A stretch of 35,323 nt of DNA from Chitinophagaceae bacterium (GTDB lineage: Bacteria > Bacteroidota > Bacteroidia > Chitinophagales > UBA10324), in the NCBI GenBank assembly GCA_947474435.1, contig CANJII010000033.1, positions 1-35,323 of the forward strand, read 5' to 3'. The number at the start of each line of letters is the position of its first letter. Position 1 is the stretch's first letter. The notes under the pieces are model-generated. The model searched no databases. It had not been told where the DNA came from and worked only from the letters and a program-made list of their open reading frames with translations. Of this stretch, positions 1 through 35,323 are shown piece after piece. The position numbers were made by a program, and so were the translations under genes.

Positions 1-407
1 GCCATTGTGGTGTGTGCCACATACCGCATTAAACCGATTGAAATAATTTGTGTTAAACCTTTTCGGGTTTCATCGGAAGTGTTTGTTGAATTTGCGGTGA
101 AGTACAGCGTGTCGTTTTCATTCTGAAATATTTGCTGTCCGAGATAATACAGCGTGTAATTGCTTCCACCGCTTGCTGTGAATTCGCGCGTGATTAAAAG
201 GTGAACATCGGCTTGAACCGGGTCACGAACAAAATTCACACAGTTGATTTCGGTGCGCATAAAATCTTCGTCGCAGTACGGACAGTCCAAATAAACCTTC
301 AACGCGCCGGCAATGCAGGTTTGTTTATTGGATTGTGCAAATGAAAATTGAAAGGAAAAAAGTAATGCAACAGGGAGTAAAAATATTTTTGTGATTTTTT
401 TTACCAT
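1..407 (-). CDS. Secreted protein of unknown function, N-terminal part only
   Basis: An open frame reads from an ATG at 407-405 to the window edge with no stop, giving 135 residues of an incomplete protein. The first ~25 residues form a signal peptide (MVKKITKIFLLPVALLFS, ending near SFAQS), so the product is exported. The mature part begins with a Cys-rich stretch (CIAGALKVYLDCPYCDEDF), then a region with alternating polar and hydrophobic residues (ADVHLLITREFTASGG) that suggests beta structure. I know this type as a conserved Bacteroidota hypothetical protein, perhaps a periplasmic or outer-membrane protein, but no function can be assigned. The C-terminal part lies outside the window. Confidence 0.75.
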   Translation of the reverse strand, partial: MVKKITKIFLLPVALLFSFQFSFAQSNKQTCIAGALKVYLDCPYCDEDFMRTEINCVNFVRDPVQADVHLLITREFTASGGSNYTLYYLGQQIFQNENDTLYFTANSTNTSDETRKGLTQIISIGLMRYVAHTTM

Positions 408-512
408 ATCAATTCTGTTTATATGGGAAGAAAAATGTGCTGAGGTGAAAATACTTTTTTGAATAACGAATGGAAGGAAGAAAATAGTATAGATGAACAT
501 CCTCACCCTTAA

Positions 513-533
513 TCCCTCTCCCAAGGAGAGGGA
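513..533. repeat. Intergenic inverted repeat, C-rich/G-rich hairpin
   Basis: TCCCTCTCC (513-521) and GGAGAGGGA (525-533) are perfect 9-bp arms around a CAA loop, in otherwise AT-rich DNA. A further C-rich run (CCTCACCC, 501-508) sits just upstream. The element has no T-run and is not next to a stop codon, so it looks more like a dispersed intergenic palindrome than a terminator. Confidence 0.6.
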
Positions 534-680
534 AATAGTCACTATAATATCTTCCCCTAAATTTTTTTTTAAACAAGTCACAAGAATAATTTTTAACGGA
601 TAAATCAAAAGTAATTTCGATTCAATCCGGATTATGTTATTGAGTAGTTACTGAGCTGTTAATGACTTGTTAAAATATTT

Positions 681-713
681 AAAAAAAATGCCCTCTGGAA
701 TTTAAGAGGGCAT
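681..713 (-). terminator. Rho-independent terminator for the 743-1456 gene
   Basis: On the minus strand, 30 bases after the stop codon, a perfect 9-bp stem (ATGCCCTCT at 688-696 with AGAGGGCAT at 705-713, 8-base loop) is followed by a run of eight T (681-688 on the plus strand reads A). Confidence 0.85.
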
Positions 714-742
714 ATTCAAATAGCTTTAGTTCCATTCAATTA

Positions 743-1456
743 TTATTCAATTGTCAGCTTGTACTTAGTACCGTGTTGAATTTTGCACGACCACTTGGCT
801 CCATTGGTTTCTTCCACTTCCATTTTACAATATACATTGTAGTTGTTGTAATCTTCAACTGTATAGTGAAACGGTACTTCGCTGGTATAAGCAACTTTTC
901 CATCATAAGAGATGGTAACTTTCGCACCAACCGGATTTTTCATTTCAATTTCAGGTGCAGCCATAAATACTTCTGATTTAGAAATACTGAATGAACGACC
1001 ATCGCTCAAGCTGATTGCATCAGCAGAAACGGTTGCTGTTAAAGGCCCGCCGGGTGTGGTAGTTGTTGGTGCAGGTGTATTAATAGGGGCGCCAACTACC
1101 GGTGCCGGTCCTGATGGTGCAACATATCCCGGAAGATTTATTACCGATGCAACTCTTGCCACAATCTCCCCCTTTTTATTTCGCTTAATATTTACTGTTA
1201 CCTCCTGAAAATACTGGAAGCCGAAAGTTTTAATTATTTCAGGCAAGTTTTTGTCTTCGAAAACTATACGGGCTTTTATCACATTTTCTTTTAATCCATC
1301 GCAACGAACATTGGTTTGGTAGTCGGTGTTTTTTTGAATGCCATTTACATACACAATAAATTTATCACCGTCTTCAGAAAAGAAAACCATGTTGCCGGTT
1401 TGTGCTTGTGTGCTGAATGCAGTAACTACAAACAAGAGGGAAAAAATAAATTTCAT
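743..1456 (-). CDS. Secreted protein of unknown function with Pro/Thr-rich linker
   Basis: The 237-residue product begins with a clear signal peptide (MKFIFSLLFVVTAFSTQAQ), so it is exported to the periplasm or surface. Residues ~20-110 form an N-terminal domain (starting NMVFFSEDGDKFIVYVNG) of a type I associate with Bacteroidota proteins that often carry DUF4476 further on. A flexible Pro/Thr/Gly-rich linker follows at about 112-140 (PAPVVGAPINTPAPTTTTPG), then a second domain of about 95 residues with two Cys (near 210 and 224). The ATG at 1456-1454 fits the signal peptide. It is followed by a strong terminator and probably is the last gene after kynureninase on this strand, 95 bp away. 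No enzymatic motif is visible; function is unknown. Confidence 0.75.
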   Translation of the reverse strand: MKFIFSLLFVVTAFSTQAQTGNMVFFSEDGDKFIVYVNGIQKNTDYQTNVRCDGLKENVIKARIVFEDKNLPEIIKTFGFQYFQEVTVNIKRNKKGEIVARVASVINLPGYVAPSGPAPVVGAPINTPAPTTTTPGGPLTATVSADAISLSDGRSFSISKSEVFMAAPEIEMKNPVGAKVTISYDGKVAYTSEVPFHYTVEDYNNYNVYCKMEVEETNGAKWSCKIQHGTKYKLTIE

Positions 1457-1551
1457 AAAAGTTTTTTGAGTTTTAAAAATGAATTAAAAAATTTTGGTTC
1501 ATAAATATAATTAATTTTTTTTCTCGTGAAACAGTAAAAAACCAAGAAATC

Positions 1552-2826
1552 TTACCTGAATATTAACATAAGCTCCTTGCCAACTTTAAAAACATCTTCA
1601 AACGAATTATACAGCGGCACGGGCGAAATTCGAATCACATTCGGTTCGCGCCAATCAGCAATAACACCTTGCGAGGTGAGTTGCTCGAAAATTTTCTTTC
1701 CGTCTTTTTTTGCGATGAGTGAAAGCTGACACCCTCTTTCAGAAATATTTTTTGGTGTGATGATTTTTAATTCGTGTTCCGGATTTTTCTGATTGAAATC
1801 GTTGATGATAAATTCCAAGTAAGCTGTAAGCTGTTGGCTCTTAACTCTTAGCTGTTGAATTCCTGCTTCAGAAAGAATTTCCAATGATGCACGATGAATT
1901 GCCATGGCGAAAACAGGAGCATTACTCACCTGCCACGCGCCCGCACCCGCCTGCGGAAAAAAACCTTTCTTCATCTGGAATCTTGTCTGCTCATCATTTC
2001 CCCACCAACCAGCAAAGCGAGGCAAATCATTATTCGCGCTGTGTTTTTCATGAACAAAAATTCCACCCACACCGCCTGCGCCGCTGTTTAAATATTTATA
2101 AGAGCACCAGCATGCGAAGTCAATCTTCCAATCATGCAATTGCAATGGAACATTTCCGGCAGCGTGCGCTAAATCAAAACCAACTGTAACACCTGCATCA
2201 TGCCCGGCTTCTGTAATTTTTTTCAGGTCGAAATATTGTCCGCTCAAATAATTAACTCCGCCGAATAAAATCAATGCGAGTTCATTTTTATTTTTTTCTA
2301 TATGCGATAAAATATCTTCGGTGCGCAAAGTGTATTCGCCTTCGCGCGGAGAAATTTCAATGATATCAGTTTCCGGATTTCCGCCGTGAAATTTTACCTG
2401 TGTTTCAATCGCATATTGGTCGGATGGAAAAGCATTTGCTTCCATCATAATTTTTTTTCGTGCTACTTTCGGCTGGTAAAATGAAACCATCAGCAAGTGA
2501 AGATTCGCAGTGAGCGAATTCATCGCCACTACCTCCTCTTCTTTTGCACCAACAATTTCTGCTAACATTTTCCGTCCAAAATGATGATACGGAAACCACG
2601 GATTCTTTGCGTTGAAATGACCTTCGACTCCATGTTTTTCCCAGTCCAAAAATTCCTGTTCAACAAAACTTCGCGCACTCTTCGGAAGCAATCCTAAAGA
2701 ATTTCCGCAGAGATAAATGGCATCTTTTCCGTTGTGTTGTGGAATATGAAATCGTTCGCGAAATTTTTTCAGCGAATCGTTTTCGTCGAGTTCTTGTGCG
2801 AATGATAAAGTGTTTTCGAAATTCAT
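1552..2826 (-). CDS. kynU: Kynureninase (PLP enzyme of tryptophan degradation)
   Basis: Kynureninase hydrolyses L-kynurenine to anthranilate and alanine in the cytoplasm. The 424-residue product matches the family in length and in marks: YLCGNSLGLLPK near the start, the FDLAHAAGN segment, and the CWCSYKYLNSGAGGVGGIFV block that holds the PLP-binding lysine (SYKYLN), plus the C-terminal IRISPVPLYNSFEDV. The frame is open for 110 more codons upstream, but that extension lacks family similarity and lies antisense to the OsmC gene; the ATG at 2826-2824 (MNFENTLSF) is the likely start. No other kynurenine-pathway gene is in the window. It is divergent from the OsmC-like gene across 91 bp. Confidence 0.93.
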   Translation of the reverse strand: MNFENTLSFAQELDENDSLKKFRERFHIPQHNGKDAIYLCGNSLGLLPKSARSFVEQEFLDWEKHGVEGHFNAKNPWFPYHHFGRKMLAEIVGAKEEEVVAMNSLTANLHLLMVSFYQPKVARKKIMMEANAFPSDQYAIETQVKFHGGNPETDIIEISPREGEYTLRTEDILSHIEKNKNELALILFGGVNYLSGQYFDLKKITEAGHDAGVTVGFDLAHAAGNVPLQLHDWKIDFACWCSYKYLNSGAGGVGGIFVHEKHSANNDLPRFAGWWGNDEQTRFQMKKGFFPQAGAGAWQVSNAPVFAMAIHRASLEILSEAGIQQLRVKSQQLTAYLEFIINDFNQKNPEHELKIITPKNISERGCQLSLIAKKDGKKIFEQLTSQGVIADWREPNVIRISPVPLYNSFEDVFKVGKELMLIFR

Positions 2827-2917
2827 TTTTAAAAATCGGGATAAATATAAACGCAGGAATTTTGAGTGATATGACAAATCTCCTGTTACAGTAGATGGTC
2901 GTATCATAAAATTGTAA

Positions 2918-3358
2918 ATGAAAAAATTTATTGCGATGGATACACATGAGATTACCTGCGACTGGAAAGAAAATAAACAGTTTAATGCAATAGTGAATGA
3001 ACATGAAGTGATACTTGACGATCGGTTTGAAAGTGGCGGAACCAATTTAGGTCCTCGCCCAAAACCATTGATGCTGGCGGCGCTTGCCGGTTGCAACGGC
3101 ATGAACATTATGAATGTGTTAAAGAAAATGCGGATTGATGTTGATTCGCTCAACATAAAAGTTAAGGGTGAACTTACAGATACTGATCCGAAAATGTATA
3201 AGAAAGTATTTCTGGATTTTCATTTCACCGGAAAAAATCTCGACAGAGAAAAAATAGATAAGGCCATTCAACTTTCAGAAGAAAAATATTGCGGCGTAAG
3301 TGAGATGTTCAGAAGCTTTGCTGAATTGATTATCAATTTTTCCATTACAGAAAATTAG
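2918..3358 (+). CDS. OsmC/Ohr family protein
   Basis: The 146-residue product belongs to the OsmC/Ohr family, cytoplasmic thiol-dependent peroxidases that reduce organic hydroperoxides or related compounds. The two reactive cysteines of the family are visible in their usual settings: LAALAGCNGMN (about residue 61) and EEKYCGVSEM (about 129). The GPRPKPLMLAAL stretch is a family hallmark. The ATG at 2918 gives MKKFIAMDTHE; a second ATG at 2936 could also serve. Which subfamily (OsmC, Ohr or YhfA-like) applies cannot be settled here. It is divergent from kynureninase and followed 50 bp later by the PseG-like gene. Confidence 0.88.
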   Translation: MKKFIAMDTHEITCDWKENKQFNAIVNEHEVILDDRFESGGTNLGPRPKPLMLAALAGCNGMNIMNVLKKMRIDVDSLNIKVKGELTDTDPKMYKKVFLDFHFTGKNLDREKIDKAIQLSEEKYCGVSEMFRSFAELIINFSITEN

Positions 3359-3408
3359 CCTGTAAAAATTCATCCTTTTTTGGCTGTGGCTCGTAATAAT
3401 GGCTGCTT

Positions 3409-4431
3409 ATGGCATTGCACGGCAAAATTATTTTTCGCACCGATGGCGGTGAAAAAGTCGGAATGAATCATTTAATCCGATGCGCTGCGCTTGCTGAAAT
3501 GTTGCGCCAGCAGTATGAGTGTGTACTCGCTATTCGTGTTCCGAATCCTTCGGCGCTTCAATTGGTGGGCGGAGTTTTTCATTCTATTATTTCGCTTCCT
3601 GGTTCTGAAAATTATGAAGGCGATGAACTGATTTCATACTTGCATGCCGGTGATATTGTTGTGTTCGATGGCATTCAATTTCAAACAGAGTACCAGAAAA
3701 AAATTCGTGAGCATTGTAAACTTGTTTGTATTGATGATTTACATAACCATCATTTTGTGGCGGATGCAATTATCAATCATGCAGAAGGAATTTTACCAAA
3801 TGCATATTCCACTGATGAGCACACACGCTTTTATCTCGGAGCGCGCTATGCGATGATTCGTCAACCGTTTATTACGGCGGCAAAAGAAAATTCAGAACCA
3901 AGTATTGCCAACCGCGCATTGATTCACATTGGCGGAAATGATTTTCACAACACCACACAAAAAGTTTTATCGGCATTGGTGAAAACTGAAATGATAAATG
4001 AAATCGAAGTAGTGATTAGTAAAATGAATCCAAATATTTCGTTGCTCGAAGATTTTATTTATGCAAATAGCAAGACCGCTAAAATTATGTTGTGCAAAAA
4101 TTTGCCGGGCGATGAACTGTGCGATCTGATGAAAACCTGTCGCTACATGATTTGCGCGGCGAACAATGTGTTGTACGAAGCATGCGCTGTTGGAATGAAA
4201 ATTATTTCAGGATACACATCGCCAACACAAATGGAAATTTTGCACGGACTGGTAGCAAAAGGAGTAGTAAATAATTTCGGAAATTTTTTAACTGAAGACG
4301 AAAACAATCTGAAAGCGCGATTCGAATTGTTTATGAATGACGAAACCACTTCGCAACAATTATCAAATCAAAAATTATTGATTGATGGAAAATCGCCTGA
4401 GCGGTTGTTTGAAATATTTAACAAATTATAG
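3409..4431 (+). CDS. PseG-like UDP-sugar hydrolase / glycosyltransferase-fold protein
   Basis: The 340-residue product resembles PseG, which removes UDP from UDP-2,4-diacetamido-2,4,6-trideoxy-altrose during pseudaminic acid synthesis and has a GT-B (MurG-like) fold. Seen directly: an N-terminal RTDGGEKVGMNHLIRCAALAE block equivalent to the PseG GxGHxxRC loop, with the presumed catalytic His at residue 21, and a central ALIHIGGNDFHN block equivalent to the GGxDxxN motif. The C-terminal AANNVLYEACAVGMKII fits the nucleotide-binding half. No other pseudaminic-acid gene (pseB, C, F, H, I) is present nearby, so the true substrate may differ. The fold is fairly sure, the substrate is not. Confidence 0.68.
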   Translation: MALHGKIIFRTDGGEKVGMNHLIRCAALAEMLRQQYECVLAIRVPNPSALQLVGGVFHSIISLPGSENYEGDELISYLHAGDIVVFDGIQFQTEYQKKIREHCKLVCIDDLHNHHFVADAIINHAEGILPNAYSTDEHTRFYLGARYAMIRQPFITAAKENSEPSIANRALIHIGGNDFHNTTQKVLSALVKTEMINEIEVVISKMNPNISLLEDFIYANSKTAKIMLCKNLPGDELCDLMKTCRYMICAANNVLYEACAVGMKIISGYTSPTQMEILHGLVAKGVVNNFGNFLTEDENNLKARFELFMNDETTSQQLSNQKLLIDGKSPERLFEIFNKL

Positions 4432-4586
4432 TTGAGAGCCGTTTTGCGCGGATCCACAGCGTTCACGGAGATATTAAGATTAGGATTTTTTAAATCAACC
4501 ATTCTTAAATAATCTAAAATCTTAATTCTAAAATCTAAAATCAAAAAATTTTTCTTCTTTCTTTGCGGCCGAATTAAAAAACCTCC

Positions 4587-5522
4587 ATGTCAGAATCAAC
4601 GCTTTTGGTTGTGGGCACTGTTGCCTTCGACGCCATTGAAACGCCTTTCGGAAAAACAGATAAAATTATTGGTGGCGCGGCTACTTATATTTCTTTAGCT
4701 GCTTCGTACTTCGGTAAAAAAATAAATCTCATCTCGGTTGTTGGCGGCGATTTTCCTAAGCAACAGATTTTTGCCATGAACGAGCGGGGCATTAACACCG
4801 ACGGTTTGCAGATAAAAGAAAATGAAAAATCTTTTTTCTGGAGCGGTAAGTACCACCTCGACATGAACACGCGCGATACACTTGCAACAGAATTAAATGT
4901 GCTCGCGAATTTTGATCCTATTGTTCCTGAAGCATATCAGAACACTGATTTTCTCATGCTCGGAAATCTGGTTCCTGCCGTTCAGCGAACGGTGTTACAG
5001 CGATTGAAGAAGCGTCCGAAATTAGTAGTGATGGACACCATGAATTTCTGGATGGAAACAGCCAAAGCTGATTTGGATGAAATGATTAAGCTGGTGGATG
5101 TGCTCACTGTGAATGATGCAGAAGCAAGAGAATTATCAGGTGAATATTCATTGGTGAAAGCCGCGAAAAAAATTATGGCAATGGGTCCGCGCTACCTCAT
5201 TATTAAAAAAGGCGAACACGGTGCATTGTTGTTTCATGAGAACAATGTGTTCTTTGCTCCGGCTCTTCCGCTCGAAGAAGTTTTTGATCCGACCGGCGCA
5301 GGTGATTCTTTCGCAGGAGGTTTTATTGGATACCTTGCTCAAAGCAACGACATATCATTCGACAGTATGAAGCGCGCAATTATTTATGGTTCAGCGCTCG
5401 CTTCATTTACAGTTGAAAAATTCGGAACCGAGCGATTGATGAATCTCAGTCACGATGAAATTGAAAACCGCATTCAGGAATTTGTTGACCTGGTGCAGTT
5501 TGATATTTCATTAGTTGATTAG
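4587..5522 (+). CDS. PfkB family carbohydrate kinase
   Basis: The 311-residue product is a ribokinase/PfkB-type sugar kinase, a cytoplasmic ATP-dependent enzyme. The N-terminal glycine-rich GGAATYISLAASYFG (from residue 29) and the C-terminal signature DPTGAGDSFAGGFIGYL (234-250) with catalytic base Asp240 are intact. MDTMNFWMET near 149 is typical of a Bacteroidota subgroup whose substrate I do not know; ribokinase, fructokinase or nucleoside kinase activity are all possible. The ATG at 4587 fits the family start. A likely terminator begins at the stop codon. Confidence 0.88.
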   Translation: MSESTLLVVGTVAFDAIETPFGKTDKIIGGAATYISLAASYFGKKINLISVVGGDFPKQQIFAMNERGINTDGLQIKENEKSFFWSGKYHLDMNTRDTLATELNVLANFDPIVPEAYQNTDFLMLGNLVPAVQRTVLQRLKKRPKLVVMDTMNFWMETAKADLDEMIKLVDVLTVNDAEARELSGEYSLVKAAKKIMAMGPRYLIIKKGEHGALLFHENNVFFAPALPLEEVFDPTGAGDSFAGGFIGYLAQSNDISFDSMKRAIIYGSALASFTVEKFGTERLMNLSHDEIENRIQEFVDLVQFDISLVD

Positions 5523-5550
5523 TACTTTATCATTTGTAAATACTGTTTTT
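5521..5550 (+). terminator. Probable terminator after the PfkB kinase
   Basis: AGTA(C)TTTA (5521-5529) pairs with TAAATACT (5537-5544) with one bulged C and a 7-base loop; GTTTTT follows at 5545-5550. It overlaps the end of the stop codon. The stem is AT-rich, so strength is uncertain. Confidence 0.5.
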
Positions 5551-5641
5551 ACTTAAATTTTTGAAGTTGCTTTTAGTCTTGGCATTTTCTCTTAACGCTT
5601 ATTTCATAGCTTAATCTAAATTCCTTTATTAACGCACTTAC

Positions 5642-5685
5642 TTGTCAATCATTTCCTTGACAATTAAAATAAAAGAATATCTTTG
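5642..5685 (+). promoter_or_regulatory. Promoter with overlapping inverted repeat, upstream of the RRM gene
   Basis: A Bacteroidota-type -7 box TATCTTTG (5678-5685, consensus TAnnTTTG) lies 18 bases after CTTG (5656-5659, consensus TTTG). A perfect inverted repeat, TTGTCAA (5642-5648) and TTGACAA (5657-5663), overlaps the -33 box and could be an operator. Transcription would start near 5692, leaving an untranslated leader of about 125 bases before the ATG at 5817. Box matches are seen; use as promoter and operator is inferred. Confidence 0.6.
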
Positions 5686-5816
5686 ACACGAACCCTTAAC
5701 CAACCAACTAAAAAATATTGTCCGCACAATTTTCAAAATAAAAAATACGAGCGGCTTCTTTCTTCAAAACCAATTCAAAAATCAACTACTTTTTTTCTTA
5801 ACCCAATTTTCAGACC

Positions 5817-6080
5817 ATGAACATTTATGTACGCAACCTTAGTTACAGTCTTCAGGAAGATGAATTAAGGGAGATATTTTCTCAGTGTGGAGAGGTATCT
5901 TCAGTAAAAATTATTAAAGACCGCGTGACCGGCCGAGCAAAAGGTTTCGGTTTTGTGGAAATGCCGAATGACGAGGAAGCAAAAGCTGCAATTGAAAAAA
6001 TCAATGGCACTGATGTGAAAGAGCGTCGCATTGAAGTGAGCGAAGCGCGCCCACCACAAGACAGAGAAAAAAAGTGGTAA
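5817..6080 (+). CDS. RRM-domain RNA-binding protein
   Basis: The 87-residue product is a single RNA recognition motif with almost no extra sequence. RNP2 (IYVRNL, residues 3-8) and RNP1 (KGFGFVEM, ~43-50) are both intact, including the aromatic residues that stack on RNA bases. Such small stand-alone RRM proteins are common in Bacteroidota and Cyanobacteria, where some are cold-induced; they are thought to act as RNA chaperones or post-transcriptional regulators. It sits alone, with its own promoter and long leader upstream and a terminator downstream. The target RNAs are unknown. Confidence 0.93.
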   Translation: MNIYVRNLSYSLQEDELREIFSQCGEVSSVKIIKDRVTGRAKGFGFVEMPNDEEAKAAIEKINGTDVKERRIEVSEARPPQDREKKW

Positions 6081-6100
6081 CCACTTAAATTATAAAATAG

Positions 6101-6137
6101 AAAATCGGACTGATGTGAATCGCTCCGGTTTTTTTAT
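6101..6137 (+). terminator. Rho-independent terminator of the RRM gene
   Basis: AAAATCGGA (6101-6109) pairs with TCCGGTTTT (6124-6132, one G-T pair) around a 14-base loop, and the T-run continues to 6135. It lies 20 bases past the stop codon. Confidence 0.75.
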
Positions 6138-6267
6138 TTTCAGGAATATGGAAGCCAAGCTTGCCTGACGCAAGCAGCGATTCACAGATTTAAAAATTAT
6201 TATAAATCGCTTGACTGCTTTTATAAGATTGTCTCAGAGCAATAAATTTTAATTTTGGAAAAAACTT

Positions 6268-6304
6268 CGAAAATCTTTCGACAGGGCTCCCAACTTTGGG
6301 GGCC
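6268..6304. repeat. Two adjacent small inverted repeats in a convergent gap
   Basis: CGAAA-ATC-TTTCG (6268-6280) is followed by GGCTCCC (6285-6291) and GGGGGCC (6298-6304), pairing with one G-T around AACTTT. The second hairpin is GC-rich in an AT-rich region. It lies downstream of the minus-strand glycosyltransferase (stop at 6336), so it might end that transcript, but there is no T-run; a dispersed intergenic repeat is the alternative. Confidence 0.45.
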
Positions 6305-6335
6305 GGGATGTTCCATCAAGATGATATAGACACTT

Positions 6336-7106
6336 TTATTTCTTCAACATTTTTTCATATTTCATTCGCGTGTATTGTGCATATCCAATTGCGATTTGGT
6401 ATCCGGCACTTCCATCTAAAAATCCGGCACGAAGAATATAGGAACGAACAAATGCAAATGCTCCGGCTGAATATGCTTTAATCAAACTGCTTTTTTTTCC
6501 TTCAAGCAACATGGATGCTGCGGCAATGGTGCTGAATTTTTCCATTTGTAATTTATATTGTTCGGGTGTGCGAACGGTGTAGTGCAGAATATTTCCCGTT
6601 AAAGATTTTACTGTTGTGTTCTTATCCATCACCACTTTATCGTGCGGATTGGTACCACCCCATTTTCCTTTTTGTTTATTCCACAGCCGTATTTTTCTAT
6701 CGGGATACCAGACACCGTGCGCAATCCATTTGCCGCAATAATTATTCAGTCGGTTCATAATAAATGCGTCGCTTGTCAAGCTGACTTGTCCTGATGTATT
6801 CGTCGGGAGTCTGTCGAAGCAATCAAGTATTTCTTTTTTTAATTCATCTGATAATCTTTCATCCGCATCAAGTGACAAAACAAAATTGTTTGCAGCTTGT
6901 TGAGTGGCGAAATTTTTTTGTTCAATGTGTCCTTCAAATTTATGCTGAATGAAATTTACATTTTTCTCTACACATATTTTTTCTGTTGCATCAGTTGAAA
7001 ATGAATCGACCACAATAATTTCATCGGCAACTTCTTTTAACGAATCAATGCAATCGCCAATATTTTCTTCTTCATTAAAAGTGATGATAGTGGCAGAAAT
7101 TTTCAT
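6336..7106 (-). CDS. Family 2 glycosyltransferase, WaaE-like
   Basis: The 256-residue product is a cytoplasmic GT-A glycosyltransferase of family 2. The start MKISATIITFNEEENIGDCIDSL and ADEIIVVDSFSTDAT form the nucleotide-binding half; LSLDADERLS (78-87) carries the metal-binding Asp motif (Asp80, Asp82). The EQKNFATQQAANNFVLSLDADE block is typical of WaaE/KdtX-type lipopolysaccharide core glucosyltransferases. Its ATG overlaps the stop codon of the upstream O-antigen-ligase-type gene by ATGA, so the two are translationally coupled and probably work on the same surface glycan. The exact sugar and acceptor are unknown. Confidence 0.88.
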   Translation of the reverse strand: MKISATIITFNEEENIGDCIDSLKEVADEIIVVDSFSTDATEKICVEKNVNFIQHKFEGHIEQKNFATQQAANNFVLSLDADERLSDELKKEILDCFDRLPTNTSGQVSLTSDAFIMNRLNNYCGKWIAHGVWYPDRKIRLWNKQKGKWGGTNPHDKVVMDKNTTVKSLTGNILHYTVRTPEQYKLQMEKFSTIAAASMLLEGKKSSLIKAYSAGAFAFVRSYILRAGFLDGSAGYQIAIGYAQYTRMKYEKMLKK

Positions 7107-8347
7107 CCTTTCTTTTTTCGCAATTGAAAATAAATGAGAATCAGAAATATCAGGTACAATCCATTTCCATTGCTGTCGTCAATGGTTGCTTCGGTTAAGT
7201 AGGATGAAAATAAAATGATGTGCAGGCATACAAAAAGCGGGTCGGTATAATTCCGGTTATAAAAAAGCGGAAACAATGATGCGAACCAGAACAATGCAAA
7301 ACCTATAAAGCCAACCGAGGCCAGTTCCCAAACAATTTGATTATGCGGCAGTTTGCTTGCGGTTTTTATTTCAGGGTCGGCATATTTTTTCAGTGCTTCA
7401 TTTTTTACATCGCCGGCTCCTACTCCAATCCAGATATTTTCTTTCCAGATTTCAATCCCGTTTTTCATGGAAAGTAATCGTGTTGCATCACTCAACCCAG
7501 CCACTTGATTAAAAGAAAAATATTGGTCGAGGTCGTACTTCATGTACTGAAATTTTGTTTTTACAGAGGGAAAAAAATTATACGCCACAAACGGAAGCAG
7601 CATTAATAATAACATAGCTAAAAATCCCTGTTTCCACTTTCGGAAAAGAAAAACATAACGGAGCAATAAAAAAATTGCGCATAAATAAAAAGCGAGTAAT
7701 CCGCTCCGTACTGCCATCACATGTAAAAACACAATTAAAAAAACAGTGGCAATTAAAGTGAGATACTTTTCTCCTCTGAATAGTGGTTGAAAATCCCCTT
7801 GATATAAATACCATCCGATAAAAAGTGAAAAGCAAACCATTAAACTGAATCGAACATGACTGTATGGAGTTTCCATTGTTTGCCCAGCTGAATACATTCC
7901 GTTTATCTGATCATAATGTTCAATGTAATTAACCAGCACAGCGGTGCTTGATGCTACAATCATCCACATAAAAAAATACAACAACCACTGAAAAGTTTTA
8001 TGAGTCATGTTCCGCAGCGCAATCATTCCAACCGGGATTAAAATAAAAGCAAGTCGCACATTTACTTTTTGCAGCCAGTATTTCTGGTCTTCAGAATAAA
8101 TTCCGCTAACTAAAAAAGTGATAAAGAATAGTGAAAGAATGAGTAAAACCCGGTCGTTGAAATATTCAGAAATATTTTCCCTCACATATTTGTTGAATAA
8201 AGTATTAGCAACTAATAGCGCGATACTTATACTTTGCAGCGCGTGAGAAAAAATTAATCCTGCAAATAAGGTGAGCAGAAAAAGCAAACCCAGTTTCAGA
8301 TGATCAGGTTTGTTGTTGATGGTAAACCAGGAGAAAATGATTTTCAT
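7103..8347 (-). CDS. O-antigen ligase/polymerase family membrane protein (Wzy_C)
   Basis: The 414-residue product has about ten to twelve hydrophobic segments spread over its length and a large periplasmic loop before the C-terminal helices. The loop ends in IWIGVGAGDVKNE and SKLPHNQIVWELASVGFIG, the glycine-rich and HN-containing signature of the Wzy_C family, which includes WaaL O-antigen ligases and Wzy polymerases of the inner membrane. Ligase and polymerase cannot be told apart by sequence alone. It is the first gene of a two-gene operon with the WaaE-like transferase, and is divergent from the sigma factor with only 43 bp between starts. Confidence 0.83.
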   Translation of the reverse strand: MKIIFSWFTINNKPDHLKLGLLFLLTLFAGLIFSHALQSISIALLVANTLFNKYVRENISEYFNDRVLLILSLFFITFLVSGIYSEDQKYWLQKVNVRLAFILIPVGMIALRNMTHKTFQWLLYFFMWMIVASSTAVLVNYIEHYDQINGMYSAGQTMETPYSHVRFSLMVCFSLFIGWYLYQGDFQPLFRGEKYLTLIATVFLIVFLHVMAVRSGLLAFYLCAIFLLLRYVFLFRKWKQGFLAMLLLMLLPFVAYNFFPSVKTKFQYMKYDLDQYFSFNQVAGLSDATRLLSMKNGIEIWKENIWIGVGAGDVKNEALKKYADPEIKTASKLPHNQIVWELASVGFIGFALFWFASLFPLFYNRNYTDPLFVCLHIILFSSYLTEATIDDSNGNGLYLIFLILIYFQLRKKKG

Positions 8348-8390
8348 TTAGGGATTGTAAAATAAACCCGAATTAAACTATTTTTAAATC

Positions 8391-8969
8391 GTGACTGCTG
8401 AAGAAATAATAAAAAAAGAAAACGAGCTGTTGTTTGAGCGGGAATTTTTCCCTCATGCCGATGCATTGTACAACTTTGCTTTTCATTTAACCTACAACGA
8501 AGATGATGCACACGATCTTGTCCAGGATACTTTTTTAAAATCGTATCGGTTTATAAATTCTTACGAGAAAGGAACGAATGCAAAGGCATGGCTGTTCAAA
8601 ATTCTCAAGAACAGTTTCATTAACGAGTACCGTAAAAAAGTCAGGGCTCCGCATGAAACTGATTACGAAGATTACATTGCTTACCAGGATAGTGACGAAG
8701 CCACCGGAATAGGAAGTCTGGATATGCGCTCCAATGTTTTTCAAAACATGATGGGCGATGAAATTACTGGTTCCATTAATTCGTTGCCGGCCGATTTCAG
8801 AACGGTGATTTTGTTGTGTGATGTGGAAGATTTTACCTATGAAGAAATTGCAAAAATTGTTGACATACCGGTTGGTACCGTTCGTTCGCGCCTGCATCGT
8901 TCACGCAATATGCTGAAAGAAAAATTACGAGACTACGCAAAAACAAAAGGCATAAAAGAAATCAGATAA
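8391..8969 (+). CDS. RNA polymerase sigma-70 family factor (ECF-like)
   Basis: The 192-residue product has sigma region 2 at about 22-90 (ALYNFAFHLTYNEDDAHDLV, then WLFKILKNSFINEYRKK) and region 4 at about 125-180 (FRTVILLCDVEDFTYEEIA, VPVGTVRSRLHRSR-like helix-turn-helix, here DIPVGTVRSRLHRSR). An acidic linker between them (TDYEDYIAYQDSDEATG) is typical of a SigE-like Bacteroidota group. The start is GTG: an in-frame TAA lies at 8385-8387, and no ATG occurs near the N-terminus. A putative anti-sigma gene follows after 5 bp, and meaB after that. Its regulon is unknown. Confidence 0.9.
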   Translation: MTAEEIIKKENELLFEREFFPHADALYNFAFHLTYNEDDAHDLVQDTFLKSYRFINSYEKGTNAKAWLFKILKNSFINEYRKKVRAPHETDYEDYIAYQDSDEATGIGSLDMRSNVFQNMMGDEITGSINSLPADFRTVILLCDVEDFTYEEIAKIVDIPVGTVRSRLHRSRNMLKEKLRDYAKTKGIKEIR

Positions 8970-8974
8970 ATAAA

Positions 8975-9238
8975 ATGGACGACAAACAGCGATTACTCGA
9001 TCGGCACAATTGCCAGCAGCTCATGCGCAAAGTCATGCTCTTGCTCGATGGAGAAATGAGTGAAGCGGAAGAAAAAGATTTTTTGGCTAATGTTTCCATT
9101 TGCAATCATTGCCTTGAATCTTATCACATCGAAAAAAATTTTAAAGATTATATCGTTAATAAAGTTGAGCGGAAAAAATTATCGGTTGATGTACTTATTT
9201 CTATTCGCGAAAAAATTAAAGGTCAACTCGACGCTTGA
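8975..9238 (+). CDS. Putative anti-sigma factor (zinc-finger-like, degenerate)
   Basis: The 87-residue product is encoded directly after the sigma factor and resembles small cytoplasmic anti-sigma proteins of Bacteroidota. It has HNCQQLMRKVMLLLDGEMSEAEE, then ICNHCLESYHIEK. The CxxC pair (Cys43, Cys46) and an upstream Cys13 match the ZAS zinc pattern, but the expected His four residues before the CxxC is Asn39. Zinc may be bound through His45 or His51 instead, or not at all. There is no membrane segment, so it would act as a soluble partner of the sigma factor. The role is inferred from family resemblance and position. Confidence 0.75.
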   Translation: MDDKQRLLDRHNCQQLMRKVMLLLDGEMSEAEEKDFLANVSICNHCLESYHIEKNFKDYIVNKVERKKLSVDVLISIREKIKGQLDA

Positions 9239-9252
9239 TTATTATTTAGGAA

Positions 9253-10164
9253 ATGAATGACCCTGAAAATTTATTATCTCAAATTCAAATCGGAAATTAT
9301 AAAGCCCTTGCCCGTGCAATAAGTTTGGTTGAAAATGATTCAGAAGTTGGTCACCAGCTTTTACATCAGCTGAAAATAAATTATCAGATTCCGGTTATTG
9401 GTTTCACCGGTCCGCCCGGAGCAGGCAAAAGTTCATTGGTAAATGTTTTATTAAAAAAGCTTTCGGCACAAGGGGAAAAAATTGCGGTGATTGCAGTTGA
9501 CCCCACTTCACCTTTTAATTTCGGTTCGCTGCTTGGCGATAGAATAAGATTGAGTGAACATTTTAACGATGAAAATATTTTTATCAGAAGTTTAGCTACA
9601 AGAGGTGCCCTCGGCGGACTGACCGAAAAAATTATTGAGGTGACTGATTTGCTTCGTGCAGCCAATTTTGATTTTATAATTATTGAAACAGTTGGAGTTG
9701 GACAAAGTGAAGTTGAAATTGCCGGACTTGCTGATACAACTGTGGTAGTGTTGGTTCCTGAAGCGGGTGACGAAGTGCAAACCATGAAAGCCGGGTTAAT
9801 GGAAATTGCCGACTTGTTTGTGGTGAACAAAGCCGACCGAACTGACGCAAACCGTTTTGCAAAAAATTTAGAATTGCTTGTTCATGAAAAATCAGATAGT
9901 GATTGGCAAATTCCGGTTATTAAAACTATTGCCATAAAAGGTGAAGGAGTCGATGAACTGATACAACAAATTCAAAATCATTTTGCTGACACAAATCACA
10001 ACGACCGGAAAAATTTATTGATGGCCGAAAAAGCAATTCAATTAATAGTGAAACACAAAACCAAACACATTAACCGTGAGCAATTATTAATTGATATTAA
10101 AACAGAAATGAATAATAAAAATTTTAACCTATATCAGTTTGTATCAAGAAAAACAATTGAGTGA
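9253..10164 (+). CDS. meaB: MeaB/ArgK-type GTPase, chaperone of methylmalonyl-CoA mutase
   Basis: MeaB is a cytoplasmic G3E-family GTPase that protects and reloads B12-dependent methylmalonyl-CoA mutase. The 303-residue product has the P-loop GPPGAGKS (53-60), the family block VDPTSPFNFGSLLGDRIRL (82-100), the switch region ETVGVGQSE (145-153) and the base-specificity motif NKAD (192-195). The length is usual for the family. It follows the anti-sigma gene by 14 bp, so the three genes probably share a transcript. The mutase itself is not in the window. A weak terminator follows. Confidence 0.92.
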   Translation: MNDPENLLSQIQIGNYKALARAISLVENDSEVGHQLLHQLKINYQIPVIGFTGPPGAGKSSLVNVLLKKLSAQGEKIAVIAVDPTSPFNFGSLLGDRIRLSEHFNDENIFIRSLATRGALGGLTEKIIEVTDLLRAANFDFIIIETVGVGQSEVEIAGLADTTVVVLVPEAGDEVQTMKAGLMEIADLFVVNKADRTDANRFAKNLELLVHEKSDSDWQIPVIKTIAIKGEGVDELIQQIQNHFADTNHNDRKNLLMAEKAIQLIVKHKTKHINREQLLIDIKTEMNNKNFNLYQFVSRKTIE

Positions 10165-10176
10165 ACAAAAAGTAAA

Positions 10177-10198
10177 ACACATTTAATGTGTGGTTTTT
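10177..10198 (+). terminator. Possible terminator after meaB
   Basis: ACACAT (10177-10182) and ATGTGT (10186-10191) pair around TTA, followed by GGTTTTT. The stem is short, and the pattern suggests rather than proves a terminator. Confidence 0.4.
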
Positions 10199-10667
10199 AA
10201 CTATCAACATTAAAATAAAATAATGTTAGTACTGGTTAGTAACTCAAACGAAAAACAACTAAAACTACAAAAGCATAAAATTGAGATTTTAAAGTGTGGT
10301 TAACTGATGTAAATTAACCTTAACACCAACAAATTTTATAAAACCATGTTTGGATTTATTTATTAAGATTTCCCTAAAAAGCGGTTTTATATTTTGTGTT
10401 TATAAACCTGATGAATGATTGATAAGCAGTGGTTTTGTTTGTTGATGAAAATGTGAATAGTGTGATTGAAACGGTGGTAACTGAGTTTGCATCATCGGTA
10501 AAAAAATCTTCTACACTAATTCACACGCTTAATAGTTTATAATAATAATTTTTATAAATGAGTTATTTATATAGAAGGTTGGTAAGTAAAAAAAAAGACT
10601 TACAAAAGTCATTTTATTTAAAAAATCAGAAACTTAAATTGCGGCGATTTTAAAAATGGAAGGTTTT
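10199..10667. other. AT-rich intergenic stretch with two hairpins, no gene seen
   Basis: About 470 bp without a credible coding region; the longest short ORFs have no recognisable features. Two imperfect hairpins stand out: 10294-10326 (GTGT..GGTTAA pairing with TTAACC..ACAC across a 10-base loop) and 10383-10408 (GGTTTTATA with TATAAACC, one bulge). The stretch could hold a promoter or leader of the following lipoprotein gene or a small RNA; neither is shown. Confidence 0.4.
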
Positions 10668-10967
10668 ATGAAAAGAATTTTTTTAATTATTTTATTGACA
10701 GGATTTGTTTTTGGAAGTTGTAAAAAGAAATGCAACAAAGGAACTTTTGTTTTCTGGAATCTGACCACTACTGAAAATATTGAAATAACAGTGAACGGAA
10801 CTAGTCCGGATGGATGCGGTAATTTAGTTATTGATGGTTCATGTCACACTGATTTACCAAGCGGCGATTCTGCCCAATATCATGTTCGTGGACTGACGAC
10901 AGGAAAAATATCAGACAAAAAATTAATGGTGGATGATTGTGTAACTCACACAATTAATATCAGATAA
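10668..10967 (+). CDS. Small putative lipoprotein of unknown function
   Basis: The product of 99 residues starts MKRIFLIILLTGFVFGSCKKK, a lipoprotein signal peptide with the cleavage cysteine at residue 18 (FGSC), so it should be anchored in the membrane by lipid. The mature part contains five more Cys, an even spacing that suggests disulfides, and beta-like segments. An ATG four codons upstream (10656) is in frame, but the later ATG starts the signal peptide cleanly and has GGAAGG at a suitable distance. No family is recognised. It stands alone between the AT-rich gap and a convergent gene. Confidence 0.65.
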   Translation: MKRIFLIILLTGFVFGSCKKKCNKGTFVFWNLTTTENIEITVNGTSPDGCGNLVIDGSCHTDLPSGDSAQYHVRGLTTGKISDKKLMVDDCVTHTINIR

Positions 10968-10985
10968 AAGATTTTATATAACATC

Positions 10986-11020
10986 AGAAATTCCATTTAT
11001 CTTTTTAAAGTGGAATTTCT
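10986..11020. terminator. Hairpin between convergent genes, possible terminator
   Basis: AGAAATTCCA (10986-10995) and TGGAATTTCT (11011-11020) are perfect 10-bp arms with a 15-base loop. It begins 18 bases past the lipoprotein stop codon and lies before the convergent stop at 11073. No clean T-run follows on the plus strand, so termination is inferred from position. Confidence 0.5.
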
Positions 11021-11072
11021 ATTGAGAAGATAAAAAATATTATGGAAGAAATTTTCTTTATAAAAAGATATT

Positions 11073-12467
11073 TCAATTTAACTCAGGCTGTGAAATTTCA
11101 ACCGGTATTCCTTGCTTAACAATTTCCAGATAACCACCTTTAATATTTTTTACAGTATCAAAACCTTTCCGTTTTAAAATAGAAACAGCAATCATACTTC
11201 GGTAACCAGCCTGGCAATGAACATACAAGCGGTCAGAAAAATTTAAATCAGAAATAGCGCTATCAAAATTCTGTAACACACAATTCTCTGCGTTTTCAAT
11301 ATGGCCTGAATCATATTCCGATTCTTTCCGAACATCAACCACCACAATATCTTTTTCATGTTTTAAATCCAATTCAAATTCTTCAGCATCAATGGTTAAA
11401 ACCATATCCAACGATTTTCCGGCGCTCATCCATGAATTATATCCACCGTTTAAATATCCTTTTACATTTTCATAACCAACACGCGCCAATCTTAAAATTG
11501 ATTCTTCTTCTTTTCCGGTTTCAGCCACAATTAATAATGGTTGATTTATATTTATTAGTGTTCCAACCCATTCGGCAAACCGACCGTTCAACCCAATATT
11601 AATTGCTCCTTTTAAAAAACCATTTTCAAAATCATCAGGATTTCTGGTGTCCAGAACCAACGCACCGGTTTTTATTTCACTTTCAAATTCAGAAACTGAT
11701 AATGATTTTAAATTACGATTCATTATTTCATCCAATGACGAATATCCTTTTTTATTTATCTGTGCATTTAAAGGAAAATAGGCAGGAGGTGCCGATAAAC
11801 CTGATGTAATTTCTTTTATAAATTCTTCACGAGTCATTTCCTTTAAAGCATAATTCAGTTTTTTCTGTTCGCCAATTGTGCTGAAAGTTTCTTTACCTAA
11901 ATTTTTTCCGCATGATGAACCTGGTCCGTGAGCAGGATAAACAATCACAGCATCATTCAGTTTTTTTATTTTATTATTCAAAGAATCATACAACATACCT
12001 GCTAATTCTTCTTTCGAAATTTTAGCACCGAATAAATCAGGTCGACCCACATCACCAACAAATAAAGTATCACCCGTAAAAACTGAATATGGTTTACCTG
12101 CTTTGTCATACAACAAGTAACAACTCGATTCAGGTGTGTGTCCTGGAGTGTGAAGCACTTCTATTTCACAATTTCCAAGTTTAAATTTTTCACCATCCTT
12201 TGCTTCATAAATTTTATAATCAGTTTTCGCATTCGGACCATAAATAATATGTGCACCGGTTTTTGCCGCCAAATCAATATGGCCACTCACAAAATCAGCA
12301 TGAAAATGAGTTTCAAAAACATACTTGATTTTAACTCCTGCTTTTTCTGCCCTATCAATATAGGTCTGATAATCGCGTAAAGGGTCAATAACCGCAGCTT
12401 CGCCATTACTTGTTATAAAATAAGCAGCTTCTGAAAGGCAGTTTGTATAAAGTTGTTCAACAGTCAT
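11073..12467 (-). CDS. Persulfide dioxygenase-rhodanese fusion (CstB-like)
   Basis: The 464-residue product joins a metallo-beta-lactamase domain (~1-240) to two rhodanese domains (~255-355 and ~365-460). Metal ligands of the persulfide dioxygenase type are visible: THFHADF (His54, His56, Asp58), His110, Asp133 and His180. The first rhodanese has AETG where the catalytic cysteine loop should be, so it is a pseudo-domain. The second has HCQAGYRS with active Cys418. This order matches CstB-like proteins, which oxidise persulfides and make thiosulfate in the cytoplasm during sulfide detoxification. It is divergent from the histidine kinase gene, about 100 bp apart. Confidence 0.85.
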   Translation of the reverse strand: MTVEQLYTNCLSEAAYFITSNGEAAVIDPLRDYQTYIDRAEKAGVKIKYVFETHFHADFVSGHIDLAAKTGAHIIYGPNAKTDYKIYEAKDGEKFKLGNCEIEVLHTPGHTPESSCYLLYDKAGKPYSVFTGDTLFVGDVGRPDLFGAKISKEELAGMLYDSLNNKIKKLNDAVIVYPAHGPGSSCGKNLGKETFSTIGEQKKLNYALKEMTREEFIKEITSGLSAPPAYFPLNAQINKKGYSSLDEIMNRNLKSLSVSEFESEIKTGALVLDTRNPDDFENGFLKGAINIGLNGRFAEWVGTLININQPLLIVAETGKEEESILRLARVGYENVKGYLNGGYNSWMSAGKSLDMVLTIDAEEFELDLKHEKDIVVVDVRKESEYDSGHIENAENCVLQNFDSAISDLNFSDRLYVHCQAGYRSMIAVSILKRKGFDTVKNIKGGYLEIVKQGIPVEISQPELN

Positions 12468-12569
12468 TTTTTATCTGTTTTATTGAAGGAGGTAAAAGTA
12501 AATCATTGAATTAAGTCTTATATATCATTTATAACCTTAAAAATTCATTATGAAAGAAACTATTTAGGA

Positions 12570-15500
12570 ATGGTAGCGAATAAGAGCTTCAATAAACACT
12601 GTAAAAACACTAATATAGTTCAAATGTCTGATGCATTAGCGCATAAACTTTCTGATTTTAAGCCAAGGGAAACTGAGGCAAAGCATGTAATTAATCTATA
12701 TCGATTCTTTAGTTTAATTGGCGCTTTAACCTATCCTGTTTTCTATTTTATATTCAAATATGCGTATCCCGAAAGCCATGATTCATTTTTATTAAGAGTC
12801 ATAATATCAGCTATGTGTTTTGGAATTTTTTTCCTTTCATTTTCTGAAAAAATATTTATTAATTATCTCAATAAAATTTTATACATCATTTCTTTCAGTG
12901 CGGTAGCGCATTTTACCTATTTATTATGGCTTAATAATTTTCAGGTGTTTTACTACATCGGATTTATTATGGTGGTATTTATTTTCAGTTTCACATTTAA
13001 AAGACTCACCGATTTATGGATATTTTTAATTTTCTCCATAATATCCATAGCAGTTTCATCTTTTAATTTATTGGACCCGCGTGATGCCTCATTCTATATT
13101 TTTTCTTCAGGGCTTTTATTTTCAGTCATTTCTATTCTGCTTTCAAATAAAATTCAGGCAGAAGACGAAACAAGTCTTGGAACCTATTTATTAGAATCGC
13201 TATATCAGGAATCACCCGATGCCATTATTATTGTGGAGAAGAAGGCCGATAAAATTCTTCGGATAAATAAAAGAGCATTGTCGCTTTTTAATATTGATGA
13301 TGAAGAAAAATTCGGCTATCATCCAGTAAAAGAATTGATTGGAAGAGAGCTTAATAAATCAATGGCCATTTTAGAATTAAGTGTACACGGCCGTCAAAAC
13401 ATTTGGGTGAATATTGCACGCGAAAATTTTTCAATTGAAGGAGAACAGTATGGTATCATTCGGATACTGGATATTTCTGATGATAAAAAATTAGCGGATG
13501 AATTACGATTAAAAGATAATTTACTGAGTGGTGTAACCGAAGCATGCAGCAGTTTATTGCTGAAAAAAGATTTTCAATCAGCTATTAAGAGTGCAATTAA
13601 AATGCTTGGAAAAGCAACCCGTGTTGATCGCGTTTATGTTTATGAAAATAATACAGACAGTGATTTAGGAAAAATAACTTTCAGTCATCGTTATGAATGG
13701 ATAAAGGAAACAGATTCATTCAGAATCAACCGGACGAAACTTCAGAATATACTTTATGAAAATTTCCTGCCACGCTGGCAATATGAATTGAGAAGTGGAA
13801 ACGCAATTAAAGGAAATGTTCGTGATTTTCCGGAGAGTGAACAAGCCATACTTCAACCACGAGGAACTCAGTCATTAATAGTGGTTCCGATTTTTATTGA
13901 TGAGCGTTTCAGCGGATTTATTGGATTTTATAATTGCCACAGCGAACAGGAGTGGAGTAATATTGAAGAAAGTATTTTGCGAACTGCAGCAGCAGCAATT
14001 TCAGGCGCTATGAGCAAGCAATTAAAAGAGCGCGAAATTATTCTGGCGATGGAAGCAACTGAATCAGCTTCAAAAGCAAAAGAAAGTTTTTTGGCTAATG
14101 TTAGCCATGAAATCCGAACACCGATGAATGGCATTATCGGCTTAACACAACTCATTCAAAAATCTAAACTTGACGAGAAGCAATCGCAATACATTACCGC
14201 CATAAAACAATCATCAGAACATTTATTAGTCATTATCAACGACCTGCTCGATTTTTCAAAAATTGTTGCAGGCCAAATGGAATTCGAAAATATTGAATTC
14301 GATTTATCTTCATTACTTTACAACATCAATCAGACTTACGGTAATCGTGCATTGGATAAAGGAATTTATTTACACTCTGATATTGGAGAAAATGTTCCTA
14401 AAAAATTATTAGGCGATCCTGTTCGGTTGAATCAGGTACTGGTAAATCTGGTTGGCAATTCAATAAAATTTACCGAACAAGGTGGAGTTACCATTCGAAT
14501 AAAATGTCTGGAAGAAAAAAATAATTCTATCAGTCTTCGTTTCAGTATTGATGATACGGGCATTGGAATCCCGGCTGACAAAACAGAAACTATTTTCGAA
14601 AGTTTTAAGCAGGCAGATAAAGACACTGCTCGCAAGTATGGCGGAACGGGATTAGGATTGAGTATTGTTAAGAAAATACTGGATGCACAGAAAGGAAAAA
14701 TATGGATTGAAAGTGAACCGGGAAAAGGCTCAAGTTTTATTTTTGATTTAACATTTGAAACAGCAACTACAGAAAAGGTAAAAACAACAACGGCAGTAAT
14801 ATATCATCAACTTACAGGGGTAAATATTTTATTAGCTGAAGACAATATGGTGAATCAGCTTTTAGCAAATGATTTAATTGCAGAATGGGGAGCTCAAATT
14901 GATATTGCCGATAATGGCGAAATTGCAGTGAATAAACTTCGCAAGAAAAAATACGATTTGATTTTAATGGATGTGCAAATGCCGGTGGTTAATGGACTGG
15001 AAGCAACCGAAATCATTCGCAAGTACTCTGATGAGTCAATTAATAAAATTCCAATTATTGCAATGACTGCAAATGCGATAAAAGGCGACAACGAGAAATG
15101 TTTTGCAGCAGGCATGAACGATTACATCACCAAACCGTTTAAACCTCTTGATTTGAATAATAAAATCTGGCAGTATATTTCAGAAGAAAAAAAGAATGCT
15201 GCTGAAGCAAAAAATCTACTAATAAAAAACCCGTCATCCGTGGAACAGGAATTTACATCAACCATTATTGATCTTATTAATCTGAAAGAATTCTCCAGGG
15301 GGAAAAATGACTTCTTAGTTAAAATGTTACAGCTATTAATTAATCAAACACCACCCGCCGTTCAACAAATCGGAGAGGCTATTCCTAATGGCGATTGGGA
15401 GACTGTGCGTGGGCTTGCTCATAAAATGAAACCAAATATTGGTTTACTCGGAAATCAGGATTTAAACGAGTTGATATTGAAATTGGAAAAAAATGCGGAT

Positions 15501-15617
15501 GCAAAAACAGAATTAGAAACTTTGCCATCTGTTTTCGAAAACTTCAATCAACTTCTACATCCTGCTATGGACGAGGCTCGTAGGGCGCATGAATTTTACA
15601 GTACGGTTAAGTCATAA
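12570..15617 (+). CDS. Hybrid histidine kinase with REC and HPt domains
   Basis: The 1015-residue product is an inner-membrane sensor. Residues ~43-195 hold about six hydrophobic helices; then come a PAS-like domain (~205-310), a GAF-like domain (~320-480), the HisKA helix with SHEIRTPMNGIIG (phospho-acceptor His513), the ATPase domain (DDTGIGIPADK; KYGGTGLGLSIVKKIL), a receiver domain with LILMDVQMP (Asp801) and ITKPF, and a C-terminal HPt domain with AHKMKPNIG (His951). All phosphotransfer residues are intact, so it can run a full His-Asp-His relay. Three receiver proteins follow on the same strand and are the obvious candidate partners. The signal sensed is unknown. An alternative ATG lies at 12624. 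Confidence 0.92.
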   Translation: MVANKSFNKHCKNTNIVQMSDALAHKLSDFKPRETEAKHVINLYRFFSLIGALTYPVFYFIFKYAYPESHDSFLLRVIISAMCFGIFFLSFSEKIFINYLNKILYIISFSAVAHFTYLLWLNNFQVFYYIGFIMVVFIFSFTFKRLTDLWIFLIFSIISIAVSSFNLLDPRDASFYIFSSGLLFSVISILLSNKIQAEDETSLGTYLLESLYQESPDAIIIVEKKADKILRINKRALSLFNIDDEEKFGYHPVKELIGRELNKSMAILELSVHGRQNIWVNIARENFSIEGEQYGIIRILDISDDKKLADELRLKDNLLSGVTEACSSLLLKKDFQSAIKSAIKMLGKATRVDRVYVYENNTDSDLGKITFSHRYEWIKETDSFRINRTKLQNILYENFLPRWQYELRSGNAIKGNVRDFPESEQAILQPRGTQSLIVVPIFIDERFSGFIGFYNCHSEQEWSNIEESILRTAAAAISGAMSKQLKEREIILAMEATESASKAKESFLANVSHEIRTPMNGIIGLTQLIQKSKLDEKQSQYITAIKQSSEHLLVIINDLLDFSKIVAGQMEFENIEFDLSSLLYNINQTYGNRALDKGIYLHSDIGENVPKKLLGDPVRLNQVLVNLVGNSIKFTEQGGVTIRIKCLEEKNNSISLRFSIDDTGIGIPADKTETIFESFKQADKDTARKYGGTGLGLSIVKKILDAQKGKIWIESEPGKGSSFIFDLTFETATTEKVKTTTAVIYHQLTGVNILLAEDNMVNQLLANDLIAEWGAQIDIADNGEIAVNKLRKKKYDLILMDVQMPVVNGLEATEIIRKYSDESINKIPIIAMTANAIKGDNEKCFAAGMNDYITKPFKPLDLNNKIWQYISEEKKNAAEAKNLLIKNPSSVEQEFTSTIIDLINLKEFSRGKNDFLVKMLQLLINQTPPAVQQIGEAIPNGDWETVRGLAHKMKPNIGLLGNQDLNELILKLEKNADAKTELETLPSVFENFNQLLHPAMDEARRAHEFYSTVKS

Positions 15618-15803
15618 AATTTTCTACACCAGAAATAAAATTTTATTAATGTATTTATCATAATTATTCTGACCTATAAAAAATAGTTATCCCGATAACA
15701 TATCCCTTCGGCAGATATAATTACCACATTATCGAAACTTACTACCTAAGTTGTATTCAATAAATACATTTGGGCATTAAGAAAAACACCAAGTCATTAC
15801 TTA

Positions 15804-16184
15804 ATGAAAAAAACACTACTCATTGTTGACGATGAATTAAACATTCGTCTGCTCTTAGAACATTTTCTTGGCGAAGAATACAATGTGGTGACTAAAGAAG
15901 ACGGTAGTAAAGCATTTGATTGGTTAGAAAAAGGAAATCATACCGATTTAATTTTAGCTGATCTTGAAATGCCGGTGTTAGATGGATTTGAATTACTGGT
16001 TAAATTACGCGACAACAAACAAACCAAATCAATTCCCTGCATGGTTGTAACAGGAAAAACAAAGACCGACAACTACATGAAATCATTCAGGCTCGGAGCA
16101 AGTGATTTTTTACAAAAACCATTTACACCTGAAGAAATAAAATCCAGAGTAGAAATAATTTTAAAAGAGAAAGTGATTCATTGA
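15804..16184 (+). CDS. Single-domain response regulator (CheY-like)
   Basis: The 126-residue product is one receiver domain with no output domain. The acidic pair (Asp9, Asp10), the phospho-acceptor Asp53 (ILADLEMP), Thr83 in VVTGK and the conserved Lys of LQKPF are all in place. Such proteins relay phosphate or bind a partner in the cytoplasm. It lies 186 bp after the hybrid kinase and 21 bp before a second, degenerate receiver, so the HPt domain of the kinase may be its phosphate donor (inference). Confidence 0.88.
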   Translation: MKKTLLIVDDELNIRLLLEHFLGEEYNVVTKEDGSKAFDWLEKGNHTDLILADLEMPVLDGFELLVKLRDNKQTKSIPCMVVTGKTKTDNYMKSFRLGASDFLQKPFTPEEIKSRVEIILKEKVIH

Positions 16185-16205
16185 AAAAAACACAAGCAAT
16201 AACAG

Positions 16206-16619
16206 ATGATGATAGTTTTTGTTAACCAGGATAAAGTGTTGAGGGAGTCATTCCTTCAAACATTTCAGCAAACAAACAAGGTTTATTGTTTCGCCGAAAT
16301 GTTTGAAGCCTATAAATGGATTAAGCGATACGAGGTTCCACCCAGTTTAATTATTACGGAAGTTGATTTATTAGATCCCTCGGGTTTACAAACACTGAAA
16401 TTTCTGGAAACAAAAAGCAAGCTGAAAGACACCAAATTAATTGCATTTACTCCTGAACAAGTTGAAAGAGAACAAATTTCTTTAGTGGTTTCTGAGGGCG
16501 CCGATGCGGTTTTCAGTAAACCGACATTAATGAGCGAAGTAAGTTCGTATATAAAATATCTCGAGTCGTCTGGCACCGTATCATCAGGTAAATCGAAAAA
16601 AGCCGAGGGCAATAAATAA
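16206..16619 (+). CDS. Degenerate receiver-domain protein (pseudo-receiver)
   Basis: The 137-residue product keeps the length and pattern of a receiver domain: a hydrophobic first strand, LIITEVDLLDPSG in place of the phosphorylation loop, and ADAVFSKP with the conserved Lys-Pro. The key acids are lost. The pair Asp-Asp of the first loop is Asn7-Gln8, and the phospho-acceptor position aligns with Glu52. It is therefore unlikely to be phosphorylated and might mimic a fixed state. A short Ser/Lys-rich tail follows. It is 21 bp downstream of the intact receiver. ATG codons at 16206 and 16209 are both possible starts. Confidence 0.78.
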   Translation: MMIVFVNQDKVLRESFLQTFQQTNKVYCFAEMFEAYKWIKRYEVPPSLIITEVDLLDPSGLQTLKFLETKSKLKDTKLIAFTPEQVEREQISLVVSEGADAVFSKPTLMSEVSSYIKYLESSGTVSSGKSKKAEGNK

Positions 16620-16718
16620 TATTTTTTTATTCGCCTGTTTTAGTTGGTAATTCTTTAATACCGATAATAAATTTTATTTAGAAGTTAATATTATTTTTGA
16701 CCAACTCTGATTTACAAT

Positions 16719-17405
16719 ATGAAATGTTTAGTAGTAGATGACGATAAAATTTCACGCGAGTTAATGTGTGAATGCATTAATGAAACTGAAGACCTTGTGC
16801 TGTCAAGTGTTTGCAAGAATGCCATAGAAGCGTCAAATTATCTCAACAACAATGAAGTTGATTTAATTTTTCTGGATGTTGAAATGCCAAAAATGAGCGG
16901 GCTTGATTTATTAAAAAGCCTGAATCACAAACCACAGGTAATTCTGGTTACCGCAAAAGAAAAATATGCTGTTGAAGCATTTGAGTATGAAGTAACAGAT
17001 TATTTAATTAAACCCGTGAACCACACACGGTTTTTAAAAGCCATTCAGAAAGTAAGAGCTAAAAGCGCCCCATCAAAAATTGAATCGGTGAACGGTGGAA
17101 ATATTTTTATTAAAGTGGATTCAGAATTAATCAACCTTCCAACCACTGATATTTTATGGATTGAAGCGCTCGGCGATTATGTAAATTTTATTACCGCGGT
17201 AAAAAAATATGTGGTGTTAAGCACAATGAAAAACATTGAATCAAAACTTCCTTCAAAAGAATTTGTTCGCGTGCATCGTTCTTATTTAGTTCGAATTGAT
17301 AAAATAAAAAAAATATCAGAAGATATTTTACTGGTTGAAAACAAACTGATACCGGTAAGCAAGTCATACAAAAAAGAACTGCTTGAGCGTTTAACCACAC
17401 TGTGA
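16719..17405 (+). CDS. LytTR-family response regulator
   Basis: The 228-residue product has an N-terminal receiver (acidic residues Asp7-Asp9, phospho-acceptor Asp53 in IFLDVEMP, Lys in LIKPV) and a C-terminal LytTR DNA-binding domain from about 125 (ILWIEALGDYVNFIT; FVRVHRSYLVRIDKI; LIPVSKSYKKEL). It is a cytoplasmic transcription regulator of the type common in Bacteroidota. Its last codons overlap the GTG start of the Ig-like lipoprotein gene, so the two are co-translated. No LytTR-type sensor kinase is nearby; the hybrid kinase upstream is the candidate partner. Confidence 0.92.
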   Translation: MKCLVVDDDKISRELMCECINETEDLVLSSVCKNAIEASNYLNNNEVDLIFLDVEMPKMSGLDLLKSLNHKPQVILVTAKEKYAVEAFEYEVTDYLIKPVNHTRFLKAIQKVRAKSAPSKIESVNGGNIFIKVDSELINLPTTDILWIEALGDYVNFITAVKKYVVLSTMKNIESKLPSKEFVRVHRSYLVRIDKIKKISEDILLVENKLIPVSKSYKKELLERLTTL

Positions 17406-19084
17406 AAAATTCAGAGGGCGCATTTCTTCTTTTTTATAAAACAGTATTTATTTTCTTATTGGTTTTTATTTATAGCTGTGCCAATGTTGTTTCACCAACC
17501 GGTGGAGAAAGAGATGCCACACCGCCAAAAGTTCTTTCATCAACACCAAAAAATTTAACAACAAATTTTAAGAACCGGGAAATAAAAATTTCGTTCGACG
17601 AATATTTTGTATTGAATAATCCGGCGACTGAAATTTATTTATCGCCAATAGCATTTCAACCATTAAAGTGGAAAATCAGAAAAAAAAATCTGATAATCAC
17701 ACTTCCTGATTCATTGAAAGAGCACACCACTTACACGCTTCATTTCGGAAACGCCATTACTGATAATACCGAAGGAAATAAACTGGAAGGATACAATTAT
17801 GTTTTTTCTACCGGGCCTGTGATTGATTCATTTCGCATTCAGGGAATTTTAACTGATGCAAAAACACTAAAACCACAGAAAGGATTTTTAGTAATGCTGT
17901 ATTCGTCAATCGAAGATTCGGTAGTAGCGAAAAGTAAACCCGATTATTTTGCCCGGGCGGATGAGAGCGGACAATTTGTTTTAGATCATTTGCATGAAGG
18001 TCGCTATCGGTTGTTTTGCCTGAGCGATCAAAACGCAAATTATTTATTTGATCAGCCGAGCGAAGAAATTGCTTTTGTTGATACCATGATTAATGTTCGA
18101 GATACCACTTCATTTTATTCTTTGAATTCATTTCTAACTTCTCAGGCCAAAACAGTTTTTCTTTCTTCATCCACCATCGACAACAAAAAAATTTCGTTTG
18201 TATTCAATCACGCAGCGAAAGATTTTTCCATTAAAACAATTTCTGATTCAACTGAAATTCTTTTTCAATCGAATAACAAAACCGGCGATTCTGTTTATGC
18301 CTGGATAAATACAAAGCAAACCGACAGTGTTTTTTTTCAATTGCAATTGAATGATGGGTTAGATACTATTGGAATTAAACTCCGATACACCTCTTCAACT
18401 CAACTAAAAGGAGCCAGCTCTAAATTTTCTATCAGAACAAATTTGTATGGTTCAAAAAACAGCTATGGACTTTTTCCAAAACAAAAGCTGGAATTGTATT
18501 TCACTTATCCGTTAAAAAATATTGCAAAAGATATTCTTCCTTCAATAGTTATTGATTCAACTGATGAATTGAAGAAAACTTTATTTGTTAAAAAAATTGA
18601 TTCACTTACTAATTTGCCTTATGCAATTTGCAATTATGAATTTCATGAAGGATTAAAATACAAAGTGATTGTTCCTGCCGGATTGTTTGAAGATGTATAT
18701 GGAAATAAAAACGACAGCACGGTTTTCTCGTTCAGCCAGTTAGAAGAAACGGCTGCAGGAAATCTGACCGTAACCATAAATTGTAAAGACAGTTTGAATA
18801 ATTACATCGCACAACTCCGTTCGGGAAGCACAATCAGCAAGGAATGGAAATTGGCGAATGGAAAAAATGTTTTTGAAGTGAAAGCGCTCGTCCCCGGTAC
18901 TTACAAACTGCAATTCATTCGCGATGAAAACGGGAATGGCAAATGGGATTCGGGCAATTACTGGAAAAAACAACAACCCGAAAAAATTATTTTATACAAC
19001 AAGGAAATTACTGTTCGACCAAATTGGGATTTAGAAATTGAAGCGGAAGTGGGTTCATCTTCATTGGGGAAAATGAAAAAATAA
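17402..19084 (+). CDS. Lipoprotein with SbsA-type Ig-like domain
   Basis: The 560-residue product begins with a hydrophobic segment ending in FIYSC, a lipobox (Cys26), followed by ANVVSPTGGERDATPPKVL, the usual start of the mature form of this Bacteroidota family. Residues ~40-140 match a bacterial Ig-like (Big_5) fold: ISFDEYFVLN, then YTLHFGNAITDNTEGN. Later parts look like further beta domains, including a carboxypeptidase-regulatory-like segment near 145-215 and another near 470-545 (YKLQFIRDENGNGKWDSG). It should sit at the outer membrane; its role is unknown. The start GTG lies inside the preceding regulator stop (overlap GTGA), so coupling decides the start. Confidence 0.85.
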   Translation: MKNSEGAFLLFYKTVFIFLLVFIYSCANVVSPTGGERDATPPKVLSSTPKNLTTNFKNREIKISFDEYFVLNNPATEIYLSPIAFQPLKWKIRKKNLIITLPDSLKEHTTYTLHFGNAITDNTEGNKLEGYNYVFSTGPVIDSFRIQGILTDAKTLKPQKGFLVMLYSSIEDSVVAKSKPDYFARADESGQFVLDHLHEGRYRLFCLSDQNANYLFDQPSEEIAFVDTMINVRDTTSFYSLNSFLTSQAKTVFLSSSTIDNKKISFVFNHAAKDFSIKTISDSTEILFQSNNKTGDSVYAWINTKQTDSVFFQLQLNDGLDTIGIKLRYTSSTQLKGASSKFSIRTNLYGSKNSYGLFPKQKLELYFTYPLKNIAKDILPSIVIDSTDELKKTLFVKKIDSLTNLPYAICNYEFHEGLKYKVIVPAGLFEDVYGNKNDSTVFSFSQLEETAAGNLTVTINCKDSLNNYIAQLRSGSTISKEWKLANGKNVFEVKALVPGTYKLQFIRDENGNGKWDSGNYWKKQQPEKIILYNKEITVRPNWDLEIEAEVGSSSLGKMKK

Positions 19085-19127
19085 TTTTCACCCAATTTCC
19101 AAATCACCCAATTCCCTAATAAACCTA

Positions 19128-19640
19128 TTACCGAAACCACTCCGAATACATCACATAATTATTTGCAATGCGCATATTGATTTGCTCAAAATGTTCAGGA
19201 CTTATTTCCTTCACTTTTTTTGCAGGCACTCCGGCATAAATTGTTCCTGATTCTACTATCGTATTTTCCAACACAACAGAACCAGCTGCGATTAAAGAAT
19301 TTTTTTCAACCACCACATGGTCCATCACAATGGCACCCATGCCCACTAACACATTATCTTCTAATGTGCAGCCATGAACTATTGCATTATGACCAATTGA
19401 AACATTGTTGCCAATTGTAGTTGGCGCTTTCTGATAAGTGCAATGAATGATGGCGCCATCCTGAATGTTTACCTTGTTTCCGATTCGAATCCAATGCACA
19501 TCGCCACGCACCACGGCATTAAACCACACTGAACAATCATCACCCATAGTCACTTCACCAATTACAGTGGCAGTTTCAGCGAGATAGATATTTTTTCCAA
19601 ATACAGGCGTAAAACCACGAACAGATTTTATTAATGCCAT
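19128..19640 (-). CDS. Gamma-carbonic anhydrase family protein (YrdA-like)
   Basis: The 170-residue product is a left-handed parallel beta-helix of hexapeptide repeats, as in IGNNVSIGHNAIVHGCTLED. Three histidines in the right pattern for gamma-carbonic anhydrase zinc ligands are present (His66, His84, His89), and the C-terminal helix is usual for this family. It may hydrate CO2 in the cytoplasm, or be one of the related YrdA/PaaY proteins whose activity is unproven. It starts 9 bp after the aminopeptidase stop, so the two likely share a transcript. It converges on the Ig-like lipoprotein gene. Confidence 0.87.
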   Translation of the reverse strand: MALIKSVRGFTPVFGKNIYLAETATVIGEVTMGDDCSVWFNAVVRGDVHWIRIGNKVNIQDGAIIHCTYQKAPTTIGNNVSIGHNAIVHGCTLEDNVLVGMGAIVMDHVVVEKNSLIAAGSVVLENTIVESGTIYAGVPAKKVKEISPEHFEQINMRIANNYVMYSEWFR

Positions 19641-19649
19641 TGAGAAAAA

Positions 19650-22274
19650 TTATTTTTCAGAATTGATTTGAAAATCATTCGGTTGCTTTTCATTTATATC
19701 ATCCAGCTTCTTTTGTATGTATTGAATATCGTTATCGAGCGTGCTATTTTCTGTGCGCTTTAATTCCAACTCATTTTCTATTTGTGATAAAACTCCGGAA
19801 GCCGACAGCTTCACCCACAAACTTTTTGAATCATTCAAGGCAATGGAAGAAAGTAAATCAACTCCCTTCAATCTTGTTTCGGAATTTGTATTTACAAGAA
19901 ATGTTTTCATTGCGGAGAGCAACGAAAACATTTCATAAAATCCTGCTGAGTTTAAATTTTGTTCGAACCAGTTGTAATCATCTGCATTTCCTTTCACTGC
20001 TAAAACATCAGCAAGCGAATACATTAAATCGCCTGACTTTTCATTTTTCAATGAAACAGCAAGTGTGTATGCTTTTCCGGGGAAATTTTCCTTCAAAATT
20101 GTAATTGTGGTTCCCAACACATCGTACGAACTATCTTTTGCGGTGATTTCAGTAATTGAATTAATTAAATCCGCATCATTAAGTGAACTCAATTTATTTA
20201 ATGCAGCCGACCGCACCTGCGGATTCGGATCTGATTTTATTATTGAAATTAAAATAGGTGTTACAGTTGAAATTGTTTTTTCATTATCAAGTGTAACCAG
20301 CTCAATTGCTGTTTTGCGGATGTACCAGAATTTATCATTCAATGCATTGATTAATGCTAACCGCTCTGATTCAAATAAATATTGTTCATTTGAAAATTCC
20401 TGAACAGCTTCATATCTGTCCATGAAAAGCGGGGCATAATTATATTGAAACAAGAATGACGAATCGTCTTTGTTATCTGTCTTCTCCCATAAAATACTTT
20501 TGGTTGCATCCACATTTATCAAGTCAGGTTTTGTGTATGCTGGAAATGAAAAAGTTTGTTTCGCCTTATTCATCACTACACGATACCGCTTTGTTTCTCC
20601 GCCTGAATAAACATCCACATCTATCGGCAAACGAAAAACCGGAGTGCTGGTGGTGGTGTCTTGTGTTTGTTCGATGGATACAAATTCAGCATTTGATTCA
20701 TCACTGTAAGTGTAATTGATATTTACAACCGGATGACCTGGCGATAAATAATATTCATTGAAGAACCAGTTCAAATCTTCACCCGTTACTTTTTCAAAAG
20801 CCATTCTGAGCGTGTGCACCTCTCCGGTTCCGAATTTATTTTCTGTCAGGTAAACATTCAATGATTTAAAGAAAGCATCCTCACCCACATAATTGCGTAA
20901 CATGTTCAACACACAACCACCTCGCTGGTAACTGTTGGCATCAAACAAATCTTCCTGACTTTCATAGTGGTACCGAATCAACGGAACAGGGCTGCCGGCA
21001 GTTGCTGTCAGATAAGTGTTTTTATCGTTGTTCACCTGAAGGTCGTGCGCGTCTTTTCCATTCTTGTATTCAGCCCACAATGCTTCTGCATAATCAGCAA
21101 ATGATTCGTTGAGCGAAATGTTCGACCACGATTCGCATGTAACCAAATCGCCAAACCAGTGATGAAATAATTCGTGACAAATAATATCATCGTTATTTCC
21201 ATCAATCATTTCGCGATGTGTTTGATTCAATGCATCGTAATGAACAACAGCGGTTGTGTTTTCCATTGCACCTGAAACAAAATCGCGAACCACTATCTGC
21301 GAATATTTTGGCCAGGCATAATCAACTCCCAACAGCTTACTGTAACATTCAATCATCTCCGGAGTTCTTCCGAAAATTTCTTTAGCATATTGTTCGTATT
21401 TCGGTTCCACATAATAATCTACCGGCATGTTGCGCCACTTGTCGTGCACAATTTTAAAATCACCAACAGCCATCATCACTAAGTAAGGTGCAATTGGTAA
21501 ATCCATTTTCCAGTGGTCGGTGCGTGTTCCGTTTTTATTATTTTTTGAATCGAGCATTAAACCATTCGAGAGTGTTACATACTGGGTGTCAACCGTCATG
21601 TAAATTTCAATCAGTGTTTTCAAGTTCGGCTTATCAATGGTTGGATACCACGCCGAGTTCGATTCTGTTTCGCCCTGCGTCCATATTTGTTTTGGTTTAT
21701 TCGGTTCTTCACCTTTCGGATTGATGAAGTACAAACCCTTTGAATCAGTTATGGCTGCGCTGCCTTCAGTTTTTCTTTCGTTGGGCTTTGCTTTGTACTC
21801 TATGTAAATTGTGTAGAGATCATTTCTTGTGTATGTCTTGTCTAAAAAAATATGAAGTTGTGATGAATCATAAACATACTGTAACAGTTTATTTCCGGAA
21901 GCAGAAACCATTTCCACTTTATAAATATCAAATCCTTTTGCATCGAGTGTTAAAGAATCAGTCGGATAAAAGTGTGGCTTGAAGGTGATAGTTGCTTTGC
22001 CAGGCATGTACTGATGTTCCCAATCGAAACTAACATCGAGCGAGGTACTGATAATATCATTGATGATGGTGTGTGATGGATGATATTCTCCTGTTGGAAG
22101 TTCTTCTGCTTCCTGTTCATTTTCATAATCGTATTCCGAATCATAAGATATTTCCGGAACATCTTCAGGATAGTAATCGTGTCCTCGAAAAATTCTGCAA
22201 CCGGAATTTAATGAGATGATGAGGAAAGAAAATAAAAGAGAGGAGAGAAAAAATTTGTTTGAAATTAATTTCAT
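19650..22274 (-). CDS. M1 family aminopeptidase (lipoprotein) with HEAT-like repeats
   Basis: The 874-residue product is an M1 metallopeptidase that removes N-terminal residues from peptides. It has a lipoprotein signal peptide (lipobox SGC, Cys26), so it sits in the cell envelope. The exopeptidase motif GAMEN is at 335-339; zinc is bound by HELFH (His367, His371, catalytic Glu368) and Glu390 in NESFADY. After the catalytic part, residues ~620-830 contain HEAT-like helical repeats (LALINALNDKFWYIRKTAIE; PQVRSAALNKLSSL), followed by a short C-terminal coiled coil. Gene order suggests one transcript with the carbonic-anhydrase-like gene. A -7-type box lies 20 bp upstream of the ATG. Confidence 0.93.
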   Translation of the reverse strand: MKLISNKFFLSSLLFSFLIISLNSGCRIFRGHDYYPEDVPEISYDSEYDYENEQEAEELPTGEYHPSHTIINDIISTSLDVSFDWEHQYMPGKATITFKPHFYPTDSLTLDAKGFDIYKVEMVSASGNKLLQYVYDSSQLHIFLDKTYTRNDLYTIYIEYKAKPNERKTEGSAAITDSKGLYFINPKGEEPNKPKQIWTQGETESNSAWYPTIDKPNLKTLIEIYMTVDTQYVTLSNGLMLDSKNNKNGTRTDHWKMDLPIAPYLVMMAVGDFKIVHDKWRNMPVDYYVEPKYEQYAKEIFGRTPEMIECYSKLLGVDYAWPKYSQIVVRDFVSGAMENTTAVVHYDALNQTHREMIDGNNDDIICHELFHHWFGDLVTCESWSNISLNESFADYAEALWAEYKNGKDAHDLQVNNDKNTYLTATAGSPVPLIRYHYESQEDLFDANSYQRGGCVLNMLRNYVGEDAFFKSLNVYLTENKFGTGEVHTLRMAFEKVTGEDLNWFFNEYYLSPGHPVVNINYTYSDESNAEFVSIEQTQDTTTSTPVFRLPIDVDVYSGGETKRYRVVMNKAKQTFSFPAYTKPDLINVDATKSILWEKTDNKDDSSFLFQYNYAPLFMDRYEAVQEFSNEQYLFESERLALINALNDKFWYIRKTAIELVTLDNEKTISTVTPILISIIKSDPNPQVRSAALNKLSSLNDADLINSITEITAKDSSYDVLGTTITILKENFPGKAYTLAVSLKNEKSGDLMYSLADVLAVKGNADDYNWFEQNLNSAGFYEMFSLLSAMKTFLVNTNSETRLKGVDLLSSIALNDSKSLWVKLSASGVLSQIENELELKRTENSTLDNDIQYIQKKLDDINEKQPNDFQINSEK

Positions 22275-22294
22275 GTTGAGTTTGTGTTCGGAAA

Positions 22295-22302
22295 CAAACC
22301 TA
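22295..22302 (-). promoter_or_regulatory. Candidate -7 box for the aminopeptidase gene
   Basis: On the minus strand TAGGTTTG matches the Bacteroidota -7 consensus TAnnTTTG exactly, 20 bp before the ATG at 22274. No good -33 box is visible at the usual distance. The palindrome at 22325-22359 lies just upstream of where the -33 region would be. Confidence 0.45.
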
Positions 22303-22324
22303 ATGGAATTATCTTTAACCCGAT

Positions 22325-22359
22325 AAGAACGACGCGGTTTTAAAAACCGCGTCGTTCTT
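22325..22359. repeat. Long perfect palindrome, copy A of a dispersed element
   Basis: Arms of 17 bases (22325-22341 and 22343-22359) flank a single central base. The core is GACGCGG (22331-22337) to CCGCGTC (22347-22353). It lies in the 99-bp gap between the divergent aminopeptidase and biotin-carrier genes, 15 bp before the latter's ATG. A copy of the same element lies inside mnmG at 29242-29274. GC-rich ends in AT-rich DNA and the second copy argue that it is a mobile or dispersed repeat rather than a local operator. Confidence 0.85.
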
Positions 22360-22373
22360 TACAAAACAATTTT

Positions 22374-22877
22374 ATGATGTACAAAGTCACAAGCAAGAAG
22401 GGAGAAGAGTTTGAAATAAAATTTGATAAAGATGGATTTTCGGTAAACGGAAAACCGGGTGAGTGGGATATTCAGAAAATCAAGAACAACCTGTATCATA
22501 TTTTGTTTGAGGGAAAAAGTTTTGAGGCAGAACTGCTGAAGGTGGATGCGGAAAACAAAACCGTTCACCTGAAAATAAATAACAAACCGATTGAGCTGAA
22601 AGTAGAAGACGAATACGACCAACTGTTACAGAAGCTCGGCATGGATAAAGCGCTCACGAAAAAAGTAAACGAACTGAAAGCGCCAATGCCCGGATTGGTT
22701 TTAAGAATATTAGCCGAAGAAGGACAAACCATAAAACAAGGCGACTCACTCCTCGTGCTCGAAGCCATGAAAATGGAAAATGTATTAAAGAGTATGGGCG
22801 ACGGAATTATAAAACAACTGAAAGTAAAAGCCGGAGATAAAGTGGAGAAGAACCAATTGCTGATTGTGATGGAGTAA
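22374..22877 (+). CDS. Biotin carboxyl carrier protein (biotin/lipoyl domain)
   Basis: The 167-residue product ends in a biotinyl domain with LEAMKMENVLKS, where Lys133 takes biotin; APMPGLVLRILAEEGQTIKQGD is the matching first half of the fold. The N-terminal ~95 residues are a separate domain seen in stand-alone carriers of acyl-CoA carboxylases. It would carry CO2 for acetyl-CoA or propionyl-CoA carboxylase in the cytoplasm. In Bacteroidota such carriers usually lie next to carboxylase genes, but none is here. Two ATG codons in a row (22374 and 22377) could start it. Its stop codon directly abuts that of the convergent serine hydrolase gene. Confidence 0.9.
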   Translation: MMYKVTSKKGEEFEIKFDKDGFSVNGKPGEWDIQKIKNNLYHILFEGKSFEAELLKVDAENKTVHLKINNKPIELKVEDEYDQLLQKLGMDKALTKKVNELKAPMPGLVLRILAEEGQTIKQGDSLLVLEAMKMENVLKSMGDGIIKQLKVKAGDKVEKNQLLIVME

Positions 22878-24083
22878 TTATTCTCCACCTTCATCATTCA
22901 ACGAAGCATCAGTTGAGCCATCGTTCAAAATATTTTTTATTTCGTTGAGTGCATACACCGAGTGGTTGAATTTATTTCCGAGCACAATAATTACATACTG
23001 CTCCTGCGGATTGGTGTAGAACACAGTGTTGTAACCCCTCCACCAGCCATTGTGAAAAATATATTTTTTGCCGGGCGCATATTCATACATGCGAAAACCT
23101 AATCCATAATTTTTATTTCCTGCATGCTCAAAACTCTGCGGCGTGAATGCCTGCTCGAGCGATTCTTTTTTGAGGAAGCAATTGGAGGTGAGCATTTTGT
23201 ACCACTGTAACAGATCATGCGTGGTGCTGTACACGCCCTTGTCGCCGAGTATTCCATCAAATGCATCGGTGGCAATTGAACTCCAGTTGTAATTGTAGCC
23301 GCAGGTTTTATGCTCGCATAATTTATTATCTTCCGTGGTGATGAAGTAAGTATTGTTCATGCCCACCGGATTTAAAATATACTGCTGCATGTATTCATCG
23401 AATTTCATTCCGGTTACTTTTTCGGTTATGGCTGCGAGCACCGCGTAGTTGGTGTTACAGTAAGTGAATTTTCTTCCGGGTTTAAACTGCAAAGGGGGCG
23501 GTTGCTTTTCCATCCAGCGCATTAAATCCTGGTTGTTTACTTTTTTGAAACCGAGTGCGGCGCTGTCTTCATACGCAAAACGATAATCAGGCAAGCCACT
23601 GCGATGACACAGCAACATTTTTAATGTGATGCCATGAATGGGAAACTTCGGATAATATTCCTGAATGGAATCATCGAGCGCCAGCTTTCCGATTTCAATC
23701 AGGTGTAACACTGCAACGGCAGTGAATGTTTTTGAAATAGAAGCGAGTTGAAATTTAGAATCGTCGGTGAGTTTTATTTTTTTCCTGTAATCCTCATAAC
23801 CAAAATTGTTGTCGTAAAGAATTACTCCGCGCTGCGCAATTAAAACATTGCCGTTAAATCCTAATCGCTTTGCGCGGTAATTGAAAAGCGAATCGAGCAG
23901 GTGATGTTTTTTGTCGGCGCGAATTTCTTTGCGGATATTTTGCTCATCAGTTTTTGAGAGCATGAATTTCTGAATGCACTCCACGCATAAATTGTTTGGT
24001 GCTTCATCTTTTGAAAAAAGATTTTTGCAGGAATTGCTTCCCAGCAACATAATTACCAACAATAAAGCGAGTTGTTTCTTCAA
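22878..24083 (-). CDS. Serine hydrolase, beta-lactamase/class C family (lipoprotein)
   Basis: The 401-residue product is of the beta-lactamase/penicillin-binding-protein fold. The nucleophile motif SxxK is SISK (Ser115 to Lys118), the second motif is Tyr208-Cys-Asn210 (YCN), and the third is HNGW near 340. A lipoprotein signal (lipobox SNSC, Cys19) places it in the periplasm. Class C-like serine hydrolases include D-aminopeptidases, esterases and true lactamases, so the substrate is open. The start is TTG at 24083, one base after the cyclophilin stop; an in-frame stop lies 12 bases upstream and there is no ATG before the signal peptide. Confidence 0.87.
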   Translation of the reverse strand: MKKQLALLLVIMLLGSNSCKNLFSKDEAPNNLCVECIQKFMLSKTDEQNIRKEIRADKKHHLLDSLFNYRAKRLGFNGNVLIAQRGVILYDNNFGYEDYRKKIKLTDDSKFQLASISKTFTAVAVLHLIEIGKLALDDSIQEYYPKFPIHGITLKMLLCHRSGLPDYRFAYEDSAALGFKKVNNQDLMRWMEKQPPPLQFKPGRKFTYCNTNYAVLAAITEKVTGMKFDEYMQQYILNPVGMNNTYFITTEDNKLCEHKTCGYNYNWSSIATDAFDGILGDKGVYSTTHDLLQWYKMLTSNCFLKKESLEQAFTPQSFEHAGNKNYGLGFRMYEYAPGKKYIFHNGWWRGYNTVFYTNPQEQYVIIVLGNKFNHSVYALNEIKNILNDGSTDASLNDEGGE

Positions 24084-24084
24084 T

Positions 24085-24762
24085 TTATTTCTTCACCTTT
24101 TTTGGTTTGAAATCTTTTCCCTGTTTCATGCTGATGATGCGCACATCATCAAGTGGTCTGTCAGTTTTATCAGTTTTTACAGCGGCAATGGAATCAAGTA
24201 CATTCATTCCTTCAATCACTTCGCCATATACAGTATAACCCATATCGAGGTGAGGAGTTCCGCCAATGGTTTTATAAAGTTCCCTTTGTTCAGCCGACAT
24301 TTTTCTGCCGGTTTGTTTTTCGATGTTGTCTAAATCTGTGTCATTAAATTTTTTCCCCTGTACAAGATAAAACTGACATCCAGAAGATGCTTTTGTTGGA
24401 TTTTCATCTCGGGCCGCAGCCAGGACACCCTTCTTGTGAAATAAAGAAGGATTGAATTCTGCATCAACACGGTAACCAACATCTCCGCCACCGAGCATTT
24501 GTCCTGGCTTTGCGTGTTTCGAATCGGGGTCACCACCTTGAATCATAAAGTTTTTTATCACGCGATGGAAAAGCAGCGAGTCATAAAAATGTTCGTTGGT
24601 GAGCTTCAGAAAATTGTCGCGGTGTTTCGGAGTTTCGTTGTACATCAAAATTTTCATCGTACCGAATTTGGTATTCAGAATCACGGTATGAATTTTTTCT
24701 TTCGGCTTGAATGAAACCAAAAAGAAAAGCGGGATAAGAAGGAATAAGGATTTTTTTAACAT
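24085..24762 (-). CDS. Peptidyl-prolyl cis-trans isomerase, cyclophilin type (exported)
   Basis: The 225-residue product has an N-terminal hydrophobic signal (MLKKSLFLLIPLFFLVSF) and a cyclophilin domain from about 24 to 215. The active-site stretch FHRVIKNFMIQGG (65-77, with catalytic Arg67) is intact, as is the SSGCQFYLV region. An insert of about 30 residues (near 140-170, LDNIEKQTGRKMSAEQRELY) is a common feature of Bacteroidota homologues. It folds proline-containing proteins in the periplasm. The gene is directly followed by the TTG-started serine hydrolase, so they are translationally coupled. Confidence 0.92.
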   Translation of the reverse strand: MLKKSLFLLIPLFFLVSFKPKEKIHTVILNTKFGTMKILMYNETPKHRDNFLKLTNEHFYDSLLFHRVIKNFMIQGGDPDSKHAKPGQMLGGGDVGYRVDAEFNPSLFHKKGVLAAARDENPTKASSGCQFYLVQGKKFNDTDLDNIEKQTGRKMSAEQRELYKTIGGTPHLDMGYTVYGEVIEGMNVLDSIAAVKTDKTDRPLDDVRIISMKQGKDFKPKKVKK

Positions 24763-24846
24763 GGTGTTTTTGTGTTGCAGCCAAAAATAATTTTTTCACC
24801 ACAACCACCACATCTTCTTTGCACAGTGGTAACGATGGATTGTTTA

Positions 24847-25218
24847 TTAATCCAAACGCTCGAAGTAGTTGATGATGCACTCTTTCAATAAATCTTCCTG
24901 CTCTTCAATGGTCATAACCGGAATTTTTTTTGTCTGCACCCAGTGCGGCCATCCCTCATCATCCAAACCTTCCAGCGAAAAATATCTCTGGTCACTCAGC
25001 AATCGACAGGTGGCAATGTGCATGAGGTCTTGTTTTTCTTCCTTGGTAAATGAATCCTGAATTTTCCCCAACTCGCGCACACCAATGAGAAAAAGCATTG
25101 CATTCATATCAGGCGCTTTGCCGAATTGCTCGTGAAGGCTTTTGCGGAGCGCAAGGAATTTTTTTTCTCTTTCGAGAAATTGCTGTTGGGTATTTTTTGT
25201 CTGTTGTTCGTTGCTCAT
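24847..25218 (-). CDS. Conserved protein of unknown function
   Basis: The 123-residue product is mostly helical and highly charged, with no signal peptide or membrane segment, so it should be cytoplasmic. It holds two Cys (about residues 70 and 114), a WPHW motif in the middle and a Glu/Asp-rich C-terminal helix (TIEEQEDLLKEC). I know similar proteins from other Bacteroidota as hypothetical proteins and cannot assign a function. It lies 18 bp after the nitrilase gene on the same strand. Confidence 0.7.
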   Translation of the reverse strand: MSNEQQTKNTQQQFLEREKKFLALRKSLHEQFGKAPDMNAMLFLIGVRELGKIQDSFTKEEKQDLMHIATCRLLSDQRYFSLEGLDDEGWPHWVQTKKIPVMTIEEQEDLLKECIINYFERLD

Positions 25219-25236
25219 TATAGAATAATCCTATCG

Positions 25237-26016
25237 TTACATTTTAAATTCAAATTCATCTCTGTCATTTAACACCGGAAATTCTTTTCTGTAATTATCC
25301 AGCGCAGATTTTGAAAGTGTAACAGTTTGCACGACTTCAATGTCTGATTGCTGAAAAAGAATTTCGCCCTTCATATCAATCACGGAACTATCACCGCTGT
25401 GATAAATTTTGCTTCCATCTTCTCCCACTCTGTTCAACCCAACTACATACGATTGATTTTCTATGGCGCGCGCAACAAGTAAAGATTTCCACGCATGATT
25501 TCTTTTCTCGGGCCAGTTGGCAACATAAATCAGCAAATTATAATTCTGTGTGTTGCGACTCCATACCGGAAACCGTAAATCATAACACACGAGCGGACAA
25601 ATTTTCCAACCCTTGTAATCAACAATTAATTTTTTTGTTCCGGGTGCGTAGTGATTGTTTTCTTCTCCTATACTAAATAAATGATGCTTGTCGTAAATCC
25701 AGATATTTCCATCGGGTTGAACCCAGAGCAAGCGATTGTAAAATTTATTCTTGCTTTTAATAATTGCACTTCCGCACAATACCACATTTTTTTCTACAGC
25801 AACTTCAACCATCCACTGAACCGTTCTTCCGCTCATCTCTTCTGCGAGTGATTCTGCCTTCATTGAAAATCCGGTTGAAAACATTTCCGGAAGAAGAATG
25901 ATGTCGGTTTCTTCAGCGGCTTCAATTTTTTCTTCAAACGATTGCAGATTTGCTTCTACATCTTCCCAATAAAGATTGCTTTGAATGAGTGTAACGCGGA
26001 GATTGTTTTCTGACAT
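25237..26016 (-). CDS. Nitrilase-superfamily amidohydrolase, omega-amidase-like
   Basis: The 259-residue product has the Glu-Lys-Cys triad of the carbon-nitrogen hydrolase superfamily: Glu44 in LLPEMFSTGF, Lys110 in IYDKHHLF, and Cys144 in LVCYDLRFPVW. These motifs match the Nit2/YafV branch, whose members hydrolyse omega-amides such as 2-oxoglutaramate and repair metabolites in the cytoplasm. The exact substrate is unproven. The ATG at 26016 lies 3 bp after the HEPN gene stop, so it may be transcribed with the MNT/HEPN pair. Confidence 0.9.
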   Translation of the reverse strand: MSENNLRVTLIQSNLYWEDVEANLQSFEEKIEAAEETDIILLPEMFSTGFSMKAESLAEEMSGRTVQWMVEVAVEKNVVLCGSAIIKSKNKFYNRLLWVQPDGNIWIYDKHHLFSIGEENNHYAPGTKKLIVDYKGWKICPLVCYDLRFPVWSRNTQNYNLLIYVANWPEKRNHAWKSLLVARAIENQSYVVGLNRVGEDGSKIYHSGDSSVIDMKGEILFQQSDIEVVQTVTLSKSALDNYRKEFPVLNDRDEFEFKM

Positions 26017-26019
26017 GAA

Positions 26020-26418
26020 TTATTTTTTTTCAGAAAGAAGCCGTTCAATTTCAGCAACAAGTTCTTTTGCTTCTTCAAAAATTGACATGATGTCTTCCAT
26101 TTCTAAATCAGTAAACTCATCGTAATCAACTTCTTTTCGGTAATCGAAAATCTCAGTATAAAATTTCCCGAATTTTTTGTCAAGCAAATTGGCTTGAATC
26201 AAATGACGACCAAACAAAGTGCGAATTCCGCTGTGTGTTTTTGACTCAAGATTTATAGAAATCAGGAAAGCGGTAACAGCATAAAAGCAAGCGAAATAAA
26301 TTCTGTTGGCTGATGTATTTATAAATTCATTTTCGATATGCGATTCAATTTCTTTTAATGTCGAGTTCGATTTGTCCAGCCATAGCAAAATTCTTTCTTC
26401 TTTGTTTTTGGCTTTCAT
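26020..26418 (-). CDS. HEPN-domain protein (possible toxin of an MNT/HEPN pair)
   Basis: The 132-residue product is a HEPN helical-bundle protein of the UPF0332 type: ANRIYFACFYAVTAFL and FDYRKEVDYDEF are the family blocks. In several bacteria a HEPN RNase pairs with a minimal nucleotidyltransferase as a toxin-antitoxin system. The canonical Rx4-6H RNase motif is not obvious here, so activity is uncertain. The start is the ATG at 26418, which overlaps the nucleotidyltransferase stop by four bases (ATGA); a longer frame begins further upstream but would overlap that gene by 67 bases. Confidence 0.8.
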   Translation of the reverse strand: MKAKNKEERILLWLDKSNSTLKEIESHIENEFINTSANRIYFACFYAVTAFLISINLESKTHSGIRTLFGRHLIQANLLDKKFGKFYTEIFDYRKEVDYDEFTDLEMEDIMSIFEEAKELVAEIERLLSEKK

Positions 26419-26732
26419 AAAGGCACGCCATCTTTTTTTATGTTGTTGTAAAAAGAAGTATTTGCGCGGGTAGATTCCCAATCGCTCTCAGCATAAACCA
26501 TTGCGCTCATAATTTTTCCAACTTCAAACTCCACATCATAAAGAGAATACCGAACGGCTTTTACATCCTTGTAAGAAATTTTTTTCTTGTTCAACAACAC
26601 CAATAAATCCACATCCGATTCCGCATGAAAATCGCCGCGTGCATAAGAACCATACAAATAAATTTTTGCATCAGGTTCAATACGGTAAACCGCCTTGCGA
26701 ATTTGTTCAGTTAATTCAGGTGCGAGAAACAT
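26415..26732 (-). CDS. Minimal nucleotidyltransferase (MNT, possible antitoxin)
   Basis: The 105-residue product is a pol beta-type minimal nucleotidyltransferase: GSYARGDFHAESDVDLLVL (28-46) carries the GS motif and the two metal-binding acids Asp40 and Asp42; a third acid is likely in YDVEFEVGKI (65-74). Together with the downstream HEPN gene it forms an MntA/HepT-like pair, in which the MNT protein can block the HEPN toxin by adding nucleotides to it. It is divergent from recO with 41 bp between the starts. Confidence 0.85.
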   Translation of the reverse strand: MFLAPELTEQIRKAVYRIEPDAKIYLYGSYARGDFHAESDVDLLVLLNKKKISYKDVKAVRYSLYDVEFEVGKIMSAMVYAESDWESTRANTSFYNNIKKDGVPL

Positions 26733-26736
26733 GATT

Positions 26737-26769
26737 CAAAAGTAAATGATAAATGTGAACTTACATTTG
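26737..26769. promoter_or_regulatory. Two facing -7 boxes in the 41-bp MNT/recO gap
   Basis: TACATTTG (26762-26769, plus strand) ends four bases before the recO ATG. TACTTTTG on the minus strand (26744-26737) ends four bases before the MNT ATG. Both fit TAnnTTTG. If both are real, the two transcripts begin at or near their start codons. No clear -33 box was found for either. Confidence 0.45.
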
Positions 26770-26773
26770 CTTC

Positions 26774-27490
26774 ATGCAGGCAAAAACCGAGGGCATTGTT
26801 TTTCGCACCGTGAAATATTCTGAAACGAGTGTGATTGCAGGAATTTATACTGAGCAATTCGGTTTGCAATCGTACATCATTAACGGCGTGCGTGGAAAAG
26901 GAAAATCGAATTCAAAATCATCGGCACTAGCTCCGCTCTCGGTTTTAAACATGGAGGTTTATAAAAAGGAAAATAAAAATATCAATCGGATAAAAAGTTT
27001 TGAGCCGGCGGTTGTGTTCAAACAAATTCCTTTTGATGTGGTGAAGAGTTCATTGGTTTTGTTTCTGGCAGAAGTATTGAATCGCAGTGTGGTGGAAGAA
27101 GAATGCAACGAACAACTGTATCAGTTTCTGCGGCATTCAATTATTGAATTGGATGCAACGAGTAATCCATCTGATTTTCATTTACATTTTTTAGCACGGC
27201 TTACAAACTTTTTAGGATTTACACCGCATGGAAATTATTCGGAAGAAACACCGGAGTTTAATCTGGCAGATGGAAGTTTTGTGAAATCAGTTTCGGTGCT
27301 GCAACCTAATTTTCTGAATGGAGAAAAAGCAAAACTGTTTTCTGATTTATTTTTTAACAACGCAGAAATGCAACTCAATAAAAAAAGCCGCAAAGAATTA
27401 TTAAGCGCATTGCTTGAATATTACCGCTTGCATGTTTCGAGTTTCAATATTTTGAAATCGTTGGAAGTGATTGAGCAGGTATTTGCGTGA
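26774..27490 (+). CDS. recO: DNA repair protein RecO
   Basis: RecO helps RecR load RecA at gaps during recombinational repair. The 238-residue product has the N-terminal OB-fold start (TEGIVFRTVKYSETSVIAGIYTEQFGLQSYIINGVRG) and the helical C-terminal half (FLARLTNFLGFTPHGNY). The zinc-binding cysteines found in some RecO proteins are absent, as I would expect for Bacteroidota. The ATG at 26774 lies next to a -7-type box. It is flanked by two toxin-antitoxin-like pairs and converges on the RelE-type gene. Confidence 0.9.
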   Translation: MQAKTEGIVFRTVKYSETSVIAGIYTEQFGLQSYIINGVRGKGKSNSKSSALAPLSVLNMEVYKKENKNINRIKSFEPAVVFKQIPFDVVKSSLVLFLAEVLNRSVVEEECNEQLYQFLRHSIIELDATSNPSDFHLHFLARLTNFLGFTPHGNYSEETPEFNLADGSFVKSVSVLQPNFLNGEKAKLFSDLFFNNAEMQLNKKSRKELLSALLEYYRLHVSSFNILKSLEVIEQVFA

Positions 27491-27531
27491 AGGATTTATC
27501 TTCCAAAACAGAGTATTAATTCTGAAATACC

Positions 27532-27798
27532 TTAAGGAAACATTTTATAAATATCTTTTCGATGTGCAACACGAGCAAATTGAATTATACCCGCTTCAAA
27601 AAAAACCCCAAGACGATAATCGCCGATACGAATACGATATGCAGATTTATGACCCGCTAATTTTTTTACACCTGTAATTTCAGATAATGCCTTCGCTTGT
27701 TCAATATTTAAAATCACTTTCGTGATTTTCTCCTTAATACTTTTCTGATTAATCTTATCAATATCACGACTGAAGCCGGAAAGAAATTCAACAACCAT
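27532..27798 (-). CDS. RelE/ParE-family toxin-like protein
   Basis: The 88-residue product resembles the RelE/ParE superfamily of small toxins: EFLSGFSRDIDKI at the start, AGHKSAYRIRIGDYRLGVFFE in the middle (beta-sheet core with basic residues) and FARVAHRKDIYKMFP at the end. RelE toxins cleave ribosome-bound mRNA, ParE toxins act on gyrase; which applies cannot be decided. Its ATG shares one base with the antitoxin stop (TAATG), typical for a toxin-antitoxin pair, here with the antitoxin gene first. Confidence 0.85.
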   Translation of the reverse strand: MVVEFLSGFSRDIDKINQKSIKEKITKVILNIEQAKALSEITGVKKLAGHKSAYRIRIGDYRLGVFFEAGIIQFARVAHRKDIYKMFP

Positions 27799-27995
27799 TA
27801 TGATTGCAATTTCTTCATGATTGATTCGCGGCTAACTTTTTTGCTGCGGTCAACTTGTTTCATCATCATTAATAATCCAGCATCTTCAACCTCTTCTTCG
27901 GTCAGCGTGTGTTGTTTAATACCAAGCTTGTTCAGCAGACCGGATAAGAATTTATATTCTGTTTCATTTTTCAGAGTGATCACAACTGATTTCAT
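27798..27995 (-). CDS. Antitoxin-like protein paired with the RelE/ParE toxin
   Basis: The 65-residue product has a short beta start (SVVITLKNETEYKFLSGLLNKLGIK), then a polar, charged helical C-terminus (VDRSKKVSRESIMKKLQ). It precedes the RelE-type gene with a one-base overlap, so it is most likely the antitoxin; no standard DNA-binding motif (MazE/PHD/RHH) is obvious. A -7-type box TATATTTG at 28023-28016 lies about 20 bases upstream. Confidence 0.72.
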   Translation of the reverse strand: MKSVVITLKNETEYKFLSGLLNKLGIKQHTLTEEEVEDAGLLMMMKQVDRSKKVSRESIMKKLQS

Positions 27996-28015
27996 AATTT
28001 AAATTTTATCTGATG

Positions 28016-28023
28016 CAAATATA
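28016..28023 (-). promoter_or_regulatory. Candidate -7 box of the toxin-antitoxin operon
   Basis: Minus-strand TATATTTG fits TAnnTTTG, with a start site expected about 14 bases before the antitoxin ATG at 27995. No -33 box was recognised because the repeat at 28043-28059 occupies that side. Confidence 0.45.
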
Positions 28024-28042
28024 AATTTTTGTTGCACTAACT

Positions 28043-28059
28043 CCTCCCCTTTGGGGAGG
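28043..28059. repeat. GC-rich inverted repeat between mnmG and the toxin-antitoxin pair
   Basis: CCTCCCC (28043-28049) and GGGGAGG (28053-28059) pair around TTT; a second G-rich run follows at 28062-28070. It lies 14 bases past the mnmG stop on the minus strand. It could end mnmG transcription, but with no T-run a dispersed intergenic palindrome is more likely. Confidence 0.55.
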
Positions 28060-28072
28060 CTGGGGCGGGGCT

Positions 28073-29995
28073 TTACCTGCCGAGATAAACCATCAATACA
28101 GAAACATCACTCGGATTTACTCCACTGATTCTGCTTGCTTGTCCGAGTGTGCGCGGTTTAAATTTTTTCAGCTTCTCTCTGGCTTCGAGTGAAAGAGAAT
28201 TGATAACCGAGAAATCAAAATTTTCGGGCACCGGAACATATTCGAGCCGATTCATTTTGTCCACGATTTCCTTTTCCTTCTCAATATAACCTTCGTACTT
28301 CATCAGAATTTCTGCCTGCTCAATGCTGTCTTCCATTTTTCCGGAGAGAATTTCTTTCACTGATGAAATTTTTTCGCGCAGGTCTTTCATTTCAATCTGT
28401 GGTCGCGAAAGCAACTGTAACAGTTTGGTCTTCTGTTTTATTTCGCTTGAATCCTGTTCGGTGAGAATGGAATTTATTTCATCGGGTGTAACACTTTCCT
28501 TTCTGAAGAAATCCATAATCTGTTTGGCTTCTTCTATCTTTTTATTCACCAATTCTAATCTATCATCACCGACCAATCCGATTTTATGAGCAAGTGGTGT
28601 CAAACGGATGTCAGCATTATCCTGACGCAACAAAATTCTGTACTCGGCGCGAGAGGTGAACATGCGATAAGGTTCGTTGGTACCCTTCGTAATTAAATCG
28701 TCAATCAACACACCGATGTATGCTTCATCGCGAGTGAGAATAAATTCGTGTTGGTCATTTATTTTCTGATGTGCATTTATTCCAGCCATTATTCCCTGGC
28801 ATGCCGCTTCTTCATAGCCGGTGGTTCCGTTGATTTGTCCAGCGTGAAAAAGATTTTTTACTGCGCGTGTTTCAAGTGTGGTGTGCAATTGATGCGGAGG
28901 AAAAAAATCATATTCAATGGCGTAACCCGGACGAAACATCCGCACATTTTCCAAGCCTGGAATTAATTTCAATGCTTTGTACTGTACCTCTTCGGGCAAC
29001 GATGTGCTGAAACCATTTACATAAATTTCAATGGTGTCCCAACCTTCGGGTTCAATAAATAATTGATGGCGCGTTTTATCAGCGAAGCGATTTATTTTAT
29101 CTTCAATACTCGGACAATATCTCGGACCTAAACCCTGAATGCGACCGGCGAACATCGGACTTTGTTCGAACCCGGTTTTCAAAACATCATGCACCTCCTG
29201 ATTGGTGTAGGTGATAAAGCAACTCTTTTGTTGCCTTGCCGAGACCGACGCGGTTTTTAAAACCGCGTCGGTCTTTTCCGCGTCAGTCTTTTCGAATGGA
29301 GAGGTTCCGGGTTTGTAAGAAAATTTTCCGGGATTCTCATCGCCCTTCTGTTCTTCCATTAAACTATAATTCAAACTTCTTCCATCAATGCGCGGAGGAG
29401 TTCCAGTTTTCATTCTTCCTGATTCCAGTCCGAGAGAAATTAATTGTTCGGTAATTCCGGTTGACGATTTTTCTGCCATGCGCCCGCCACCAAATTGTTT
29501 TTCTCCAATGTGAATGATGCCGTTCAGAAATGTTCCATTAGTAAGCACAACTGCTTTCGAACGAATTTCCATTCCCATTCCGGTGCGAATGCCGACTACA
29601 GCTCCGTCTTTAATTAATAATCCGCTCACCATATCCTGCCAGAAATCTATGTTTGGAGTTTGCTCCAGCATGTCTCTCCACTCTTTCGCAAATAATAACC
29701 GGTCGCTTTGCGCGCGCGGACTCCACATCGCCGGACCCTTCGAACGATTCAACATTCTGAATTGAATCATTGTTTTGTCGGTTACCATTCCGCTGTAACC
29801 GCCAAGTGCATCTATCTCGCGAACAATTTGTCCCTTCGCCACACCGCCCATTGCAGGATTGCAACTCATCTGTGCAATGGTTTGCATGTTCATGGTTACG
29901 AGCATGACTTTGGAGCCAAGGTTAGCCGCTGCTGCTGCTGCCTCGCATCCTGCATGACCGGCGCCCACTACAATGATGTCGTATTCAGGAAACAA
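28073..29995 (-). CDS. mnmG: tRNA uridine-5-carboxymethylaminomethyl modification enzyme MnmG (GidA)
   Basis: MnmG works with MnmE to modify uridine 34 of certain tRNAs, using FAD. The 640-residue product has the Rossmann start VVGAGHAGCEAA (10-20), GGYSGMVTDKTMIQFRMLN, the NGTFLNGIIHIGEKQFGGGR block, RIQGLGPRYCPSIEDKI, and the C-terminal SRISGVNPSDVSVLMVYLG. It is ~20 residues longer than usual because of an insertion near residues 235-255 that coincides with a palindromic repeat (29242-29292). The start is TTG at 29995, fitting the family's FPEYDIIVVG; an in-frame TAA lies six bases upstream. Confidence 0.95.
   Translation of the reverse strand: MFPEYDIIVVGAGHAGCEAAAAAANLGSKVMLVTMNMQTIAQMSCNPAMGGVAKGQIVREIDALGGYSGMVTDKTMIQFRMLNRSKGPAMWSPRAQSDRLLFAKEWRDMLEQTPNIDFWQDMVSGLLIKDGAVVGIRTGMGMEIRSKAVVLTNGTFLNGIIHIGEKQFGGGRMAEKSSTGITEQLISLGLESGRMKTGTPPRIDGRSLNYSLMEEQKGDENPGKFSYKPGTSPFEKTDAEKTDAVLKTASVSARQQKSCFITYTNQEVHDVLKTGFEQSPMFAGRIQGLGPRYCPSIEDKINRFADKTRHQLFIEPEGWDTIEIYVNGFSTSLPEEVQYKALKLIPGLENVRMFRPGYAIEYDFFPPHQLHTTLETRAVKNLFHAGQINGTTGYEEAACQGIMAGINAHQKINDQHEFILTRDEAYIGVLIDDLITKGTNEPYRMFTSRAEYRILLRQDNADIRLTPLAHKIGLVGDDRLELVNKKIEEAKQIMDFFRKESVTPDEINSILTEQDSSEIKQKTKLLQLLSRPQIEMKDLREKISSVKEILSGKMEDSIEQAEILMKYEGYIEKEKEIVDKMNRLEYVPVPENFDFSVINSLSLEAREKLKKFKPRTLGQASRISGVNPSDVSVLMVYLGR
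29242..29292. repeat. Palindromic element inside mnmG, copy B, with tandem arm copy
   Basis: Two 16-base arms (29242-29257, 29259-29274) flank one base. The 23-bp core at 29247-29269 equals the reverse complement of 22331-22353. A 15-bp direct repeat follows: 29263-29277 and 29278-29292 differ at one base. On the mnmG strand it stays in frame and encodes EKTDAEKTDAVLKTASVSA, between KFSYKPGTSPF and RQQKSCFITYT. Typical MnmG proteins join these two parts much more closely. Confidence 0.85.
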
Positions 29996-30038
29996 AAGTT
30001 ATTAGTTAATTGGTTGATTAGTTATTTGTCGGGGAGCG

Positions 30039-30046
30039 CAAAAGTA
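30039..30046 (-). promoter_or_regulatory. Candidate -7 box for mnmG
   Basis: Minus-strand TACTTTTG fits the -7 consensus and lies 43 bp before the TTG start at 29995. The -33 position shows TTTC rather than TTTG, so this is a moderate match. Confidence 0.4.
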
Positions 30047-30162
30047 TTGTTATGGGAGCGCTTCATGAAATGAAGTTTATGATTCAGGAAATTGATTTGC
30101 AAAACAGATTTTCTGAAATAGTGATTGCCAATTTTATTTTCGTGCCCGAAAAAATTTTCTGA

Positions 30163-30639
30163 ATGGAAAAGGGCTTGTACAGTTTACCGAATAACGGATT
30201 TTATAAAATGCTTTTGAAAATGAGTTTGAGTACAAGCTTGTATTTAATGCTTGAACTGGAATCTGAAATCAGTAAGAAAGTTTTTGAATCAGGATTAATC
30301 AACTACGAGCAACTCAAAGATTTTTATGAAGAGATAAAAGATAAAGAGGGCGATGAATTTGAAGTGGATGAACAGGAGTTAATGTTGATTTATACTTGTC
30401 ACTACATCGCGAATTGTTTTGCGCAAGATAAAGAGGCATTTTTCAAGTGGTTCATGCTGCACGATAATGGCCAGGTGGCGAACTCAGAAAAATTACGACT
30501 CATTACTATGAATGGGCACAAAGGAGCAACGCGCGTTTTTGAAGAGCGCGATTTCTGGAATGAACAGATGGAACAACGAAAATTATTTCTCGAAAATTTA
30601 TTTGGAGAACTGGAAGAAGGAGATGAATTCGCTGCTTAA
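30163..30639 (+). CDS. Conserved acidic protein of unknown function
   Basis: The 158-residue product is rich in Glu and Asp and appears mostly helical. No signal peptide or enzyme motif is visible. Two Cys lie near 79 and 85 (YTCHYIANCF). It begins at the ATG right after an in-frame TGA at 30160-30162; the frame upstream of that stop is open for 36 codons back to an ATG at 30052. It converges on the cytochrome c gene with 4 bp between stops. I recognise no family. Confidence 0.68.
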   Translation: MEKGLYSLPNNGFYKMLLKMSLSTSLYLMLELESEISKKVFESGLINYEQLKDFYEEIKDKEGDEFEVDEQELMLIYTCHYIANCFAQDKEAFFKWFMLHDNGQVANSEKLRLITMNGHKGATRVFEERDFWNEQMEQRKLFLENLFGELEEGDEFAA

Positions 30640-30643
30640 AAAA

Positions 30644-31096
30644 TTATTTCGCGGGCACCAACAATTTCATTTGCTCGCCAATTTCTTCAGCACCTGGTTC
30701 TTTCAATCCACGATGGCAAGTGATACATCTTACTGCATGAATAGTATCGGGGCGAGTTGATTTTTGCCAGTTAAAATAGTTTGCATTTATTTCATTGGTC
30801 ATGGTCAACATGTAGCGTGCAATGTCTTTGTGTTCGTTTGCATCGCTTGCAAAATCCAGTTTGTGTATAGAAGTGTCGGCATTTCTTGCATGACAAAAAC
30901 CACACTTTACACCGAGTGCTTCTTTAAAACCATCCATGATTTTATCAAGGTCATCTTCGCTGATGTCTTTCGGCAGAACTTTTAAATTCTTGAATTTATC
31001 TCCCGGGCGGGAATTAAATTTTACCGTTGCACTGATTGAAATGAATGCGGCAAAAAGAAGAATCACACCAATAGATTTCTGAGAAAAGAATTTCAT
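30644..31096 (-). CDS. Exported c-type cytochrome with two haem motifs
   Basis: The 150-residue product begins with a signal peptide (MKFFSQKSIGVILLFAAFISISA) and carries two haem-binding motifs: CGFCH (65-69) and CITCH (124-128). The LPKDISEDDLDKIMDGFKEALGVKC stretch resembles the cytochrome subunit family of photosynthetic reaction centres (CytoC_RC), known also from non-phototrophic Bacteroidota. It would carry electrons in the periplasm. An in-frame TTG lies two codons upstream; the ATG at 31096 is preferred. Confidence 0.87.
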   Translation of the reverse strand: MKFFSQKSIGVILLFAAFISISATVKFNSRPGDKFKNLKVLPKDISEDDLDKIMDGFKEALGVKCGFCHARNADTSIHKLDFASDANEHKDIARYMLTMTNEINANYFNWQKSTRPDTIHAVRCITCHRGLKEPGAEEIGEQMKLLVPAK

Positions 31097-31160
31097 GAAC
31101 AAGGATTTAGTTTTCGATAAATGTAAAAACTAAAATAGTATGCTGTTACACTTCAACTCA

Positions 31161-31198
31161 GTGTCCCGCAACGCTCAATGCAAACGCTGCGGAGACAC
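31161..31198. repeat. Imperfect intergenic inverted repeat
   Basis: GTGTC-CCGCAACG (31161-31173) pairs with CGCTGCGGAGACAC (31185-31198) with one bulge and one mismatch, around an 11-base loop. It lies about 10 bases past the DUF4173 stop on the minus strand and 65 bp before the cytochrome start. It may be a terminator without T-run or a dispersed palindrome. Confidence 0.45.
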
Positions 31199-31208
31199 GA
31201 AGTGAGAA

Positions 31209-32732
31209 CTATGATTTGAATAACAGATTGTATGCTTTCTGTTCCGGATAATTCCATTCGAGCCAACTGCGGTTTTCCCAGCGTTTTTTAAAATTTTCTT
31301 TTCGCTGTTTAATCACTTCTGCAAAATTAATTTTAGTGTATTCATCCGAACTCGCGAAGCTGAAACGGTTTTGCTGCACCACATTTATTTTCTTCAACTC
31401 TTCTTCCGAATAATTCATGTAAGCCAGCGATGAATCATTCAGCTCCGCTAAAAAATTGTAGTGAACAAATGATTTGTTGTAGTGCGAAAAATTATAGCGC
31501 GCAATAATTGAATCCCAGTTGAAACAAGCGGCACACAGAATAATGAGATAAAGCGCAAGCGAGTTTACCGACAATAAAAATCCGACAGATTTTTTATGAA
31601 GAATTAAAATCACAATGCTGATTAAGCCGATTAAGCAAGCAGCGAGAAAAAAGTAAACGAATATTCTTTTATAAGCGAGCGCGAAAAAATTGATGTAGTA
31701 AGTATTTCGTAATACAACCGAAACAATCATTACCGCATTTTGTGCCAACCAGAGAATGACCAACAAGTTGAACAGTTTACTGTTCCGCAGAAAAACAATA
31801 TTGCTGCTGAGATAATAAACTGACACGGCAATGGAAATCAGAATCGCGCCAATCAATAAATAAGTTCCTTCGTGCACCATGTCTTTCAGGTAACCACCAT
31901 CCCACTGAAATCCGAACCAGATACTTGTGATGTCGAGGTAATTCAGCCAGCAAATCATCAAATTCAGAATCACGAAAAGCAGAATCGCCATTTGTCTTTT
32001 CTTGAAAAGCATTCTGTTGAGCGAAGTCAAAAATGATTTTCCTCTTCTTCTCACCAGGTTAAATGAGAGTGATGCATCTGCCTGAATAATTGCCGCGGCA
32101 TTTGCTTGCGAATAACACAAACTGAAAACTGTTACACCCAACAGGAAAAATAAAATGCGGGAGAAAGAAATGGTAGAAAGAAAATCTGCCACATGCGTCA
32201 TGAAATTTTCGAAGCTCTGAAAGAACAAATCATTAGCAGAAGAATAAATTACAAAGAGAACAACGAGCGTAATTACAGGCACAAAAACAAACCGGATGTA
32301 CGCCGAGTAATTAATGCCCGACCTTTTTTTAATCACCCAAAACTGTTTCATCATTGTTGAGGGTAGGCGGAAAATGGAATACGAAGTGAATATTGCGCCG
32401 AAGTGCAGATGATTGATTTGCTGGTACGAGAAATTTCCGAGAAACAAAATGAAACAGCACCAGAAAATCGCAATGCTTAAATCGGTATGCGCGAGCAAAA
32501 CGGATAGCGAAGAGACAAGCATTCCCGCCATTAATAAATACATGAGTTTGCCGGGGGATTTTTTCATCGCAAACACGAACAGACAAACAGCATAAACAAC
32601 AATGAGCAAAACATTAATTCCGGAAGCGAGGGAATAGAACAACAGGTAAAACAAAAGAGCGGAGAGTAAAATAATTGCACGAGGGTAGGCCATGATTGTT
32701 TTCATGGAATGATGAAACGCAGGGGGCCTCAT
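31209..32732 (-). CDS. DUF4173-type membrane protein
   Basis: The 507-residue product has about eleven to twelve hydrophobic helices over residues ~15-400 and a soluble C-terminal tail (~410-507) ending in WLEWNYPEQKAYNLLF. The RNTYYINFFALAYKRIFVYFFLA block is the hallmark of the DUF4173/DUF4153 family of inner-membrane proteins of unknown role. Several ATG codons are available at the N-terminus (residues 1, 10 and 14), so the exact start is uncertain. The TfoX-like gene lies 30 bp upstream on the same strand. Confidence 0.82.
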   Translation of the reverse strand: MRPPAFHHSMKTIMAYPRAIILLSALLFYLLFYSLASGINVLLIVVYAVCLFVFAMKKSPGKLMYLLMAGMLVSSLSVLLAHTDLSIAIFWCCFILFLGNFSYQQINHLHFGAIFTSYSIFRLPSTMMKQFWVIKKRSGINYSAYIRFVFVPVITLVVLFVIYSSANDLFFQSFENFMTHVADFLSTISFSRILFFLLGVTVFSLCYSQANAAAIIQADASLSFNLVRRRGKSFLTSLNRMLFKKRQMAILLFVILNLMICWLNYLDITSIWFGFQWDGGYLKDMVHEGTYLLIGAILISIAVSVYYLSSNIVFLRNSKLFNLLVILWLAQNAVMIVSVVLRNTYYINFFALAYKRIFVYFFLAACLIGLISIVILILHKKSVGFLLSVNSLALYLIILCAACFNWDSIIARYNFSHYNKSFVHYNFLAELNDSSLAYMNYSEEELKKINVVQQNRFSFASSDEYTKINFAEVIKQRKENFKKRWENRSWLEWNYPEQKAYNLLFKS

Positions 32733-32762
32733 TATAGTATTTTAACCGACAGATAAAATAAT

Positions 32763-33116
32763 TTAAACCTTCTTGCTCTTTTTCTTTTTGGTGGCTTTTG
32801 CATTTTTATTGTATTCAAGCGCCACATCAACCCAGTACTGAAAATCGTTTTTGTTTTTTATTCCATCGGGAGATACGAAAACAAAACCCTTCATTGGGCG
32901 TTTTGTAAAATCCATTGTGCGGCAGCCTTTTCTTTTTATGGCCGCTTCATGAATTTCAGGATCGAGCCTTACCATCAGTTCGTCTTTCACAATTCCGAGA
33001 CACATTTTATCATTCACCATAAAAGTTAATCCGCCCATCATCTTTTTTTCTTCCACATTTTTTATTTCAGCAAGCGCTTCACGAATGCGGTCGCCCAGTT
33101 TTTCATCGAATGCCAT
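32763..33116 (-). CDS. TfoX/Sxy N-terminal domain protein
   Basis: The 117-residue product matches the TfoX N-terminal domain: EKKMMGGLTFMVNDKMCLGIVKDELMVRLD and the later RPMKGFVFVSPDGI. In gamma-proteobacteria Sxy/TfoX activates competence genes; in Bacteroidota such single-domain proteins are common and their role is unknown, so no link to competence is claimed. The C-terminus is a lysine-rich tail (AKATKKKKSKK). Upstream of the DUF4173 gene by 30 bp. Confidence 0.85.
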   Translation of the reverse strand: MAFDEKLGDRIREALAEIKNVEEKKMMGGLTFMVNDKMCLGIVKDELMVRLDPEIHEAAIKRKGCRTMDFTKRPMKGFVFVSPDGIKNKNDFQYWVDVALEYNKNAKATKKKKSKKV

Positions 33117-33181
33117 TTTGATTTTTTTTTCAGAATAAAATTAACAGAATTTAAAAAACACAGAATTTTCTTCATAAGACA

Positions 33182-34297
33182 TTGGTCAGTTTAAATTCAT
33201 TTATCACCCAAAAAATAGTACTCAACAGAATAATTCGACAAATTTCAACAGGAATTTTATGTTTGCGGCCATTAAAAAATCCGTTGTATTTTTTGAAAAT
33301 AATTGTACCGCTATTAATATTTTTCTCATTTGCCTTCAACCTTGTTGTTGCTCAAAGTGTTTCCGTTGAAATTCTTCAGCAGGGGAAATCCTTTGATGAC
33401 TCAGCGTACTACGATATTTTAAAAGTGGATGCTGAAAATTATTGGCTGGTTGGAAAGTATGGAATCATCAGCAACTACAATGTGAATGGCGTAATCACTT
33501 CAGTCAACTATCCATCGAATCATCGCGATATTTATAAGATTGACCAATTTGATGAAAGCAATTTTATCGCCTGTGCTGATAAGGGAAATTTATATTTCTA
33601 CAATATGGTTTCAAATCAATGGAAATCAAAACAGATTGCGGGATTTGAAAATTCGTGCTTTTATAATATCACCATCATTGATAAAAAATCAGCGCTGATT
33701 TGTGGCGGCCGTTCGGCGATTGCACATTCCAAGAAGGCAATTCCGAATGGCTTCATTATTAAAACCACTGATGGCGGAGAAACATGGACGAAAGTTTATT
33801 CTTCTCCATTCAAAATGATTTGGTCAGTTGATTACAATGCAGAAAATGAAAAAGCATCGGCATTGGTTTATGTTCCGAATCACACCAATTTATTTTCGTC
33901 ATCTGATTTTGGAAACACCTGGAAGAAGGAACGAAAAATCGGTCGCGGAATTTATTACGACATTGAATCGGGAAACCAACAGGAACAGATTTGTTACGGA
34001 GGAAAAATAAACGGCAGCGGAAAACTGAAGTACGGAAGTGACGATGAAATTGAATTTAAAGAATCAGGATTAATCTGGTCGAAAACTGTTTTGGATAATT
34101 ATGAAATCATGACCGCATGTAATGGCAATATTTTATTTTCTGATAACGGAACAAACCAGCAACTGATTCATACCGAACTCACCGATCAATTCAGTTTGTA
34201 TAAAGCAGCATTTGTAAGTCCGACACAGGCAATTGTTGTGGGCAGCGGTAAAACTATTTTACAGGTGAATATTCACCCGACAGTTACACAGGAATAA
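33182..34297 (+). CDS. Secreted beta-propeller-like protein of unknown function
   Basis: The frame from TTG 33182 to the stop codes up to 371 residues, but a signal peptide starts only near residue 38 (LKIIVPLLIFFSFAFNLVVAQS), so TTG 33293 is a likelier start (334 residues). There is no in-frame ATG before it. The mature part has repeated beta segments with BNR/Ycf48-like marks (IIKTTDGGETWTKV; FSSSDFGNTWKKE), which indicate a beta-propeller of the sortilin/photosystem-assembly-factor type, exported to the cell envelope. Its partner or ligand is unknown. Confidence 0.72.
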   Translation: MVSLNSFITQKIVLNRIIRQISTGILCLRPLKNPLYFLKIIVPLLIFFSFAFNLVVAQSVSVEILQQGKSFDDSAYYDILKVDAENYWLVGKYGIISNYNVNGVITSVNYPSNHRDIYKIDQFDESNFIACADKGNLYFYNMVSNQWKSKQIAGFENSCFYNITIIDKKSALICGGRSAIAHSKKAIPNGFIIKTTDGGETWTKVYSSPFKMIWSVDYNAENEKASALVYVPNHTNLFSSSDFGNTWKKERKIGRGIYYDIESGNQQEQICYGGKINGSGKLKYGSDDEIEFKESGLIWSKTVLDNYEIMTACNGNILFSDNGTNQQLIHTELTDQFSLYKAAFVSPTQAIVVGSGKTILQVNIHPTVTQE

Positions 34298-34306
34298 ATT
34301 TCTGTA

Positions 34307-35323
34307 TTACAATTCGTTTTTATTTTTCAATTCAAGATACAGAGCGAAGCATTGTGAAATCAATGAAGTGGTGTACGCATCTGATTTAAAGAATAAACAT
34401 TTTCGAATCACCGTTCCGCCTGAGAAAAAAACTCCGCCCGTCCAGTGGCATTCATTGCCTGTAACTTTTTTGTTTTGTTGCAGATAGTAAATTGCCGAAT
34501 CAATAATTCCTACAGTGTTGTATTCCGAAAAATTTCCGACATTCAATAATGCATACAACGCATAAGCGGTTGATTGAATTTTATCCTGATGATTCACAAT
34601 CTTTTTGCTTGCGAATGAACCATCAGTTTGTTGTGTGCTTTTAATATCTGCAATTAATAAATCTACGCAGGACTGTAACGGTGTTACACCCGCGCGATAT
34701 GCTTTCGCAACCGCATAATGCAAATGGTATCGATTGGGATAGTAAATCGCAGCGCTGTTAAATTTCTCTCTTACAATTTTTCGATTGATAAATGCAATGG
34801 CGAATTTGTAATTGGCTGAATCAACGATTTCGTTATTTTCTCCGAGGAACGAAAGAATATTTGCATTCACGATTGCATCCACATCGTTAGTTCCATAAGG
34901 CATGTAAGGTTTGTATGCTTTCGGGCAACACTCACTGATGGGTAAAAAGAAAATGCAGTTCTGTAAAAAAGTATTGACAATTGATTTGGGCCACAGCCGA
35001 TGTTCTTTCCCAAGCCATGTGAGATAAGCTCCTGAATTTTTTTTATCAGCGCGGTTATGATTGTACCAGTGAAAGTTTTTCCGGTCGGCATCTCGATAAT
35101 TATTTACTACAGGCAACAACGCAAGTGTATCAGTTGAGTAAATTATTTTATTGTGAAGCAGCAAAGCCATAAATCCTTCGGCAGTATCATCAGCATCGTC
35201 CATCACATTGGCGGCTTTTTTAATGTATCTGTTTTTAAGATTGAAAGTGGTTGGTCTTCGAACCAGCGGACGAATGCCCTCTTTATTTTTTCTATGAAGA
35301 TTTGATGGAAGCCAGTGCCAGAA
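34307..35323 (-). CDS. Helical-toroid (terpenoid-cyclase-like) protein, N-terminus missing
   Basis: The frame is open from the window edge to the stop at 34307-34309, giving at least 338 residues (starting FWHWLPSNLHRKNKEG). The sequence shows repeated helix pairs with QW/prenyltransferase-like traits: MDDADDTAEGFMALL, QTDGSFASKKIVNHQDKIQSTAYALYALL and HWTGGVFFSGG, as in alpha/alpha-toroid proteins. Asp-rich DDADDTAE resembles an acid motif but no catalytic DxDD of squalene cyclases is certain. I regard it as a hypothetical protein of that fold. Its true start is beyond the window; internal GTG/ATG codons at 35206/35203 are not the start. Confidence 0.7.
   Translation of the reverse strand, partial: FWHWLPSNLHRKNKEGIRPLVRRPTTFNLKNRYIKKAANVMDDADDTAEGFMALLLHNKIIYSTDTLALLPVVNNYRDADRKNFHWYNHNRADKKNSGAYLTWLGKEHRLWPKSIVNTFLQNCIFFLPISECCPKAYKPYMPYGTNDVDAIVNANILSFLGENNEIVDSANYKFAIAFINRKIVREKFNSAAIYYPNRYHLHYAVAKAYRAGVTPLQSCVDLLIADIKSTQQTDGSFASKKIVNHQDKIQSTAYALYALLNVGNFSEYNTVGIIDSAIYYLQQNKKVTGNECHWTGGVFFSGGTVIRKCLFFKSDAYTTSLISQCFALYLELKNKNEL

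Follow-up and report, generated by a model that had tools for sequence, protein, structure and literature searches.

Among the systems closest to the locus described here, GTAG REPs are moved by RAYT-type Y1 tyrosine transposases without duplication of the target, and SDR5 of cyanobacteria is a very small mobile repeat for which we know of no transposase. SDR5 inserts precisely within the HIP1 octamer, according to the accessible part of PMC4390886. As far as the accessible text of PMC3733652 goes, GTAG REPs are short dispersed hairpins, some of them intragenic, and CGTC REPs are small dispersed palindromes that occur in several phyla, including Bacteroidetes, with no dedicated transposase known; some CGTC REPs are intragenic, with DNA polymerase I among the REP-bearing proteins, and some are nested in other palindromes. 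The same portion of that source gives CGTC REPs an unpaired CGTC tag, an 8–9 bp stem, a 4–5 base loop, and a short unpaired tail, tabulates GTAG and CGTC REP stems at 5–13 bp (CGTC, 8–9 bp), and treats the small RPE-4 and RPE-6 as equivalent to CGTC REPs. RPEs (Ogata 2000, 2002) are palindromes of ~150 bp that lie in frame in unrelated Rickettsia genes and are translated with a conserved peptide, as summarized in the accessible part of PMC10969869.

The window—the whole 35,323-nt stretch of DNA that was analyzed, from the genome designated G000—contains a 33-bp element that resembles each of these systems in part. Like CGTC REPs, it is a small palindrome dispersed in several phyla with no dedicated transposase known, with some copies intragenic, some nested, and DNA polymerase I among its hosts; unlike CGTC REPs as that partial source describes them, it is untagged, with a 15-bp stem and a 3-base center. 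It shares with GTAG REPs the short dispersed hairpins and the intragenic copies but shows no GTAG tag, and no flanked RAYT gene was found: Its flanks are near-random, with no unpaired GTAG or CGTC tetranucleotide at the ends; its 15-bp arms and 3-base center differ from a 5–13 bp stem with a loop; and a RAYT gene flanked by the repeat was not found among 30 inspected Y1 loci (of 42 matches). In-frame insertion with a conserved peptide, here TDAVxKTASV in five genes of the genus, is the habit of RPEs, which are ~150 bp long and were described in Rickettsia, whereas the present element has 33 bp and spans phyla. SDR5 is likewise mobile and very small, with no known transposase, but no target motif was seen for the present element. 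The terminal inverted repeats of MITEs have a counterpart, the whole element being one such repeat (longer forms in one genome, G061, bear an interior), and target-site duplication of at least 2 bp was not found in 92 copies. We therefore file the element among short mobile palindromes, as neither REP nor RPE: Tag, stem length, and loop size set it apart from REPs, and its in-frame habit is common with RPEs. The literature searched, mostly available below full-text level and including the accessible part of PMC2884548, yielded no earlier description of the 33-bp element.

The Window Site and Copies in the Same Genome

Positions 22,325–22,359 (AAGAACGACGCGGTTTTAAAAACCGCGTCGTTCTT) form a perfect palindrome with 17-base arms and a 1-base center, as the initial annotation had stated. 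Such palindromes are expected by chance at ~6e-6 per 35,323-nt window, and the single-stranded DNA fold reaches −19.3 kcal/mol (z = −7.2), with none of 200 shuffles as good. The repeated unit is the 33 bp at 22,326–22,358, organized as 15-3-15; the outermost A/T pair, which extends this copy to 35 bp, belongs to the flank. The palindrome lies in a gap of 99 bp (22,275–22,373), correctly described beforehand as shared by an aminopeptidase and a biotin carrier: an M1 family aminopeptidase gene (Peptidase_M1; 19,650–22,274, minus strand) stands on one side, and a biotin carrier protein gene (Biotin_lipoyl; 22,374–22,877, plus strand), whose start codon is 15 bp past the element, on the other.

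G000 (3.5 Mb, 98 contigs) holds eight near-intact copies, with the consensus AGACCGACGCGGTTT-NNN-AAACCGCGTCGGTCT, and a lone half element on contig C86. Two pattern searches agree on the eight; one allows up to 3 mismatches, and the other adds an unrelated match on C13. Arm pairing is complete (15/15) in six of the eight, the C34 copy keeping 13 pairs and the C68 copy 14, and the central triplet is TAA in six. Paired double changes occur in three copies: C–G to A–T in C33a, A–T to T–A in C68, and A–T to C–G in C71. At arm position 4, the intergenic copy has A–T where the consensus and the second copy in the window, within mnmG, have C–G, so that the paired arm change reported from the initial reading holds. 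Perfect palindromes with arms of at least 12 number 26 in 842 kb of G000; six of them are 33 bp long, and five of those six belong to the present family.

At the window site, the gap is short and lacks the element in congeners G002, G003, G004, and G005, while G001 has a degenerate palindrome. It is therefore very unlikely that the palindrome is a regulatory operator or an mRNA hairpin of the biotin carrier/aminopeptidase pair. Its position in a shared promoter gap 15 bp ahead of a start codon, and the degenerate palindrome at the same place in G001, are what such a function would leave, but the site is empty in four of five congeners and other copies occupy coding regions, convergent gaps, and co-directional gaps. 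A conserved operator fixed at this site in all relatives, which the initial annotation had named as the outcome that would overturn its view, is not what the genus shows, with four gaps empty and the fifth degenerate. Any leader role for the biotin carrier gene would go unshared by four of the five congeners. An intrinsic, possibly bidirectional, transcription terminator is scarcely credible: The hairpin is strong, at least four T's abut it on one strand in four of the eight G000 copies (C6, C29, C33b, and C68), in an A+T-rich genome, and similarly sized A/T-flanked palindromes in G000 look like terminators; however, the remaining four copies have no such T run, and the element sits between divergent genes at the window site and in frame within genes elsewhere instead of at gene ends. 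Rfam covariance models gave 0 matches to the element in 7 sources. The window copy is best explained as an insertion that the region upstream of the biotin carrier gene tolerates, not as a dedicated regulator, and the history at this site and at other loci is more than one single clean insertion.

Arm Pairing, Ends, and Flanks

The covariation check proposed with the initial annotation was run on 107 copies from 13 genomes (108 scanned matches minus one with 7 mismatches), a set that includes just one G067 copy and leaves most of the 43 G060 copies outside. It contains 24 paired Watson–Crick double arm changes, three of the eight G000 copies having them, whereas 2,000 within-column shuffles average 2.1 and never exceed 7, none of them reaching 24; the shuffles take copies as independent, though they are related, and the copies were collected by patterns tolerating few mismatches. 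A further 78 arm changes are one-sided or non-pairing; the genus accounts for 8 paired and 33 unpaired changes, and G000 for 3 of each. With 24 paired beside 78 unpaired changes, the arms are held alike, imperfectly. The proposal that the palindrome itself is maintained thus stands insofar as paired changes hold pairing, but copies do decay, with those 78 unpaired changes, pairs broken in two of eight G000 copies, and a degenerate site in G001. Paired changes need not mean function; hairpin-templated correction in replication would give them too.

In 92 copies, the base flanking the element is A at 180 of 184 positions, making the outermost pair A/T, and the bases past this pair are near-random; the element therefore ends sharply at 33 bp. 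The target-site duplication that the initial annotation had suggested looking for did not appear: Flanking direct repeats of at least 2 bp show no excess over shuffles in these 92 copies, from which 15 G060 copies were left out. A weak excess of 1-bp direct repeats (33 vs. 22.4 of 92) was met in 1 of 500 shuffles. An apparent 2-bp duplication signal vanished once the G060 copies, which have common flanks, were removed.

Central triplets cluster in some genomes (CGA in 14 of 21 copies in G063, CAG in 9 of 15 in G060) whereas others, G061 and G062 among them, show a mixture; the clusters, including TAA in G000, are as local amplification would give. Flank pairing, as expected from insertion into loops of other hairpins, was no better than shuffled in G000, G002, and G004. 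Several G060 and G067 copies sit within longer repeats. At G067 loci L296 and L303 (half of it in L304), the palindrome occupies the loop of a longer AAATCCCCC...GGGGGATTT repeat, and G060 copies are found inside another conserved repeat.

Copies Inside Genes and Their Absence in Congeners

The second copy in the window (29,242–29,274) lies within mnmG (GIDA family, 640 aa; 28,073–29,995, minus strand), where it is read in frame on the minus strand as ...EKTDAVLKTASVS.... Beside it, at 29,279–29,293 on the same strand, stands a diverged tandem 15-bp unit (GAAAAGACTGACGCG, coding strand), one base off the unit running into the element, so that the peptide EKTDA is repeated. Of the four genomes compared, only G000 is filled, and its gene is 60 bp longer at the element than those of G001, G003, and G004 (the G002 match ended at a contig edge, and G005 gave no mnmG match). 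Relative to the solved Chlorobium GidA structure 3cp8, MnmG has 19 additional residues exactly at the element.

Five genes of the genus carry an internal copy—ispG and mnmG in G000, polA in G002, and yfhO and a lipoyl acyltransferase gene in G004—with coding sequence conserved on both sides, as judged by orthologue alignments or Pfam domains, and all five read the element in the identical frame, TDAVxKTASV. A sixth genus copy, in the signal-peptide region of a G000 HlyD-type gene, is in a different frame. With most centers, the TDAVxKTASV frame has no stop codon whichever way the element is oriented. This property, together with a length of 11 codons, which would make a 33-bp palindrome tolerable in genes, would account for the survival of insertions in protein loops and linkers.

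Occupancy differs among the six genomes of the genus. A tree of the congeners, which places G004 unreliably, probably owing to a wrong longest frame for one gene, does not enter the comparison. The site upstream of ribBA is filled in three of six (G000, G002, and G005) and empty in G001, G003, and G004; at locus L128, upstream of ribBA in G005, a further palindrome, CCCTCTCCCAAGGAGAGGG, is inserted beside the 33-bp element. In ispG, G000 carries the 33-bp element, G002, G004, and G005 carry instead a different palindrome (GTTGTTGGT....ACCAACAAC) with a paired G–C/C–G swap in G002, and neither palindrome is present in G001 or G003. Inspection by eye shows palindrome sequence in the polA linker of all six: the intact element in G002, degenerate forms in G001, G003, and G005, and, in G000 (L359) and G004 (L362), a third palindrome, CAGGGTGACC...CACCCTG, which reads in frame as QQGDRRNEDTLRSG. 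In net length, the difference is 60 bp for mnmG and the HlyD gene and <33 bp for the E2 acyltransferase and YfhO genes, with loops rewritten; comparison of these four yielded no exact +33-bp pair of empty and filled sites.

Long frames that cross a copy number 21, and 20 were scanned against Pfam; nine of the 20 gave no match there, so they may not be genes. Outside the genus, in other phyla, a copy falls within the Pfam match of an ABC transporter domain (G061, L147) and of a DUF2298 membrane protein (G062, L191). In L150, L151, L174, and L186 the copy stands ahead of any domain and may lie upstream of the real start codon. The intragenic count leaves out copies located just within the beginning of a stop-to-stop frame, such as C68, L200, L214, and L215, since translation there probably starts farther downstream.

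Distribution Across Phyla

Among 60 relatives, including G000, five match, all within the genus (5 of 6), and none of the 54 beyond it does. A Bacteroidota phylum sample gave 1 match in 296, which is G000 itself (the congeners lie outside the sample), and a Chloroflexota sample gave 5 in 400, counting G061, on which the sample was centered. An exact-core scan of a species-level genome collection returned 54 stretches, most of them from two Chitinophagaceae records, several Chloroflexi, and one genome each of Syntrophobacteraceae and of a deltaproteobacterium; groundwater or sediment is named in some titles. Stretches from Paraburkholderia and Inquilinus lack the outer arms AGACC and may reflect chance or an artefact, and the one match in Myxococcaceae G070, at up to 3 mismatches, may be a degenerate copy. 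Copy numbers reach 43 in G060, 22 in G063, 19 in G061, and 3 in G064. All 33 letters, center included, are identical between the C29 copy of G000 and locus L141 of Anaerolineales G061. This patchy occurrence and sequence identity are, on comparison of the copies, best explained by horizontal transfer.

Phage and plasmid collections gave no match to the element. In IMG/VR, the main core, a second variant, and the longer forms each gave 0 matches, and one contig carries a GACTCGG variant: IMGVR_UViG_3300045970_000708 has an intact GACTCGG copy (L389:996–1028) at the boundary of two reading frames. The copy on this viral contig is near a Laminin_G_3 protein gene.

Several genomes hold altered forms. 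G067 has mainly a compensated variant, AGACCGACTCGG...CCGAGTCGGTCT. In G061, some forms keep the ends but are longer, their interior reaching 38 bases, and two have swapped arms. The arm-swapped palindromes, at L279:2026 and L280:874, read AGACCGCGTCGGTCT-NNN-AGACCGACGCGGTCT, with length unchanged. In G063, four tandem 23-bp direct repeats, each half an element plus 8 bp of flank, run into an intact copy (L082:4495–4600). The longer and swapped forms of G061 and the tandem halves of G063 suggest hairpin-related replication errors after insertion.

Origin and Mobility

We consider it likely that the window site holds one of the copies of a mobile palindrome that is non-autonomous and has a fixed length of 33 bp, with 15-bp arms and a 3-base center; on the best reading, it is a REP/RPE-like, horizontally transferred element 11 codons long. 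The observations that bear on mobility are the dispersed copies, their sharp ends, presence and absence among congeners, paired changes, in-frame copies, and scattered occurrence in genomes of other phyla. Together these comparisons suggest that the element is mobile, and movement as such we infer from them. In transfer, a trans-acting enzyme could recognize the paired foot (AGACC/GGTCT) of a single-stranded hairpin intermediate, with insertion that would not duplicate target bases; 33 bp gained without duplication would add 11 codons. Such an enzyme may travel on phages or other mobile elements. A Y1_Tnp scan of 14 genomes and a half-site search of 4 genomes identified no mobilizing gene, and the half-site search, with 36 stretches, found no widely spaced pair of ends around a gene in assemblies that are fragmented and with genes unannotated.

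A Y1 transposase of the RAYT type, acting on the element as on GTAG REPs, is an unlikely mover. Of 14 genomes that are carriers or congeners, 11 have Y1_Tnp, which is absent from G001, a genome with no near-intact copy; two Y1 loci of G061 have longer palindrome forms ~0.75 and 1.0 kb off, and a sub-threshold Y1 match in G002 lies between two copies 8.6 kb apart on contig C82. However, PF01797 has no match in G063 and G064, with their 22 and 3 copies, and the element tightly brackets none of the 30 inspected loci (of 42 matches); RAYT mobilization is on these two grounds not established. A half site at 0–1 mismatches is present in only two of the 30, both in G061, and the element has no GTAG or CGTC tag, with near-random flanks on both sides. 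Formation of the palindromes in place, by replication template switching and hairpin-templated correction without transposition, is quite improbable, although it would fit the tandem half units beside copies in mnmG and at L082, the arm-swapped forms of G061, and the small net length changes of the YfhO and E2 copies: A shared 33-letter sequence, sharply bounded at unrelated sites and in several phyla, calls for a common donor. On contig C82 of G002, the Y1_Tnp match (8800–9045) is below the family cut-off, and the contig's copies are at 4327 and 12926.

If the reading as a mobile palindrome is right, 33 bp of DNA would have moved between Bacteroidota, Chloroflexota, and deltaproteobacterial lineages and would be translated inside MnmG, IspG, DNA polymerase I, and an acyltransferase linker. 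Sister species with intact, degenerate, and empty sites, together with in-frame natural tags, would make this a tractable case for the spread of untagged palindromes; how they spread without a known transposase is a question that also stands for CGTC REPs. For annotation, such copies call for caution, as they make variable linker peptides.

Other Palindromes

A wider class is a tentative and somewhat doubtful extension: perfect 33-bp hairpins of 15-3-15 form in which size and form would be conserved, not sequence, with unrelated arms, coding-compatible, inserted without duplication, passed between phyla, and handled by hairpin-processing machinery as yet unrecognized. Among 55 non-family perfect palindromes at the fetched loci (counted after dropping 3 A+T-rich ones), 33 bp was the commonest length, with 11 in this biased sample; 10 of the 11 have arms of 15–16, and four are center variants of one sequence. 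The 842 kb of G000 added only one more 33-bp palindrome (14-5-14) and one of 37 bp with a 15-3-15 core. Because five of the six 33-bp palindromes of G000 are the element family itself, the wider class rests mainly on the congeners and Chloroflexota. Other 33-bp 15-3-15 palindromes of the same genus lie at L042:662; L088:673 and 1432; L204:676, 731, and 1959; and L332:14915. Their sequences are AACTTTTCCAAAGTT-NNN-AACTTTGGAAAAGTT and GGACA(A/T)ATTTGCAAT-NNN-....

A second family consists of a 24-bp palindrome, GTTGTTGGTG-AAAA-CACCAACAAC, in an open frame and with a paired arm swap in G002. Its copies are at L118, L119, and L122 (ispG of G005, G004, and G002, respectively), L344:4602, and L329:14013. 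The encoded peptide is VVGENTNN in ispG and a PyrD-like gene and VVGAFTNN in a possible signal-peptide region.
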